The notes under the pieces were generated by a model. It had not been told where the DNA came from, did no database searches, and saw nothing but the letters and a program-made list of their open reading frames with translations. A DNA stretch of 64,000 nucleotides from Microcoleus sp. FACHB-68. GTDB taxonomy: Bacteria > Cyanobacteriota > Cyanobacteriia > Cyanobacteriales > Oscillatoriaceae. How positions within the stretch are numbered: the first letter of the stretch is position 1; each line of letters begins with the position of its first letter. Shown one piece after another: positions 1 to 64,000 of this stretch. The stretch is taken from NCBI RefSeq assembly GCF_014695715.1, contig NZ_JACJOT010000008.1:1550001-1614000 (forward strand). The letters are read 5' to 3'. The position numbers and the translations under genes are program-made.

Positions 1-1019
1 ATTGCACAAAAAGCACCGGCAACAAGACTGACAGCCGGCATTAAAAATCGGCTGAACTCGATAACTCTATTGTTTTGCACTTCTCTTTTGCAAGCCGTGA
101 TTTTCACAAGAAATAAGAAAGGATAAAAATAACTGAAATTGATTGATATCAGGAACTGTGGCCTGTAATGAGATGCATCCTCTGGCTGTCATGTCGGTCA
201 TAATCTGGCTTTTGTTCCTTTTATAAAGCTCAGTTTTTGTACCTCAGCAGTTTTAGATTTTAGTTGAAAAAAAACGCGAAAACATCAGAATAAGTACGGA
301 TTAATTGGCAGTAAGACTTTTTCTCACAAAAAAAAGCCGGCAGTAAAATTTCCCGTTTTTCCCTACCCCCTTCCGAATCGTCACAGACACGATAGAACCC
401 AATCCGGGATTTTCTATAAGGTAGCTGCAAGCACACTCTGCTGTTGCCATTCATGGGACAATCAACCAGCCGGACTCTACAGGCAACCGGAACGGCATCG
501 ATTGGGTTAAAATGTTGAGCTATTTTAAAAAATATCAAGCATCCGGCTTTCAGCGGTTGTCCCTACAAGCTCACCCTGCCTGCGTTACACGTACTCGACA
601 ACCATTTCGGCGCGACACCGGCTTCATCCGATTACAAAGTGTGAAGCTCGATGCAAGCAAACTCTGACGCTAACGTGGGTGCGAAGTTAGTACGCAAATC
701 AGTTCGTCTCTTGATAAGACAAGGGAAAAGAGGTGAGAGGGTGAGGAATGCTTGGAGTTTGACAGCTAGCTGGCAATCGGAATTTGATGCACGTTGACAG
801 GATAACCTGGAAAAGCTGCTTTACTGAACTTCAAAATTGGCTTGATCTTCACCTATTTATTTACAGTTCTTAATTTCTCTGTCAAGGCAGCGCAATTTTT
901 CGCATCATTCAGATTGTTTCTAAGTGCTTATATCATTTGGTAGATGCTTAATAGTGGCGCTCGCTGCTAAGGTTAAAACATAAAGAACATTCGTCTTAGA
1001 CATTCAAGGATTTAAAGCC
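1..1019. other. Non-coding stretch at left edge
   Basis: I see no convincing gene. A 92-codon minus-strand frame at 260-538 has no family resemblance and no clear ribosome site. AAGG lies just before the gene that starts at 1020. No tRNA-like arms or CRISPR repeats were seen. Confidence 0.5.
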
Positions 1020-1295
1020 ATGAATAATATTCTTGCCTGGGTTATTTTAGGTTTAATTGCCGGCGCAATTGCTAAAGCCATATATCCGGGTTATCAAGGA
1101 GGTGGCATTCTTGCCACAATCTTGTTAGGTATTGTCGGAGCTTTTGTCGGTGGAACCTTGGCAACGTTCTTCTCAACAGGAACTCTCCAGTTAACAGCGA
1201 CAACTTTTAGTATTCCCGGTCTTTTTGTTGCCGTTCTGGGTGCCTTAGTTGCTATCTGGTTGTGGCACATGATTAACCGCCGCGCCTATCGTTAA
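1020..1295 (+). CDS. GlsB/YeaQ/YmgE family stress-response membrane protein
   Basis: This is a 91-residue, very hydrophobic protein of the transglycosylase-associated (GlsB/YeaQ/YmgE) family, thought to be a small inner-membrane stress protein without a known enzymatic activity. The sequence opens with an AWVILGLIAG helix and has the family pattern of two to three glycine-rich membrane segments, including a GGILATILLGIVGAFVGG stretch around residues 27-45. The ATG at 1020 follows AAGGATTTAAAGCC, which supplies a ribosome site. Length matches the family (80-100 residues). It converges with the DUF4342 gene, also a small membrane protein; whether they work together is unknown. Confidence 0.85.
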   Translation: MNNILAWVILGLIAGAIAKAIYPGYQGGGILATILLGIVGAFVGGTLATFFSTGTLQLTATTFSIPGLFVAVLGALVAIWLWHMINRRAYR

Positions 1296-1449
1296 ACCAG
1301 ACTTCAAGGCGTCGCGGCTGAGCGGTGTGGGATTAGTAATAGAACAAAGAGCCGGCAAAGAGCAGAGGCGCGGGTGATTCCCTATTCTCCTGTGAATAAT
1401 AATGATTTCATCAGTTGCATTATCCGCCCTTTCCCGGCACCAAAGAAGT

Positions 1450-1821
1450 TTATTCTGTTCTTTCAATGGCAATTTTGAGATGAGCAACCAGTGCGCCAAT
1501 CGCACCAATTGCCGCTATGATTGGAAATAAACTGGTCGCAACAACTCCGCCAACAACTCCCACAGTCAGAGGAATTTCTATCAGGGCGCGTCCTTCATCA
1601 GTTTTAATAGTGATCCGCCGAATGTTGCCTTGGTGAATGAGTTCCTTGACTTTTGTAACGAGAGCCTCGCCAGTGATTGAGAATTCTTCTACCCGAACGT
1701 TTTCTGAAGAACGGGTTTCAGGTTCAACATTAATCGTTTCTAATCGAACAGTAGTATCTTCTTCAACCGGCGTTGAGTTGACTTCAACTGAATCGGAAGG
1801 GCGATTGTAAGGTGAATTCAT
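1450..1821 (-). CDS. DUF4342 domain protein
   Basis: This 123-residue protein has a disordered acidic N-terminus (about residues 1-45, rich in Glu, Thr and Ser) followed by a DUF4342-like domain. The domain has an amphipathic segment with TGEALVTKVKELIHQGNIRR, then a TDEGRALIEIPL beta-strand motif and a glycine/alanine/isoleucine-rich membrane helix near the C-terminus. The family's function is unknown; related proteins in Firmicutes have a UBA-like start before the same motif. The ATG at 1821 is the only good start. It lies head-on to the YeaQ-like gene. Family assignment is from recognised motifs, the role is unknown. Confidence 0.75.
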   Translation of the reverse strand: MNSPYNRPSDSVEVNSTPVEEDTTVRLETINVEPETRSSENVRVEEFSITGEALVTKVKELIHQGNIRRITIKTDEGRALIEIPLTVGVVGGVVATSLFPIIAAIGAIGALVAHLKIAIERTE

Positions 1822-1997
1822 ATTTTAAGTCTCTGTGTTGGGGTTTCTTTCAGTATGAAAGTTTCTTTCAGTAAATGGCTGCTTCTTTAGATATATAATT
1901 ATTGCCTTAGCCATTTTTTAAAACTTCTTACCTATGGATCACCCAATGTGAGCTTTGTGCCGGCAACATCGCCCCACCGCAATTGCCGGCTTTACCC

Positions 1998-3122
1998 CTA
2001 GTGAGTGGATTCTATCGCACTTCCCCAAATCTTAATTGTTGTGTCACGGCTGCCACCGGCTAAACTCGCTCCATCCGGGCTAAAAGCCACACACAAAACT
2101 TCATCACAATGCTCAGTTAAGGTGTTGAGCAAAGTTTGGTTGTTTAGATTCCAAAGTTTGATAGTGTGGTCACTACTGGCACTAGCTAACGTCTCTCCAT
2201 CTGGGCTAACAGCGACAGACCAAACCCAATTAGTATGCCCCTCCAGAGTGCCAGTTAATTTCTGGTTTTCCAGATTCCAAATTTTAATCGTACAGTCACG
2301 GCTACCACTAATTAATGTCTTTCCATCAGGGCTAAAAGCAACTGAAAAAACTGAAGCTGAATGGCCGGTAAGCGTGTAGAGTAGTTTTTTTCTCTTCAGA
2401 TCCCAAATCTTAATGGTGTTATCACGGCTGCCACTGGCTAAAATCTTGCCATCAGGGCTAAAAGCAACCGAAAAGACGGGTTCTAAATGGCCTTTCAGGG
2501 TACTAATTTGTTTCCTTTTTTCCCCATCCCAAATCTTAATCGTGCTATCAAAACTAGCACTAGCTAACGTCTTGCCATCCGGACTAAAAGCGACAGAGGA
2601 AACCCAATGAGAATGGCCTGTTAAGTTATTTTTAAGCTTTTCTGTATCAAGATCCCAAATCTTAATGTCACATTCATCGCTGCCACTGACTAGCGATGCT
2701 GACTGAACAGGGTTAAAGGTGACAGAGCGAACTGATTCGGAATGTAGTGTCAGGGTCTTTTTGAGTTGAACGATCTCCAGATCCCAAATTTTAATCGTCG
2801 TGTCATCACTGCTACTGGCTAAAGTCCTTCCATCTGGGCTAAAAGCGACCGAGAACACATCTTTAGAATGGTCAACGAGTGTTTGCAAACATTTCCATGT
2901 TTGCGGTTGTGTTGCACGGGGCCGGCTCAGCGAATGTGGCGGCTGCTGTTCTGCCGGCAGTATTTCTAAGGACAAGTTCTGATGCGTTAGGGCTTTGAGA
3001 ATGGCTTTAGGCAGTTGGAAGAGGTGCCGGTGGGGCAAGTCCAAGGGAGGATGGTAAGGAACGGATGCAGACTGATCGGCGGCGATGGCCTTACTGAGTA
3101 TGGAGTCGCTCATAGCTTTCAT
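1998..3122 (-). CDS. WD40 repeat protein, seven blades
   Basis: The product is a 374-residue beta-propeller with exactly seven WD40 repeats after an N-terminal region of about 85 residues without repeats. Each repeat has the GH...V.SVAFSPDG.TLAS.S.D.TIKIWD signature, so one closed seven-bladed propeller is expected. Such proteins act as protein-protein scaffolds; no catalytic domain is present. No signal peptide is visible, so it is probably cytoplasmic. An upstream TTG at 3140 is in frame, but GGAG sits 11-12 bases before the ATG at 3122, which I prefer as the start. Partner and pathway cannot be told from context. Confidence 0.85.
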   Translation of the reverse strand: MKAMSDSILSKAIAADQSASVPYHPPLDLPHRHLFQLPKAILKALTHQNLSLEILPAEQQPPHSLSRPRATQPQTWKCLQTLVDHSKDVFSVAFSPDGRTLASSSDDTTIKIWDLEIVQLKKTLTLHSESVRSVTFNPVQSASLVSGSDECDIKIWDLDTEKLKNNLTGHSHWVSSVAFSPDGKTLASASFDSTIKIWDGEKRKQISTLKGHLEPVFSVAFSPDGKILASGSRDNTIKIWDLKRKKLLYTLTGHSASVFSVAFSPDGKTLISGSRDCTIKIWNLENQKLTGTLEGHTNWVWSVAVSPDGETLASASSDHTIKLWNLNNQTLLNTLTEHCDEVLCVAFSPDGASLAGGSRDTTIKIWGSAIESTH

Positions 3123-3824
3123 GAGAGTTTTTTGCTCCAAAAGAATCTTGATTCAAACCAAAACAACTCCTTTAACAGAGCAAATGGGGAGAATCCGGAT
3201 TCTTTAGCTTTTCAATTATCTATATTTTATGAAATTTTTTATAAGAAAATCAAATTTTTATTAGCTCTTTACATATTCGAGTAGCTTTATCCGAATAAAC
3301 ACGTAAATATTTTTTCTTGGTCTCAATCACTCAGTAATTGCTCAGAGGTGAAGCACAGATGAGGCAGAATCGTTTGCAGCAACATTTTTAAGCTTAGTCG
3401 GTTCCGATGCTTTTTTCCAACGGCGCTTCCAAATCCCCACAAACAGTCACTTTTTGGGGTAGTTTATATTTTGTAAATTTTTTATTTAACTAACTTCTTG
3501 CCAAAAACTGCTTTCTGGCGTTTATTTACTTTTGCCGCGTCTAACCTGTTAAGCCGGTGAAGCAATCTAGGAAAAATTTATCTCATATTGATCTTAGGCA
3601 ATTACGGAGGTGCAAGTGAGATCGCGCAGATGGCTTGATAAAATTTCATCCTGATTTCATTTTGCTGTGTCAAATATTAGAAAGGGATTTTCAATGCCGG
3701 CAATCCGCAACCGACTCGGCTTGGGAAGGTTTGAGCGAATAAAATTAAGAAGAAAACCGATTTCAAGGAAATTGTAGAAAAACGAATTTAATCTTTAAAA
3801 ACGGAAACTAAAGGAGGGAAAAAG
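3123..3824. other. Intergenic region, AT-rich
   Basis: No gene is visible in this 700-base gap between divergently transcribed genes. It must contain the promoters for the WD40 gene (minus) and the lipoprotein gene (plus), but I could not pick a clear pair of -35/-10 boxes. A strong ribosome site, AAAGGAGGG, lies at about 3809-3818. Confidence 0.4.
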
Positions 3825-4355
3825 ATGAAAGCTTTGCAGAAAAGTATAATAGGCTTAGGAAGTATAGGACTGATATTTCTGGCGGCTTGTGGCAATGAAA
3901 CACCGGCAACCAATTCTAGTAACACGAATTCGGCGGTTGCAACCGCTAATCCTGCAACTTCTTCTTCGACAACGACAGCGACAACGACCACTACGACTCA
4001 GCCTAAATCAGAGGCATCTGCTAAAACAGATCATCCCCAAACTTCCCAAGGGGGTCAAGTTATAGAATCTGGACTCTATCATTTGGAATTGGTGCCGGTT
4101 TCGGAAGCAAATGGCACACATATCGATTTTTTCCTGCAAAAAGGTGACACTCACGAAGCTATCTCTGATGCTAAAGTAAGCGCTCAAATTCAGTTGCCGT
4201 CAGGGGAACAAAAAACTCTTGACCTCGACTATGATGCTGCCGGCAAGCACTATGCTGGTTTTCTACCAGAAAAAGCCACTGGAGAGTATAAGGTTGTTAT
4301 GTTAACCGACATTAAGGGTGAAAAAACAAACGGTCGTTTCGCCTTTAATCGGTAA
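3825..4355 (+). CDS. Lipoprotein with YtkA/FixH-like C-terminal domain
   Basis: This 176-residue protein starts with a lipoprotein signal: a hydrophobic core and the lipobox LAAC with the lipidated cysteine at position 22. A Ser/Thr/Ala-rich linker (about residues 25-70) follows, then a beta-rich domain containing SGLYHLELVP, DAKVSAQIQLPSG and YKVVMLTDIKG. This pattern resembles YtkA-like/FixH-like domains, which often sit beside copper-handling genes; that match is from memory and tentative. A strong AAAGGAGGG ribosome site precedes the ATG. The DUF305 lipoprotein gene begins 31 bases downstream, so the two are probably co-transcribed. I infer a periplasmic role in metal handling. Confidence 0.65.
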   Translation: MKALQKSIIGLGSIGLIFLAACGNETPATNSSNTNSAVATANPATSSSTTTATTTTTTQPKSEASAKTDHPQTSQGGQVIESGLYHLELVPVSEANGTHIDFFLQKGDTHEAISDAKVSAQIQLPSGEQKTLDLDYDAAGKHYAGFLPEKATGEYKVVMLTDIKGEKTNGRFAFNR

Positions 4356-4386
4356 TTTTTTAGTACAAGACAAAGGATGTAAAACC

Positions 4387-5013
4387 ATGAACAAGAAAGC
4401 CAAAACTTATACGTTGATTGGGTTGTTAGCACCTCTGGTGATCGCAACAGGATTAAGCAGTTGCAACACTGAAACAAGTCAGGGCAATTTGACGCCGGCA
4501 CCGGCTGCAACCACAACACCCGTCGTTTCTTCTAAAGCAGAAGCAAAAACTCAAATCGATCAAAAATTTATCGAAATGATGATTCCCCATCATCAAGGGG
4601 CAATAGAAATGGCAGAATTGGCTTTAACTAAAGCTAAACGACCTGAGATTAAAAAAATGGCTGAATCAATCATTCAAGATCAAAAACGAGAAATTCAGCA
4701 AATGCAAGGGTGGTACAAACAGTGGTACGGCAAAGAAATTGCTGTTTCATCCTCAATGGATCATTCTGCACATCAAGGGATGATGAGTATGGATATGATG
4801 GAGACGCATCTGCAAAACCTAAAAACTGCCTCTGACTTTGACAAGGAATTTGTTAGGCAAATGATTCCCCACCATGAAGGTGCCCTAATGATGGCGGAAA
4901 TGGTTATTGACACTGGCGAACACGCCCAAATTCGTAATTTGGCAAAATCAATCATCGAAAGTCAAAGTGCAGAAATCAAGCAGATGCAACAATGGCAGCA
5001 AGCCTGGAAGTAA
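4387..5013 (+). CDS. DUF305 family lipoprotein
   Basis: The product (208 residues) is an exported lipoprotein with lipobox LSSC (cysteine 26) and two DUF305 halves. Each half carries the hallmark MIPHH motif: MIPHHQGAIEMAELAL and MIPHHEGALMMAEMVI. DUF305 proteins form ferritin-like helical bundles, and their His/Met-rich motifs are associated with copper or silver binding. A Met/His-rich loop (MDHSAHQGMMSMDMM) joins the two halves. The frame is open further upstream to 4318, but that overlaps the preceding gene; the ATG at 4387 follows AAAGGATGT and starts a proper signal peptide. It probably forms an operon with the YtkA-like lipoprotein. Substrate metal is inference. Confidence 0.88.
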   Translation: MNKKAKTYTLIGLLAPLVIATGLSSCNTETSQGNLTPAPAATTTPVVSSKAEAKTQIDQKFIEMMIPHHQGAIEMAELALTKAKRPEIKKMAESIIQDQKREIQQMQGWYKQWYGKEIAVSSSMDHSAHQGMMSMDMMETHLQNLKTASDFDKEFVRQMIPHHEGALMMAEMVIDTGEHAQIRNLAKSIIESQSAEIKQMQQWQQAWK

Positions 5014-5037
5014 ACAAACGTCAATAAACTGAAGATC

Positions 5038-5069
5038 AAAAACCTGGTTTGGTAGAAAAATCAGGTTTT
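5038..5069 (+). terminator. Probable rho-independent terminator after the DUF305 gene
   Basis: An inverted repeat AAAACCTG ... CAGGTTTT with a 15-base loop lies 25 bases past the DUF305 stop codon. The T-rich right arm could serve as the poly-U end. It separates the lipoprotein pair from the next promoter at 5256. Confidence 0.55.
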
Positions 5070-5255
5070 AAGCTTTTCATTGAATGCTGTTTAACTTTGC
5101 CAGACAATATTTTGCACTTATCTTATAAATTGAGAGTGAGCTGTCTTGTACTTTTTGTTCTGAGGCTTAGGACGAATGGCAAATGAGAGTTATAGCGCTC
5201 TTATCTGATTTGTGGACATCGTGAAGCGTTCACAATAAAAAGTTACTGTCATTGC

Positions 5256-5287
5256 TTGACTCTCCTCCTAACTGGAGTGTTTATGAT
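5256..5287 (+). promoter_or_regulatory. MerR-type promoter/operator with long spacer
   Basis: TTGACT (5256-5261) and TATGAT (5282-5287) are separated by 20 bases, longer than the usual 17. The spacer and the end of the -35 box hold an imperfect dyad, ACTCTCC (5259-5265) and GGAGTGT (5274-5280). Long-spaced promoters with ACTC...GAGT dyads between the boxes are the hallmark of MerR-family metal regulators (MerR, ZntR, PbrR, CadR). It lies about 36 bases before the small CPCC peptide gene. The regulator is inferred; a MerR-family gene exists at 60512 but nothing links the two directly. Confidence 0.65.
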
Positions 5288-5322
5288 GTGATTAAGAAGA
5301 CAAATTTATTGGAGCTTTAATC

Positions 5323-5484
5323 ATGATTCTGACAAAACAGACTAAGGCAATCATCAGTGCAGCAGGTATTAGTTTGGTATTGCTAGCGCTAACTGCGGGC
5401 GCTAGTCTAGCAGCAGAAGGCGACTCCCAAACGAGCGGCGGCTGCCCTTGCTGCAAAGAGATGATGAAAGAAGGATCTCACTAG
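5323..5484 (+). CDS. Small exported Cys-Pro-Cys-Cys peptide
   Basis: This 53-codon gene starts at an ATG preceded by GGAG (8-base spacing). The translation has a signal peptide: TKQTK, a hydrophobic core (ISLVLLALTAG) and an Ala-rich cleavage region (ASLAAEG). The short mature part ends in GGCPCCKEMMKEGSH, with three cysteines, two methionines and a histidine. The whole mature peptide is about 20 residues. I do not recognise a family. The soft-metal ligands, the MerR-type promoter upstream and the DUF305 lipoprotein next door suggest an exported metal (copper, mercury or cadmium) chelator; this is inference. It is followed by its own terminator, so it is probably monocistronic. Confidence 0.7.
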   Translation: MILTKQTKAIISAAGISLVLLALTAGASLAAEGDSQTSGGCPCCKEMMKEGSH

Positions 5485-5549
5485 CAGCCTGGATGGCCGG
5501 CACTGTTAAAATGAGCCGAATGATGCTGCCTAAATAGGTAGAAAATATA

Positions 5550-5594
5550 GAAACCCGTTGAACTTAAAAAAACAGGTTTCTTAACCGTTTTTTT
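5550..5594 (+). terminator. Rho-independent terminator after the CPCC peptide gene
   Basis: GAAACC (5550-5555) pairs with GGTTTC (5575-5580), followed by TTAACCG and a run of seven T. It lies 65 bases beyond the CPCC stop codon and well before the response regulator gene. Confidence 0.6.
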
Positions 5595-5754
5595 GCAGTT
5601 GTAACAAAATTGGCTTTAATAGCATTAATTTTTAAATTAATCTATTTTATACAATAAATTGATACTTACAAATAATGTTCAGCTATGATTCTAAGCTGCT
5701 GATTTACATCAGAAGCTTGGAGTATTAACCGTGACAGAGGAAAAATCTATTTTT

Positions 5755-6450
5755 ATGAGGGTTATCCTAGTCGAAGATGAGCCAGATTTGGGTGCGGCAA
5801 TTAAGCGCACTCTCAATCAAGAAGCGTATGTGGTTGATTGGGCGCAAGATGGCGATGAAGCTTGGGGTTATTTAGAAAGTCAGTGGACAGAATACTCGCT
5901 GGGAATTTTTGATTGGTTGCTGCCTGGGGTGTCGGGATTGGAGTTATGTAAACGACTGCGAAAGCGGCATAATTTCATGCCGGTGCTGATGCTAACCGCA
6001 AAAGATCGTATGGAAGATAAAGTCGCTGGATTGGATGCCGGCGCGGATGATTATTTAGTGAAGCCTTTTGGCATGGCAGAATTGTTGGCGCGGTTGCGTG
6101 CACTACAGAGGCGATCTCCCCAAATTCAATCCCAACAGTTGCACTTTGGCAATTTCACGTTAGATTATGGCACCCGCACGCTTTGTTTTCAAGAGGCTGC
6201 CGGTGAGCCGCAAATTATTTCTTTGACAAACAAAGAATTTCAGTTGTTAGAGTATTTTATTAGGCACCCCAATCAAATTGTTACCCGCGATCAACTGCTC
6301 AATCAACTGTGGGAATTAGGTGCGGAACCGGCAAGTAATGTCGTGGCAGCTCAGATGCGTCTGTTGCGACGCAAACTGCAAGAATATGGCTACGCTCAGC
6401 TAATAGAAACTGTTTATGGGCTAGGATATCGTTTTAATCCGGCAAACTAA
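5755..6450 (+). CDS. OmpR/PhoB-family response regulator, RppA-like
   Basis: This 231-residue transcription factor has an N-terminal receiver domain (starting MRVILVEDEPDLG; acidic pocket E8/D9, phospho-acceptor D53 in IFDWLLPG, lysine in LVKPFG) and a C-terminal winged helix with TNKEFQLLEYF and VYGLGYRF. Overall it resembles RppA/NrsR-type regulators of cyanobacteria, which respond to metals or redox; this is recalled, not computed. A GTG at 5731 would add eight residues, but the ATG at 5755 gives the canonical receiver start. Such regulators are normally followed by a histidine kinase gene; here the next gene is an unrelated permease on the other strand, so it is an orphan. Its position next to metal-binding proteins suggests a metal response. 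Confidence 0.85.
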   Translation: MRVILVEDEPDLGAAIKRTLNQEAYVVDWAQDGDEAWGYLESQWTEYSLGIFDWLLPGVSGLELCKRLRKRHNFMPVLMLTAKDRMEDKVAGLDAGADDYLVKPFGMAELLARLRALQRRSPQIQSQQLHFGNFTLDYGTRTLCFQEAAGEPQIISLTNKEFQLLEYFIRHPNQIVTRDQLLNQLWELGAEPASNVVAAQMRLLRRKLQEYGYAQLIETVYGLGYRFNPAN

Positions 6451-6557
6451 GCCCCATAAATTTGACAGGCTCGGCTTTTAAAAATTCGTTGCCGCGACAC
6501 AGGGGTGCGTGTAGAAAAGCACTGCATAGCGGTAACCAGCACTTCTAGGTAACTAAA

Positions 6558-7610
6558 TTATTGCTCTATTAATTCTGCATCCCCTTTCATTTCGTCTATT
6601 TCAAACCAATTAATAAAAACTCCTGCGAGGGGAATCGCGATAAAAATGCCAAGCAGCCCTGCGGCTCTCCCCCCTACCAACAATGCAAAAAACACAACAA
6701 CGGGATGAATATTCAGTGAATTTTGCATGATTCTTGGATAAATTATATTATCTTGGATCTGCTGAAGAACGATGCAAGCAAGAAAAACTTTAAGCGCTAG
6801 CCAAACATTTTGCGAGAGGACAATAAAAGAAATTAAAGTAATCCCTAAAGTCGCTCCAATCCCTGGAATTAAGTCAAAAATTCCAATCAATACTGCCAAA
6901 ATTAAAGGAAAATTTACGTTTAAAAGTAGAAAAATTATAAAAGTCGAAGTAACTAAAAATAACATTAACAGAATTTGGCCTTTAAAAAATCCTAAAAAGT
7001 TGCGCTCAACAATCATGTTTAAGCGCTTGTGTAAATGACGAGGAATCACTTTAAGCAAAAGTTCCCACAGTCTTTTTCCATCTAAAAGCATAAAAAAAGA
7101 CACAACCATAATTAATATAAAATTCAACAAATTTGCTAAAAATATTTGTAAAATAGCCATACTTGAAACAACGCCGGCTAAAGCTTGAGTCCGCAGTTGT
7201 TCTTCCACAACACGCAAATTCACTTGAAGACTTCGCGCTCGCAAAAAGTTTTCTATCCGTTCTGAGAGTGGGGCGAGAGCGTTGACAAAGTCAGTGACGC
7301 TATCAATCAATTGCTGCCCTTGGGATAAAAGTGCGACACCTACGGTAACAGTCATACCGCCAATCACCAAAAAGCCCAGCAAAAAAACAACGCCAACTGC
7401 GGCTCCGTGAGGTAAAAACCGGCGCAGCCATCTCACGGGATAGCTCAGCAAAAAAGCAAGAATTGCTGCAATTGTAAAAACAACAATAACCGTTTCAAAA
7501 TACTGTAAAAGCCGCAGGCCAGCCCATCCAGCAGCAAAGAATAGTAAAAAACGAATTAATGCTAAGTTACTTAGCCTATCCCAAAAATTTTTAGTAGCAG
7601 GATTACTCAT
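6558..7610 (-). CDS. AI-2E family transporter (PerM/TqsA-like)
   Basis: The product is a polytopic membrane protein of about 350 residues in the AI-2E exporter (PerM, TqsA) family. Seen: paired N-terminal membrane helices, a soluble central region (about residues 95-160), and the C-terminal block with IFDLIPGIGATLGI, QIQDNIIYPRIMQ and HPVVVFFALLVGG, which are family signatures. Members export small molecules or act as Na+/H+ antiporters; the substrate here is unknown. A GTG at 7619 is possible, but the ATG at 7610 has GGTGA just upstream. It is convergent with the response regulator. Family call is firm, function is not. Confidence 0.88.
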   Translation of the reverse strand: MSNPATKNFWDRLSNLALIRFLLFFAAGWAGLRLLQYFETVIVVFTIAAILAFLLSYPVRWLRRFLPHGAAVGVVFLLGFLVIGGMTVTVGVALLSQGQQLIDSVTDFVNALAPLSERIENFLRARSLQVNLRVVEEQLRTQALAGVVSSMAILQIFLANLLNFILIMVVSFFMLLDGKRLWELLLKVIPRHLHKRLNMIVERNFLGFFKGQILLMLFLVTSTFIIFLLLNVNFPLILAVLIGIFDLIPGIGATLGITLISFIVLSQNVWLALKVFLACIVLQQIQDNIIYPRIMQNSLNIHPVVVFFALLVGGRAAGLLGIFIAIPLAGVFINWFEIDEMKGDAELIEQ

Positions 7611-8074
7611 TTTTATCACCGGCCCTGAATAAATATATGAAATAGTTTTTTATGTAACAGACATTTAAGCACTGGCAAAATGGCCAGCAACTTTAACAGC
7701 ACTCGTCGTGGGTACAGAAGAAATTTAATAAGCCCATAATGGCCGGCAATTCCTGCCCGCTTTTGAGTCCTATTAATTGAAAACTCTAACAGCAGCCGAT
7801 TAGACCACTATCCTCAGAATAAATTAACACCAAGGGCGGCTTTGGCAAATCTATCGCCCGGTACATCTAGCTTTTGCCTCTCCCTGCGTCTGGGTGGCTG
7901 CAAATTTTACTGTTCAGATATATTTTCACTCAGTAATCTATTGGCTTGTGTATCGCAGACATCTAATGCTTGTTGGCTGCAAGCATCGAATATTCACCTC
8001 GAACTTTTCAGCCAAAAGCCGGCAGTCTCACCCCACAAAATCCGTTGTTCCCCAAATTGCAGCCAGAACCGCAC
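7611..8074. other. Intergenic stretch between permease and petN
   Basis: No gene is supported here. Plus-strand frames that start near 7842 and 7894 run straight through the antisense of petN and look like chance. The stretch presumably holds the promoter of the AI-2E-type permease at its left end and the petN terminator at its right end. Confidence 0.45.
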
Positions 8075-8103
8075 AAAAAAGGGGCCGACAAACAGCCCGC
8101 CCC
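8075..8103 (-). terminator. Rho-independent terminator of petN
   Basis: Read on the minus strand: GGGGC, a 13-base loop, GCCCC, then six T. It lies about 40 bases past the petN stop, supporting a short single-gene transcript. Confidence 0.7.
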
Positions 8104-8143
8104 ACAAGACATTCAGGGGAGTCTCTCCCTTGTTGCCCCGATT

Positions 8144-8233
8144 CTACAAACCGTTGCGGCCCCAGACCACCATTGCAATAGAGAACGTGAATACAACTAG
8201 CAGCGAAGTCCAACCAAGCGTCAGAATATCCAT
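8144..8233 (-). CDS. petN: Cytochrome b6-f complex subunit PetN (subunit VIII)
   Basis: This 29-residue gene is a near-perfect PetN: it begins MDILTLGW, continues with one hydrophobic helix and ends VVWGRNGL, as in cyanobacterial and chloroplast PetN, which are also 29 residues. PetN is a single-span subunit needed for assembly and stability of the cytochrome b6f dimer in thylakoid membranes, which passes electrons from plastoquinol to plastocyanin or cytochrome c6. The minus-strand ATG is preceded by AAGG with 7-base spacing, and a hairpin plus T-run follows the stop. It is divergent from the membrane protein gene at 8318, with an 84-base shared promoter region. Confidence 0.95.
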
Positions 8234-8317
8234 AGCTATGCCTTAAGAAAAACCGTCCAAAATAACTCCAAGCCTTATATTATGTCAATTTGAGCCATCT
8301 CGGTCAGTGACATTATC

Positions 8318-8776
8318 GTGAACAACTCCTCAGAACTCGATCTCGCAGCAGAACGTATAGAATCGCTCAAAGCCGGCATCTTGTCTGCTTTTGCCTTATT
8401 GCTGGCTTTTGGTGCAATCACCGCGATTAATCAGCTAATCTTGGCCAAGCAGTTTGACCCCCTTGTCGGTTTGCAGATCGCAACTGTCGATATTCATTTG
8501 CTCATTAGTAGCGCAGTTGCGTGGCTGAGTGGCTTTCTCTTTGGCATCACTTACCGCTACATTATCCGGCAAGACAATAATTCTCACCTTCAAGAGGGCG
8601 CGGTGCTCGCCTTCGGACTGGTGCGCGGATTGGCCCAGCTAGATGTGGGACTGAAGTTTCAGGACAGCTTTTGGCCATTTGTCGTTCTGGCGCTGGAGAG
8701 TGTGCTGCTGTTTGCGATCGCCCGTTTCACCCTCGACTTGGCCATTCAGAGCCGGTGGGTTAAGCCTTTTAAATGA
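8318..8776 (+). CDS. Conserved cyanobacterial membrane protein of unknown function
   Basis: The 152-residue protein starts at a GTG and has four likely membrane helices: about residues 20-42 (GILSAFALLLAFGAITAI), 55-78 (LLISSAVAWLSGFLFGITY), a weaker one around 95-110, and 120-142 (FWPFVVLALESVLLFAIARF). The N-terminus is short and charged and ends before a cluster reading ERIESLKAG. I recognise it as similar to uncharacterised proteins found across cyanobacteria but know no function. It is transcribed divergently from petN, so a link to photosynthetic membranes is possible but unproven. A stem-loop at 8820-8843 follows. Confidence 0.7.
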   Translation: MNNSSELDLAAERIESLKAGILSAFALLLAFGAITAINQLILAKQFDPLVGLQIATVDIHLLISSAVAWLSGFLFGITYRYIIRQDNNSHLQEGAVLAFGLVRGLAQLDVGLKFQDSFWPFVVLALESVLLFAIARFTLDLAIQSRWVKPFK

Positions 8777-8819
8777 GCCGGTGAATTTGAAAGGCTTAAC
8801 CCCTATCCGCTTAAGTGTG

Positions 8820-8843
8820 AGGGAAGGGAACAAAATCTTCCCT
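8820..8843 (+). terminator. Hairpin between convergent genes
   Basis: AGGGAAG (8820-8826) pairs with CTTCCCT (8837-8843) around a 10-base loop, followed by an A/C/T stretch with six T. It fits a terminator for the gene ending at 8776 and faces the gene ending at 8916. Confidence 0.5.
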
Positions 8844-8915
8844 TAAAAACCCTTTTTTAAACCGGCTAGGGGGATTTCAAAACAGCAAAAAGAAAAGTCT
8901 ATTTTGCCGGCACAC

Positions 8916-9593
8916 TTAATTTAACTTAAATTCTGCGAACTCTGGCTGACCGTACATCATATTGCGATCAACTGCTGACAAAATTTTATTATTTGCCGCT
9001 TCTGAAGCCAGACACTGACACACTAAATGCGCCACATCCGCCCGATGAATGGTGCCGGCAACCCGATGATCTTCGGTGAGGATGCCATTGCCGGTTGCCG
9101 GTTCCGATTTTAACCCGCCCGGTCGAATAATCGTGTAAGTCAGTCCACTATTGATCAAATGTTGCTCAGCTTTTTCTTTCTCAACTAAAACCGGCCCTAA
9201 AGTTTGTAAAGCTTGCGGCGGCAATGCTACCACACTATCGCCGGCACCAATTGAAGAAACCAAAATAAACTTTTGCACACCTGCTTTCACGGCAGCATCA
9301 ATCAGGTTTTTATTGCCTAAATAATCCGCTCTTTCCCCCTCTTTGGGCAAACCGCCAATTGTGCTAATCACGGCATAAACCGGCTCATCTCCCTGCATCG
9401 CCTGCTCAACAGCCGCCACATCCAAAGCATCGCCCATCGCGACTTTAAGACCCATCGATTCCAGTTGAGTTCGGTTTGTCTCGCTTCTCAGTAGTGCTTT
9501 CACCTTCACCGCTTGGTTCATCAAACAGAAAGCGATTTGCTCACCCACTCCCCGACTCGCGCCGGCTAGAAAAACATAAGATTATGTTGTCAT
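8916..9593 (-). pseudogene. NAD(P)-binding NmrA-like reductase with stop at codon 4
   Basis: The frame encodes an atypical short-chain reductase of the NAD(P)H-binding/NmrA-like kind: FLAGASRGVG dinucleotide loop, VKALLRSETNRTQLE, GDALDVAAVEQAM, FILVSSIGAGDS, TIIRPGGLKSEP. The natural ATG at 9593, with GGATGAG just upstream, is followed by Thr-Thr and then TAA (9582-9584), after which the family sequence resumes in the same frame (SYVFLAGASRGVG). A CAA-to-TAA change would explain this. No ATG lies between the stop and the motif; the first usable start would be GTG at 9548, which removes the dinucleotide-binding loop. So the gene is probably inactive, unless the stop is a sequencing error. The remainder (9548 to 8916) is intact. 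Confidence 0.7.
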
Positions 9594-9953
9594 TTTCTCA
9601 TCCTTTAGTTAACCCTTCTTGATCACAATATACAATAGTGCCGGTGTTAACTTGCCGATCAGATGTAGGTTGGGTTGACATAGGAACCCTCCGTTTCACT
9701 TCGCCCAACCTATGATCATGGGTTTGCCCTTGAATCATATTAAATACATACGCAAACACTGCTGCTGCCCTATTCCAATCCAACACTAGACCTATTAAAA
9801 AATTTTAAAAGCCCACTGTTAAACGCATTAAATTATTAACTTAATCTGCGCTTATCTGCATTTATCTGCGCTTTAAAGATAAAAAAAGTAGATTAAATTT
9901 TTAACACTGACATCGAATAATTTATACAGTATTATCTTAAAAATACATTAATT
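9594..9953. other. Intergenic stretch with repeat
   Basis: No gene is supported; a 62-codon minus-strand frame at 9598-9786 spans a palindromic repeat and is likely chance. The right part (about 9840-9880) holds tandem-like ATCTGC words, an intergenic motif also seen near 34220. Confidence 0.4.
9666..9712. repeat. Palindromic dispersed element TAGGTTGGG...CCCAACCTA
   Basis: Perfect 9-base terminal inverted repeats (9666-9674 and 9704-9712) flank a 29-base centre. Sequences of this form, GTAGGTTGGGTTG with a CCCAACCTA partner, are recurrent small intergenic elements in many bacteria including cyanobacteria; origin as a MITE or REP-like unit is inference. Confidence 0.55.
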
Positions 9954-10571
9954 TCATGAATGACTTTTACGCCCCACAATAACCAGCCAAGATTGCTGTT
10001 CACAGGGCAATCCCGGCGGGCGATAATAATGATGCAAAATCTCGAAACCGGCAGTTTCTAAACAAGGAGAGAGGGTTTCATATTCCCAGCCGGCAACGTA
10101 GCGATAGCCGGTAGGACGTGCACTGTAACCCTCCGTATCGCCGCGACACAGCGACATCACAATTGCACCACCGGCAACTAGGGAGTTGTGCAAATTCTTC
10201 AGTACCTTTACCATTTGGCTGCTAGGAACGTGAATCAGCGACGCATTCGCAAAAATCCCATCAAACGTTGCCTGGGGTAGATCCAGACTCAAAAACGACT
10301 GCTGCCAAACCTCACAACCGGCTGCCTGCTGCGCCATTTCCACAAATGCCGGTGTCGCATCCAAACCAATCACCGTATGTCCCTGACCTTTGAACGCCAC
10401 CAAATCGCGTCCAGGGCCACAACCCACATCCAGAATTTTACCGGGATTTCTGGGCATTGCTGCAACTAATGCCTCCCGATTTTGGGACACATCATGATCC
10501 CAAGTGCCGGCGCGAAACGATTCAGCCGTTAATTGGTACTCCGCGATTGTCAGTTGTTCGTGTTTCTCCAA
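9954..10571 (-). CDS. Class I SAM-dependent methyltransferase
   Basis: The 205-residue protein carries the class I methyltransferase core: motif I ILDVGCGPGRDLVAF, motif II VIGLDATPAFVEMA, motif III-like LDLPQATFDGIFANASLIHVP, and the GGAIVMSLCRGD strand. Substrate cannot be told. The only workable start is TTG at 10571; no in-frame ATG occurs before the conserved core. It is the downstream neighbour of the cyclase gene on the same strand, 32 bases away, so co-transcription is possible. Single-domain, soluble, of normal length. Confidence 0.8.
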   Translation of the reverse strand: MEKHEQLTIAEYQLTAESFRAGTWDHDVSQNREALVAAMPRNPGKILDVGCGPGRDLVAFKGQGHTVIGLDATPAFVEMAQQAAGCEVWQQSFLSLDLPQATFDGIFANASLIHVPSSQMVKVLKNLHNSLVAGGAIVMSLCRGDTEGYSARPTGYRYVAGWEYETLSPCLETAGFEILHHYYRPPGLPCEQQSWLVIVGRKSHS

Positions 10572-10603
10572 AGTTCCGCACCCTTTTGAACCTCACTCAC
10601 ATC

Positions 10604-12091
10604 TTACTCTGCCGTTCTCCCACTCGCCTGAAGCTCACTTTTTATCCTGCCGGTGAGTAAATAAGTTGTCATCTTTCCTTTGCCTTTAATTTCCATTACA
10701 CCCCGTTCTTGGAAGGCAAATTTATCTTGCAAACGTTCGTATGTGCTTTCTGTGACTTGAATTGCACCTGGAATACCGTGAGATTCCATGCGGCTAGCAG
10801 TATTCACCGCATCACCCCAGAGGTCATAAATAAACTTTTTCGTGCCAATTACGCCTGCAACAACCGGCCCGGTATTGATGCCAATGCGGATGCTAAGTTT
10901 GGCTTTGTACTTGGCATTAAATTGCTTGATTTCCTGTTGCATATCCAGCGCCATTTCAGCAATCGCTTCAGCATGATACGGGCGCTGGGTGGGAAGGCCG
11001 CCGGCCACCATATAACTGTCACCAATTGTCTTGATTTTTTCTAAGCTGTATTTCTCACTTAATTGGTCAAATCCTGAGAAAACTTCATTAAGAACATTCA
11101 CTAATTCTGTTGGAGAAATTTGCTCAGACAATTGCGTAAAACCAACAAGATCAGCAAAAAGAACGGTGACTTCTCCAAACCAATCGGCTATTGTATGGTG
11201 TCCTTGTTTCAACTGATCGGCAATCGGCTGGGGCAAGATATTCAGCAACAATCGCTCGGATTTTTCTTGTTCTAAGGTTAGTTCTTGATTGGTTTCTTGC
11301 AATTGTGCAGTGCGTTCTACAACGCGCCTTTCTAACTCTTTAGAAGTTTGACGCAGCCGGCCAATGACCAGCGTCAATCCTGAAAGTGCCAGCACAGATA
11401 ATATGCTTAACATGGCGAAGGTTCCCCCTAAGCCGGTGCGCGTCTTAGCGATAAAGCTATCGAGGGGAGTAACAATTTCTAAAATTCCCCGCACATCTCC
11501 CACTTTCCAATCTTTTTTAGGACTATCGGGGTGAGTATTATGACAGCCAACGCAGTTAGGTTTAAGGGTGTCTGCCTCTGCATATCGGAAGGAAGGCCGG
11601 CCTTGATAATTTTCGATGCGAGCAAATGTTTCTTTAGGATATTGTCTCAAATATTGCAGTGCTTCTTGTTCAAATTTATCTTTTGCGCTGCCTTCCTCTT
11701 TTCGCCAGGGAAAGGGATAGTCACTATATACTCGGACTGACATTCCATTATTTTTTTCACTAAGACTGTGACCGAGTTCTAGCAAGTACGTTGCCGGCAC
11801 AGGAATTCCCCCGGTGTACTTTGGATAGTCGTGGGTAACAGTTACGCCCTTAATGTCTTTTAAACGATCTACAGTTTCTGAAGTATAGAGTGTGCGTGCC
11901 TCTTTCATCGCTTGAGCATAGAGGGCGGCATTCTGGCGTGCTTGTGATTCAATTAAATCCGACGAGAGACGGGACATATTCGACATCGCCACCGCAACGC
12001 CGGCGCAAAATAAAATGGCCAAAATCAGAATAATTCGCTTATACAGCAGGCGTGTGAAGGTAGCTAAAAATTTATCAATTAACTGGCGCAT
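10604..12091 (-). CDS. Heme c (DUF3365) - adenylate cyclase sensor protein
   Basis: This 495-residue protein has a membrane helix at about 17-37, a periplasmic DUF3365/Tll0287-like domain (about 45-210) containing a c-type heme site CVGCH (C180, C183, H184), a second helix at about 222-245, a short coiled coil, and a class III cyclase domain (about 303-480). The cyclase has both metal aspartates (D314 in FADLVGF, D358 in IGDSY), the adenine-specifying pair K352 and D422, and catalytic N429/R433, so it should make cAMP. The heme domain probably senses redox state or a gas outside the membrane. DUF3365 domains are usually linked to kinases or transducers, so cyclase output is noteworthy. It precedes the methyltransferase gene. 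Confidence 0.87.
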   Translation of the reverse strand: MRQLIDKFLATFTRLLYKRIILILAILFCAGVAVAMSNMSRLSSDLIESQARQNAALYAQAMKEARTLYTSETVDRLKDIKGVTVTHDYPKYTGGIPVPATYLLELGHSLSEKNNGMSVRVYSDYPFPWRKEEGSAKDKFEQEALQYLRQYPKETFARIENYQGRPSFRYAEADTLKPNCVGCHNTHPDSPKKDWKVGDVRGILEIVTPLDSFIAKTRTGLGGTFAMLSILSVLALSGLTLVIGRLRQTSKELERRVVERTAQLQETNQELTLEQEKSERLLLNILPQPIADQLKQGHHTIADWFGEVTVLFADLVGFTQLSEQISPTELVNVLNEVFSGFDQLSEKYSLEKIKTIGDSYMVAGGLPTQRPYHAEAIAEMALDMQQEIKQFNAKYKAKLSIRIGINTGPVVAGVIGTKKFIYDLWGDAVNTASRMESHGIPGAIQVTESTYERLQDKFAFQERGVMEIKGKGKMTTYLLTGRIKSELQASGRTAE

Positions 12092-12264
12092 AGCATTCCC
12101 AACACAAAGGGGTTTCTTGCTTTATCCTTTCACAGCTTTAAAGCATCTCCGCAGAATTACGGTGAATCTTAATAACTTCAGAAAAATCCAGCCGGCCAAT
12201 ACTCGGAGTCATTCCGTAAATTTAGCTACCATATTTTTGGTAGTTGTCACCCCCATTAGCGATT

Positions 12265-13038
12265 GTGAATTCGAGTTTAACGTCTCAACCAAACGATCAC
12301 CCCCCTCAAACACCGACAGCCGCAGGCAAACAGATATTTCCCGGCGAAGTATTTGGCAATACGGCTGATTTTGATGCCGGCATCCGCCAACTTTTGCCGC
12401 GATACGATGAAATGCTCGATACAATTGTCCGCTGTATTCCCAGCAACAGCCTTCGCATCCTTGAACTTGGCTGTGGTACCGGCGAACTTAGTCTGAAAAT
12501 CCTTAACCGCTATCCCACTGCCCAGTTAGTCGCTGTGGATTATTCGCCCCGGATGCTTGAATTTGCCCAGGAAAAAATCCACGCAGCGGGATATGCCGGC
12601 AGAGTCACTTGGGTTGAAGCTGATTTTGGTGAATTGGCAAACAATCAAAAATCGATGGGAGAGGGTTTTGATTGCGCTGTTTCTTCCCTCGCCATTCACC
12701 ATCTCAGGGATGAGATGAAGTTGAAATTATTGGATTGGATTAACCAAAATCTGAATACCGGCGGCTGTTTCTGGAATGCTGATCCGATTTTGCCTGAATT
12801 GCCGGCAATGGCGGAAGTTTATAAAGCCGTACGTGAGGAGTGGGCAAGCACTCAGGGAAAAAGCCTGGCAGAGGTTCGCGCCAAGATCGGCAACAGCACC
12901 CCACAGGGACATTCTAATCCCGATCAATTAGCCACTTTAATGGCTCATTTAGAAATGCTAAAAACGGCAGGATTTGAGCCGGTTGCCGTTCCTTGGAAAT
13001 ATTACGGCTTGGCTGTTTTTGGCGGATTTAAACCCTAG
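12265..13038 (+). CDS. Class I SAM-dependent methyltransferase
   Basis: The product is a methyltransferase with motif I ILELGCGTGELSLKIL, motif II LVAVDYSPRMLEFA, EADFGE acidic motif, and AVSSLAIHHLRDE, followed by a C-terminal part with DQLATLMAHLEMLKTAGFE that resembles UbiE/Coq5-like and small-molecule methyltransferases. Substrate is unknown. The start is uncertain: a TTG at 12244 and a GTG at 12265 are both in frame and no ATG occurs before the conserved part; I chose the GTG. It is divergent from the heme-cyclase gene, with about 150 bases between them, and ends just ahead of a convergent SnoaL-like gene. Confidence 0.78.
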   Translation: MNSSLTSQPNDHPPQTPTAAGKQIFPGEVFGNTADFDAGIRQLLPRYDEMLDTIVRCIPSNSLRILELGCGTGELSLKILNRYPTAQLVAVDYSPRMLEFAQEKIHAAGYAGRVTWVEADFGELANNQKSMGEGFDCAVSSLAIHHLRDEMKLKLLDWINQNLNTGGCFWNADPILPELPAMAEVYKAVREEWASTQGKSLAEVRAKIGNSTPQGHSNPDQLATLMAHLEMLKTAGFEPVAVPWKYYGLAVFGGFKP

Positions 13039-13117
13039 AAATAAACGACAAAAAAACTTTATCAAAAAGGAATCTGAGTAAACGGATTGAGTATAATAGG
13101 GTCGTTGCTCCGGCTTC

Positions 13118-13597
13118 TCAAAGATTGAGGTCGGACAATCCGGGATGATCATCAGGACGACGACCTAATATCCAGTGATATTTGCGCTCACTCTCCTGAA
13201 TTGGCAGGTCGTTGATGCTGGCAAGACGCCACCGCATGAATCCGTGTTCGTCGAATTCCCAATTTTCATTGCCGTAGGAACGGAACCAGTTGCCGGCATC
13301 ATCATGCCATTCGTAAGCAAACCGGACAGCAATTCGGTTGTCCCGAAAAGCCCAAAGCTCTTTGATCAAACGGTAGTCCAATTCTTTAAGCCACTTACGC
13401 GTCAAGAACTGTACGATCGCTTCACGACCAGATAGAAATTCTGAGCGGTTGCGCCAAACGCTATCCGACGTGTAAGCGAGTGATACTTGTTCTGGGTTAC
13501 GTGTGTTCCAAGCATCTTCTGCAATTCGGACTTTTTGGATGGCGGATTCATGATCGAAAGGCGGCAGGGGTAGTCGAGGATTTTCGGGTTTGTTCAT
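13118..13597 (-). CDS. DUF1348 (NTF2/SnoaL-like) family protein
   Basis: This protein of about 159 residues is a DUF1348 member, a cone-shaped NTF2-like fold. Seen: [85 protein letters not shown] and the C-terminal [10 protein letters not shown]. No enzyme activity is established for the family. An ATG at 13621 would add eight residues without family resemblance; the ATG at 13597 fits the family start better. Convergent with the methyltransferase gene. Confidence 0.85.
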
Positions 13598-13763
13598 AGC
13601 ATGGTGCTGTAAAACTAGCATTTCAAGCGTTTCTATGAGCTAGCCCCAACTTAAAGGGGCGATTTCCTCTGGTTTATTCCTCCCTGCTTGAGTGCTTTGA
13701 GTTCAGGGGAAAGTGAACGATACACAGTCCGCTTGCAACATGACCAACCGCTTTTAGGGCACT

Positions 13764-14513
13764 TCAAATCTGAGCCATACCGCCATCGACAAACAGCTCG
13801 ATGCCGTTAACAAAGCTGCTATCGTCACAAGCGAGAAAGACAACGGCTTTGGCAATCTCATCGGGCGTCCCGACTCTTCCCAGGGGGATAATGTTGGCTT
13901 GGCTGTCTATGAATTCCTGCACCTGCTCATCACTCACTCCCAGGGCATTGTAAGCAGGAGTAGGAACCACGCCAGGACTAATGGCGTTAACCCGAATTTT
14001 GCGCTCTTTGAGGTCGAGCATCCAATTACGGGCAAACGAGCGCACGGCGGCTTTGGTCGCGCTGTAAACACTGAAGGCTGGGGTGCCTACCGTAGTCGTC
14101 TGAGAGGCGTTGAGGATGATGGAAGCGCCCTCTGGCATCAGAGGCAGTGCCTTCTGCACGGTGAACAGCAGACCTTTGACGTTCGTGTTGAAGGTTTTGT
14201 CAAAGTGTTCTTCTGTAATTGCTCCGAGTGGGGCGAACTCTCCACCGCCGGCATTGGCAAAGACGACATCAAGGTGTCCTTGCTCTTGCTCGATTGTGGC
14301 GAATAGGCGATCAAGGTCTGCCAGATTAGAGACATCGCTCTGAACACCCGTGACGTTTTCACCAATCTCTTTGACGGCGGCATCCAGTTCAGCTTGGCGA
14401 CGACCTGTGATGAAGATATATGCACCTTCGGCGACAAAGCGCTTAGCAGTGGCAAGACCGATGCCGCTGGTGCCGCCGGTGACAAGAGCGACTTTTCCTT
14501 CTAGTTTTTTCAT
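13764..14513 (-). CDS. SDR family oxidoreductase
   Basis: The product (249 residues) is a classical short-chain dehydrogenase/reductase. Seen: [15 protein letters not shown] (cofactor loop), FITGRR (an Arg-Arg after the second strand suggests NADPH), NAGGG, catalytic Ser in [16 protein letters not shown] with the catalytic Tyr and Lys, SPGVVPTP, and the C-terminal [15 protein letters not shown]. It looks like the glucose 1-dehydrogenase/3-oxoacyl reductase-like group; substrate unknown. The open frame begins at 14558, but the ATG at 14513 begins the conserved MKKLEGKV, with AGGA 12 bases ahead. Not obviously in an operon. Confidence 0.88.
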
Positions 14514-14604
14514 GATGATGAGTCCTGTGATTATTGACTTTGAAAGAGTCGTCCGCAACGGGTTGCGAAAACACGAGAACTGACCCTCGTTATGTAATGT
14601 TTAA

Positions 14605-14698
14605 TACTAAATCCGGTTGACTCAGACTCTTTGTTTCAGGCTCGAACCCTTGATGCAGCCAGGGTTAATCAGTAGGCTAATCATAACCGGATTTGGTA
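14605..14698. repeat. Small inverted-repeat element
   Basis: TACTAAATCCGGTT (14605-14618) and AACCGGATTTGGTA (14685-14698) are inverted copies with one mismatch, enclosing 66 bases. The same words occur in small mobile-element remnants of cyanobacteria. No gene is present in the whole gap 14514-14791. Confidence 0.45.
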
Positions 14699-14791
14699 TG
14701 ACACAGACTCAATAGGTCGGCACAGGTTGTCAAAGTCCGCATCGGCGGATAGCGTAGCGTTGCGCCAACAATTTTCAATCGCCTGGGACTT

Positions 14792-15709
14792 CTAGCTAAA
14801 AAATTCCCAACCGGCACCCCGATAGCCAAAATTAAACGTATCAGGATGCAAAATTTCTGCCAAAATTTCTAGGGAATCAACTAGCCGTGGCCCTGGCCGG
14901 TTAAAGTATGAATTGCCATCTGTGATATAAACTTTGCCGGTTTTAACAGCTTGCAAATTTTGCCATTCTGGTTTTTTAATTAATGGCGCGGCATCTTGGC
15001 GCGTGCGTTCCAAATCAAAACCGCAAGGCATAAAAATAATCACTTCTGGATCGGCGGCTGCTAATTCTTCCCATTTCAACCAAGGAGAATGTTTGCCGGC
15101 TACCCCAAAAACTGACTCCCCACCGGCAAGGGAAACTAATTCGGGAATCCAGTTACCGGCAGCCATCAAAGGTTCCGTCCATTCGATACAAGCAACGGTG
15201 GGTAAATGACCCCTCACCAATGAAGAAACCGCTTCAACACGAGACTTTAACTGCTCAATTACCGGCTGACTGTCAACCTTAAGATTGCCGGCAACCCGTT
15301 CGATATCTTCCCAAACCTCCGCTAAAAGATCCGGCTGTAAGGAAATAATTTGGGGTTGAATGCGGAGAGATTTACTAACAGCCTCTTCAACATCTTGCAA
15401 CGTGCAAGCACAAACATCGCACTGCGCTTGGGTGATAATGTGGGTGGGGTTCAGTTGCTCTAAAACATCCGTTTTTATTTCATAAACACTGAGGGCCGAT
15501 TTCAATAAATCTGTGACGCGATCATGGATTTCCCGACTGCTGCCTTCAGGATTCATTTTAGGCTGCGTACACACCGGCAACTGCTCAACGCCTACTGGAA
15601 AATCGCATTCATGGGATCGCCCCACAAGCGCGTCCGCCAAACCTAATGAGGCGACAATCTCAGTTGCACTGGGTAAGAGAGAAACGATTCTCAACGGTTC
15701 GCTGTTCAT
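14792..15709 (-). CDS. Cobalamin-binding protein, BtuF-like
   Basis: This 305-residue protein resembles the substrate-binding fold of BtuF-type (helical-backbone) metal/cobalamin binding proteins: RIVSLLPSATEIVASLGL at the start, VGRSHECDFP, HIITQAQCDVCA, CIEWTEPLMAAGNWIPELV, AADPEVIIFMPCGFD, and NSYFNRPGPRLVDSLEIL. It lacks a signal peptide, so it is either cytoplasmic or exported by an unseen route; related signal-less proteins are common and annotated as cobalamin-binding. Several cysteines (CDVCAC) are unusual for a periplasmic binder and fit a cytoplasmic place. No ABC transporter genes lie nearby. Confidence 0.8.
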   Translation of the reverse strand: MNSEPLRIVSLLPSATEIVASLGLADALVGRSHECDFPVGVEQLPVCTQPKMNPEGSSREIHDRVTDLLKSALSVYEIKTDVLEQLNPTHIITQAQCDVCACTLQDVEEAVSKSLRIQPQIISLQPDLLAEVWEDIERVAGNLKVDSQPVIEQLKSRVEAVSSLVRGHLPTVACIEWTEPLMAAGNWIPELVSLAGGESVFGVAGKHSPWLKWEELAAADPEVIIFMPCGFDLERTRQDAAPLIKKPEWQNLQAVKTGKVYITDGNSYFNRPGPRLVDSLEILAEILHPDTFNFGYRGAGWEFFS

Positions 15710-15751
15710 AGTTTACGGTTACTTGCAACGCCTTTTTACCTAAAGTTTCTA

Positions 15752-16981
15752 CTACCGAAATAGCAGCAAAATGGTTTGAATAAAACCCACAACCACCCCT
15801 AAAACACCACCTAAATTAACAATGGCTTGCAATTCACTTTTGACAATACCTTGAATTGCCAGTTCAAGGTCTTCGGCAGAGGTGGCCTTTACCCGATCTA
15901 TAATGACTTGGTCGATATTTAAAATCGGAATTGTTTTAGCCACAATATTTTCAAGATCCCGCTCTAAATATCGCTCCAAAATCAAGGCTAGCTCGACACT
16001 GACAAGCTGTAAAGATGAACTCACCACCGCCGAAGAACGTAGCCGGCTCAGAATTAATTTGGCAATATTTTCCCAGTCGAGAGATTGCGTTAATCCCGCC
16101 ATTAAGTCTGTGCCGCGACTTTGAATATAACCACGAACACTATCTCGCAGCGTTTTGCGTAACTGTCGCACGGTAGAAACCGGCAGATTTTGCAAAGAAA
16201 CGTTTTGCAGCCACTCTTTCAAGCGCGAACGAACTCCCAGAGATTTAATTAATTCTGCTAAGCGAGCGTTTGCCTCTTCTTTCTCATCTAAACAAAAAGT
16301 CCGCAGACGCGTTAAGGTGTTACGCAAGCCAAGCAAATTGGCAACCACCCAATAAGTGCCACTGGCTTTTTCCCGAAAGCCTTCATCAATTACTTGAATA
16401 TTGCGATCCGTTAAAAAATCGACCAAAGCCTGACGCAACACTTCTGGGGGTAGCACTGCCTGAAGCAGCCAATCTGAAAGCTGGCTTGCTTGCGCTTCAC
16501 TAAGCTGGAAGTCTAGTAAAACTTGGTCAAAAATTTGATTGAGTTGTGCTTCTAAAAAATCTTCGCGACGAGCTAAAACTTTTAGAATTCGGGGAAAAGA
16601 TTGACCTAGCAAATCGCGCATAACACCGGCCATAATTTTGGCGGTTTTCTGCTCAGTATCCGACCTTACTTGATCAAGTGCTAGTTGTAGTAACCAAAGA
16701 ATTGCCGCTTGCATTCGTTCTGTTTCTAGCAAGCGACGCGCCAAGTTTTGCAGTTCTTGTGGCGTCAGCAACGATCCCATAATCGTGCTGGAAATTTTAT
16801 TGGCTAAACGCTCTTGGTTGGCAGGAATTAAACCCGGTGTAAAGGGGATCTGCCGGCCAAAGGCATAGTAAGCTCGGTAAGGACGAAATAACATCTTGAT
16901 GGCTATATCGTTGGTGAAATAGCCAATAATGCCACCGGCGATCGGCGGGGTGAGATAAAGCCAGAGATCAGAAAGGTTCAT
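15752..16981 (-). CDS. DUF445 family membrane protein
   Basis: The 409-residue protein begins with a membrane segment and the DUF445 signature [19 protein letters not shown], then [35 protein letters not shown] long helical central region follows (about residues 60-370), and a second membrane helix closes the C-terminus ([18 protein letters not shown]). The architecture, one helix at each end around a long helical bundle, is typical. The family's function is unknown. It sits 43 bases upstream of the BtuF-like gene on the same strand, so co-transcription is possible. Confidence 0.88.
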
Positions 16982-16993
16982 CAGCTATCAGCT

Positions 16994-17015
16994 TTTTGTC
17001 ATTTGTCATTTGTCA
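16994..17015. repeat. Short heptamer repeat (TTTGTCA)
   Basis: Three near-perfect tandem copies of TTTGTCA lie right upstream of the DUF445 gene. Heptamer arrays (STRR) are common in cyanobacteria. Its location in the upstream region could affect expression of that gene; this is inference. Confidence 0.45.
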
Positions 17016-17152
17016 GGCGTCCCCAGTCAGGTGTCTATTGCCTTCTCAGTTGCCGGTTGCCAGTGGTTTTTGTAGGAACCGCTAACCGATGACGACATGG
17101 TGACGAATGACCGGCCCTTTAGGGTGGTGTAACCTGAACCAATGACAGAGAG

Positions 17153-17848
17153 TTATTTAGTAACGACTAATACTCCCATCATGCCACCTGCTATCGGGTA
17201 GTGTGTTGCGCCGGCAAAACCGGCTTGATGGGCCAACACCTCTTGCTCGCTGCCGGTGGGAAATTTATCTAAGCTGGGACTGATGTAAGCGTATTCCTCT
17301 GTCAGGCCAAAGTGCTGCGCCATTGGCACCACAATATTGTTCAGATACCACTGCTGGGTGCTTCGCAGCAGCGGGTTGCTAGGCCGGTGAAAATCGAGAA
17401 TGGCGGCTTTGGCTGCCGGCTTGAGGACGCGGTGCAACTCTTGCAGACACCGGCAGATATCTGTAACATTCCGCAACCCGTAACCCACCGTGGCGGCGTC
17501 AAAATAATCGTCGGCAAAAGGCAAATTCAGCGCGTCTGCCTCAACCCAACTAATCGCAGCCGATGGCCACAGCCAAGGTTTCTCGCGTTTTTGCGCTACC
17601 GCCAGCAAAGCCGGGGAAAAATCCACCCCATACACATGGCCGGCAACCCCGACTTGCTGGGCCAACACCTGTGCGAGATCGCCGCTGCCGCAGCACAAAT
17701 CCAGGCAAGTATCTCCAGAACTCGCACCACTCCACTTCACCGTCATCTGCTTCCAAATGCGGTGCTGGCCCACACTCAGCCGGTCATTCATTTGGTCATA
17801 AACCGGCGCAATGCGGTTGAATATCGCTTGAACTTGTTCAGCACTCAT
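17153..17848 (-). CDS. menG: Demethylphylloquinone methyltransferase MenG (UbiE/MenG family)
   Basis: The 231-residue protein is a UbiE/MenG methyltransferase: it starts with VQAIFNRIAPVYDQMNDRLSVGQHRIWK, has motif I CLDLCCGSGDLAQVLA, then VYGVDFSPALLAVA, VEADALNLPFADDYFDAATVGYGLRNV and LHRVLKPAAKAAILDFHRP. In cyanobacteria this enzyme performs the last methylation of phylloquinone (vitamin K1), the secondary acceptor of photosystem I, at the membrane surface. No ubiquinone is made in cyanobacteria, so MenG is the more apt name. Length and motifs are complete. It is on the same strand as, but not clearly in an operon with, DUF445. Confidence 0.92.
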   Translation of the reverse strand: MSAEQVQAIFNRIAPVYDQMNDRLSVGQHRIWKQMTVKWSGASSGDTCLDLCCGSGDLAQVLAQQVGVAGHVYGVDFSPALLAVAQKREKPWLWPSAAISWVEADALNLPFADDYFDAATVGYGLRNVTDICRCLQELHRVLKPAAKAAILDFHRPSNPLLRSTQQWYLNNIVVPMAQHFGLTEEYAYISPSLDKFPTGSEQEVLAHQAGFAGATHYPIAGGMMGVLVVTK

Positions 17849-17930
17849 CGGGCATTAAACCTCTTGCAAAAATCTTTCAGTACCCATTAACACATCGCAC
17901 CAACCATTAACGCATCTGTGTATGCCTGCC

Positions 17931-17950
17931 GGCACGCTGCGCTATCATCT
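17931..17950. repeat. Dispersed intergenic repeat, copy 1
   Basis: A 20-base word beginning GGCACGCTGCGC and ending TATCATCT occurs here and identically at 34200-34219, both between genes and in a similar context (preceded by ATGCCT, followed by an A-rich run). A diverged inverted relative is at about 50060-50102. Confidence 0.5.
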
Positions 17951-18057
17951 TTGGTTAAAAAAGACTTTTGCCAGAAGTGTACGCAGAGTGAGTAAAAATC
18001 ACTCCCGTCCCGAATAAGATGAGCCTAATAGAGGACAAGCGACGGTGTAACTTACCT

Positions 18058-18996
18058 TTAGCGGGTGCTGTTGAGCGCCAGGGCCACCTGCTTGGCGGAT
18101 AAATGAATCAGGGTGAGTTCGTCTTCTCTCAGGCTGCAAGGTTGCTTCCACTGCAGCGATAACAGTGCCAAAACCGCGTCTCGGTAAGTGACGGGGATCA
18201 CTAAATGGGCTTGGATACCTGAAGATTGGTAATGAGCCACATCGGCCAGTTCTGGTTCCGCCGGCACGTTCACCGATCCTTGGATTTTATGAGAAGCCAT
18301 TGCTTCACTAACCAAGGGATCGCTCGCCAGCCAGTTGTCTTCCATGCCATCTGCGCTGTAGGTGCCTTGGCTGGACGCTAAAGCACTGCTTTCCACCAGT
18401 TGCAAGATACAGACATCGGTGGAGAAGCTTTTGCCAAATGCCGTTGCAATCGGTTCTAAACAAGCTTCTGTGCTGTCAGCATCTTGGGCGACTTGCAAAA
18501 TCGTTGAGATTAGGTTGGTTTGCGTCTGGGCGCGGCGCAAATCTTCCATGCGTTGCATTTGAACGTCGTAGTTTTCTGCCGCCCGTTCCACCACGGCTTT
18601 TAGTTCATTGGGGTCCCAAGGCTTGGTGATGTACTTATACACCTGTCCGGAGTTAATCGCTTCGACCAAGTCTTCGATGTCGGTGAAGCCGGTTAAAATA
18701 ATCCGCACAGTGTTCGGGAACTGAGGTAACGTTTTTTTAAGAAATTCCGTTCCCTTCATTTCAGGCATCCGTTGATCGGAGATGATCACGGCCACCTCGC
18801 CCTCTTGTTGCAGCACTTCCAAGGCGCGAACCCCGCTTTCCGCCTTGAGTACCTGAAATTCACGGCGGAAGGTGCGGTAGAGCAGGTCGAGATTATCAGG
18901 CTCGTCGTCTACCACCAACATTTTTGGTTTTTTCGGTCGCGCTAGACTCATTAACTGGCGTCTAATGGTTTCAAGTTCTGGAATAGCATTATCCAT
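18058..18996 (-). CDS. Response regulator with receiver and GAF-like domains
   Basis: This 312-residue protein has a receiver domain at about 22-140 (KMLVVDDEPDNLDLLYRTF, phospho-acceptor in IISDQRMPEMKGTEFL, conserved TGF and KPWDP) and a GAF-like sensory domain at about 165-310 (VCILQLVES, LVIPVTYRDAVLALLSLQW). It has no DNA-binding, GGDEF or HD-GYP output, so it may pass signals by partner binding. The receiver has the DQRMP/KPWD style of RpfG-like proteins. Upstream of it lies the DUF4347 gene in divergent orientation; its first part has been copied downstream by the tandem duplication (see 22181-22270). Confidence 0.87.
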   Translation of the reverse strand: MDNAIPELETIRRQLMSLARPKKPKMLVVDDEPDNLDLLYRTFRREFQVLKAESGVRALEVLQQEGEVAVIISDQRMPEMKGTEFLKKTLPQFPNTVRIILTGFTDIEDLVEAINSGQVYKYITKPWDPNELKAVVERAAENYDVQMQRMEDLRRAQTQTNLISTILQVAQDADSTEACLEPIATAFGKSFSTDVCILQLVESSALASSQGTYSADGMEDNWLASDPLVSEAMASHKIQGSVNVPAEPELADVAHYQSSGIQAHLVIPVTYRDAVLALLSLQWKQPCSLREDELTLIHLSAKQVALALNSTR

Positions 18997-21900
18997 ACGT
19001 TATAACAAACTCCTTAAGCAAATCTGGATTGGCAACCGAATCCTTTAATAAATGCTAACTATGATTGATGGCGCAGTGAATGAGTCATCTAGATGTCTTT
19101 ACGTTTTGCTCGCTCAAACTTTCATTCATGACTTGTCCCCTACGCCCTTCACCAACATAAACCTTTTATTGATCCAGCTATACATAACTTTATGATAATG
19201 TTGGCTTCACAATATCTTTATATAAAGTTCCGCAACAACTCGGATTCAATTTAATTGCGGACAGGTTAAGACTGTAGATAACAAATGCAAGGCTTGAGTA
19301 ATTTCTAGGAGTGTTTGTTGGGGCTATCGATTTTATAGGCCGACACCGGCTCTGTGAATAAGGAATTTCCCTTGGTAGGGTAGCACAACTGTGCGAACCC
19401 TTTGCGGTCAGAGGCCCGGTGACACCGGCATCTTTGCCCCAATATTTGGCACGCGCCAGCCACCCCTGAACTTTAAATCGGTTTGACTCAGGCCAGAAAT
19501 CTCGCGGATATTTTTGTAGCTACTAAGGGTAAGGATAGAGGATGATGCCACTATTTGACGAAAATCTGCTGTCTTTTGGGAACCAATCGCTGAATCACAC
19601 TCCCAATTTATTGCCAGCAGATGCCGGTGGTGCCTTGTCCTCTGGAATTCACCCGTTCTTGCCACCGGCATCTGGAAGTTTACCTGACAATCCGTTCCTT
19701 GGTCTTACAGAAAGCTCTGCCGGCACCAATCAGACAGAAGAATTTGATTCACAATTTTTTCTAAATGTCAATAGTTTGCCGCTCAAATCTGCGGTGGCCA
19801 GTCGCCCCTGGGGACAAGATCCACTAACAGGAAGTGGCGATTTGCTAGTTGGCAAACCGGCAGATGTGGCGGCGGTTGGCGAGATTATTTTTGTTGACAC
19901 AGCCGTTGAAGATTACCAAAGTTTGGTTGCCGGCATTCAAGCAGGGACGGAAGTTGTTATTCTCAATCCCAACCGCAACGGCACAGATCAAATTAGTGAA
20001 GTTTTAGCGCAAAAAACCGATATCTCTGCGGTTCACATTGTCTCCCACGGTGAACGCGGAAGTTTGAGATTAGGTAACTCAACTTTAAATTTGGCCGGGA
20101 TTACCGAAACGCAACAGTGGGCAAATGCCCTGAACCCAGATGCAGATATCCTGATCTACGGTTGTGATGTGGCATCGGGGGCGCAAGGTGAAGCTTTTGT
20201 CGAAAAACTGAGGGAATTAACCGGCGCGGATGTTGCCGCCTCCACAGATAAAACCGGCAGCGCAATAGAAGGTGGAGATTGGTTGCTGGAATACGGGGCT
20301 GGCAGCATTGAAACAGACTTGGCATTTAACGAGCCGGCCAGGTCAGCTTATGACTCGGTTTTTGCCGTTATTAATTCAATCGGCCAATCCACCTTTGCTT
20401 CTAACGCAACCTTTGGGGGCACGTTAATCGGTGGGTTGTCGGGCATTACGTACAATAGTGCGAACAATCAATATTACGTGATTGCCGATGCTCGCAACAT
20501 CCCAAGCTCACCCGGCCCGGTTCGTTTTTATACTTTTAATATAAATGTCAGTTCTGGAACCCTGGCAGCCGGAGGCGCAACGGCAACGGGTGTGACATTA
20601 CTGGGAAATCCGGCACCCTTTGCTGCGAACACGAGTGATACCGAAGGAATTGCCCTTGCACCCGGTGGGACAACCGCATTTATCTCTTCAGAAGGGGTTT
20701 TTAGTGGCAGCACCCCTACAGCACAGCCGTTTATCAACGAGTTCAATATCGCAACAGGAGCTCAAACTTCAACAGTGCTGCCGATTCCGAGCAAGTTTAC
20801 TGCCACAAACACCACCAGTGGCATTGTCAGCAACGCAGCCTTTGAAAGCCTCAGCATCAGTCCAAGTGGGCAGTTTTTGTTTACAGCAACGGAAAACGCC
20901 TTAAAACAAGACGGTGCAGTTCCCACCGCTTCCACCGGCACCCGTTCTCGGATTTTGACCTATAATTTGGCCACGAGCACGGCAGGCGCGGAATATCTTT
21001 ACAACACGCAAGCCGGTAACGGAATTTCTGAAATCTTAGCGCTCGATAACACGACGCTGCTGGTGCTGGAACGCTCAATGAACCCAACAGCTGGAACAGG
21101 GAGTTTGCGGCTGTACCAAGCATCTTTAACCGGCGCAACCGATATTTCAGGCTTAAACGCCCTCACCGGCAGCCCGACAGCGGTTAGGAAAACGTTAATT
21201 GCCGATTTTGTGACTTCGGGTTTCCCGATTAATAATTTTGAAGGGATGACACTTGGCCCGACCTTGCCGAGTGGGAAGCGCTCGCTTGTTTTGGTCAGCG
21301 ATAACAACTATACGATGACCACACAGGTTGCGGCATTTGCCGTTAACAGCGCCCCGGTGCTGGATAATACCGGCAGCCCTACCTTAACGGCAATTAATGA
21401 AGATGAGCCGGTAGCCTCGAACACCGGCACACTGGTTTCTACTCTCATTGGTAGCAGCATCACGGACTCTGACGCTAGCGATGCGAAAGGCATTGCGGTG
21501 ACAAGGTTAAGTACCACTAACGGCACTTGGCAGTATTCGACGAACAGCACCACTTGGACAAGTTTAGGCACTCCCTCTGAAAGCGCAGCGCGGCTTTTGG
21601 CGGCAGATGCGAATACTCGAATTCGGTTTATCCCGAATGCCAATTACAACGGCGTTGCGGGTAATATTACATTCCGTGCTTGGGATGGCACAACCGGCAC
21701 GAATGGCGCTGCGGCAAATATTACGACTCTGGGAACTGGCGGGTTAACGTCTTTTAGCACCGCAACGGAAACCGCCAGCATTAGAGTAAATGCCGTGAAT
21801 GATGCGCCGCTTCTCACCCTTCCTGGCGCTCAAACGATTAACCAAGATACAAATTTAGCGATTTCTGGCATTAGTACCGCCGATATCGATGCCGGCACAA

Positions 21901-22180
21901 GAAATTTACAAGTGACGCTTTCTGCCAACAATGGAACTCTCACTTTTAGTTCACTCACGGGCCTTACTTTTTCAACGGGTGATGGCACGGCGGATGGCAG
22001 CATGACTTTTGCTGGATCTCTGACCAATATTAATGCCGCACTTGCAAATCTCATATATCGCAGCCATTCAACCTATTCCGGAATTGATAACATCAACCTC
22101 AGTGTCAACGACTTGGGGAACATCGGCACGGGAGGCGCTTTAACGGCATCGGGTTTTATTGCGGTTAATGTTACTTCTGT
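18856..22180. repeat. Tandem duplication unit, copy A
   Basis: The segment from inside the response regulator gene (18856), through the intergenic region and the first ~880 codons of the DUF4347 gene, is repeated directly next to it as copy B (22181-25417). The junction, CTG followed by AAATT, matches the regulator gene at 18853-18860 and the end of gene 1 at 22177-22185. The copies have diverged by substitutions and small indels. Confidence 0.85.
18997..19541. other. Duplicated upstream region, copy A
   Basis: This gap lies between the divergent response regulator and first DUF4347 gene. It is closely similar to 22271-22770. Retained landmarks include TTCACAATATCTTTATATAAAGTT and GGACAGGTTAAGACTGTAGA-like words and the ribosome site AAGGATAGAGG right before the ATG. 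A promoter is expected within the conserved TTGGCTTCACAATATC region, but boxes are not clear. Confidence 0.55.
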
Positions 22181-22187
22181 AAATTGA
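19542..22187 (+). CDS. Truncated DUF4347 / phytase-like / cadherin-like surface protein (gene 1)
   Basis: The 881-residue product has an Asn/Pro-rich leader, a DUF4347 domain (about 120-270, with H169 in HIVSHGERG and C208 in YGCDVASG), an esterase-like/phytase-like beta-propeller (about 285-605), and two cadherin-like blocks joined by NAVNDAPLL. It matches the first ~880 residues of the 3584-residue neighbour and then stops after VNVTSVN. The stop TGA lies in sequence derived from the response regulator antisense strand, so this gene is a duplication product lacking the whole repeat region and C-terminus of its sister. It has no Sec signal; export, if any, would lack the sister's C-terminal region. 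May be translated but non-functional. Confidence 0.85.
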   Translation: MMPLFDENLLSFGNQSLNHTPNLLPADAGGALSSGIHPFLPPASGSLPDNPFLGLTESSAGTNQTEEFDSQFFLNVNSLPLKSAVASRPWGQDPLTGSGDLLVGKPADVAAVGEIIFVDTAVEDYQSLVAGIQAGTEVVILNPNRNGTDQISEVLAQKTDISAVHIVSHGERGSLRLGNSTLNLAGITETQQWANALNPDADILIYGCDVASGAQGEAFVEKLRELTGADVAASTDKTGSAIEGGDWLLEYGAGSIETDLAFNEPARSAYDSVFAVINSIGQSTFASNATFGGTLIGGLSGITYNSANNQYYVIADARNIPSSPGPVRFYTFNINVSSGTLAAGGATATGVTLLGNPAPFAANTSDTEGIALAPGGTTAFISSEGVFSGSTPTAQPFINEFNIATGAQTSTVLPIPSKFTATNTTSGIVSNAAFESLSISPSGQFLFTATENALKQDGAVPTASTGTRSRILTYNLATSTAGAEYLYNTQAGNGISEILALDNTTLLVLERSMNPTAGTGSLRLYQASLTGATDISGLNALTGSPTAVRKTLIADFVTSGFPINNFEGMTLGPTLPSGKRSLVLVSDNNYTMTTQVAAFAVNSAPVLDNTGSPTLTAINEDEPVASNTGTLVSTLIGSSITDSDASDAKGIAVTRLSTTNGTWQYSTNSTTWTSLGTPSESAARLLAADANTRIRFIPNANYNGVAGNITFRAWDGTTGTNGAAANITTLGTGGLTSFSTATETASIRVNAVNDAPLLTLPGAQTINQDTNLAISGISTADIDAGTRNLQVTLSANNGTLTFSSLTGLTFSTGDGTADGSMTFAGSLTNINAALANLIYRSHSTYSGIDNINLSVNDLGNIGTGGALTASGFIAVNVTSVN

Positions 22188-22270
22188 CGGCAGAAGGTGC
22201 GGTAGAGCCGGTCGAGATTATCAGGCTGCGTCGTCTAATACCAACATTTTTGGTTTTTTAAGTCACGCTA
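22181..22270 (-). pseudogene. Decayed fragment of the receiver-GAF regulator gene
   Basis: These 90 bases match 18856-18944, which encode about residues 18-47 of the regulator at 18058-18996. The copy has a one-base insertion (CTGCGTCG versus CTCGTCG), several substitutions and no start codon. It is a by-product of the tandem duplication and has no coding function. Confidence 0.8.
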
Positions 22271-22770
22271 AATGCTAACGACGATTGATGCCGGCAGTGA
22301 ATGAGTCATCCAGATGTCTTCACATTTTGCTTGAGTGAACTTTCATGGATGACTTGTTCCCCTGCGCCCTACAGCAACATAAACCTTTGCGTGATCTGGT
22401 TTTACAGAACTTCATGATAGTATTGACTTCACAATATCTTTATATAAAGTTACGCAACAACTCGGTTTCAATTTAATTGCGGACAGGTTAAGACTGTAGA
22501 GACCAAATGAAAGGCTTGAGTAATTTCTAGGAGTGTTTGTTGGGGCTATCAATCCAAGAGGCTGACACCGGCTCTGTCAATAAAGAATTTCCCTTGGTCG
22601 GGTAGCACAAATGTGGTGCCTTCTTGTTGTAAGAGGCCACGGTTTCAGCGGCATCTTTGCTCCCACATTTAGTACGATCTAGCCACTCCTAGACTTTAAA
22701 TGGGTTTGACTCAGCCCAGAAATCTCGCGGATATCCGTTGTTGTGCAGCTACTAAGGGTAAGGATAGAGG
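22271..22770. other. Duplicated upstream region, copy B
   Basis: Similar to 19051-19541. Here the putative -35 word reads TTGACT (in copy A TTGGCT), followed by the same CACAATATCTTTATATAAAG. The same ribosome site AAGGATAGAGG precedes the ATG. No gene is present. Confidence 0.5.
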
Positions 22771-25700
22771 ATGATGCCACTGTTCGATGAAAATCTGCTG
22801 TCTTTTGGGAACCAAACGCTGGATCACACTCCCAATTTACTGCCAGCAGATGCCGGCGGTGTCTTGTCCTTTGGAATTCAGCCGTTTTCGCCATCGGCAG
22901 TTGGAAGTGCGCCTAACAATTTCTTTTTTTCCTTAATAGAAAGCATCGAAGAATTTGATGCACAAGTTTTTCCAAATGTCAATTATTTACCGAACACATC
23001 TGCCGTCGCCAATCCCATCGGGGGGCAAGATCCGCTAACAGGAATTGATCTGCGGGAAATGAGGAGTGCCGGCAATTTGCTACTGGGTAAACCGGCAGAT
23101 GTGCCGGCGGTTCGCGAGATTATTTTTGTTGACGCAGCCGTTGAAGATTACCAGAGTTTGGTTGCCGGCATTCAGCCTGGGGCAGAAGTTGTCATCCTTG
23201 ACGCCAACCGCAACGGCACAGATCAAATTAGTGAAGTTTTAGCGCATCGTGCTGATATCTCTGCGCTTCACATTGTCTCCCACGGTGAACCCGGAAGTTT
23301 GAGATTAGGCAACTCAACTTTAAATTTGGCCGGTATTGCTGAAACCCAACAGTGGGCAAATGCCCTGAACCCAGATGCAGACATCCTGATCTACGGCTGT
23401 GATGTGGCATCAGGGACGCAAGGTGAAGCTTTTGTCGAAAAACTGGGGGAATTAACCGGCGCGGATGTTGCCGCCTCCACAGATAAAACCGGCAGCGCAA
23501 TAGAAGGCGGAGATTGGTTACTGGAATACGGGGCTGGCAGCATTGAAACAGACTTGGCATTTAACGAGCCGGCCAGGTCAGCTTATGACTCGGTTTTTGC
23601 CATTATCGATTCAATCGGGCAATCCACCTTTGCTGCAGACGCAACCTTTGGGGGCACGTTAATCGGTGGGTTGTCGGGCATTACTTATAATAGTGCGAAC
23701 AATCAATATTATGTGATTGCTGATGCTCGCAACAACGGAACTGGCCCGGTTCGCTTTTATACTTTTAATATAAATGTCAGTTCTGGAACCCTGGCAGCCG
23801 GAGGCGCAACGGCAACAGGGGTGACATTACTGGGAAATCCGACTGCCTTTGCTGCGAACACCAGTGATACCGAAGGAATTGCCCTTGCACCCGGTGGGGC
23901 AACTGCATTTATTGCTTCAGAAGGGGTTTTTAGCGGCACCACGCCTACAGCACAGCCGTTTATCAATCAATTTAATATTGCAACCGGCGTTCAAACCTCA
24001 GCTTTGCCGGTTCCTAGCAAGTTTACTGCAACCGCCGGCACCAGTGGCATTGTCAGCAACGCCGCCTTTGAAAGCCTCAGTATCAGTCCCACTGGGCAAT
24101 TTTTGTTTACAGCAACGGAAAACGCCTTAAAACAAGACGGTGCAGTTCCCACCGCTTCCACCGGCACTCCTTCCCGGATTTTGACCTACAATTTGGGCAC
24201 TAGCACAGCCGGCGCAGAATATCTCTACAACACGGATGCCGGTAATGGAATTTCCGAGATATTAGCGCTTGATAACACAACCCTGCTCGTGCTGGAACGC
24301 TCAATGAACCCAGCAGCCCAAACGGGCAGCTTGCGCTTATACCAAGTATCCTTAACGGGTGCGACAGATATTTCAGGCTTAAACGCCCTCACCGGCAGTC
24401 CTACAGCGGCTCAGAAAACGTTGGTTGCCGATTTTCAGACAACAGCGGGTTTTCCGATTAATAATTTTGAAGGGATGACACTTGGCCCGACCTTGCCGAG
24501 TGGGAAGCGCTCGCTTATTTTAATCAGCGATAACAACTATGGGGCCGGTTTTCTTCAGCTTGCCACACAGGTTGCAGCATTTTCCGTGAATAGCGCCCCT
24601 GTGCTGGATAACACCGGCAACCCGACTCTCACAACTATTAACGAAGATCCGATCATCAACACCGGCACACTGGTTTCTACCCTGATTGGCAGCAGCATCA
24701 CTGACTTAGACTCTGCCGATCCAGAAGGCATTGCTGTGACAGGGTTAGACACCACCAACGGAATTTGGCAGTATTCTACTGACGGCACCACTTGGACAAG
24801 TTTAGGCACTCCCTCTGAAAGCGCAGCGATGCTTTTGACGGCAGATGCGAATACCCGAATTCGGTTTAGCCCGAATGCCAATTACAACGGCGTTGCGGGT
24901 AATATCACATTCCGCGCTTGGGATGGCACAACCGGCACCAACGGCACTACGGCAAATATTACGACTCTGGGAACTGGCGGATTAGCTTCTTTTAGCACCG
25001 CAACGGAAACCGCCAGCATTACCGTAAATGCCGTGAATGATGCGCCGGTTCTCACGGTTCCTGGCGCTCAAACGATTAACCAAAACACAAATTCAGCAAT
25101 TGCCGGCATTAGTCTAAGCGATATTGATGCCGGCACGGGCAATTTACAAGTTACGCTTTCTGCCACCAATGGAACTCTCACATTTGGTACGCTTACTAGC
25201 CTCACTTTTTCAACAGGTGATGGTACGGCTGATGGCAGCATGACTTTTACGGGATCTCTCACGAATATTAATAGCGCACTTGCCAATCTCACATATCAAG
25301 GCAATGCAAATTATTTCGGAATTGATAACATTAACCTTAGTGTCAGTGACTTGGGGAACACCGGCACGGGAGGCGCTTTAACGGCATCGAATTCTATTGC
25401 GGTTAATGTGACTGCTGTTCCCTACGCTGCCGGTTCGGTACTGATCAATGAAGCGGTTACCGATCCTCAGCGAGACTGGAGTAGCAATAATTTTAATGGT
25501 GTTGTGGGTGCTGGTGCGATTACTGCCGGCACCGATGAATGGGTGGAACTTTACATCAGGCAAGCCGGTTTAGACTTAACAAACTGGACAATTGAACTTC
25601 TTGACGGCACCAATGTTTTCGGCAGTTTGAGTAATAACGGTGCATTTCAGTTTTCTAATTACATCAGTGCCGGTGGTGGTAGCTTCACGAATACTGCTGC

Positions 25701-28700
25701 GGGAGATTATCTCGTATTGGGAGATGTAATTGGCACCGGCGCGATGAACGATAATATTACGCTGGTGATTAAAGATCACACCGGCACGATTATTGATCAA
25801 GTAATTGTGGGTGGTGCCGGTGCGCCTAGTGGCGTTGCAACGGGGGTTACGAATGAAGCAGTTGCTCGTGTACCGAATGGCAATGATGCTATTGACTTTC
25901 GCAAGCAAGCGGCAACACTTGGCACGTCTAATAATATTGGACAGTTGGCTTTAGCAGAACATATTTCCGCTCAAGTTAGCGATCAATTTGCTGCACCAAC
26001 TTCACTTGTGCCGGCGGGGACTGTTTTGCACCGCTTCCGTCTCACTGCTACGAATGAACCTATTAACATAAGCAATCTCACATTCACTGCCTCACAAACT
26101 GGCATTGCGAATACAGATTTTACCGGCTTGCGGCTAGTTCAAGATGCCAATAATAACGGTGTCGATGATGCCGGTGATGTGGTAGTGGGAACGGTTGAAA
26201 GTCCGGTAAATATTGCGGATGGTTTGACATTTAGCAATATTACAGCGCCGGTTGGAACGAGTAATTATTTATTGAGTACCGGAGTTAATAATTTACTCGC
26301 CGGTGATCGCTTAACCTTTAATTTAACAACGGCAAATATTACGGCTGCCGGCAACACAAGTTTATTACCTTTAGCAACCACCGGCACGGTTTCTGGCACG
26401 GTTCATACAGTAGATGTGCCGCCACTTGCGGTGGTTATTAACGAAGTTGCTTGGATGGGAACGCAGGCTGCGGCGACGGATGAATGGATCGAACTTTATA
26501 ACCCAACAAATAATGCAATTGACCTCACCGGCTGGACATTACAAAGTTCGGGGGGAGGAACACTTAATTATACTATTCAAAATGGAGTTATTGCAGCGGG
26601 TGGATATTTCCTTTTAGAGCGCACAGCAAATACAACTGTTAGCAATATTGCAGCGGATGCTATTTTTACAGGTGGAATTAATAATACCGGCGGAATCTCT
26701 TTAGTTTTAAGAGAAAGTGCCGGCAATACGATTGACACCGCTAATGGAAATGGAGGTGCATGGCCGGCAGGTTCTAACACAGCAGCAACTGTTCGGTTTA
26801 CAATGGAGAGGATCGATCCGACTTCTGCTGATATTGATGGCAATTGGTTAACAAATACCGGCTTAATTCAAAATGGGTTAGATGCCGGTAATAATGCGAT
26901 TCATGGCACCCCAAGAGCGCAAAATTCGGTATATGCAATTCCGGAAGTTGTGATTACCGAATCTGGGGGAAATACAAATATTGCGGAAGGCGGAGTCACG
27001 GATACTTATACAGTTGTCTTAAAAACTCCAGTTACAGCGCCGGTGACGATTAATTTAGGGACAGCTTTTGGGCAAACAAGTGTTAGCAACCCATTTTTAA
27101 CGTTTGATATCAATAACTGGAATATAGCGCAAACTGTTACGGTTTCTGCCGTTGATGATACGACTCTTGAAGGCAACCATATCGGTACTATTAATCACGT
27201 TGCTAGCAGTTCCGATTCGCGATACAACGGCATTACTATCGCTTCGGTTAATGCCAACATTACCGATAATGAATCAACCCCACCAACGATTAACTTTTCA
27301 ACCGGCCCGCTCAATTATACTGAAAATAGTGGTTCAGTATTAGTGGATGCCGGCGCGACTGTAACCGATCCAGATTCACCTGATTTTAATGGCGGTGTTT
27401 TAACCGTACAATTTGCCAGCGCGACAGGTTTAGCCGAGGATAGTTTATCCATTCGTAACCAAGGAACAGGTGCCGGTCAAATAAGCATTGTCGGTAATGT
27501 GGTAAGTTATGGAGGAGTCGCAATTGCTACCTTTAGCGGCGGGACAAATGGCACGACACCTTTAGTCATTAATTTCAACAGCAATGCTAATATCACCTCA
27601 GTTTCGGCATTGCTGCAAAATATCACCTATCAAAACAGTTCAGAAAACCCCTCAACTGCTTCCCGCACCTTACAATTCCAAATGACGGATGGAGATACAG
27701 GAATTGGACTGCCGGTAAATAAAGCCATTAATCTGACGGCAGTAAACGACGCGCCAACGATCAGCGCCATCGCACCTCAAACCACAAATGAAGACACTAC
27801 AACCACTCCCATTACTTTCACAATTGGGGATATTGAAACCGCAGCAGATGCTTTAATTTTGACTGCAATTTCATCTAATACAACTTTAATTCCCGATGCA
27901 AATATCGCGTTTGGCGGATCGGGAAATAACCGCACTGTCACCATGACTCCCGCCGCGAATCAAAATGGCAACGCCACAATTACAATTAATGTTAACGACG
28001 GCATCGCAATTAACAGCACAAGCTTTAATTTAACCGTTGATGCAGTAAACGATGCGCCGGTTTTAGCCACAAATGCCGGCTTAACTTTAACTGAAGGTAC
28101 GAGTGGAATTATTAACACCGGCACATTACAAGTAACGGATAGTGATACTGCGCCGGCACAACTGATTTACACGGTTAGCAATTCACCAACTAACGGCACT
28201 TTATTCTTAAACAACGTCGCCACAACCAGCTTCACCCAAGACGATATCAGTAACAACCGCATCACTTATCTGCACTCTGGAAATGAAACCGCATCTGACA
28301 GCTTTACTTTTACGGTTTCTGATGGCACAAATACCGTAGGCGCTTCCACGTTTAATTTAACCATCAATGCAGTTAACGATGCGCCGGTTTTATCAACCAA
28401 TGCCGGCTTAACTTTAACTGAAGGTAGTAGCACAACTCTCTCATCAGGAGTATTACAAGTAACAGATGTTGATACTGCGCCGGCACAACTGATTTACAGC
28501 GTTACCAATTCACCAACTAACGGCACTTTATTCTTAAACAACGTCGCCACAACCAGCTTCACGCAAGACGATATCAATAATAACCGCATTACTTATTTGC
28601 ATTCGGGAAGCGAAACGAGTACAGACAGCTTTATCTTCACGGTTTCTGATGGTACAAATACCCTAGGCGCTTCTACGTTTAACTTCGTTATCAATGCAGT

Positions 28701-31700
28701 AAACGATGCGCCGGTTTTAGCCACAAATGCCGGCTTAACTTTAAATGAAGGTACGAGTGGAGTTATTAACACCGGCACATTACAAGTAACGGATAGTGAT
28801 ACTGCGCCGGCACAACTGATTTACACGGTTACCAATTCACCAACCAACGGCAGTTTATTCTTAAATGGAGTCGCTACAACCAGCTTCACCCAAGACGATA
28901 TCGATAACAACCGCATCACTTATCTGCACTCTGGAAATGAAACCGCATCTGACAGCTTTACTTTTACGGTTTCTGATGGCACAAATACCGTAGGCGCTTC
29001 CACGTTTAATTTAACCATCAATGCAGTTAACGATGCGCCGGTTTTATCAACCAATGCCGGCTTAACTTTAACTGAAGGTGGAAGCGCAAATGTCTCATCA
29101 GGAGTATTACAAGTAACAGATGTTGATACTGCGCCGGCACAACTGATTTACAGTGTTACCAATTCACCAATTAACGGTACTTTATTCTTAAACAACGTCG
29201 CCACAACCAGCTTCACGCAAGACGATATCAATAACAACCGTGTCACTTATTTGCATTCGGGAAGCGAAACGAGTACAGACAGCTTTATCTTCACGGTTTC
29301 TGATGGCACAAATACCGTAGGCGCTTCTACGTTTAACTTCGTTATCAATGCAGTAAACGATGTGCCGGTTTTAGCCACAAATGCCGGCTTAACTTTAAAT
29401 GAAGGTACGAGTGGAATTATTAACACCGGCACATTACAAGTAACGGATAGTGATACTGCGCCGGCACAACTGATTTACAGCGTTACCAATTCACCAACTA
29501 ACGGCACTTTATTCTTAAACAACGTCGCCACAACCAGCTTCACCCAAGACGATATCAACAACAACCGCATCACTTATCTGCACTCTGCAAATGAAACCGC
29601 ATCTGACAGCTTTACTTTTACGGTTTCTGATGGCACAAATACCCTAAGCGCTTCTACGTTTAACTTCACCATCAATGCGGTAAACGATGTGCCGGTTTTA
29701 TCAACCAATGCCGGCTTAACTTTAAATGAAGGAACAAGTGCAAATGTTTCATCAGGAGTATTACAAGTAACAGATGTTGATACTGCGCCGGCACAACTGA
29801 TTTACAGCGTTACCAATTCACCAACTAACGGCACTTTATTCTTAAATGGAGTCGCCACAACCAGCTTCACGCAAGACGATATCAATAACAACCGTGTCAC
29901 CTACTTACACAACGGCAGCGAAACCACAACTGACAGTTTTACTTTTACAGTAAGCGATGGTGCAAATACGTTGAATGCTGCAACTTTTGCAATTAATATC
30001 ACGCCTGTAAATGATACGCCGGCAGCTAATAACGACAGTTATATTGCAACCGAAGATACTCCCCTCACCGTTACTTTGGCAAACAGTGTTTTAACCAACG
30101 ATACGGATGCAGAAAATAACTCCCTAACAGCACCATTAGTAACCAACCCAAATAACGGCACAGTTGTTTTCAATGCAAACGGCACTTTCACCTACACTCC
30201 CAACGCAAACTTTGCCGGCACAGATAGCTTTACTTATCAAGCAAGTGATGGTACTGCCAATTCAAATATTGCCACGATTACCCTTACGGTAAACCCGGTT
30301 AATGACGCGCCGGTTGCTGTGAATGACAGCTATAGCACTAACAAAAATCTCCCCCTCACCATAGCCGCCGGCACCGGAATTTTAGCCAACGATAGCGATG
30401 TTGAAAATAACCCCTTAACAGCGGTACTAATAACGGAAACAAATAATGGCACACTGAGCTTAGATTCTAACGGTTCCTTTACCTACACACCGAATGCCGA
30501 TTTTATCGGAAACGACAGCTTCACCTATCAAGTAAACGACGGTTTGTTGAATTCTAATGCTGTGACTGTCTCCATTACCGTTAACGAGGCAAATGCAGTG
30601 CCGGTGTTGGCGAGAAATGCCGGCTTAACTTTAAATGAAGGTGCCGATGTCATTCTCACTTCTGGACTATTACAAACAACCGATGCAGATAACCTGCCGA
30701 CACAGTTAATTTACACAGTCACGGCTTCCCCAACTAACGGCACTCTGTTATTAAATGGAGTCGTCACAACCAGTTTCACCCAAGACGATATTGATAACAA
30801 CCGCATTACTTACACACACAACGGCGGAGAAACGACTCCCGATAGTTTCACTTTCACCGTTTCTGATGGTGCCGGCGGCAGTATTAACAGCACAACGTTT
30901 AATATTACTGTCAACCCGGTAAATGACGCACCCGTTTTAGCAAGCAATGCCGGCATTACACTGCTCGAAGCGGGAAGTTTTACCCTTACCAATAGCCAGT
31001 TAAACGTAACTGATGCAGAAAATAACCAGCTCACTTACACGCTGACAAATTTGCCGATAAATGGTGCGTTAAACTTAAATGGCGTGGCGCTAAAAATTGG
31101 CGATATTTTTACCCAAACAGATATTAATAATAGCTTGCTTTCCTACACCCACAACGGAAGTGAAACGACAAGCGACAGTTTTAACTTCACCGTTTCTGAT
31201 GGTGCCGGCGGATCACTCAGCAATACATTTAACATCACAATAAATCCTGTGAATGTTGCGCCGGCAGCCAACAACGATAGCTTAACGCTGAATGAAAATG
31301 CGCCGGCAACGACAATTAACGTACTAGCAAATGATACCGATGCCGACGGAGATCCGCTAACAATTGCAAGTTTTACTCAACCCAGCAACGGCATCTTGCT
31401 AAGCAATGGCGACGGCACCTTCTCCTACACCCCCAATTCCAACTTTGCCGGCAGCGATAGCTTTACCTACAACATCAGCGACGGCAAAGGCGGCATAGAC
31501 ACCGGCATTGTCACCCTTACTATCAATCCAATTCCCACACCCACACCGGAACCAACTCCCACACCAATTCCGACACCGGAACCGACACCGGAACCGACGC
31601 CAATTCCCACACCGATTCCGACACCGGAACCGACGCCAATTCCCACACCCACACCGGAACCAACTCCCACACCAATTCCGACACCGGAACCAACTCCTAC

Positions 31701-33525
31701 ACCAATTCCGACACCGGAACCAACTCCCACACCAATTCCGACACCGGAACCGACGCCAATTCCCACACCAATTCCGACACCGGAACCGACGCCAACACCA
31801 ATTCCCACACCGATTCCGACACCGGAACCAACACCCATCCCCACGCCTTCTCCGGAACCGGCACCCATTCCCACTCCCATACCAATTCCTTCCGAGTCTC
31901 CACTGCCGAATAACCAGCCGGGGACAACGCCAAATGCCGGTTCTGGTGCGTATTACTTTGAAAATTTCTTCCAGTATTTCGCAACTCGTCAGCGAGATTT
32001 TATCAACTTATTCTTTGATGAAAACTACTATCTTGCTAATAACCCTGACGTTGCCGAAGCGGTTGCAAAAGGCGTTTATCACACCGGCTTTGAACATTTC
32101 TTAGATTTTGGATTATTTGAAGGTCGCAATCCCAGCGAACTCTTCGATAATCAGCAATATGTATCCGCCAATGCTGACGTTGCCGAAGCCATCGCTGCCG
32201 GTGTTTATCAGAGCGGTTTTGAACACTTTATTCAGCACGGATTGTTTGAAGAACGCGATCTAAAATTGCTGCTGTTTGATGAAGCCTATTATCGAACGAT
32301 GAACCTTGATGTTGCCGAAGCCATTGAAAGCGGTGTCTATGATAGTGGCTACGAACATTTCATCAAGCACGGTCAATTTGAGGGAAGAAACCCCAGTATT
32401 CTGTTTAACGAAAGCTATTATCTTGCCCAAAATCCTGAAGTGGCTGCTGCTGTCGCTGCCGGCACTTATCGTTCTGCGTTTGAGCATTTCATCCAAGTTG
32501 GTTTATTTGCCGGCTTAAATCCTAGCGCTTTATTCGATAACCAAGCCTATCTCACCCAAAATCCTGAAGTGGCTGCTGCTGTGGCTGCCGGCACTTATCA
32601 TTCTGGATTTGAGCATTTCCTAAAAATCGGCTTATTTGAGGGAAGTTCGCCTCAAATATTGCTGAGTAAGCAAATGTTTGCTTTTGAAAGCATGACCGAG
32701 TATTTATCAACTGCCGGTCGAGGAGCAGTGGCTTTATTCTTCGATGAAAATGTTTACTTAGCTGAGAACCCAGATGTCAGAGAAGCCATTGCAAACGGCG
32801 ATTTTAACACAGGGTTAGAACACTTTCTCAAATTTGCGCCGCCGCAAGGGCGAGGCTTAATTTCCTTATTCTTTAACGAAGAAACTTATCTTGCTGAAAA
32901 CCCTGATGTCGCCTATGCAGTCGCGCAGGGAAGCTATGTCAGCGGGTTAGAACACTTCTTGCAATTTGGTTTATTTGAAGGCCGCGATTCCCGATTCTTA
33001 TTATTTGATGAACGCTTCTATCTTGCCAATAATCCAGATGTTCAAGAAGCAGTTGATAAAGGTGTGTACCGTAGTGGGTTTGAACATTACGAACGCTATG
33101 GACAAGCTGAAGGGCGAAATCCTAGCAATTTATTTGATGAAAAATTCTATTTAGCAGAAAATGCTGATGTGGCTGAGGCTGTAGCTGCCGGCATTTATCG
33201 CAGTGGGTTTGAACACTTTGTTGAGCATGGTTTGTTTGAAGGGCGCAATCCCAGCGCTTTATTCGATAGCCGGCGCTATTTGGCTGAAAACCCAGACGTA
33301 GCGGAGGCTGTCGCTGCTGGAGAATACCGCAGTGGGTTTGAACAATTCCTGAAGGTGGGTTTACAAGCTGGGCGCGACTCGCAGTTTTTGCAGTTTAATG
33401 AAGCGGCTTATTTAGCAGCAAATGCAGATGTAGCGGCTGCTGTGGCGGCTGGAGTTTACAGCAATGGGTTTGAACATTTCAAACGGTTTGGCCGGTTTGA
33501 AGGTCGTGCCGGCTTGATTGGATAG
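22771..33525 (+). CDS. Giant DUF4347 surface/adhesin-type protein (3584 residues, gene 2)
   Basis: Domains in order: leader; DUF4347 (about 117-267; H171 and C210 resemble a caspase-like His/Cys pair); phytase-like propeller (about 285-605); cadherin-like blocks (610-883); lamin-tail-like domain (about 887-1046, [10 protein letters not shown]); a second one (about 1218-1388, [19 protein letters not shown]); a Calx-beta-like block (about 1390-1500); cadherin-like blocks; six CSPG-like 109-residue repeats (1764-2416); Cadherin/VCBS-like repeats with NDxD and FTYTPNxNF motifs; a PTPEP/IPTP linker (about 2920-3040); and eleven ~43-residue NPDV repeats to the end. No Sec signal is visible; large repeat proteins of this kind are usually exported by type I secretion, which is inference here. 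Likely cell-surface or released matrix protein for adhesion or gliding. Gene 1 is its truncated duplicate. Confidence 0.88.
28060..30021 (+). repeat. Six tandem 327-bp repeats (ABABAB)
   Basis: Units start at 28060, 28387, 28714, 29041, 29368 and 29695, exactly 327 bases apart, each encoding 109 residues (starting [10 protein letters not shown] or [10 protein letters not shown]). Odd units carry [12 protein letters not shown]; even units carry [14 protein letters not shown]. The higher-order unit is therefore 654 bases, present three times with very high nucleotide similarity, pointing to recent expansion or conversion. Confidence 0.9.
31531..31890 (+). repeat. Pro-Thr-Glu linker array (PTPEP/IPTP)
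   Basis: About 120 codons made of short PTPEPTP and IPTP units encoded by CCGACACCGGAACC and CCAATTCC-like words. A flexible, extended linker that separates the cadherin-like region from the NPDV repeats. The same low-complexity DNA creates long chance frames on the minus strand. Confidence 0.85.
32005..33522 (+). repeat. Eleven ~43-residue NPDV repeats
   Basis: Each unit reads roughly [21 protein letters not shown], then [21 protein letters not shown]. Eleven can be counted; an insertion of about 25 residues between the fifth and sixth resembles the segment before the first (FxYxxTxxRxxxxLFFDExxYL), suggesting the block is a double array. Function unknown; similar units are found at the ends of secreted repeat proteins. 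Confidence 0.85.
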
Positions 33526-33590
33526 AGGCTGAAATTCAGACATACAGTTAACAGCTTGATAGTAATAAATGGGAGATTTTAAGATGCTTA

Positions 33591-34109
33591 CTAAAGGTTT
33601 AGTTTCTCGCGCTCATTGTGTAGATTAGGGAGGACTTCTTGAATTAACAGATCAAGGTTAATGTAAAAGAATACTTTACCTTCCGGTGTGTTAATTAGGT
33701 TTTGGATAGCTGGTGCGAGGTTGCCTTGCCGGTATAATTCCGGAATTTCACTAAATTGGTCTTTCGGTACTTCCAAAATAGCCGGCATTTCCGGAATAGG
33801 AATCCCAAGCCGTTCGCCCTGATAAACAGTGCAGACGATGAGATAGTGACGTTCTCGCTCATCATGACTGCTAATAAATAGCGTTGATAAATCAATAATT
33901 GTAATCGTTTCATCGTGGTCTCGTACCAACCGGCAGCCGGTTTGAAGTGTCCCGTGAGCAGTAAATTCCTTAAGAACACGCTGAACCCGCTCAATCGGAA
34001 TCGCATAGTATTCGCTTCCCAATTGAAAGGTAACAAGTTTCTGAACTGCTATTCGAGAGCGTTCATCGTGCCTAGTGCGAAATCGGCGGCTGTACTTAGG
34101 ACTATTCAT
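33591..34109 (-). CDS. CheW-like adaptor (second of the cluster)
   Basis: The 172-residue protein is mostly one CheW-like domain: QKLVTFQLGSEYYAIPIERVQRV, IIDLSTLF, ERHYLIVCTVYQGERLGIPI, and a C-terminal FFYINLDLLIQE. CheW couples chemoreceptors to the CheA kinase. It is the last gene of the chemotaxis cluster, about 205 bases after the CheA hybrid gene; the gap has a repeat, so it may be transcribed separately. The N-terminus is basic (RRFRTRHDERSR). Having a second CheW behind CheA is not the standard Pil/Hmp layout. Convergent with the giant surface protein gene. Confidence 0.85.
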   Translation of the reverse strand: MNSPKYSRRFRTRHDERSRIAVQKLVTFQLGSEYYAIPIERVQRVLKEFTAHGTLQTGCRLVRDHDETITIIDLSTLFISSHDERERHYLIVCTVYQGERLGIPIPEMPAILEVPKDQFSEIPELYRQGNLAPAIQNLINTPEGKVFFYINLDLLIQEVLPNLHNEREKLNL

Positions 34110-34199
34110 TGTTATTGATAAGTAAGTGGAATAACTATGAAAACTTCGCTTGTAAAAACCGTCTTACATAAACACATTAAACCATCCTCTATGCCTAAC

Positions 34200-34219
34200 G
34201 GCACGCTGCGCTATCATCT
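34200..34219. repeat. Dispersed intergenic repeat, copy 2
   Basis: Identical 20 bases to 17931-17950, followed here by CGTTTATCTGCGTGCATCTGCGGT-like words and a run of eight A. From 34260 to 34313 an octamer-like array CACTCCTT/CACTCTTT continues up to the CheA gene's stop. Confidence 0.5.
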
Positions 34220-34314
34220 GCGTTTATCTGCGTGCATCTGCGGTAAAAAAAAAACCTTTTTAACTCACTCCTTCACTCCTTCACTCTTTAACTCTTTCAC
34301 TCAGAACTCAGGAC

Positions 34315-37176
34315 TCAGGACTTAACATAACCGGCAATCAATTGAGCAATCACTTCTAATAAATGTGGCTCACTATAAGGCTTCGTAAAATAATGAGAAG
34401 CCCCTAATTCCAAAGCCGTTTGCCGATGTTTCGCCCCACTGCGGGAAGTGAGCATCGCCACAGGGATAGCAGCAAACTTGGGATCAGACTTAATCTCACG
34501 TAACAATTCAAATCCATCCATTCGTGGCATTTCAATATCAGCAATCACTAAAGAGAAATCCACATTTGTCTGCAATTTTTCTAAAGCATCTTGACCATCT
34601 TTCGCCTGAACCACCCGATAGCGTGCGCGTGTTAACGCAAGTCCTAGGAGTTGGCGGATCGCGTAAGAATCATCCACCACTAAAATTTGCGGCTGTGACT
34701 TAGAAGGAGGCAACACCGGCACCGTCGCCGCCTGTCTAGCATGGCCGGCTGTTGGTCGCTTATCGGGAACCGCAACGGCTGTGGCATTTCTCGTCTGAAA
34801 TTGACTGACTAAATCATCCACATCCAGAATCGTGACCACCCGACCATCCCCCAAAATCGTACAGCCAACCACCCCATGAGGCTTAGACAAGGGGGCCGGC
34901 AAGGGTTTTACGACAATTTCCTGCTGACCCACAATGCGCTCAACAGCCGTTGCCAAAATCCCTTCACTAGACGCTAAAACCAATACAGGGATGTAATCTT
35001 GAGCGATGGGATCGGGAGAAGGGCCATCAGGATGAAGAATGCTGTAGTGAATCAACTCCTGTAAACGCACCAAGCGAACAAATTCATCCCGCCAGCGCAC
35101 CATCGGTTGGGTGCCGGCCCTGTGGACTTGATGAGCTTGAAGGTGCAAAATCTCTTCCACCGCATCCAAAGGCACCGCAACGGTATTGCGATCCGTTTTC
35201 ACCAGCAACGCCTCCGTGATGGAAAGCATTAGCGGTAGCTTCAAAATAAAACTGGTGCCTTTCCCCGGACGTGAGTCTACTTTCACCGTTCCCCGCACCT
35301 GCCGCAGATTGGTGCGAACCACATCCAAACCCACACCTCGACCGGAAAGATCCTGCACTTTATCCACTGTGCTAAACCCAGGCCAAAAGAGAAATTCATA
35401 GAGTTCAGCCGTGGAAAGCTCTTGCGCTTGTTCCACCGTCATAAACTCTTTTGCCACAATTTGCCGGCGAATGGCTTCTGGATCAATGCCTTTACCATCA
35501 TCCGTGACCGTAATAATGGTTTGACCGCCTTGATGACGCGCTTCAATTTCAATTTGGCCACTTGCCGGTTTCCCGACGGACTTGCGAACCTCCGGCGGTT
35601 CAATTCCGTGATCAAAGGCGTTACGAACCAAATGCACTAAAGGATCACGCAAAGCATCAAGCAAGCTTTCATCAATTTTTGTATCGCGTCCCAACAGCAG
35701 CAAATTCACTTCTTTATTGTAGGCTTGGCACAAATCTCGCAATGCTCTAGGCACATGATCCACCGCCCGACTAAACGCCACCACCCGCAGTTGCATCACT
35801 CGTGACCGCAGTTGGTCTGTAATGCGACGTAAATGATCGGTACTGCGCTCAAATTTGCTGGCTAACTCATCAATTTTACTCGCTGATTGGGAGATTGCTT
35901 GAGTGGTTTCTATCACTTCTTGAGCTGTGGAGTGGAATTCTGTATATTCATCCATCTCCAAACTATCGAATACCGAATTAAGAATTGATAAGGCAGATTT
36001 TTTTAAACCTATTTCTTCATTTTTAACTCTCCACTCTCCATCTCCTATACTCATCCGATCATACTCTTCCCGCAGTTGACCGCCGTAGTGATTTAAATCT
36101 AAAATCTTCCGGCGAATTCGCTTGACTTCTGAGCGTAATTGTGATTCTTGAAGTTCTAAATTTGTTCGATTAATCACCAATTCGCCGACCAAATTTACCA
36201 GCTCAGTCAGGCGTTCCAAATCAATCCGAATCGTTGGTCGCTGTACTGTGGTTGACGAGATAGGATTCGGTGCTGGGGGTTGGGGTTGCGGAATGACAAC
36301 GGTTTCTTCTGCTGGAATGATTTTTTCTTCAGTTTTTAGCACCTCAGCTTCTGGGATCTGGGTGGAAACTAAATCTGCCTCCACCTGTACTTCTGCAACG
36401 GCTGCCGGCACATTAATCGCCTGCCCAGCACATATTTGCTCACGGGCCGTTTGCAAATTTTGTGCAACCGCCCATCCTGAAGACTTCAACTGTTCTAAAC
36501 TGAGATTAGGAGCATCAATTAAAGGGCGCAAGCGGTCAGTAATTTCTCCAAATTCGGGCAATTGCAGCATTCCCGATAGCCCGGAAAGCTGATAATAAAT
36601 TTCATTAATAACAACTAAAGTTTTGTCTAAAGTCTCTGTTTGCGCTTGGGAAATTTCTGATTCTAAGCGATTGATAATCGGCGGAACTTCATTTTCAAAG
36701 ATGGCTTTAAGCAGGCCGGCACCGGCAGGATTTTTAGCAGCCGATACAGCAGGGGTAGTTTTTTTGCCAAATTCAGTTTCTAACTGTTCTTTAATCTGAG
36801 CAATTGCTTTAAAATCTTCTTCTATATTGCCGTCTCCTGACGAAGATTTACTGGTGATTTTTTTAAGGTGATCCACTCCTTCCAGTAAAGCTGTAATCGT
36901 TGCTTGGTTGAGGTTCGATATATTTGTTCCATCACGCACAATGGCGAAGCAATCTTCCAGTACATGAGCCGCTTTGGCAAGTTCTTCAAAGCCAAACATT
37001 AAAGCCGATCCCTTAATGGAATGAGCGGCGCGAAACATTTCCTTGACCAATTGCAAGCGAACGTCACTGGCGCTGCTGCTTTCCATCGCTAATAAATTTG
37101 TCTCTAGCAATTGGAGAAATTCCTGAGTTTCGCCAAAAAATGCACCAATTAGCTGATGAAAATCTTCAGAGTTCAT
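34315..37176 (-). CDS. CheA-type hybrid histidine kinase with C-terminal receiver
   Basis: The 953-residue kinase contains: an HPt (P1) domain at about 1-105 with the phosphorylated histidine H52 in AAHSIKGSALMFGF; a variable Pro-rich region; the dimerisation domain (about 315-500, IDLERLTELVNLVGELVINRT); an ATPase domain (about 505-650) with HLVRNAFDHGIE (N box), DDGKGID and GRGVGLDVV; a CheW-like P5 domain (about 652-798); and a receiver domain (about 825-953, ILVVDDSYAIRQLLG and ADIEMPRMDG). This is the architecture of PilL/HmpE-like kinases that control type IV pilus surface movement. Only one HPt is present. It lies 90 bases after the transducer gene and is probably co-transcribed with it. 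Confidence 0.9.
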   Translation of the reverse strand: MNSEDFHQLIGAFFGETQEFLQLLETNLLAMESSSASDVRLQLVKEMFRAAHSIKGSALMFGFEELAKAAHVLEDCFAIVRDGTNISNLNQATITALLEGVDHLKKITSKSSSGDGNIEEDFKAIAQIKEQLETEFGKKTTPAVSAAKNPAGAGLLKAIFENEVPPIINRLESEISQAQTETLDKTLVVINEIYYQLSGLSGMLQLPEFGEITDRLRPLIDAPNLSLEQLKSSGWAVAQNLQTAREQICAGQAINVPAAVAEVQVEADLVSTQIPEAEVLKTEEKIIPAEETVVIPQPQPPAPNPISSTTVQRPTIRIDLERLTELVNLVGELVINRTNLELQESQLRSEVKRIRRKILDLNHYGGQLREEYDRMSIGDGEWRVKNEEIGLKKSALSILNSVFDSLEMDEYTEFHSTAQEVIETTQAISQSASKIDELASKFERSTDHLRRITDQLRSRVMQLRVVAFSRAVDHVPRALRDLCQAYNKEVNLLLLGRDTKIDESLLDALRDPLVHLVRNAFDHGIEPPEVRKSVGKPASGQIEIEARHQGGQTIITVTDDGKGIDPEAIRRQIVAKEFMTVEQAQELSTAELYEFLFWPGFSTVDKVQDLSGRGVGLDVVRTNLRQVRGTVKVDSRPGKGTSFILKLPLMLSITEALLVKTDRNTVAVPLDAVEEILHLQAHQVHRAGTQPMVRWRDEFVRLVRLQELIHYSILHPDGPSPDPIAQDYIPVLVLASSEGILATAVERIVGQQEIVVKPLPAPLSKPHGVVGCTILGDGRVVTILDVDDLVSQFQTRNATAVAVPDKRPTAGHARQAATVPVLPPSKSQPQILVVDDSYAIRQLLGLALTRARYRVVQAKDGQDALEKLQTNVDFSLVIADIEMPRMDGFELLREIKSDPKFAAIPVAMLTSRSGAKHRQTALELGASHYFTKPYSEPHLLEVIAQLIAGYVKS

Positions 37177-37266
37177 GAGATTTTATTGCTCATTTGTCTT
37201 TCGTCTGAGAATTGCGAGGGCGAACTGATTGCAAAATTATTAGCGATTTTGCAATCAGTTTAATCG

Positions 37267-40200
37267 CTAACTACGAAAATTCGCCACAGAACTTTGGAGT
37301 TTAGTGACTGTAACAGCTAACCCATCAAGGGAAGTGCGAACTTCCAAAGATTTTTCCGCAGTGGTGGAGGAAATTGTGTTAACTTGTTGCATACTGCTGG
37401 CAATTTCTTCGGCAAAAGTTACCTGCTTAGTAGCAGCACGGGTAATGTTTTGGACAAGGGCATTAATTTGCCGGCTGACTTCAATGATAGCAATTAAATA
37501 AGTTTTGGCTTCTGTTGCTAATTGCGTGCCGGCAACGACTTCTTGAGTGCCGGCTTCCATTGCCTGCATCACCCGTCCAATTTCGCTGCGAATTTGCTCG
37601 ACAATCTCGGAAATTTCCTCAGTCGCACTGCCAGAACGTTCCGCTAATTTTCGCACTTCTTCCGCAACAACCGCGAAACCTTGCCCCTGTTCGCCGGCAC
37701 GTGCCGCTTCAATCGTTGCATTCAAAGCCAGTAGGTTTGTTTGTGCAGCAATTTGAGAAATAGAGGTAACAATTTTCCCAATTTGTTGTGAAGACTCACC
37801 CAAGCGTTTCATCATTTTAGAGGTTTGGGCAATCGTTTGGCGGAGCGTATTAATTCCTTCAACTGCCCGATCAACCGCAACGCCGCCGGCACCGGCTGTT
37901 TCGGATGCCTGCTGGGCAACTTGTTCGGTGCGGTTGGAAACATCACAAACATCTTTAATCGAATTAACCATTCGCTCAATTTGTTTGAGTGCTCCCTCAA
38001 TTTGCTGCGCTTGCATCCGAGCTTGTGTGGCTAATTCATCTGTGTTGGTAATCGATTCACTCGTGGCAGAACGAACTTGATTTGCCACATCCTGAATACC
38101 GATAACAACTTTTCTCAAAGAACTGATCAGAAAATTAAAAGAATCCGCAATCGCTCCCAAGCTATCATTATTCACTTCAGCTCTGACTGTTAAATCTCCT
38201 TTAGCGGCCCCTTTCACTTCATTTAACAGTTTCAGCGCTTGCTGTGTAAGCGAATCTGCTTCAGCTTTGCGTTCGGCAGCGAGTTTTTCCAGTTGTTCCT
38301 CAGCAAATTGACGCTCGGTAATATCGAAACGAATGCTAATATATCTAACGATCTTGCCGAAGGGATCAAAGATCGGCGCGATGGTTGTGTCTACCCAATA
38401 CAATGAGCCATCTTTGCGCTTATTTTTGATTTCTGCTTTCCAAACTCTCCCACGAGAGATCGTTGTCCACATCTCTTTAAAAAACGCGCTGGAGTGATAG
38501 CCAGCATTGAGAATCCGATGGTTTTGCCCGATCAGTTCTTCCTGTGAATAACCTGAAATTTCACAAAATTTGTCATTGGCAAATGTGATTGTTCCTTTTG
38601 CATCGGTTTCGCTGACAATGGCTGCCTCATCCAGGGCATTTTGGCGGTTTTTCAGCTCTTGCAACAATCGTTCCTGCTCGCCAGCCAACTGTTGCAGGCG
38701 TTCTTGGGCTTCCTTGGCCGACGTTATATCATAGAAAACAACAACGCCACCTTTCGCCACACCCGTTTCATCTTTTAGGGGGCTGCCATTAACTCTCGCC
38801 CAAATGCCTTCTGGTGCACCGGCATGACGGATTAATAATTCGCAATTGTCAACGACTTCTCCCCGGATTGCTCTAGCTAGGGGTAAATCGGCATCTGGGT
38901 AGCGCGTTACTCCATCAGGTAAATACAAGCCGTATTGCTCTGACCATTTGTTTGGGGTTATCGTCTTCTCACCTAAGCTAACCCCCATTATTTTTTCTGC
39001 TGCAGGGTTGAATAGCAAAAACTTGCCATTTTGATCGGCCACCATTACCGCATCCCCCATGCTGTTGAGGACAGACTGCAAAATTTGGGTTTGCTGGCGC
39101 AGATCCGCCTCGGAACGCGCTAATTCAGCGGCTGCTTGCTGCAATTCGGTTTCTGCTTGTTTGCGTTCGGTGATGTCATCGTGGACACCAACCCACTCTC
39201 GAACTCTGCCGTCATGCTCTAGGATTGGCACAGCCCGAACGCTCATATATCTGTATATACCGTCGTGCCGGCGCAACCGATGCTCTACTTCATAAACGCT
39301 GCGTTTAGTCAAGGCAACAGACCACCCTTGTGAGGTGTGGGCACGGTCTTCGGGGTGAATAGCGCCCAGCCACCCCCATCCTTTGTGTTCGCTATAAGTT
39401 TGGCCGGTGAAAGCAGTCCACTCAGTCTGTTCTGTGATAAATTCACCTTCGGCATTGGTAGACCAAACGATTTGAGAAGTCGCGGCGACTAAAGAGCGAT
39501 AGCGCTCTTCTTTTTGGCGCAGGGCGTCTTCTGCCTGTTTGCTGTCGGTAATATCGCGGGCGATGGCGTAGATCAATTGATGTTCGACAGAAGCAAACGC
39601 ATTCCAAGACAACCATCGATAGGAGCCATCTTTGCAGCGATAGCGATTTTGAAAAGATAGGGTGTCAGTCCCTGTCGATAATTTTTCAGATTCAGCAAGG
39701 GTTGCCGCTTGGTCGTCGGGATGGACAAACTCCACAAAAGGCCGGCCTATCAGTTCCTCTGTGGTATAGCCTAAAGTCCTTGTCCAACTGGGGTTGAGAC
39801 GCTTGAAGGCACCATCAAAGCCGGCGATGCACAGCAAATCTAGGGAAAGGGTAAAGAAGCGATCGCGTTCTTCGGTAGAACGGCTTAATTCATTGCTGCG
39901 TTCGCTGATACGCGCTTCGAGTTCCTCATTGAGTTTACGAAGATCCGCTTCTGCTTGCTGACGTTGATTATCCAGCAATCCTAGGGATTTGGCATTCCAC
40001 CAAATCAGGCCGGCAAAAACGACGATATTCAGGCTCGCCAGCAAGGAAATAGCGACTTCGGTGTCGTAAGACTTGGCACGATAGCCGTTTAAAATCAACC
40101 AACCCAAAATCGGTGGAACTGCAATCACTGCCGGTGACAGTTGCCGCACCATCAAACCGCCGGCATTATTCGCGGTGCCAATCACCATTAATCCCCGATC

Positions 40201-40854
40201 TGGACGAGCAAACAAAATGCCTAAGCTCAGCAGGATAAAGCCTAAAGCAGCGTGCAAGGCCATTTGGGTATAGGAACCAATGCCATACAGGGTTTTGACT
40301 TGATAAACGTAACCCAGTAACCCCAGCAATGCCACCAACAAGCCGATCAGGCTGAGAATTTGCATGGACTGGTAGTAGGCATAGGGTCCAAGCAACAGCA
40401 GCAGTGCCCCTCCCAAGATGACAAAATTGAAGGCTGTATTGGGTGCCATTCGGCCTGGGGCAGAGGTGCCAAAGGTGTCTGTTGAAGCTTTAAAGAGAAG
40501 TTCGTCGATGCCGAAGTTTCGCCCCAAGCCATACTGGAGCAAGGTCAGCAAACCGACGGCGAGAACAGTGCCGGCTAAGATTTGCGCCCACAGGCGCTTA
40601 GACTGGTCGGTGGGATGCCGGTGCCATAGCCACAACGCTGTGCCACTCAGGATGAAGCACGCTGCTGCGTTGGCTTTCATCGTGACTAACCCAGGCAATA
40701 CGGTTTTGAGGGTGGGGATGTTTAACATCCAACCCACAATGACGATACTGCCAATGACAATAACGGCTACACTGGCTTTTCGAGAAAAGGTTTGGAGTGA
40801 AGGAATAAGGTTTGGGGTCTGCGCTTCCTGAATTTGCGGATATATCTGTTCCAT
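37267..40854 (-). CDS. PAS-rich methyl-accepting chemotaxis transducer
   Basis: This 1195-residue receptor has about eight membrane helices (residues 25-295) that form an integral membrane sensor without a large periplasmic loop, a coiled coil (about 295-320), four PAS/PAC domains (about 318-438, 445-575, 591-718 and 738-848), a HAMP-like segment (about 880-930, [21 protein letters not shown]) and a methyl-accepting signalling hairpin whose tip reads [31 protein letters not shown] (split: [12 protein letters not shown] and [14 protein letters not shown]). The fourth PAS has [18 protein letters not shown], like Aer-type PAS domains, which can bind flavin; ligand is unknown. GGAGGCG precedes the ATG. 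It sits upstream of the CheA hybrid. Confidence 0.9.
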
Positions 40855-41579
40855 TTTTTCGCCTCCTTAATGAATGTTTCTCTGGAGTTTTTAACGCTTT
40901 AACGGCATAAAATCTTAAAAACTGATTATTTTGTAAAATTATCTAAATTGCCAAATGTTTTAACTGATCACTTAGTTACAAAATATTAAGTTCAGAGAAC
41001 ACTAAGTTATCTAACGCTTCCCCTTTAACTTTTCAAGGTAAAGCGGTTGTTGCACTGAATCCACCCTGACTCACACCGTCATCCCGCCCTAGCCGGCACT
41101 TCACACCCTTTACACTTCCCTGGCTGATTTTTTAACACAATAACGATAAATTATCCACCTTTTTTACCAACTATTTTTTAATTTTGTAATAATATTGCAG
41201 CCGTTAGCTCCCATCCTTGATTACCCTCTGGACGGGAAGAGTTATGGATGCCGGTTTATACCCCATCCTATCTCTTGATTCAAAGTCAGCTTTTCTGCAA
41301 AGTAATAAGGTTGAGCTTGATCGCTATTGCAACCCCACATGACTGAATTTAAGATTTTTAATAAATTCACAAATAAATTCAATTTTTTTTAATTTTAAGC
41401 TTAGCATTTTCTGTTTATTCGCACTCAATTTTGCTGGAAATGCCGGCGAAAAATAGAAAGCGTATTTATTGAGTTAAGGCTAAACCATGTAATCGTAAAT
41501 TTAGCAGCTACCTCATTCTTAATTTTCTCAAGATTATTAGCTAATTTTTCAGTGACTTTTAATGATGAAACCCTACAGC
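40855..41579. other. Long AT-rich gap inside the chemotaxis cluster
   Basis: About 725 bases without a gene separate the first CheW gene from the transducer gene. Stretches such as AATTTTTTTTAATTTTAAGC look like promoter-upstream sequence. The transducer-CheA-CheW part is therefore probably transcribed from its own promoter here. Confidence 0.45.
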
Positions 41580-42101
41580 TTACCAGCGTTCAGATTGTGC
41601 GATCGCTTCAACATCCAAAATCATCACTAACCGTCCCTCAGAGTCATAAAGACCTTTTAGTAGAGGAGCAAGTTCTTCGCTCACTTCTACGGCAGAAACA
41701 ATTTCCTCTGTATTCAGCGACAAAACCCCATCTACCTGAGAAACGGCTAATCCCATCCGCATCACTCTTAAGCTCACATCTTGAGGCTCTGGTGCTTCTA
41801 TGACTAAGATTCGGCTATTAGAATGTTGGGTATCAACAGGTTCAGCTCCTATCAAGCGACCAAAGTCTCCCACTGCCAAGATTTCACCGCGCAAGTTGGT
41901 TAATCCTAAGACAAAAGGGAGGGCATTAGGAATGGGTGAAATCGATTGATCATTCAGGCAAAGCACTTCTCGAACGGTGATTAGCTCAACAGCAAACAGA
42001 CTTCCTTCTTGCCCAAAAAGTAGGAATTGCTGCGTGGTAGCCGTGTGGTGGAAACCTGCCGATCCGTTTGAATTAGAGCCGGCAGAAACAGATACATTCA
42101 T
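41580..42101 (-). CDS. CheW-like adaptor (first of the cluster)
   Basis: The 173-residue protein holds a CheW domain from about 25: QQFLLFGQEGSLFAVELITVREVL, ISPIPNALPFVLGLTNLRGEILAVGDFGRLIG (core CheW pattern with LRGEI), and SQVDGVLSLNTEEI. It corresponds to PilI/HmpC. It lies 81 bases after the second CheY gene, so those two are probably in one transcript. The N-terminal 20 residues are Ser/Asn/Gly-rich and look disordered. The adaptor should link the PAS transducer to the CheA hybrid. Confidence 0.88.
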   Translation of the reverse strand: MNVSVSAGSNSNGSAGFHHTATTQQFLLFGQEGSLFAVELITVREVLCLNDQSISPIPNALPFVLGLTNLRGEILAVGDFGRLIGAEPVDTQHSNSRILVIEAPEPQDVSLRVMRMGLAVSQVDGVLSLNTEEIVSAVEVSEELAPLLKGLYDSEGRLVMILDVEAIAQSERW

Positions 42102-42182
42102 ACTGCTTTTAAATTTGCCGCTTTAAATTTTTTCTGATTGCTTGGTTTTGGGTTTCCCATCTTTCCGCAGTTTTTGCTGTTC

Positions 42183-42542
42183 TCACGCCAAGCGTCGCAC
42201 AATATTAAGCAATTGTTGCGGTTCAAAGGGTTTACCAAGATAGGCATCTGCTCCCAAATCTGTCCCCCAAGTTTGGTCAAGCTCAGTGTTTTTTTGCGTG
42301 CAAAATACCACCGGCAAGTTTTTAGTTTCTTGATTCTCTCGCAGCTCTCGGATCACTTCAAATCCATTCATCCGAGGCATCACAACGTCTAAAATAACCA
42401 GATCCGGCGGGGTTTTTCGGATGCTAGCAATCGCTTCCGCTCCATCACCGGCACGAATAACACTCATTCCCGCCTCTTGTAAAATCCGGCAAATTAGCTC
42501 CAATTCACTTGGAACATCGTCTACGACTAAAACTTTTAACAT
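42183..42542 (-). CDS. CheY-like response regulator (PilH-like)
   Basis: This 119-residue single receiver domain starts MLKVLVVDDVPSELELI, has the phospho-acceptor in LVILDVVMPRMNGFEV, a switch Thr-like position in VVFCTQK, and the lysine in LGKPFEPQQL. With no output domain it acts by binding partners such as a pilus motor or as a phosphate sink. The frame is open to 42563, but the ATG at 42542 with GGGAGCAAG upstream starts the canonical receiver. It corresponds in order to PilH/HmpB. Confidence 0.9.
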   Translation of the reverse strand: MLKVLVVDDVPSELELICRILQEAGMSVIRAGDGAEAIASIRKTPPDLVILDVVMPRMNGFEVIRELRENQETKNLPVVFCTQKNTELDQTWGTDLGADAYLGKPFEPQQLLNIVRRLA

Positions 42543-42929
42543 GGCTTGCTCCCTATTAATCAACTTTTGCTTACAAATTTTCTGCTACCAGAAAAAAGTT
42601 ATTTTGAGATAACTTCTGTTCTTAGAAAAATTAATTTCCGCAATTTTACGAAATTCAGTTTCAATGTTTTTTCATTTTTAATATTTCACTCTCGCGCAAC
42701 TTGTTCAAAATCGACAGGTTAATTTTGAAAGAACATCTAAAAGTTCTTTTCTTATTTTACAATTAAATATAACCTCCTCCAAAAATCTTTATATTAAACT
42801 TATAAATACCCGCATTTATGAAAAATCTGTGCCGGCGAAGCGAACACAGAACCCGCTCAATAGCGTTTCCGCACTTAGAGCCTACTCGAAGCGATTCAAA
42901 GTCGCTTAAATTAGACGTGAAACCGAATT
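42543..42929. other. AT-rich gap between the two CheY-like genes
   Basis: No gene was found. The region near 42640-42800 is strongly AT-rich; a promoter for the second CheY-CheW pair may lie here. Confidence 0.4.
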
Positions 42930-43346
42930 TTAGAACGTTGGTTTCACATCAGGCGGCACCAAAGCTTCCGTAAATTTTTTAACCACCTGACACAGCTGCT
43001 CTGCCTCAAAGGGCTTAGTTAAATACTCTGTTGCGCCGGCAAGGCGTCCTTGTACTTTGTCAAACATTCCATCTCGTGCAGTCAACATAATGATTGGCAA
43101 CTTTTGAAATTGAGGTAAATTCCGCACCGTGCGACAAAGTTCCAAACCATCAATTCCCGGCATAGAAACATCCAGCAACAAAACTGATATGGGTTCGTGG
43201 TAAATCAAAGACAGCGCATCCACTGCATTATCTGCCACTAAAACCCGATAATCCTCTTCCAACGCGCGTTTGACCAGGTTGTGCATCACAACACTATCAT
43301 CCACAGCCATAATGGTTGGTTTCGAGTTACTACTTGTAGACGGCAT
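42930..43346 (-). CDS. CheY-like response regulator (PilG-like)
   Basis: The 138-residue protein is a single receiver domain after a short Ser/Lys leader: TIMAVDDSVVMHNLVKRAL, VLLLDVSMPGIDGLELCRTVR with the phosphorylated aspartate, MLTARDGMFDKVQG, and YLTKPFEAEQL. It is first in the chemotaxis cluster, as PilG or the PatA-type receiver is in related loci, but it lacks the N-terminal PATAN extension of PatA. It probably receives phosphate from the CheA hybrid and acts on the pilus or gliding machinery. Confidence 0.88.
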   Translation of the reverse strand: MPSTSSNSKPTIMAVDDSVVMHNLVKRALEEDYRVLVADNAVDALSLIYHEPISVLLLDVSMPGIDGLELCRTVRNLPQFQKLPIIMLTARDGMFDKVQGRLAGATEYLTKPFEAEQLCQVVKKFTEALVPPDVKPTF

Positions 43347-44277
43347 ATATTTCTCTCCTGAGTGTGGATCTATGGAAACCTACCTGAGACGGTTCGTGTA
43401 AACGATTGAGGCTGCTGTATTCGCCGGCTTTTTATTTGGGTTTAAGTGCTGTCCCGCAAGCGCTTGCCTCATCTGCTAATATCCGAGTCTATTTTCATCA
43501 CCGTCTGCTGTAGACATTTTCAGAATGCCCAATTTTTGGTTAAAGTAACGATTGCTTAATGGTTTGTCACTATTAAAAGCATTAAAACACTCGCACCGCG
43601 AGCCGGCAGCCACGAACACAACAGCCCACTACTCATTTTAACGATTAAGTTTTCTATCTTTCTATTTTTAGGATATTTCTCATATTTGCAGAGGTTTGCA
43701 ACACAGTTGAGGCAACCCCTCTCTTCAAGGGTAATCAGCTGCTTGTTGTACACTTTCCCTAAAACCCACAAACCCGCAAAACCAGCAAAGGATGTCAACA
43801 TTACTGCAATCCCGCCGACCAAAAGACGTTGACAGGAAATGTTGCCACCCTTTTCTCCCGCCGGCAAGTTAGCGCAGATTGAGCGCTTAATATCTTGTAA
43901 GCTAATACTGAAATTAGCCAGCTCACAGAATTCCCTGTGGCACTACAGTCAATCTTGATTATAGGTAAAGCAAAAAGAGAATTGGGAATAAGCCTTCCTA
44001 ACAGCCTTCTCTCTGGGATTTCAAGTCCTCATAACCCAATCCCCATCGCCTTACAGGGTCAAGACGCTCAACAGATCAACCCTTTTGGAGGGGGTTTGGG
44101 GGACGCAACCGTCAACGGCAGTTATGGGGATGGCACAGCACATAGGATACTGCCTCCCCAATGGGGGGTTTGGGGGGAACCCCCCAAGGTCTTTCAGGCG
44201 AACCCTAGCCTTTCATCCAAGCTGAAATCAATCGAGAGCAATAAAAATCCCCTTAGCGCAACAAGGCGATGAGTAGG
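43347..44277. other. Long gap, mostly without supported genes
   Basis: A minus-strand frame at 43556-43867 (103 codons from TTG) contains one likely membrane helix but no family resemblance. The right half contains G/C-rich hairpins (44163-44185). I cannot support a gene. Confidence 0.4.
44083..44190. repeat. G/C-rich hairpin element near purQ end
   Basis: The region has repeated GGGGGTTTGGGGG words; GGGGGGTT (44163-44170) pairs with AACCCCCC (44178-44185) in an 8-bp stem with a 7-base loop. Similar elements are scattered in cyanobacterial genomes and can be mis-called as genes. It lies downstream of purQ on the minus strand and may help end its transcript. Confidence 0.45.
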
Positions 44278-44991
44278 CTAGGGCCGAGAGGCCACCCGCA
44301 AGCGCACCGCCGAGGCTAACAAACCCTCAAACAGCCCCACCCCATCTGTACCTCCCACCATTGGATCAGATGCCCGCTCTGGATGGGGCATCATTCCCAA
44401 CACATTTCCCTTCTGATTGCAAATTCCCGCAATATTATTTAAAGAACCATTGCTATTGCCGGCCTTGCTCACCTCACCGGCTGCCGTGCAATAACGGAAC
44501 AAGATTTGGCCATTATCCTCCAACTGAGCCAGCGTATCCGCATCAGCATAATACCGGCCCTCACCGTGAGCGATAGGCAACTCAATCACCTCACCCACTG
44601 CATAAGCAGATGTCCAAGGGGTGCCGGTGCGCTCAACCTTAACCGGCACCCGATCACAAATAAAATGCAAATCCTGATTCCGAGTCAGCGCCCCTGGCAA
44701 AAGTCCCGCCTCCGTCAGCACTTGGAAACCATTGCAAATTCCCATGACAAACTTCCCTTCAGATGCGTGCTTCACTACCTCCCGCATCACCGGCGAAAAA
44801 CGAGCGATCGCCCCGCACCGCAAATAATCCCCGTAGCTGAAGCCGCCAGGAATCACCACCACATCAATATCAGAAAGATCCGTCTCTTCATGCCAGATCG
44901 TGCGCGTCGGTTGGCCAAGAATCCCTTGAGTCACCCAAACCACATCGCGATCGCAATTTGAACCCGGAAAAACAACAACCCCAAATTTCAT
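44278..44991 (-). CDS. purQ: Phosphoribosylformylglycinamidine synthase, glutaminase subunit PurQ
   Basis: The 237-residue protein is a class I glutamine amidotransferase: [16 protein letters not shown] at the start, [24 protein letters not shown], the nucleophile cysteine in [11 protein letters not shown], and the catalytic His/Glu in GMMPHPERA. It supplies ammonia to PurL for the fourth step of purine synthesis (FGAR to FGAM), together with PurS, whose gene is directly upstream (85 bases). Separate PurS/PurQ/PurL is the Gram-positive/cyanobacterial form. PurL is not in the window. Confidence 0.95.
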
Positions 44992-45076
44992 AACCTAATC
45001 CGGCTAATGATTACCTGACTTTCCCTATTCCTAGAGGCGTGAGCGAGAAATGCCCCACACGCTAAAACCCAGAAAC

Positions 45077-45358
45077 TTAAACACTCGTTTCCGCCGGCAC
45101 CGCGATCTCAGTTAACTCAAACCGATAATTTTCAATCACCGGATTGGCGAGTAACTGATCGCAAATTTGCTCCAACTGCTGGCGTGCCTCATCCTCGCCG
45201 GCACACGAGAGCGTCAGCTCAACATACTTACCAATGCGGACTCGCCCCACATTGTCATATCCTAAATGCTTTAAGCCAGACTGCACAGCCACACCAGCCG
45301 GGTCTAAGACCGAAGGGCGAAGAGTAACATAGATTTGAGCGTGATAGGTTTGAGTCAC
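45077..45358 (-). CDS. purS: Phosphoribosylformylglycinamidine synthase subunit PurS
   Basis: This 93-residue protein has the PurS core: YHAQIYVTLRPSVLDPAGVAVQSGLKHLGY, VRIGKYVELTL, and CDQLLANPVIENYRFEL. PurS bridges PurQ and PurL in the FGAM synthase complex and guides ammonia transfer. The start is GTG at 45358 with AGGG 7 bases ahead. It is upstream of purQ on the same strand and divergent from the Zur-like gene. Normal length is 80-90 residues, so it is complete. Confidence 0.93.
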   Translation of the reverse strand: MTQTYHAQIYVTLRPSVLDPAGVAVQSGLKHLGYDNVGRVRIGKYVELTLSCAGEDEARQQLEQICDQLLANPVIENYRFELTEIAVPAETSV

Positions 45359-45555
45359 AATAAAGCCCTAAATTTTATAGACAAAGCCGATGTCACCATT
45401 TCTCTATTTTAAAACCGAGAGCCGTTCAGTTTTATCAATTTTTTTGTGGGTGTTGGCCGGGGCGAATTTACCAAACCCAGCCATACTTGTCAACCCCCTG
45501 AGTTAGCCTAGAAAAAGCCCCTAATTTGACCAGAACAGATAAAGCACCCATTATC

Positions 45556-45960
45556 ATGAAAGCCCCTCGCACCCGCAGTCAGGAACGCATTCTGAACCTG
45601 CTCAAGAACTTACAACAAGCCGTTTCAGCTCAAGATATTTATGTAGAGCTACGCAACCGCAGCCAAGGCGTGGGGCTAGCCACCGTTTATCGTGCCTTAG
45701 AATCCTTAAAACTAGAAGGGGTTGTTCAGGTGCGAACCTTAGCCAACGGCGAATCCCTCTACGGCTGCGTGCAGCAAGATCAGCACCACCTCACCTGTTT
45801 GCAGTGCGGCACATCCATTCCGATTGACGAATGCCCCGTTCATCAGCTCGAAACCCAGCTCCAACAGTCCCACCACTTCAAAGTTTTTTACCATACCTTA
45901 GAATTTTTTGGGCTGTGCGACCAATGCCAGCCGGTTCAAGTCACCGGCACAGAATTTTAA
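45556..45960 (+). CDS. zur: Fur-family regulator, FurB/Zur-like
   Basis: The 134-residue protein is a Fur-family repressor with an N-terminal winged helix (TRSQERILNLLKNL, GLATVYRALESLKLEG) and a C-terminal dimer/metal domain (HHLTCLQCG, structural CxxC; KVFYHTLEFFGLCDQC, second CxxC). The wording matches cyanobacterial FurB/Zur, which represses zinc uptake genes when zinc is plentiful. A TTG at 45526 would add ten residues; the ATG at 45556 begins the family's MKA-RTRSQER start. It is divergent from purS, with about 200 bases between them. Zur versus another Fur paralogue is recognised from memory; the Fur family itself is certain. Confidence 0.82.
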   Translation: MKAPRTRSQERILNLLKNLQQAVSAQDIYVELRNRSQGVGLATVYRALESLKLEGVVQVRTLANGESLYGCVQQDQHHLTCLQCGTSIPIDECPVHQLETQLQQSHHFKVFYHTLEFFGLCDQCQPVQVTGTEF

Positions 45961-46031
45961 GGCACTATTTTAGGGGCATGGGACTAGGGGGAGAAGGGCT
46001 GAGCATTCTGTATTAGTTATGAACTATTCCT

Positions 46032-46126
46032 AATGCCCCATGCCCAATGCGCTATGCCCATACCGTTCTTGTTGGCGAAGCCTTGCCCAATGCCCAATGC
46101 CCCATGCCCCATGCCCCATGCCCCTA
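46032..46126. repeat. Heptamer array (CCCAATG/CCCCATG), STRR
   Basis: Tandem heptamers CCCCATG and CCCAATG occur as about three to four copies at 46032-46061 and six at 46084-46126, separated by about 22 bases of unique sequence. This is a classic cyanobacterial short tandemly repeated repeat placed between converging genes (zur-like and the SPFH gene). Confidence 0.8.
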
Positions 46127-47086
46127 TTCCCTAGTTTCTACGTGCTCTCCAACAATTGAGCGAATCCCCTCAAACGTTGCTGGGATACTGCGCGGGTCCA
46201 TAAACATCACCTTGCTGCTGTCGCTGCTGCCAATTTTCACGCCCATATCTAGATAATTCTGAGCGAGTAAGAATTGCAGCGCTTCACGGGCGCTGGGATC
46301 AGACTTGAGGGTTTTAGCAATAATTTGCAGCGCCTCAGATGTGGCTTGCGCCTTCAGCACTTGCTGTTGGCGTTCTGCTTGGGCTTTAAGTATGATGGCC
46401 TGCTGCTGAGCTTCTGCATCCAGAACCGCCGCCTTTTTGCGGGCTTGTGCGTCGAGTTCTAGCGCCTCAGCCTTGCCTCTAGCGCTGTTCACGGCAGATT
46501 CCCGTTCCCCTTCAGACGTCAGAATTGCTGCCCGTTTGCGCCGATCTGCTGACATTTGCAATTCCATCGATTCCTGCACGGTTTTGGAAGGGATAATATC
46601 GCGCAGTTCTACCCGCGTCACCTTCACTCCCCAAGGATCAGTGGCAATGTCTAAATCCCGCAGCAACAATTCATTGATTTGCGAACGGGCGGTAAACGTT
46701 TGATCGAGTTCGAGTTGCCCCATTTCTGCGCGAATTTGAGTCAATACCAAATTCACCATTGCTGACTGAAGATTTTCTACTTTGTAATAGGCTTTCTCCA
46801 AATCCATGATCCGCCAGTAAACGACTGCATCAACCGTGATGGAAACGTTGTCACGGGTAATACACTGCTGCGGTGGAATGTCTAAGACTTTTTCCCGAAT
46901 TGTTTGCTGGTAAACGACGCGATCTAAAAATGGGGTAACAAAATTAAGACCGGGTTCGAGTTTTTTACCGTTATATTTACCCAACGTTTCTACCAAGGCT
47001 GCGTTACCTTGATTGATAATTTTGACCGAGCCGGCAAGTGCAGAACCACCGAGAGCCAAAAATACCATAAGAAATAGCTGTTCCAT
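46124..47086 (-). CDS. SPFH/Band 7 protein, QmcA/stomatin-like
   Basis: The 320-residue protein begins with one membrane helix ([16 protein letters not shown]), followed by an SPFH domain ([82 protein letters not shown] shown in parts) and a long Ala/Gln/Lys-rich coiled coil (about 195-260). Such proteins form large ring or dome assemblies on membranes and influence proteases such as FtsH. It is the partner of the NfeD-like gene just upstream, a very common pair. AAGAGG precedes the ATG. The STRR array abuts its stop codon. Confidence 0.9.
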
Positions 47087-47218
47087 TTTGAACCTCTTGC
47101 ATTTGAATTTTGAAACAGGTTGAGCCTAGGAATTTAGGAGGTTATGTGGCATCACAGTGAGCGGGTTTCCTGACCCAAAAATTCCCATAAAAGTAGATAC
47201 AACTTGAATGAGTGTAAT

Positions 47219-47713
47219 TTAGGAATGCAGGAGATGTTCTGGGACTACAATCAGAGTGTTGCCTTCACGTCTGACTACCAGAACTTTTTGGTTCGGCGCA
47301 ATGGCCATCTGGTAATCTTCACACCGGGCACGCCAAGAATTACCTTCATAAATCACTCGACCGGCCTGTCCGGGTAAAATCTCTGTCAGAGTTTCCGCTT
47401 CCTTCGCATCCTCGATGGTAGGCACCTTGCGGTTGGGCAGCAGCCGTCTGGACAGAAACACTAAAACCAGCGAAAGTACCATCCACAGCCCGATCTGCAA
47501 GCTCATATTCAACCCAGTCAGGGAGACAAGCGCGACGGCAAAGGCGCTCAGTCCCATTGTAAATTCCACAAAGGCGGTGGGGAAAAATAGCTCCATCAGG
47601 CAAAGAACCGCCCCTGCCAGTAACCAAAGTATTGTTGAAGTCAATAACATAGATAAAACCGATGGAGGTGATGCTGTTGCTGCCACCTGCGGAATTAACC
47701 AAATCACACTCAA
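47219..47713 (-). CDS. NfeD-like membrane protein
   Basis: This protein of up to 164 residues has three membrane helices (ILWLLAGAVLCLMELF, FTMGLSAFAVALVSL, IGLWMVLSLVLVFLS) and a C-terminal OB-fold domain (GQAGRVIYEGNSWRARCED, KVLVVRREGNTLIVVPE). It is the short NfeD form that accompanies stomatin/SPFH proteins, here the next gene. The start is uncertain: TTG at 47713, GTG at 47707, or ATG at 47650, the last giving 143 residues and starting right at the first helix. The pair is thought to help organise membrane domains; precise function unknown. Confidence 0.85.
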   Translation of the reverse strand: MSVIWLIPQVAATASPPSVLSMLLTSTILWLLAGAVLCLMELFFPTAFVEFTMGLSAFAVALVSLTGLNMSLQIGLWMVLSLVLVFLSRRLLPNRKVPTIEDAKEAETLTEILPGQAGRVIYEGNSWRARCEDYQMAIAPNQKVLVVRREGNTLIVVPEHLLHS

Positions 47714-48069
47714 ACCTATTGACAGACCGGACTCTCCAGAGGGGGTAAGCTGCGACGCATTTAATTTTTCTATTTAGATAGGTGGGAGAGGAGGAAAAGG
47801 GAAGAGGAAGAGAGGAATTCAAGATTTCGCTCTTTCGCCTAAAATAGCAAAATAAATGTGCTTGAGCTGATTGATCAAGGCTAATTCGATGGGTTCAGCT
47901 TGATTGCAATGGCCAAGGGTTATCGCTCGCCAATCAATGCCGGTAATTTTTAATTAAGCTAGGTGATTGAAAATTTAGAGGTAGCTTTTTCAGTCTATGC
48001 TAGCTTTCAGTGATTCGCTATCTTGATCAACTTAACTTAAAAGTGTTTCTGTAGAAACTTCTGGGACGC
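47714..48069. other. Divergent promoter gap between NfeD-like and PP2C genes
   Basis: This gap between divergent genes has no gene. Purine-rich AGGAGAGGAAGAG-like sequence is seen near 47790-47815. It must carry the promoters of the two flanking genes. Confidence 0.4.
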
Positions 48070-50013
48070 ATGAGCAGTTCAGAGCCGGCCATTTACTGTA
48101 TTAATCCCGCTTGCGCGAATCCCCACAATTCTCTTGGGGGTCAAGTCTGTGCGAGTTGCCAAACGCCTCTGGTGTATCGCTATCTTTGGGCAGTTGGCCC
48201 AGAGGCAGGTCAGGTGGCCACTGGCCAAGTCATTCACAACCGCTACTGTGTGGTTGCACCGCAAATCTGGCTGGACACTCAGCCGGCACAGCAACCCTAT
48301 GTTCCCCAAGATTTTCCTGAGGCAATTCTCCCTTACTTACATTTATATCCTCACCGGCTCCATGTTCCAGAGGTGTACGGGTTTGCCGAAGTTGGGGAGG
48401 GATCAGAGACAACTCAGATTCTCCTATTGGAAAATGTGCCGGTTGATCCGGTGGGAAACTTGTATCCTTCTGTGGTAGAAGCGTGGCCCACTGCATCGGC
48501 GGTGCGCCAGGTTTACTGGCTGTGGCAAATTCTGCAACTTTGGACGCCCCTATCAGAACAGGGGGTGACAGCGAGTTTGCTGGCTCCAGATAATATCCGG
48601 GTTGAAGGTTGGCGCGTGTGGTTGCAAGAACTTTATCTCGATGACACCGGCACCGGCAAAACGAAGGCGCTCTCTAAGATGCGCCTAAAAGATTTGGGAT
48701 ACTATTGGTTGAGTTGGATTTCTGGGGCACAGCCGCAAGTTGCCGACCAACTGAAAGAAATTTGCGAGATGATGCGGCGCGGTCATGCAACGCTGGAAGA
48801 TATCTCAGCGCAACTTAATCAGCTATTACTAGAACAAGCAGCCCAGTTACCCTTACGTGTGCGGGTTGCCGGCGCTACAGATACCGGCCCGATCCGTGAA
48901 CACAATGAAGACACCTGTTATCCCACAACGGCGGATGTAAAAGCGCGAAATATTCCGTCCAATAACCAGTTAATTCCTCATTTCTTCGTAGTTTGTGATG
49001 GAGTTGGGGGCCATGAGGGGGGTGAAGTGGCCAGTCAGTCGGCGGTGCACTCCCTGAAGCCCCTGGTACAGACTTTGCTGGCAGATACGGCTGAGGCAGC
49101 GGATATCACGTCTCCCGATGTGGTGATGCAGCAACTGGAAGAAAGCATTCGGGTGATCAATAATACGATTGCTGCTCAGAATGATGCTCAGGGTCGCTCA
49201 TCACGGCAGCGCATGGGAACGACACTGGTGATGGCTTTGCAGCTACCGCAAAAAGTCAGGACGGCAGATGGGGTGGAGTTTGGAAATGCTCATGAGCTTT
49301 ATATCGCTCATGTGGGGGATAGTCGCGCCTATTGGATCACCGGCGATTATTGTCAGCGGTTGACTGTAGATGATGATGTATCGGTTCGGGAAGTCCGCTT
49401 GGGACGTTGTCTGTATCGGGAGGCACTAGAGCGCTCGGATGCCGGTGCGCTGACTCAAGCGTTGGGAACGCGGGATGCTGAGTTTCTGCGTCCGAACATC
49501 CGGCGGTTCATTGTGGAAGAAGATGGCTTGCTGCTGTTGTGTTCGGATGGCTTGAGTGATAATGACTGGGTGGAGCTAGCTTGGGCGAATTACGCGCCGG
49601 CTGTGCTTAAGGGTGAAATGCCTCTTGAGGCGGCAGTCCAGGCTTTGATTGATCTGGCGAATGATAAGAATGGTCATGATAATACATCGGTGGTTCTGGC
49701 TCACTGCCGGTTCTCTCCTGAACCGTTGGTACTTTTTGAGACGGTGCAAATCCCGACTTTAAACAAGCCGGTGGAGTCTGAACTTTCAGAGGCTTCTAAA
49801 GCGCTTCTTTATGATGAACCGGCAGCCGGTGAGCAAACGGTGTCAGTTCAAGCACAACCCCCGAAACGTCAAAAAAGTTTGGTGCGCGTTGTGGTGGTGT
49901 TAGGCGTATTATTGGGAATCGGGGTTGTCGGGTTGTTTGCTTGGTCGCAACTTGATCGTCCGGGTTTTGATCGGCTGCGTGAGGGACTTTTCCCGCCGGC
50001 GCAATCTCAATAA
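48070..50013 (+). CDS. PP2C-type phosphatase with zinc ribbon and kinase-like region
   Basis: The 647-residue protein begins with a possible zinc ribbon (C10, C15, C27, C30), continues with a region (about 35-265) resembling a degenerate protein kinase (ILLLENVPVD hinge-like, LLAPDNIRVEG like the catalytic loop, KDLGYYW) without the catalytic Asp/Asn set, then a PP2C phosphatase domain (about 275-560) with TGPIREHNEDTCYP, FFVVCDGVGGHEGGE, LYIAHVGDSRAYWI, LLLCSDGLSDN and NGHDNTSVVLA, which hold the metal-binding aspartates. A C-terminal membrane helix (VRVVVVLGVLLGIGVVGLFAW) with a short tail anchors it. It should dephosphorylate Ser/Thr proteins at the membrane; a link to Ser/Thr kinases is inference. 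Confidence 0.88.
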   Translation: MSSSEPAIYCINPACANPHNSLGGQVCASCQTPLVYRYLWAVGPEAGQVATGQVIHNRYCVVAPQIWLDTQPAQQPYVPQDFPEAILPYLHLYPHRLHVPEVYGFAEVGEGSETTQILLLENVPVDPVGNLYPSVVEAWPTASAVRQVYWLWQILQLWTPLSEQGVTASLLAPDNIRVEGWRVWLQELYLDDTGTGKTKALSKMRLKDLGYYWLSWISGAQPQVADQLKEICEMMRRGHATLEDISAQLNQLLLEQAAQLPLRVRVAGATDTGPIREHNEDTCYPTTADVKARNIPSNNQLIPHFFVVCDGVGGHEGGEVASQSAVHSLKPLVQTLLADTAEAADITSPDVVMQQLEESIRVINNTIAAQNDAQGRSSRQRMGTTLVMALQLPQKVRTADGVEFGNAHELYIAHVGDSRAYWITGDYCQRLTVDDDVSVREVRLGRCLYREALERSDAGALTQALGTRDAEFLRPNIRRFIVEEDGLLLLCSDGLSDNDWVELAWANYAPAVLKGEMPLEAAVQALIDLANDKNGHDNTSVVLAHCRFSPEPLVLFETVQIPTLNKPVESELSEASKALLYDEPAAGEQTVSVQAQPPKRQKSLVRVVVVLGVLLGIGVVGLFAWSQLDRPGFDRLREGLFPPAQSQ

Positions 50014-50916
50014 ACTTCCTTATGGCGGTTGAGATTTTTGTTTAAAAAACTACAGATGATTGCGTATCATGCCGGCAGGCAGGCATACACGCAGATAGCG
50101 CTTATAATTAAAATTTAAGCGGGGATTCGCCTTCTAAAAAGGTTGGTTGAAACATCTTGGAGCAAAAAATATAAATCAATTAGAGACGCTATAAAATAAA
50201 GATTTAAAGGGAAACAAATTACTTCTGATCTATATTTACTCTACCTAAAAATATCCTTTTTTATTTTTCATACTTCTTATTTTTAAAGAGGTTAACTGAA
50301 TTTAAAATATTTCATTTCTGTCAATTTTTAGTGCGGACATCTTGCCTGTTTGCTGCCATCTGTACCAGCAAGATGATCTAATATTTTTGTCATATCAGGA
50401 AGCAAGATGCTCCCACAACAAATATTTTTGTCAATGTGTGATGCACCCCTTTAATTTTTATTAAAATTCACTTAAATACAGAACAGCTTGTGAATCTCCT
50501 GTTACAGCCGCACCACGAGCACTGATATAGGACGATTGTCATACAAAGTGTAAATAACCCAACGTTGCCGGCTCATAACCCAGGAACCCTGCACTCTGAT
50601 GCAAACGCACCACTACAGCCGGCCTCGCACCCAAAAAAACTCGCTGCACAACAAAAAAACTTGACTTTTTAAGTAAATTATGTGTATTTGAAGAAACCCA
50701 CTAAAGCGAGAAACCCGTCTGCCGGCAACACTTACATATTGGATATAAAGAGAATAAGGTAATTCTATAATCGCCCAGAACCCAAGGGCACGGCCAGGGC
50801 ACTTGTGCCATCACAGTCGGCCCAGAAGTCCTAATATTTAAAAAGTCACCCTTGACATTTCGCCCAAAATCTCTCAAGTTGACTCTCTAGCCAAGCTGCT
50901 ATCCAAAGAAGGTGCC
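50014..50916. other. Long gap upstream of topA
   Basis: No gene is visible in about 900 bases. It holds a dispersed repeat (50060-50102), ATCTTGCC/GCAAGATG words at about 50338-50412 and AT-rich stretches. Promoter boxes for topA could not be fixed; a TTGACA occurs at about 50853 and AAGAAGG is the ribosome site. Confidence 0.4.
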
Positions 50917-53574
50917 ATGTCAACCCTAGTTATCGTCGAATCTCCCACCAAAGCACGCACCATCCGTAATTACCTGCCTTCCACCTATCGCGTGGAAGCG
51001 TCAATGGGTCATGTGCGCGATCTCCCGTCGTCTGCCGAAGAAATTCCCGAAGCTGTTAAGGGAGAAAAATGGGCGCAGCTTGGGGTGAACGTGGACGCCG
51101 ACTTTGAACCCTTGTATGTTGTCCCCAAAGACAAAAAGAAAATAGTCAAGCAGCTCAAAGATGCGCTGAAAGATGCGGATGAACTGATTTTAGCCACAGA
51201 CGAAGACCGAGAAGGGGAAAGCATTAGTTGGCATTTGTTGCAATTGCTAAAACCCAAAGTGCCCACCAAGCGGATGGTGTTTCACGAAATCACGCAAGAG
51301 GCGATCCGCGAAGCCTTGAAAAACTGCCGCAACATAGATGAGCAGTTGGTACGCGCCCAAGAAACGCGGCGAATTTTAGACCGGCTTGTGGGATATACCC
51401 TGTCTCCCCTACTGTGGAAAAAAATTGCCTCTGGGTTGTCTGCAGGGCGAGTTCAGTCGGTTGCTGTGCGGCTTTTGGTGCAGCGGGAACGTCAGCGCCG
51501 CGCTTTCCGCCAAGGCAGCTACTGGGATCTGAAAGCGACTTTGACCCACGAAAAAACGCCTTTTGATGCCAAAATGGTCACGTTAGCCGGCACCAAGTTA
51601 GCCACCGGCAGCGATTTTGATGAAGCTACAGGTCAAATTATTGCCGGTCGTCGGGTGGTTTTGCTCAACGAAGCCGAGGCGAGAGCATTACAAGATAGAC
51701 TATTCGGCAAAACCTGGACAGTCTCTAACTTAGAAGAACGCCCTGTCACTCGTAAGCCGGCCCCTCCGTTTACCACGTCAACCCTGCAACAAGAAGCGAA
51801 CCGCAAACTGCGGATGTCTGCCCGCGATACGATGCGAACCGCTCAAAGTCTGTACGAGCAAGGGTATATTACCTATATGCGGACAGACTCAGTGCATTTA
51901 TCTGACCAGGCGATCACGGCGGCACGGAGTTGTGTTGAGGAAATGTACGGTAAGCAGTATCTCAGCCCGCAACCTCGGCAATATACGACTAAGAGCAAAG
52001 GTGCACAAGAAGCCCACGAAGCCATTCGTCCTGCCGGCAGCAGTTTCCGTACCCCGCAACAAACTGGTTTAGCCGGTCGAGAACTGCAACTGTATGATCT
52101 AATTTGGAAACGCACCGTCGCCTCCCAAATGGCAGACTCGCGCCAAACTCACATCACCGTAGAAATGCAAGTCGAAGATGCCGGCTTTCGTTCTAGTGGC
52201 AAGCGCATCGACTTCCCTGGTTTCTTGCGGGCTTATGTGGAAGGTTCCGACGATCCCGACGCCGCCATTGAAGATCAAGAAGTGATTCTGCCGGCCCTCA
52301 AAGTCGGAGATCGCCCCAAATGCCGCGATCTAGAAGCGATCGGTCACGAAACCCAGCCGCCGGCACGTTTCACGGAAGCTTCTTTGGTAAAAACCCTGGA
52401 AAGTGAAGGCATCGGGCGTCCCAGCACCTACGCCAGCATTATTGGCACCATTATTGATCGCGGCTACTCCCAACTCATCAGCAATGCCCTGATTCCCACG
52501 TTCACAGCGTTTGCAGTCACTAGCTTGCTGGAAAAACACTTTCCCGAATTGGTAGACACCCGCTTTACCTCCCGCATGGAACAAACCCTGGATGACATTT
52601 CCACCGGCGAAGCGAAATGGCTGCCCTATTTGCACGAATTCTTCCTGGGCCAAAAGGGTTTAGAAACCCAAGTTAAAGAACGGGAAAACCAGATCGACCC
52701 CAGTGAAGCGCGGACGGTGGAACTGGAGAACTTAGCGGCTAAAGTGCGGATCGGGCGTTTTGGCCCCTACATTGAAGTGGAAAATGGCAATGGGCCGGTG
52801 ACTGCCTCGATCCCCAAAGATTTGACACCGGCAGACTTAGATCCACAGAAGGTCGAGGTGCTGCTGCGCCAAAAAACTGAAGGCCCGGATGAAGTAGGCC
52901 GGCATCCCTTAACGGGCGAATTGATTTACCTCAAAATCGGCACTTACGGCCCTTATGTGGAATTGGGTGAAGTTTCTGAGGAGAACAAGAAGCCCAAACG
53001 CGCCTCTTTGCCCAAAGGCGTGAAGCCGGAAGACGTAACGCTAGAAATGGCAGTGGGATTGCTTTCCCTGCCGCGCACCTTGGGAACCCATCCAGAAACC
53101 GGCGGTAAAATCCAAACGAGTCTGGGGCGGTTTGGCCCTTATGTCGTGCATGACCAAGGCAAGGAAGGAAAAGATTACCGTTCCCTGAAAGCCGGTGACG
53201 ATGTCTTGACTATTGAGCTTAAACGTGCATTAGAACTACTTTTGGAACCGAAGAAGGGCGGGCGCGGCACCCGAAGCAAGACGAAGGCAGCTTTGCGAGA
53301 ACTCGGCCAGCACCCAGCCGATGGGGAGCCGGTGAATGTCTACGATGGGCCGTATGGGCCGTATGTGAAGCACGGGAAAACCAATGCTTCTGTACCCGAA
53401 GACCAATCTGTAGATAATTTGACGCTGGCAGAGGCGGTGGAACTGTTGGCGGCGAAGGCTTCATCTGGCAAGAGTTCGTCTAAATCGAGTGGCTCGAAAT
53501 CGAGTAGCGCGACCAAAACAAAGGCTGCCGGCCAGAAGTCAACAACCCGCAAAACAACTCGTAAAAAAGCTTAG
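50917..53574 (+). CDS. topA: DNA topoisomerase I (type IA)
   Basis: The 885-residue enzyme has the Toprim domain at the start ([26 protein letters not shown] metal site at about 92-98), the active-site tyrosine Y320 in YITYMRTDS, and the gate domains with [22 protein letters not shown] and [13 protein letters not shown]. The C-terminal third has several TopA C-terminal repeats with [24 protein letters not shown] and PYGPYVKHG cores instead of zinc fingers, then a Ser/Lys/Thr/Arg-rich tail that should bind DNA. This is the usual cyanobacterial form. It relaxes negative supercoils. A hairpin follows the stop. Confidence 0.95.
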
Positions 53575-53591
53575 ATGGCAAAGAGTTAATT

Positions 53592-53614
53592 GCTCAGTGT
53601 TGATCACACTGAGC
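53592..53614. terminator. Perfect hairpin between topA and tyrosinase
   Basis: GCTCAGTGT (53592-53600) and ACACTGAGC (53606-53614) form a perfect 9-bp stem with a 5-base loop, 17 bases after topA. It lies between converging genes, so it can serve both strands; there is no strong T-run. Confidence 0.6.
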
Positions 53615-53623
53615 GATTGGCTA

Positions 53624-55009
53624 TTAGCTATTTGCCTTCGCCAATGCCTTACGTTTGCGCTTGAACTGAGAGCCGGCACCCAAGGCTCCAAAGGCCAGCA
53701 ACCCTAAGGCGACAGAAGGTTCAGGGACGTGTTCTGATTGATGGCAAGGCATATCGCAGGGCATAGCGATCTCGTCAGGACACGGTTCAGTCCCATCTCC
53801 GTGATATGCCATGTGGCCCCAAGGGTTGTACATATAACCGTTTTGACTTTGTTCGATTGTGTTGTCCGACAAATCTGATGGGGCGTTGGCCATCATAAAT
53901 AGAGACGAATCTGTAGGAGTAGCCGTTGCGGTAACTCCCGGCAAACCGGGCATTAAATCTCTCAAATCATTGGCGATGGGAATGTTTGCTGTGTTCCAGG
54001 GGAACATTGGGTCAAGCAGGTTGTGTCCATAAGGCTGACCACTGGAGGGATAAAAACTGTTACCCCAGCGTCCGTTCAGCTGCCATTGTCCCCAAAGGCG
54101 ATCCACATTGGCATGATGCAGCCAGAACATCGGATCGTTGGGAGAATGTTGAAAGCCCATCGTACCTCCGATCCAATTGTGCATACTGTTGTGCAGCCCG
54201 GTGCCGGTTTCTAGGCGCGAGCGAAATGCGTTATAAGTCGTCTGGGCAAGTGCACCATTTACCTGAGTTTGTGTGGTTAAGCTGGTTAAAGCACCCAGAT
54301 TGCGCGTGAGGTCTCGCGGTGTGCCGGTGGATAGTCCTGTCCACGCGCCCCTGTTAAGGGTATTGCTCAAGTCTCTTCTTAACACCCATCCATTGGCGCG
54401 GGAGAAAGGCCCAGACTGAACTGTTCCGCCTCCGACACCCCCAGCCCCGCCATTGGGACCCATAAAGTTATTTTGAAAAATAATGTTTCGTGTGGCGCTT
54501 TGATTCGTCGAATCCCAGTAAGGAATTGTCACGCTGGGATCTACTGTTTGTAAGGCTCTTTCAAATTCATCTAAAAACTGCCGGTGCCAGGGTAGAAATG
54601 CCGCATTGCCATGAGCGCCATTCACTAATGTTGTGCCATTTGGAGCTCGCCGGCCCGTCATATCCATTGTTGCTAAATGGGTGGCCACAAACTGGTCATA
54701 CTCGCTGATGCGAACGCCGTTAGGGGTGGTAACAAATCTTTGGGTTTTTAACGTGACGACGGCATTGACGAACCGATCTATCTCAGTCTGGGTCATCGTC
54801 GCGGCATTTGTTCTCACCTGCAAAGTTCCACTGGTATTCCCAGAGTTGGGCATGGTGTCATATCTGTAGCCCAGGTTTGTGAAATCTATAACGTCTGCCG
54901 GTCTAACAAGGCTTCTAGAAAAAGTATAGGCTTGAGCAGGATTCGCACAAAAAGCTACAACAGTGCCGGCGACTAAGCCGATCCAGGTGAAAGTTTGTTT
55001 GAAAGCCAT
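53624..55009 (-). CDS. PEP-CTERM tyrosinase-family copper oxidase (1)
   Basis: The 461-residue protein has a signal peptide ending near ANPAQA (27), then a tyrosinase domain with probable CuA ligands H111 (VATHLATMD), H133 (GAHGNAAFLPWHR) and H142, and CuB ligands H273, H277 (LHNSMHNWIGG) and H299 (FWLHHANVDRLW). All six are present. A C-terminal segment has C410, C418, C422 and H423, then a PEP-CTERM anchor: VPEPS, a hydrophobic helix and an RKRK tail. It is thus likely sorted to the surface or exterior and would oxidise phenols. A paralogue lies at 55756. Convergent with topA. Confidence 0.88.
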   Translation of the reverse strand: MAFKQTFTWIGLVAGTVVAFCANPAQAYTFSRSLVRPADVIDFTNLGYRYDTMPNSGNTSGTLQVRTNAATMTQTEIDRFVNAVVTLKTQRFVTTPNGVRISEYDQFVATHLATMDMTGRRAPNGTTLVNGAHGNAAFLPWHRQFLDEFERALQTVDPSVTIPYWDSTNQSATRNIIFQNNFMGPNGGAGGVGGGTVQSGPFSRANGWVLRRDLSNTLNRGAWTGLSTGTPRDLTRNLGALTSLTTQTQVNGALAQTTYNAFRSRLETGTGLHNSMHNWIGGTMGFQHSPNDPMFWLHHANVDRLWGQWQLNGRWGNSFYPSSGQPYGHNLLDPMFPWNTANIPIANDLRDLMPGLPGVTATATPTDSSLFMMANAPSDLSDNTIEQSQNGYMYNPWGHMAYHGDGTEPCPDEIAMPCDMPCHQSEHVPEPSVALGLLAFGALGAGSQFKRKRKALAKANS

Positions 55010-55755
55010 AAAATTACCTCGATGAAAAGCGCAAAATTAATGTATTAATACGTTAAAGCGCCGGTCGTGCTAAGCGAAGATTGCTTAGCTAGCGCCTAGG
55101 CGATAAGTTCCAATATCCTGCTTCGCTGAATGACGCTAGTAGTTTTGCTTCACTCAACGCAAAGCCTCTCCTGTTGAAAGTTGCCACACATTTCTTCTCA
55201 ACAGGATTAGCAACTATGTTTAGTTGGTTAAATTGGCAAGTCCGAGAGAGCTGTTTTTTGGAGTTTTGACGAGCGCAAAGGCTCTGGAACGCCCAATCTC
55301 AGGGGCCTTGACCTTTTATGTTATCTATGCATTTAACAATAAACTCATACTTCCCCATTTTGTTGCCAAAATGGCAGAATTTTTTTGTATAAAACAAGCC
55401 CCCATTTAATTTTTCCACTGAGGGGGCAATTAAATGGCTGCCGGCTTATCGAAACATAACTTTTTTTAACGGATTGGTGCTTAAGTTCAGGGAAACGGCT
55501 CAATAAATTGCGAATCTGAGCCGGCTCAGAATCGAGCAAGCTGGAGATTAAACTGCCCTAAAAATAGCGTAAGCGTGGGACGGGGCAGTTATTAAAGAGT
55601 CATGAAGACTCGGCTCGTTCAAAACTACTGACTTTCTTAATATTTTTTTACGTCATGTGTGATGTATGGAAGGTTGTTGAAGTTTAATAGAGGGTGTGTG
55701 GTCGCCAACTAACAAACTGATGAGTGAGCTTAGGTCGAGTTAGCCGGCAGTTATT
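55010..55755. other. Gap between the tyrosinase genes
   Basis: No gene is supported. It includes the upstream region of tyrosinase 1 at the left end. A weak plus-strand frame at 55224-55409 has no resemblance to anything known. Confidence 0.4.
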
Positions 55756-57117
55756 TTAAGCTTTTTGTGGTTGTTTACCCTTACGCAAGCGACCGGCACC
55801 CAATGCCCCAAATGCCAATAGACCTAATATAGAAGCCGGTTCTGGAACGTTTTCTGATTGATGGCAGGGCATATCACAGGGCATATTTACTTCGTCAGGA
55901 CACGGCTCATCCCCATGATAGGCATGATGGCCCCAAGGATTGTACACATTGCCGGTCGTATCTGAGAATAAGTCTTCCGGGGCGCTGGCCATCAGGAACG
56001 ATGAGAAATTAGTATTAGTGGGAGCAATACCCGGTAATCCGGGGATTAGGGCGGCTAAGTCCGCAGCAACCTTCGATTGACCTCGATCCCAAGGCCACAT
56101 CGGGTCGAGCCGGCTGTGTCCATAGCCCTGGAAACTATTAGGATAAGCCTCTGCACCATTCAAACGACCAGTACCCGCAACAGCAGTCTGCCATCTAGCC
56201 CAAAGGCGATCAACGTTGGCATGAAGCATATAAAACATGGGATCGTTGTTAGAGGCCATCGTGTTCATAGAGCCTCCCACCCAGTTGTGCATGGGGTTGT
56301 GGATGTTTAACTCTAGCCGAGAGTTTAAAGTCTGGTAGCTAGGTGTAGTGAGCGCTGCATCTTCCTGGGCGGCAGTGATCAACCCCCGTGGATTCGCTGC
56401 AGTTCTTGGGGCAAAATTCCCCAAATTGCGTGTCAGTGCCTGTGTGCCGGTGGAGGTTCCCAGCCAAACATCGCCACTCAAGTCACTTCTCTGAACCCAT
56501 CCGTTGGCAGTTGTGAATGGCCCGGTCCGAACCGGCCCCCCAGGGTTTCCATTGGCGTTAAACCCATTACCTCCCATAAAATTTTGGGAAAGAATCACAT
56601 TTTGAGTGGCATTAGCATCCGTCCAATCCCAATAAGGAATGGTTACAGTCGGATCTACTGTTTGCAATGCCCTTTCAAATTCATATATAAACGTCCGGTG
56701 CCACGGCAAAAAGCCGGCCCTGCCATGCGCTGCATTAAATAAAGGACGCCCATCTGGCCCAGGACGACCGGCTAAATCCATCGCTCCCAAATGGGTGGCT
56801 ACAAATTGGTCATACTCACTGACAACAACGCCGTTAGCAGCCCTCACTGTTCTTGTTTTTAACGTCTGGATAGCATTTACGAATCTTGACATCTCATTCG
56901 CACTCAAGCTAGCCGCGTTTCTTCTGACCTGTAAACCTGCTGTGCCGCCCGGAACATTTATACCGGTGTATGTGTAACCCAGCGCCCTAAAATCCAGAAC
57001 GTCATTCGGTCTGTAAAGGTTGCGGCTAAAAGTATATGCTTGCGCTTGTACTGCACCAAACACGATAGCACTGCCTGTTATTAAGCTAAGCCAGCTAGAA
57101 GCGCGTTTTAGATTCAT
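55756..57117 (-). CDS. PEP-CTERM tyrosinase-family copper oxidase (2)
   Basis: The 453-residue paralogue of the previous gene has a signal peptide (ending GAVQAQA), the same YTFSRNLYRPNDVLDF start, and copper motifs VATHLGAMD, AHGRAGFLPWHR, IHNPMHNWVGG and PMFYMLHANVDRLW; here the canonical HH of the last motif is LH, but the copper-binding second His remains. The C-terminus has the same CPDEVNMPCDMPCHQSE spacing and a PEP-CTERM anchor (VPEPAS, helix, RKGKQ). The frame opens at 57138, but GGAAGGATAATTAC lies before the ATG at 57117. The 746-base gap suggests independent transcription of the two genes. Confidence 0.88.
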   Translation of the reverse strand: MNLKRASSWLSLITGSAIVFGAVQAQAYTFSRNLYRPNDVLDFRALGYTYTGINVPGGTAGLQVRRNAASLSANEMSRFVNAIQTLKTRTVRAANGVVVSEYDQFVATHLGAMDLAGRPGPDGRPLFNAAHGRAGFLPWHRTFIYEFERALQTVDPTVTIPYWDWTDANATQNVILSQNFMGGNGFNANGNPGGPVRTGPFTTANGWVQRSDLSGDVWLGTSTGTQALTRNLGNFAPRTAANPRGLITAAQEDAALTTPSYQTLNSRLELNIHNPMHNWVGGSMNTMASNNDPMFYMLHANVDRLWARWQTAVAGTGRLNGAEAYPNSFQGYGHSRLDPMWPWDRGQSKVAADLAALIPGLPGIAPTNTNFSSFLMASAPEDLFSDTTGNVYNPWGHHAYHGDEPCPDEVNMPCDMPCHQSENVPEPASILGLLAFGALGAGRLRKGKQPQKA

Positions 57118-58124
57118 GTAATTATCCTTCCAACACAATACAAATTCAGGGGTGGGATGCTAACCGGCATTCGCAATTTTCTCGGCTGACCCTGAGTTAC
57201 AAATATTTAGTGAATTAAGCCCGCGTTCTTTTGAGATTTGTTGTTACGCTTATCCCAGGATAGAGCCATCTCGACATATTCACTCTCAAAATCTCTGTAT
57301 TTTTACGGAATCTTTATAAATTTAAACCGGAAAAAATAATTTCCCCTTTAAAACGAAGGCAGTAATTTTCATAGTAATTTTTCTATTTTTACTTAAAAAC
57401 TATCATTAAAAATTAATACAAATTGTAAACTTTCTTATGAAGACTGAATATTTTGGTAGGTTATAACTTATAATTAAGCCTTAAATTAGAGCCTTAATAA
57501 ATTTCTATAAATTCATTGTAAGCAATCAGCATCTTTTACGTTAAAAGCTATGAAATGCTTATACAGTAAGCGATTTTATTCGTGACAAAGGTCTAAAAAA
57601 GTGCTTTTTGCATTATTAATAGAACGAAATCCGGATTAATCAGACGAGTAAAGCTGTCAATTTATTTTATTGTTTAAGTTAAAATTATTAAATTTTTGTA
57701 CTTGTACTTAAGTACAGGATATTTTTAACAGCTACTAGATATAGGTTATTTAAAAAAAATTAATAACTGAGTAATGGGTAGTTTTTTTGAACGAAAGCTC
57801 TGTAAAGATTTTGTAAAGCTACATCACTACATGACTAAAAAGATATTATAGAAATATAAGAAATACAAATAGTAAATCCGACAGATTAGTTAAATGACTT
57901 GATGAATGCTTCCAAAAAGCAGACCTTTATAAACTCACCCTAACCCGCAACTTATCACCTGAGCGTCCCCCTACGCAATTACCCGGAGTGCAGGTTAGTG
58001 GTGAGTCTTGAGTGGTGAGGGAGTAACCGAGTGTATTGCTCAAACCCTTGGACTGAATAAGTTTATAGAGCGCTCCACACTCAGCACTCACCACTCAGCA
58101 TGAGAAGAAGAAAATGCTTTAGAC
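57118..58124. other. Long AT-rich gap
   Basis: About a thousand bases without a supported gene, very AT-rich from 57300 to 57900. Heptamer words CACTCAG/CACTCAC occur at 58078-58098, with inverted relatives (GAGTGGTGAGG) near 58005-58021. The left end is the upstream region of tyrosinase 2. Confidence 0.45.
57998..58098. repeat. Heptamer-containing inverted repeat
   Basis: GTGGTGAGTCTTGAGTGGTG (left) and three CACTCAx heptamers (58078-58098) form a loose inverted repeat just downstream of the alanine dehydrogenase stop (minus strand). It may end the transcript; function is unproven. Confidence 0.45.
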
Positions 58125-59219
58125 TCAGGACATCGCAGCTAAATCGGGAAAAACTTCCCGCACTGCCGGATGCACGAGCTGGTGGTTTCGCACATTTAGC
58201 CCACTTGCCAAAACCGGCTCAGTGTCTAAAGCTGTGATCCCCTGATTTGCCAACTTAAGCACATAAGGTAAAGTGCTGTTATTAAGGGCTTGGGTTGCAG
58301 TCCAGGGAACCGCCCCAGGCATATTAGGCACGCCATAGTGGACAACGCCCTCTTCTACATAAGTGGGATGGGTATGAGAAGTTGGGCGCAATGTTTCCAC
58401 ACAGCCACCCTGATCTACTGCAACATCAATAATCACAGAACCCGGACGCATTTTTCCGACAAGATTTCGAGACACAAGCACCGGCGCGCGTCTTCCTAAT
58501 ACTAAAACAGCACCGATCAGCAAGTCGGCATCTGGAACGAGGGACTCAACTTGCAAAGGCTGGCTGTAAAGTAGCTGAACTCTAGAACCAAAGAGGGTTT
58601 CGAGATAGGCTAACCGCTCAACGTTGATATCCAAAATTTGAACTTGAGCGCCCATCCCCACCGCCATTCGTGCCGCTTCTGTGCCAACAATACCAGCACC
58701 TAAAATCACCACTTTACCCGGCATTACCCCAGGAACGCCGCCTAAGAGAACGCCTCGCCCTCCCTGCTGGCGCTCTAAAAATCTTGATCCAAACTGCACT
58801 GCCAACCTGCCGGCGATGATGCTCATCGGCGTGAGTAGAGGCAGTCGTTTATCTGGCAGTTCGACGGTTTCATAAGCGATCGCGCTGACGCCAGAATCAA
58901 TCAGATGTTCTGTCAAAGTCCGATCAGCGGCTAGGTGCAAATAGGTAAAGAGCAACTGCTCTTTCTGGAGAAACGGGTACTCTGGCGACAGCGGTTCCTT
59001 GACTTTAACAACCAGTTCCCGATCCCAAGCGTCTTTGGCGCTGCCAACAATTTTAGCGCCGGCCTGAATATAATCTTCATCCCCCAAGCCGGCACCGGCA
59101 CCCGCGCCGGTTTCCACAAACACCGAATGACCCTTTTCACACAATACCCGAACGCTGCTCGGACTCAAGCCGACACGAAACTCCTGATCCTTCGTTTCCT
59201 TAGGAACGCCAATTTCCAT
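58125..59219 (-). CDS. ald: Alanine dehydrogenase
   Basis: The 364-residue enzyme matches alanine dehydrogenase throughout: MEIGVPKETKDQEFRVGLSP, VVKVKEPLSPEYPFL (substrate Lys), FTYLHLAADRTLTEHLI (catalytic His), PMSIIAGRLAVQFGSRFLE, the NAD loop KVVILGAGIVGTEAARMAVG, and VDQGGCVETLRPTSHT-like and HYGVPNMPGAVPWTAT segments. It interconverts L-alanine and pyruvate with NAD/NADH, linking carbon and nitrogen metabolism in the cytoplasm. AGAGGTGG precedes the ATG. Length is usual (about 360-370). Confidence 0.94.
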   Translation of the reverse strand: MEIGVPKETKDQEFRVGLSPSSVRVLCEKGHSVFVETGAGAGAGLGDEDYIQAGAKIVGSAKDAWDRELVVKVKEPLSPEYPFLQKEQLLFTYLHLAADRTLTEHLIDSGVSAIAYETVELPDKRLPLLTPMSIIAGRLAVQFGSRFLERQQGGRGVLLGGVPGVMPGKVVILGAGIVGTEAARMAVGMGAQVQILDINVERLAYLETLFGSRVQLLYSQPLQVESLVPDADLLIGAVLVLGRRAPVLVSRNLVGKMRPGSVIIDVAVDQGGCVETLRPTSHTHPTYVEEGVVHYGVPNMPGAVPWTATQALNNSTLPYVLKLANQGITALDTEPVLASGLNVRNHQLVHPAVREVFPDLAAMS

Positions 59220-59357
59220 CTGCCACCTCTTTATGACCCATGCTTTTAGCTTATGTCGTTACTGACTTGCGCTGAGAATACTCTCACTGTATGACAGCCG
59301 GCTCATGGTTTGCTGCTATCCTATCGACAGAGTTTGGCGATATTTGAGGTGCCGGCG

Positions 59358-59576
59358 GTGACGATTAAAATTAGCGGGCGCAATCAGCTCACAGGTAGAG
59401 TGACGGATATTCAACTCGGAGATATCCTGGCAGAAGTCACAATTCAAGTTGGAGATAACTTGATCGATGCTGTAATCACGCGCCGGTCTGCTGAAAATCT
59501 TAAAATTGCGATAGGGGATGAAGTGACAGCCCTGATTAAAGCAACAGAAGTCATGGTCATCAAAGAGGTTGATTAG
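59358..59576 (+). CDS. Mop-domain molybdopterin/oxyanion-binding protein
   Basis: This 72-residue protein is a single Mop (TOBE-like) domain: TIKISGRNQLTGRVTDIQLGDILAEVTIQVGDNLIDAVITRRSAENLKIAIGDEV in outline, the pattern of molbindins that bind molybdate or tungstate in hexamers and help store it. Members are 65-70 residues, so a GTG at 59358 with GAGG 8 bases upstream is the best start; the frame is open to 59310 only via TTG. No molybdate transport or cofactor genes are nearby. Confidence 0.83.
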   Translation: MTIKISGRNQLTGRVTDIQLGDILAEVTIQVGDNLIDAVITRRSAENLKIAIGDEVTALIKATEVMVIKEVD

Positions 59577-59598
59577 ATTCAGTTCCTCAAAGTCGTGG

Positions 59599-59626
59599 TT
59601 GACGGGATACCAAGCATCTCTACAAT
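59599..59626 (+). promoter_or_regulatory. Sigma-70-type promoter of the HLIP gene
   Basis: TTGACG (59599-59604) and TACAAT (59621-59626) are 16 bases apart. Predicted transcription starts near 59633, giving a leader of about 38 bases before the ATG at 59671. Confidence 0.55.
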
Positions 59627-59670
59627 GGAAGACAATAAAAGGTAAAGAATTGTAACTAAGCGACAAAACC

Positions 59671-59841
59671 ATGACTCAACCACAACCCACCACCACACCC
59701 AAACTAGAGGAGCCGAAGTTTGGTTTTAATGACTACGCTGAGCGCTTGAACGGTCGAGCTGCCATGATTGGCTTTGCGCTAACCGTAATCATTGAGTATG
59801 TTACCGGCCAGGGTTTGCTGGAATGGCTTGGACTTAAGTAA
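59671..59841 (+). CDS. hli: High-light-inducible protein (one-helix HLIP)
   Basis: The 56-residue protein has a soluble Pro/Thr-rich start, the FGFNDYAERLNGRAAMIGFAL segment holding the chlorophyll-binding motif ERLNGRAAM.GF, and one membrane helix (MIGFALTVIIEYVTG). HLIPs bind chlorophyll and carotenoid and protect photosystem II assembly and chlorophyll turnover in high light. A good promoter lies 45 bases upstream. The gene is too short for many gene finders but its translation is unambiguous. Confidence 0.95.
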   Translation: MTQPQPTTTPKLEEPKFGFNDYAERLNGRAAMIGFALTVIIEYVTGQGLLEWLGLK

Positions 59842-59852
59842 GCTAAGCAAGC

Positions 59853-59924
59853 AACCCTTCCCAAACTGAAACAAGCAGCCGTTGCTGCAAGTCTTTGCAC
59901 TTAGAAGCTGGTTCGGGAAGGGTT
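59853..59924 (+). terminator. Possible terminator after hli
   Basis: AACCCTTCCC (59853-59862) and GGGAAGGGTT (59915-59924) are perfect inverted repeats, but the loop is 52 bases, so a rho-independent terminator is only possible, not certain. Confidence 0.35.
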
Positions 59925-60081
59925 ACTGGCTTAACACCGATTGAAGGAATCCAAGTTTTGTCAAGATTCCCTACACTTTAAGGTGTAAGTTTAAGCTAGA
60001 GTATCGTTGAGCTAGAAGCGTTAAAGCGTTGTTGGCACTGTAAGTCTTAAGATTCGGAAATAAATAGGAACCAAGCAGACT

Positions 60082-60378
60082 GTGATGAACGTTGTATGGC
60101 CTCGAATTTTGAAGTCAGCCTATCGTAGAGAACCCATTACCAGCTTTATCATTACGGTTGGAGCCGTAGATGCTGTAATTGGGGGGATCGGCTCTCGCGG
60201 ATCGTTGCTCACCTTCGGACTCACTATGGCAGGCGTTGCCCTCGCACTGCGTTGGTGGCAATTCCAGCGCAGTCAAGTTGAACAACCAGAACGAGTTCCG
60301 GAACTTTATCTGCCGGCAAGCTCATCCCGCCCTCAGTTGCCCCAGTTAGCGCCCGCTAAGAAACGCCGTCCTCAATAG
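60082..60378 (+). CDS. Small cyanobacterial membrane protein
   Basis: This 98-residue protein (GTG 60082 or ATG 60085) has two likely membrane segments (TSFIITVGAVDAVIGGIGS, about 22-40, and LLTFGLTMAGVALALRWW, about 43-60) and a basic/Pro-rich tail. AGGA lies 12-15 bases ahead. It resembles small conserved cyanobacterial proteins beginning MN..WPRIL.SAYRREP; function unknown. It sits between the hli and MerR genes on the same strand but with sizeable gaps. Confidence 0.7.
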   Translation: MMNVVWPRILKSAYRREPITSFIITVGAVDAVIGGIGSRGSLLTFGLTMAGVALALRWWQFQRSQVEQPERVPELYLPASSSRPQLPQLAPAKKRRPQ

Positions 60379-60511
60379 AGAATACAACCGTTGGTCAAGG
60401 CGGGTTTATTGATAATTTTGACTGTGTGATTAACACTGTGGTTAAACCCGCCCATTACAAGAGTTGCAGATTGAATCAGCTCATTGAGCAAATCTTATTG
60501 GCATAACAGTT

Positions 60512-60949
60512 ATGGGCACTCGTGCTATCGCCAAATTGCTTAAAATTGGCGAAGTCGCCGCCGGCACAGGGTTGCCGGTTAAAACTATTCGCTACTACGA
60601 TGAAATTGGTTTGCTGGCTCCTACCGTAGAACGCTCTGATTCAGGATACCGGCTGTTTACCGAAGCGATCATGAACCGGCTCGCATTTATTAAACGAGCG
60701 CAATCTTTAGGACTCAGTCTCAGTGAAATTCAAGAACTTCTAAGCGTCCATGATCGCGGAGAGTTACCTTGCGGTGAAGTTAAACACCGGCTGCAAACTA
60801 AATTAGAGGAAATCGCAGAACAAATTGCCGCGTTAGAAATGCTAAAAGCTGAATTGCAAGGGTTACTGAGCGGATGGGAAGAACAACCGCCGGCTCACCT
60901 CATTGCTCAAACAATATGTCCGAACATTCAATCGAATAATGATGAATGA
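60512..60949 (+). CDS. MerR-family metal-responsive regulator
   Basis: The 145-residue protein has a MerR winged helix (LLKIGEVAAGTGLPVKTIRYYDEIGLL, SGYRLFTEAIMNRLAFIKRAQSLGLSLSEIQELL in outline) and a long dimerisation helix (about 88-120). C87 at the start of this helix is at the place of MerR C82/ZntR C79, and C136 is near the C-terminus, but there is no classic Cys-x7/8-Cys metal loop. It probably senses a metal or thiol-reactive stress. The WD40 gene starts 3 bases after its stop, so the two are an operon. It is a candidate for binding the long-spacer promoter at 5256, though the distance is 55 kb. Confidence 0.85.
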   Translation: MGTRAIAKLLKIGEVAAGTGLPVKTIRYYDEIGLLAPTVERSDSGYRLFTEAIMNRLAFIKRAQSLGLSLSEIQELLSVHDRGELPCGEVKHRLQTKLEEIAEQIAALEMLKAELQGLLSGWEEQPPAHLIAQTICPNIQSNNDE

Positions 60950-60952
60950 AGG

Positions 60953-62059
60953 ATGAGAAAACTTTTGCATTCTGTATTTTCAATTTTGCATTTTCTTAAA
61001 TGGAAGACTATTTTATTAGGCGTTTTTCTTGCCGTTAGCATTGCTAATATTTCTCACACTTCATCGGTTAGCGCTACGACAAAAAGTTTAATTTCCAGCA
61101 CGGAAATTTCCCGAATTATCCCGCGTCCCAGTGCTTGGGAAAGTCCGCAACTGATTCGGATTTTGGAAGATCATAAAGGGACTGTTGAAACCCTTTCCTT
61201 CAGCCCAGACGGACAGATACTTGCTAGTGGTGGCGGCAGTTTAGATCCCAGAATTAGAATTTGGGACTTGCAAAAAGGGGAAAAAATCCGCACGCTTAAA
61301 GGACATAAAACAAGGGTGCTGGCTTTAGCAATCGCGCCTGATGGTGAAACACTCACCAGCGGCAGTGATGACTCCCTACTCAATATTTGGAATTTTAAAA
61401 CCGGCAAGCTCAATCATACGTTCTTAGAGCCGGCTAGCAATATTTTATCTCTAGCGATTAGTCCAAACGGTCAAACCCTCGTTAGTGGCGGTTTGGATGG
61501 GATTAAATTATGGGATTTAACCAAACAGCGACCCTTGCAAGATTTTGTGCGCTATGAGATTTTTTATTCAGTTGCGATTAGTCCCGACAATCGTCTGCTA
61601 GTGAGTGGCAGCAAAGACGCAACGGTGAAAGTGTGGGATTTGTCCACCGGCAACTTCATCGGCACCCTCAAGGGACACACACAGCCGGTGAGTGCGCTTG
61701 TTTTCACACCAGACAGTCAAACTTTAATTACCGGCAGTTACGATACTACGATTAAAGTGTGGAATATCCAAACAGGGGAACTGATACACACACTTTTTGA
61801 CCATACCAGCCAAATTGATTCTTTAGCGATGAACCCAGACGGGCAAACCTTAGCAAGTGCCGGTCATGATGGTATCCGGGTATGGGATTTAAACACTCAG
61901 CAGCTAATTGTTAAGTTTCCCGCCCATTCCGACTGGGTGCAATCCCTGGCATTCAGTCCAGATGGGCAAACGCTTGCCAGTGGGGGATTTGACAAGTTGA
62001 TTAAGATTTGGCAAGCGAGTCCACCGCCTCAAGAGGTTTTAACCGGCAACGGAATTTAA
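60953..62059 (+). CDS. Secreted or anchored WD40 protein, seven blades
   Basis: The 368-residue protein has an N-terminal signal or anchor (KTILLGVFLAVSIANISHTSSVSA, about 18-42) and seven WD40 repeats (about 65-360) with SPDGQ.LASGG, IRIWDLQ and similar blades, a full propeller. The repeat sequence is closest to the other WD40 protein of this window at 1998. It is predicted outside the cytoplasm or membrane-anchored. It follows the MerR gene with a 3-base gap (GGATGAG context), so the regulator likely controls it. Its partner is unknown. Confidence 0.85.
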   Translation: MRKLLHSVFSILHFLKWKTILLGVFLAVSIANISHTSSVSATTKSLISSTEISRIIPRPSAWESPQLIRILEDHKGTVETLSFSPDGQILASGGGSLDPRIRIWDLQKGEKIRTLKGHKTRVLALAIAPDGETLTSGSDDSLLNIWNFKTGKLNHTFLEPASNILSLAISPNGQTLVSGGLDGIKLWDLTKQRPLQDFVRYEIFYSVAISPDNRLLVSGSKDATVKVWDLSTGNFIGTLKGHTQPVSALVFTPDSQTLITGSYDTTIKVWNIQTGELIHTLFDHTSQIDSLAMNPDGQTLASAGHDGIRVWDLNTQQLIVKFPAHSDWVQSLAFSPDGQTLASGGFDKLIKIWQASPPPQEVLTGNGI

Positions 62060-62084
62060 ACTTTTATTTGAAAAGCTTGTAGTG

Positions 62085-62110
62085 CCGGCATCTTGCCCGC
62101 TAGAAATATT
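62085..62110. repeat. Dispersed element with GGCATCTTGCCCGC
   Basis: The words GCCGGCATCTTGCCCGC, common between genes in cyanobacteria, occur here between converging genes. Related GCAAGATG words occur at about 50372 and 50403. Function unknown. Confidence 0.4.
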
Positions 62111-62140
62111 ACAATTTACTTAGATTGCTATAACCCTCGA

Positions 62141-64000
62141 TCAAACGGCTTCTCTGTCACCAATATCTCGTTTTAAGGGGCGCTTATAAGTAAATGAAAA
62201 AGTGTCTCCACTATCCATCACCTGTTGGATTTCCCCATACATTGGATAGTCACCAACCCCACTAAGATTTGCCCAACCTCTGGCCCGTGTTAAGGCAATA
62301 AATAGCTGGTTACGCAAGCTAACATCACTGTCATTTCGAGCGACATTATCACAGCCAACCACATAAACCATGTTTGCCTCATTGCCTTTGGCGCGGGGAA
62401 CACGAGACACTGTAACGCCACCCTCCATCCAAAAACAATTGGGTTCGTGATGTGGCCATTGAGGTTTGAGTTCATTTAATTCTAAAGCAGTCGGAATATA
62501 GATATCAATGCCTTTTTCTACCAGGAAATTCGCTACTTGGTTTTCTAACTCAATTGCATCCTCGCTAGCGCCTAAAACGATAACTAAAATATCTCGGCTC
62601 GGCTTAAGTTCGTCTTCGCTAAGGTTATGCAAAATCTTCTCAGCAAGTGCGCTCATTTCTGCTTTGCGAGAGCTATAAGTATTAAATTCTAATACAGGTT
62701 CTCCCCACAGTTCACCTATAGGATTTGGCGAATTATGAGGAGGCCGGTGAAGCGTGATTTTCTGACCTGAAATAAACTTGCCGGTGACTTCATAGCCGAT
62801 TGCTTTCCAGTCCTCTGCACGGGTAATTCCTGTTAGCATTCCCTCTGGACGAAGCAATCCCATTCCTATCGCATGAGCTGCTGTAAGAATTGGCCCTGGA
62901 GTGCGATAACACCGGCGCATCACTTCATATTTTTTAATTCCCCCTGGATATTGCCCTCCTTTGGTTAATAATCCACTGATATTTTCACCAAACAATTCTT
63001 TAGTGGTGGGAATTTTTAAGCTATCTAAACTTTGCGCTTCATCATACGCCCAAATTAACCGACGCTGCTCTGGATGTTCCGGATCGGCGGGGCGCAATGC
63101 TTGATAAGCCAGCCAGTAAATTGCTTGTTTATCTTGATGTTTTAAATCGCCATCAGCAACTAAATCTTGCCCTTCATCAATCAAAATTGCATCAAAAAGC
63201 GGTTGAATTTCTATTTCTTCAGCTAACCGTTTGCACAAGTCTGCTAATCCGCGTCCAGGCTGTTTTTCCCTGGTGTCTCCTGTTGTCTTACGTCGAATTC
63301 CGTGGAATTCACAAATTGTACTATAAAGTCCCGGTTGCTCTTTCGCTCCCCACGCATGAAGCACTCGCAGCTTTTTATTTGTTTTTGGATCATAGTGAAT
63401 ATCTCCTCCGCTAAAGTGACGCAACCATTTATCGACCGATCCAATCATTAAATCGTAAAGGGTGCGGGTAAAAAATACTAAGGCAATATCCCAGTCTGGA
63501 TGTTTTAAATGTATATGCGCTGCTTTTTGACACAGCAGAACTGTTTTTCCTGAGCCGGCAATTCCCCGCATCCGCTGAATACCTGGAGGAATTCCTTTAC
63601 CAATATGTTCTTGTTGAAAATCTAATTCATAAAGTTTTTCTTGCAAAGCGGCAATAATGCTACCGCGAGTTTTATTATTGCTAGATCCAAGGGTGCGGGA
63701 GGGTTTTCTTAACACGGTAGTCCCGCCGATCACTGCCAGCATTAACTCCCACTGTTGCTCATCTAAATTGCTCCCCGCTATGGCTGGATTGCTTTGTTGA
63801 ATTCGTTCCAGTAAGCCAGTTTCACTCAAATGTTCTTGGAAGATTATAGGAGGGCAATTGGGAAGCTGATCAAAGCCTTTTTCCTGCCATTCTTTTTGTG
63901 TGATCAAAGGCAGTGCAACAAGCGCTCGTCCTGTAACTTTGCCACAAATCGCCGTCTCCCGATCACAGTAGGCAATTAAAGCTTTAAGTTGACCTTCAGC
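62141..64000 (-). CDS. Superfamily 1 helicase-like protein, N-terminus cut by window edge
   Basis: At least 619 residues are present. Seen: Walker A GIAGSGKTVLLCQKAA, DEAH-like Walker B DAILIDEGQDLV, RRLIWAYDEAQSLD, YRTPGPILTAAHAIG, VPRAKGNEANMVYVVGCD and IALTRARGWANLSG (motif VI), as in UvrD/Rep-like superfamily 1 enzymes. The frame stays open past the TTG at 63907 to the window edge (reading LKALIAYCDRETAICGKVTGRALVALPLITQKEW in parts), so the true start lies outside; the incoming part resembles the join after a NERD (nuclease-related) domain. It may be a nuclease-helicase for DNA repair or defence. Confidence 0.85.
   Translation of the reverse strand, partial: AEGQLKALIAYCDRETAICGKVTGRALVALPLITQKEWQEKGFDQLPNCPPIIFQEHLSETGLLERIQQSNPAIAGSNLDEQQWELMLAVIGGTTVLRKPSRTLGSSNNKTRGSIIAALQEKLYELDFQQEHIGKGIPPGIQRMRGIAGSGKTVLLCQKAAHIHLKHPDWDIALVFFTRTLYDLMIGSVDKWLRHFSGGDIHYDPKTNKKLRVLHAWGAKEQPGLYSTICEFHGIRRKTTGDTREKQPGRGLADLCKRLAEEIEIQPLFDAILIDEGQDLVADGDLKHQDKQAIYWLAYQALRPADPEHPEQRRLIWAYDEAQSLDSLKIPTTKELFGENISGLLTKGGQYPGGIKKYEVMRRCYRTPGPILTAAHAIGMGLLRPEGMLTGITRAEDWKAIGYEVTGKFISGQKITLHRPPHNSPNPIGELWGEPVLEFNTYSSRKAEMSALAEKILHNLSEDELKPSRDILVIVLGASEDAIELENQVANFLVEKGIDIYIPTALELNELKPQWPHHEPNCFWMEGGVTVSRVPRAKGNEANMVYVVGCDNVARNDSDVSLRNQLFIALTRARGWANLSGVGDYPMYGEIQQVMDSGDTFSFTYKRPLKRDIGDREAV

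Follow-up and report, generated by a model that had tools for sequence, protein, structure and literature searches.

A conserved CxCC peptide gene behind a MerR-type promoter and its probable place in a cyanobacterial copper regulon

The peptide gene and its promoter

The window analyzed here is a 64-kb stretch (G000:C8:1550001-1614000) of a 6.5-Mb cyanobacterial genome. It contains a small gene behind a MerR-type promoter, flanked by genes for a CopM-type copper metallochaperone and an RppA-family response regulator (Table 1). The 53-codon ORF at 5323-5484 encodes MILTKQTKAIISAAGISLVLLALTAGASLA / AEGDSQTSGGCPCCKEMMKEGSH, the slash marking the cleavage site read by eye. If cut there, after ASLA, the mature peptide would have about 23 residues. 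The peptide has three Cys and two Met, with an adjacent Met pair (M47-M48) after C41-P-C43-C44. Its hydrophobic stretch and small-residue cleavage motif are common to the CxCC peptides in an alignment of nine members.

Table 1. Features of the peptide locus and related genes in the window
Feature	Position	Strand	Basis
Small lipoprotein-like gene, undescribed	3825..4355	+	No Pfam or NCBIfam family above cut-off
CopM/DUF305 copper metallochaperone gene, upstream neighbor	4387..5013	+	NF049983, 135.3 bits (cut-off 90); PF03713
MerR-type promoter: TTGACT 5256-5261, 20-bp spacer 5262-5281, TATGAT 5282-5287	5256..5287	+	Sequence
Operator dyad ACTCTCC...GGAGTGT inside the spacer	5259..5280	+	Sequence and genome search
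GGAG ribosome-binding site, 8 nt 5' of ATG 5323	5311..5314	+	Read from sequence
CxCC peptide gene (53 aa), product predicted to be exported	5323..5484	+	Translation and homologues in other cyanobacteria
Predicted signal peptide, residues 1-30, cleavage after ASLA by eye	5323..5412	+	Translation; alignment of nine
Putative metal-binding core C41-P-C43-C44-K-E-M47-M48	5443..5466	+	Alignment of nine members
Weak hairpin then T run, possible terminator	5549..5594	+	Centroid pairing
RppA-family response regulator, next gene downstream	5731..6450	+	NF041734, 407.4 bits (cut-off 250)
MerR-family regulator, candidate	60512..60949	+	Cys87 and Cys136 of the clade present

A sequence-only reading of this DNA had given the small gene its own ribosome site and terminator. 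The ribosome site is in place, as GGAG. The terminator was not borne out: a terminator scan found none, and only a weak hairpin follows it (centroid pairing about 5549-5581, T run about 5588-5594; z -1.89 for the whole 116-nt region). The peptide had no match in Pfam at E up to 1. NCBIfam returned one match for the window peptide, at 14.2 bits far below the cut-off of 50. Among solved structures none was related at E below 0.5, the best being PsbX (E 0.56). No published description of the family was found in a literature search that covered few subscription papers.

Positions 5256-5287 have the makeup of a MerR-activated promoter, namely -35 and -10 hexamers, a spacer of 19-20 bp and a dyad between them. 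The 20-base-spaced promoter with the dyad ACTCTCC...GGAGTGT, claimed from the letters alone, was thus confirmed in the sequence, where its pattern has a single match in the window. The exact dyad occurs twice genome-wide, at 5259-5280 and at L001; the second was judged a chance match, with no suitably spaced TTGAC on inspection by eye. The operator pattern TTGACYCTN8CTRGAGNNTNTANNNT, with 18 specified positions and up to three mismatches allowed, matched the 64-kb window once, without mismatch, against 0.10 matches expected from shuffles. A pattern built on the window site gave five matches with up to three mismatches in the whole genome and none for the reversed control. Because these matches exceed the shuffles in the window and the reversed control in the genome, the promoter is not a chance occurrence.

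Conservation of the CxCC family and its operator

Protein searches placed the CxCC family at 17 loci in 16 cyanobacterial genomes, the window included; 16 is a lower bound, because a limited number of candidates was scored per genome. Of the matches from the first search, which covered 100 relatives, two proved to be real homologues (L004 and L005), and a TTGAC-N20-TAxxxT promoter lies a short way upstream of each. A profile of three members, run against 388 genomes of the class, recovered more members, and a profile of nine, run against 388 genomes of the order, recovered further ones. A search of the phylum (386 genomes) gave no new CxCC member among the matches followed.

From the first search, L006-L008 (stops inside the match) and L009 were rejected as chance. 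Another match, L017, has one TGA inside it. The 38 places of the class search comprised eight CxCC members, 22 judged non-members after a scripted check of their loci for a CxCC ORF, and eight without a locus. The order search gave 21 places: 11 CxCC, six variants, one Met-rich relative (L212) and three chance matches (L051, L213 and L214, the first judged on a stop codon and score only). The 15 phylum matches were three known members and 12 set aside on score, including L051, which returned later.

All nine aligned members have C41, C43, C44 and M47; the M47 position is His in the later-found L211. A Met lies three residues after CxCC in 16 of the 17 loci, with a second Met no more than three residues from it, and in six of the 17 the two Met are adjacent, as they are in the window. 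Two close pairs of homologues are under purifying selection: L015/L016 (dN 0.064, dS 0.776; differences by codon position 3/3/18) and L011/L012 (dN 0.034, dS 0.139). Homologues elsewhere and dN below dS in both pairs indicate that the ORF is not a chance one. The gene is real, conserved and apparently undescribed. The earlier claim of a real gene for an exported-type Cys/Met peptide therefore stands on the 53-aa ORF, its homologues, dN below dS and the signal-peptide-like start, and its description as new agrees with the lack of any Pfam or NCBIfam family above cut-off.

Protein searches did not find the gene in two congeneric genomes. A plasmid scaffold of Pseudanabaena biceps carries one homologue, and a homologue is also present in Phormidium tenue FACHB-1050; a search of PLSDB for plasmid-borne relatives gave no match for two queries. 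The patchy distribution and the Pseudanabaena biceps plasmid homologue suggest an accessory, mobile trait.

The operator, with up to two mismatches, lies within 200 bp upstream of 16 of the 17 CxCC loci. By contrast, it was found at that distance in 0 of 5100 first-order Markov resamples of the CxCC upstream stretches and before 3 of 100 other ORFs, which encode a CopA-type ATPase, a MerR protein and an F510-family protein. The pattern was derived from eight of the first nine CxCC loci; all eight of the later loci, found by protein alone, also fit it, five of these belonging to the same genus as L010. The start of L210 was set at an internal ATG, because the operator site overlaps the first ATG. 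The exception, L014, has no operator within 200 bp (best, eight mismatches). By eye, TTCAT repeats precede L014, at a spacing other than that of the CopR-type site, given as TTCATN4-5TTCAT in the available part of PMC4182526. Conservation in related genomes, on which the sequence-only reading had made its peptide depend, was thus found, together with the promoter, at all but one of the loci, with the two congeners lacking the gene.

Variants of the peptide share the operator. Besides one CxCC copy, genome G093 encodes four paralogues (L216, L218, L219 and L220), three with CGGCC or CGSCC and L219 without the first Cys. Genome G693 has one CGSCC and one CGCGKC form. All six variants carry the operator with one or two mismatches, and the Met-rich relative L212, which has no Cys motif, carries it with one. 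Searching from the operator side added the longer CxCC proteins L116 and L194 and the Met-rich protein L092. The same operator class also precedes a 61-residue, exported-looking metallothionein-like peptide, GCGCGGSGSCTCGVNCTCTNCGN (L066:1580-1765), which has a near copy in L067.

Genes behind the operator class and candidate regulators

Beyond the peptide gene, the window's own genome has sites 42 bp 5' of copZ, followed by copA, and 252 bp 5' of a merR gene, the latter weaker. Both have two mismatches, so that the same site stands before copZ-copA and merR in one genome, as in a CueR-type regulon. The ATPase behind the copZ site matches the copper-translocating family TIGR01511 at 663.7 bits (cut-off 397). 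The other two of the five sites have three mismatches each: one (L199:1501-1532) lies 5' of a gene for a His-rich, exported-looking protein, and the other has no clear gene behind it.

A pattern from eight homologous promoters, allowed at most one mismatch, had matches in 104 of the 388 class genomes, and its reversed control in 3; within the genome that holds the window its only match among the matches listed is the site at 5256-5287. We assembled at least 141 distinct cyanobacterial sites, fetching most of the listed matches and including sites in loci fetched for the peptide. The best downstream match was MerR at 37 sites, CopA at 24, CopM at 13, a multicopper oxidase (MCO) at 10, the CxCC peptide and a Grx-like protein at 9 each, CopZ at 7, and an F510-family protein, the lipoprotein and RppA at one each; 29 sites received no label. 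Labels came from BLAST to reference genes from these loci or, for Grx-like and CxCC, from motifs; MCO and Grx are motif-based names, not profile-based ones.

The sequence-only reading had likened the promoter to ZntR/PbrR targets. What the class precedes instead is copZ-copA and merR here, and copA, copM, MCO, copZ and merR elsewhere. By this content, the operator class marks what reads as a CueR-like copper regulon, not a ZntR/PbrR-like one, and copper is the likely metal. A literature search covering few subscription papers found no published MerR-type copper regulon in cyanobacteria. An independent link between the regulon of this operator class and CxCC copper sites is provided by an exported-looking DUF411 (CopG-family) protein with CGCC, encoded behind the same operator class at L178:983-1468.

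Neighborhoods were compared at 25 peptide loci: the 17 CxCC loci, four CxxCC or degenerate paralogues (L232-L235), the longer CxCC L236 and L237, the metallothionein-like L238 and the Met-rich L239. Genes for CopM, CopA, MCO, Csp, a cupredoxin or a Cus-type RND protein lie within five ORFs of the peptide in 20 of the 25 and in 14 of the 17 CxCC loci; the five without them are G093a, G166 and L230, which are CxCC loci, and L237 and L238. At six of the 25 (L042, L043, L044, L226, L228 and L229) the gene immediately before the peptide is a divergently oriented MerR gene. Downstream, the next ORF runs opposite to the peptide gene at 18 of the 25 loci (11 of the 17 CxCC loci) and in its direction at seven. 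As the reference genes came from the same kind of locus and the ORFs were called mechanically, the counts of 20 and 18 are descriptive. For L227 and L228 (= L206 and L207) an internal Met was used in the neighborhood count, the true starts being GTG.

Other genes recur at these loci. The lipoprotein-like family (window 3825-4355; L042:5615-6091; L045:6695-7195; L194:1537-2010) adjoins or nears CxCC peptides, and adjoins RND pump genes in the last three. A thioredoxin-like protein of 95 to 100 residues with a CPLC/CSLC motif (L042:4300-4587 and relatives in L043, L044 and L046) sits near the MerR gene or the peptide. Elsewhere in the window, 55756-57138 encodes another copper-type protein, with a tyrosinase domain and a PEP-CTERM anchor (PF00264, PF07589).

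The genome has three MerR genes: two belong to the clade found at peptide loci (60512-60949 and one on contig C2), and the third is L041. We compared 52 complete MerR translations from the loci, in which at least one gene occurs twice (L005 and L049, with two starts). A Cys aligned with the CadR metal Cys is present in 51 of the 52 and a second Cys near the C-terminus in all 52; in no other column does Cys reach 15%. CueR, by comparison, carries Ser at the CadR-aligned position and a pair of Cys in its C-terminal loop. The window MerR scored 90.7 bits against the CueR family TIGR02044 (cut-off 147.4), which places it outside CueR proper. For three MerR proteins tested, the NCBIfam CadR-PbrR, ZntR, MerR and CueR scores were close and all below cut-off. 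As a group, the clade (60512-60949, L040 and the MerRs at the loci) has two conserved Cys, one of them at the divalent-sensor place, and is encoded near or behind copper-type operators. The apparent copper regulon thus seems to be under a regulator whose Cys is of the divalent type, and copper is not certain as inducer, because the MerRs keep this CadR-type Cys and not the two C-terminal Cys of CueR. Either the clade uses a different Cys pair to sense Cu(I), or copper is not the only signal to which the regulon responds.

Role of the peptide and comparison with known systems

MerR activators work by DNA untwisting. We consider it probable that the gene product is a small peptide that is exported and binds copper, as part of a CueR-like copper regulon in cyanobacteria. 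An activator of the MerR family, sitting on the dyad, would bind metal in the cytoplasm, presumably copper, and untwist the over-long 20-bp spacer to turn on transcription. The 53-residue product would be exported and trimmed to about 23 residues. Once outside the cytoplasm, its CxCC and nearby Met would take up Cu(I), perhaps in a small CopG-like cluster bridged by thiolates. There the peptide could buffer copper, to the cell's presumed benefit, beside CopM, RND efflux, the multicopper oxidase and the CopZ-CopA pump. Export and copper binding are strongly suggested, and the metal-chelator reading first made for this Cys/Met peptide is supported as a reading. The gene, its promoter, its family, the shared operator class and the genomic neighborhood are observed and speak for a copper peptide; the RppA-type and Cus/Czc-type neighbors, which are not copper-specific, speak against one, as do the missing operator of L014, the His of L211, the directly doubled Met in only six of 17 loci, the lost Cys of L219, the three CxCC loci with no strictly copper-type gene nearby and the two congeners that lack the gene. 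A larger claim is possible, and we offer it tentatively: that minimal exported peptides shrink the CopG cluster site to a tail of about 20 residues that serves as an extracytoplasmic Cu(I) buffer, within a copper regulon under an unrecognised MerR clade that senses copper by a Cys pair with one Cys at the divalent-sensor position.

Several other explanations were weighed. Its 53 codons and its absence from two congeners might suggest a spurious ORF beside a promoter serving another transcript, but this idea is refuted in the main by the homologues, purifying selection in two pairs and promoter linkage, and we give it virtually no credence. It is very improbable that the ORF is regulatory, its nascent exported peptide sensing copper and controlling a downstream gene like CutF/CruR. 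Such short exported Cys proteins exist, as the available parts of PMC9973294 and PMC9426467 describe, and RppA follows on the same strand in the window, as does some next ORF at seven of the 25 loci. We rejected this reading on the opposite-strand next ORF at 18 of the 25 loci (11 of 17 CxCC) and on the alignment of nine, which has no proline-rich or RAPP end; DUF2946 is also missing, given that Pfam had no match at E up to 1. A bufferin-like RiPP precursor, in which the cysteines would become copper-binding heterocycles, is a similarly faint prospect. Bufferins are exported Cys peptides that sequester periplasmic copper (PMC12452194, from the part available), and PF05114 is matched, in part, in the genome G712; yet this MNIO enzyme family was not found in the other 15 of the 16 peptide genomes, including the window's, on which ground the reading was rejected, and no member scanned had a Pfam match to Buf1 (DUF2282).

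Two further readings carry more weight. Rather than a buffer, the peptide might be a copper chaperone or redox partner that gives Cu(I) to CopM, an RND pump or an MCO, which we regard as unlikely but worth entertaining. Such genes are co-located at 20 of the 25 loci, and CopG and CueP are proposed, in the accessible portion of PMC7558416, to pass copper on. Neighbors differ between loci, so there is no fixed partner, and the short tail would leave little room for partner recognition. Buffer and chaperone cannot be told apart by sequence. Alternatively, with the anatomy unchanged, inducer and ligand could be another thiophilic metal (Zn, Cd, Pb, Hg or Ag), in line with the ZntR/PbrR comparison of the sequence-only reading, making the peptide an exported soft-metal scavenger. 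The CadR-aligned metal Cys kept in 51 of 52 regulators and the close, sub-cut-off scores of three of them against CadR-PbrR, ZntR, MerR and CueR are in its favor, as is the operator, which we take to resemble PbrR/CadR sites. The targets, however, are copper genes (copZ-copA here; copA, copM, MCO and copZ elsewhere), and we judge this distinctly unlikely.

Small exported copper ligands are hard to spot in annotation, and the cyanobacterial copper control found in the literature, as far as its available text goes, is CopRS of Synechocystis. A copper-binding CxCC peptide would raise two questions: the minimum size of an extracytoplasmic copper site, and how a MerR with a divalent-type Cys runs an apparent copper regulon. 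Both are directly testable because the family brings a precise operator, a regulon and a short peptide that can be synthesised.

Among known systems, metallothioneins are cytoplasmic and have many Cys in CxC/CC repeats; the window peptide differs in its three Cys and signal-peptide-like start, and has no Pfam match. With the CueR, ZntR, PbrR and CadR regulons the locus shares the 20-bp-spaced promoter with a dyad and a MerR-family regulator, but in its MerR clade only two positions have a conserved Cys. CopM of Synechocystis is likewise a cyanobacterial copper protein, and the window's CopM gene adjoins the peptide gene; CopM is, however, a DUF305 protein and in Synechocystis is under CopRS, not MerR, in the available part of PMC4182526. 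CutF and CruR (DUF2946) are, like the putative copper peptide, short exported Cys proteins tied to copper. According to PMC9973294 and PMC9426467, they end in a proline-rich or RAPP stretch and stand first in an operon, whereas the peptide has neither such a stalling end nor DUF2946 and no same-strand next gene in 18 of 25 loci. The bufferins Buf1 and Buf2 resemble it as small exported Cys peptides that sequester copper, the role proposed here. They differ in needing an MNIO enzyme (PMC12452194, available portion), found in one of the 16 peptide genomes and not in the window's; Buf2 has six or twelve Cys, against three in the window peptide. CueP of Salmonella, as described in PMC7558416, is exported, binds copper and is induced by a copper regulator of the MerR family, an arrangement that the peptide would share; compared by description only, CueP differs in having about 180 residues folded into two domains.

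The closest likeness is in CopG (DUF411, PF04214), whose tetranuclear copper site is reported to combine CxCC with two adjacent Met and whose genes are linked to copA/cus genes (PMC7558416). The window peptide has CxCC and two adjacent Met as well, is predicted to be exported like CopG, and shares its operator class with the DUF411 protein of L178. CopG, by contrast, has a thioredoxin-like domain, whereas the mature part of the peptide would span about 23 residues, with neither a DUF411 match nor a thioredoxin-like domain. The CxCC peptide thus seems to keep the kinds of ligand found in CopG while dropping the CopG fold.
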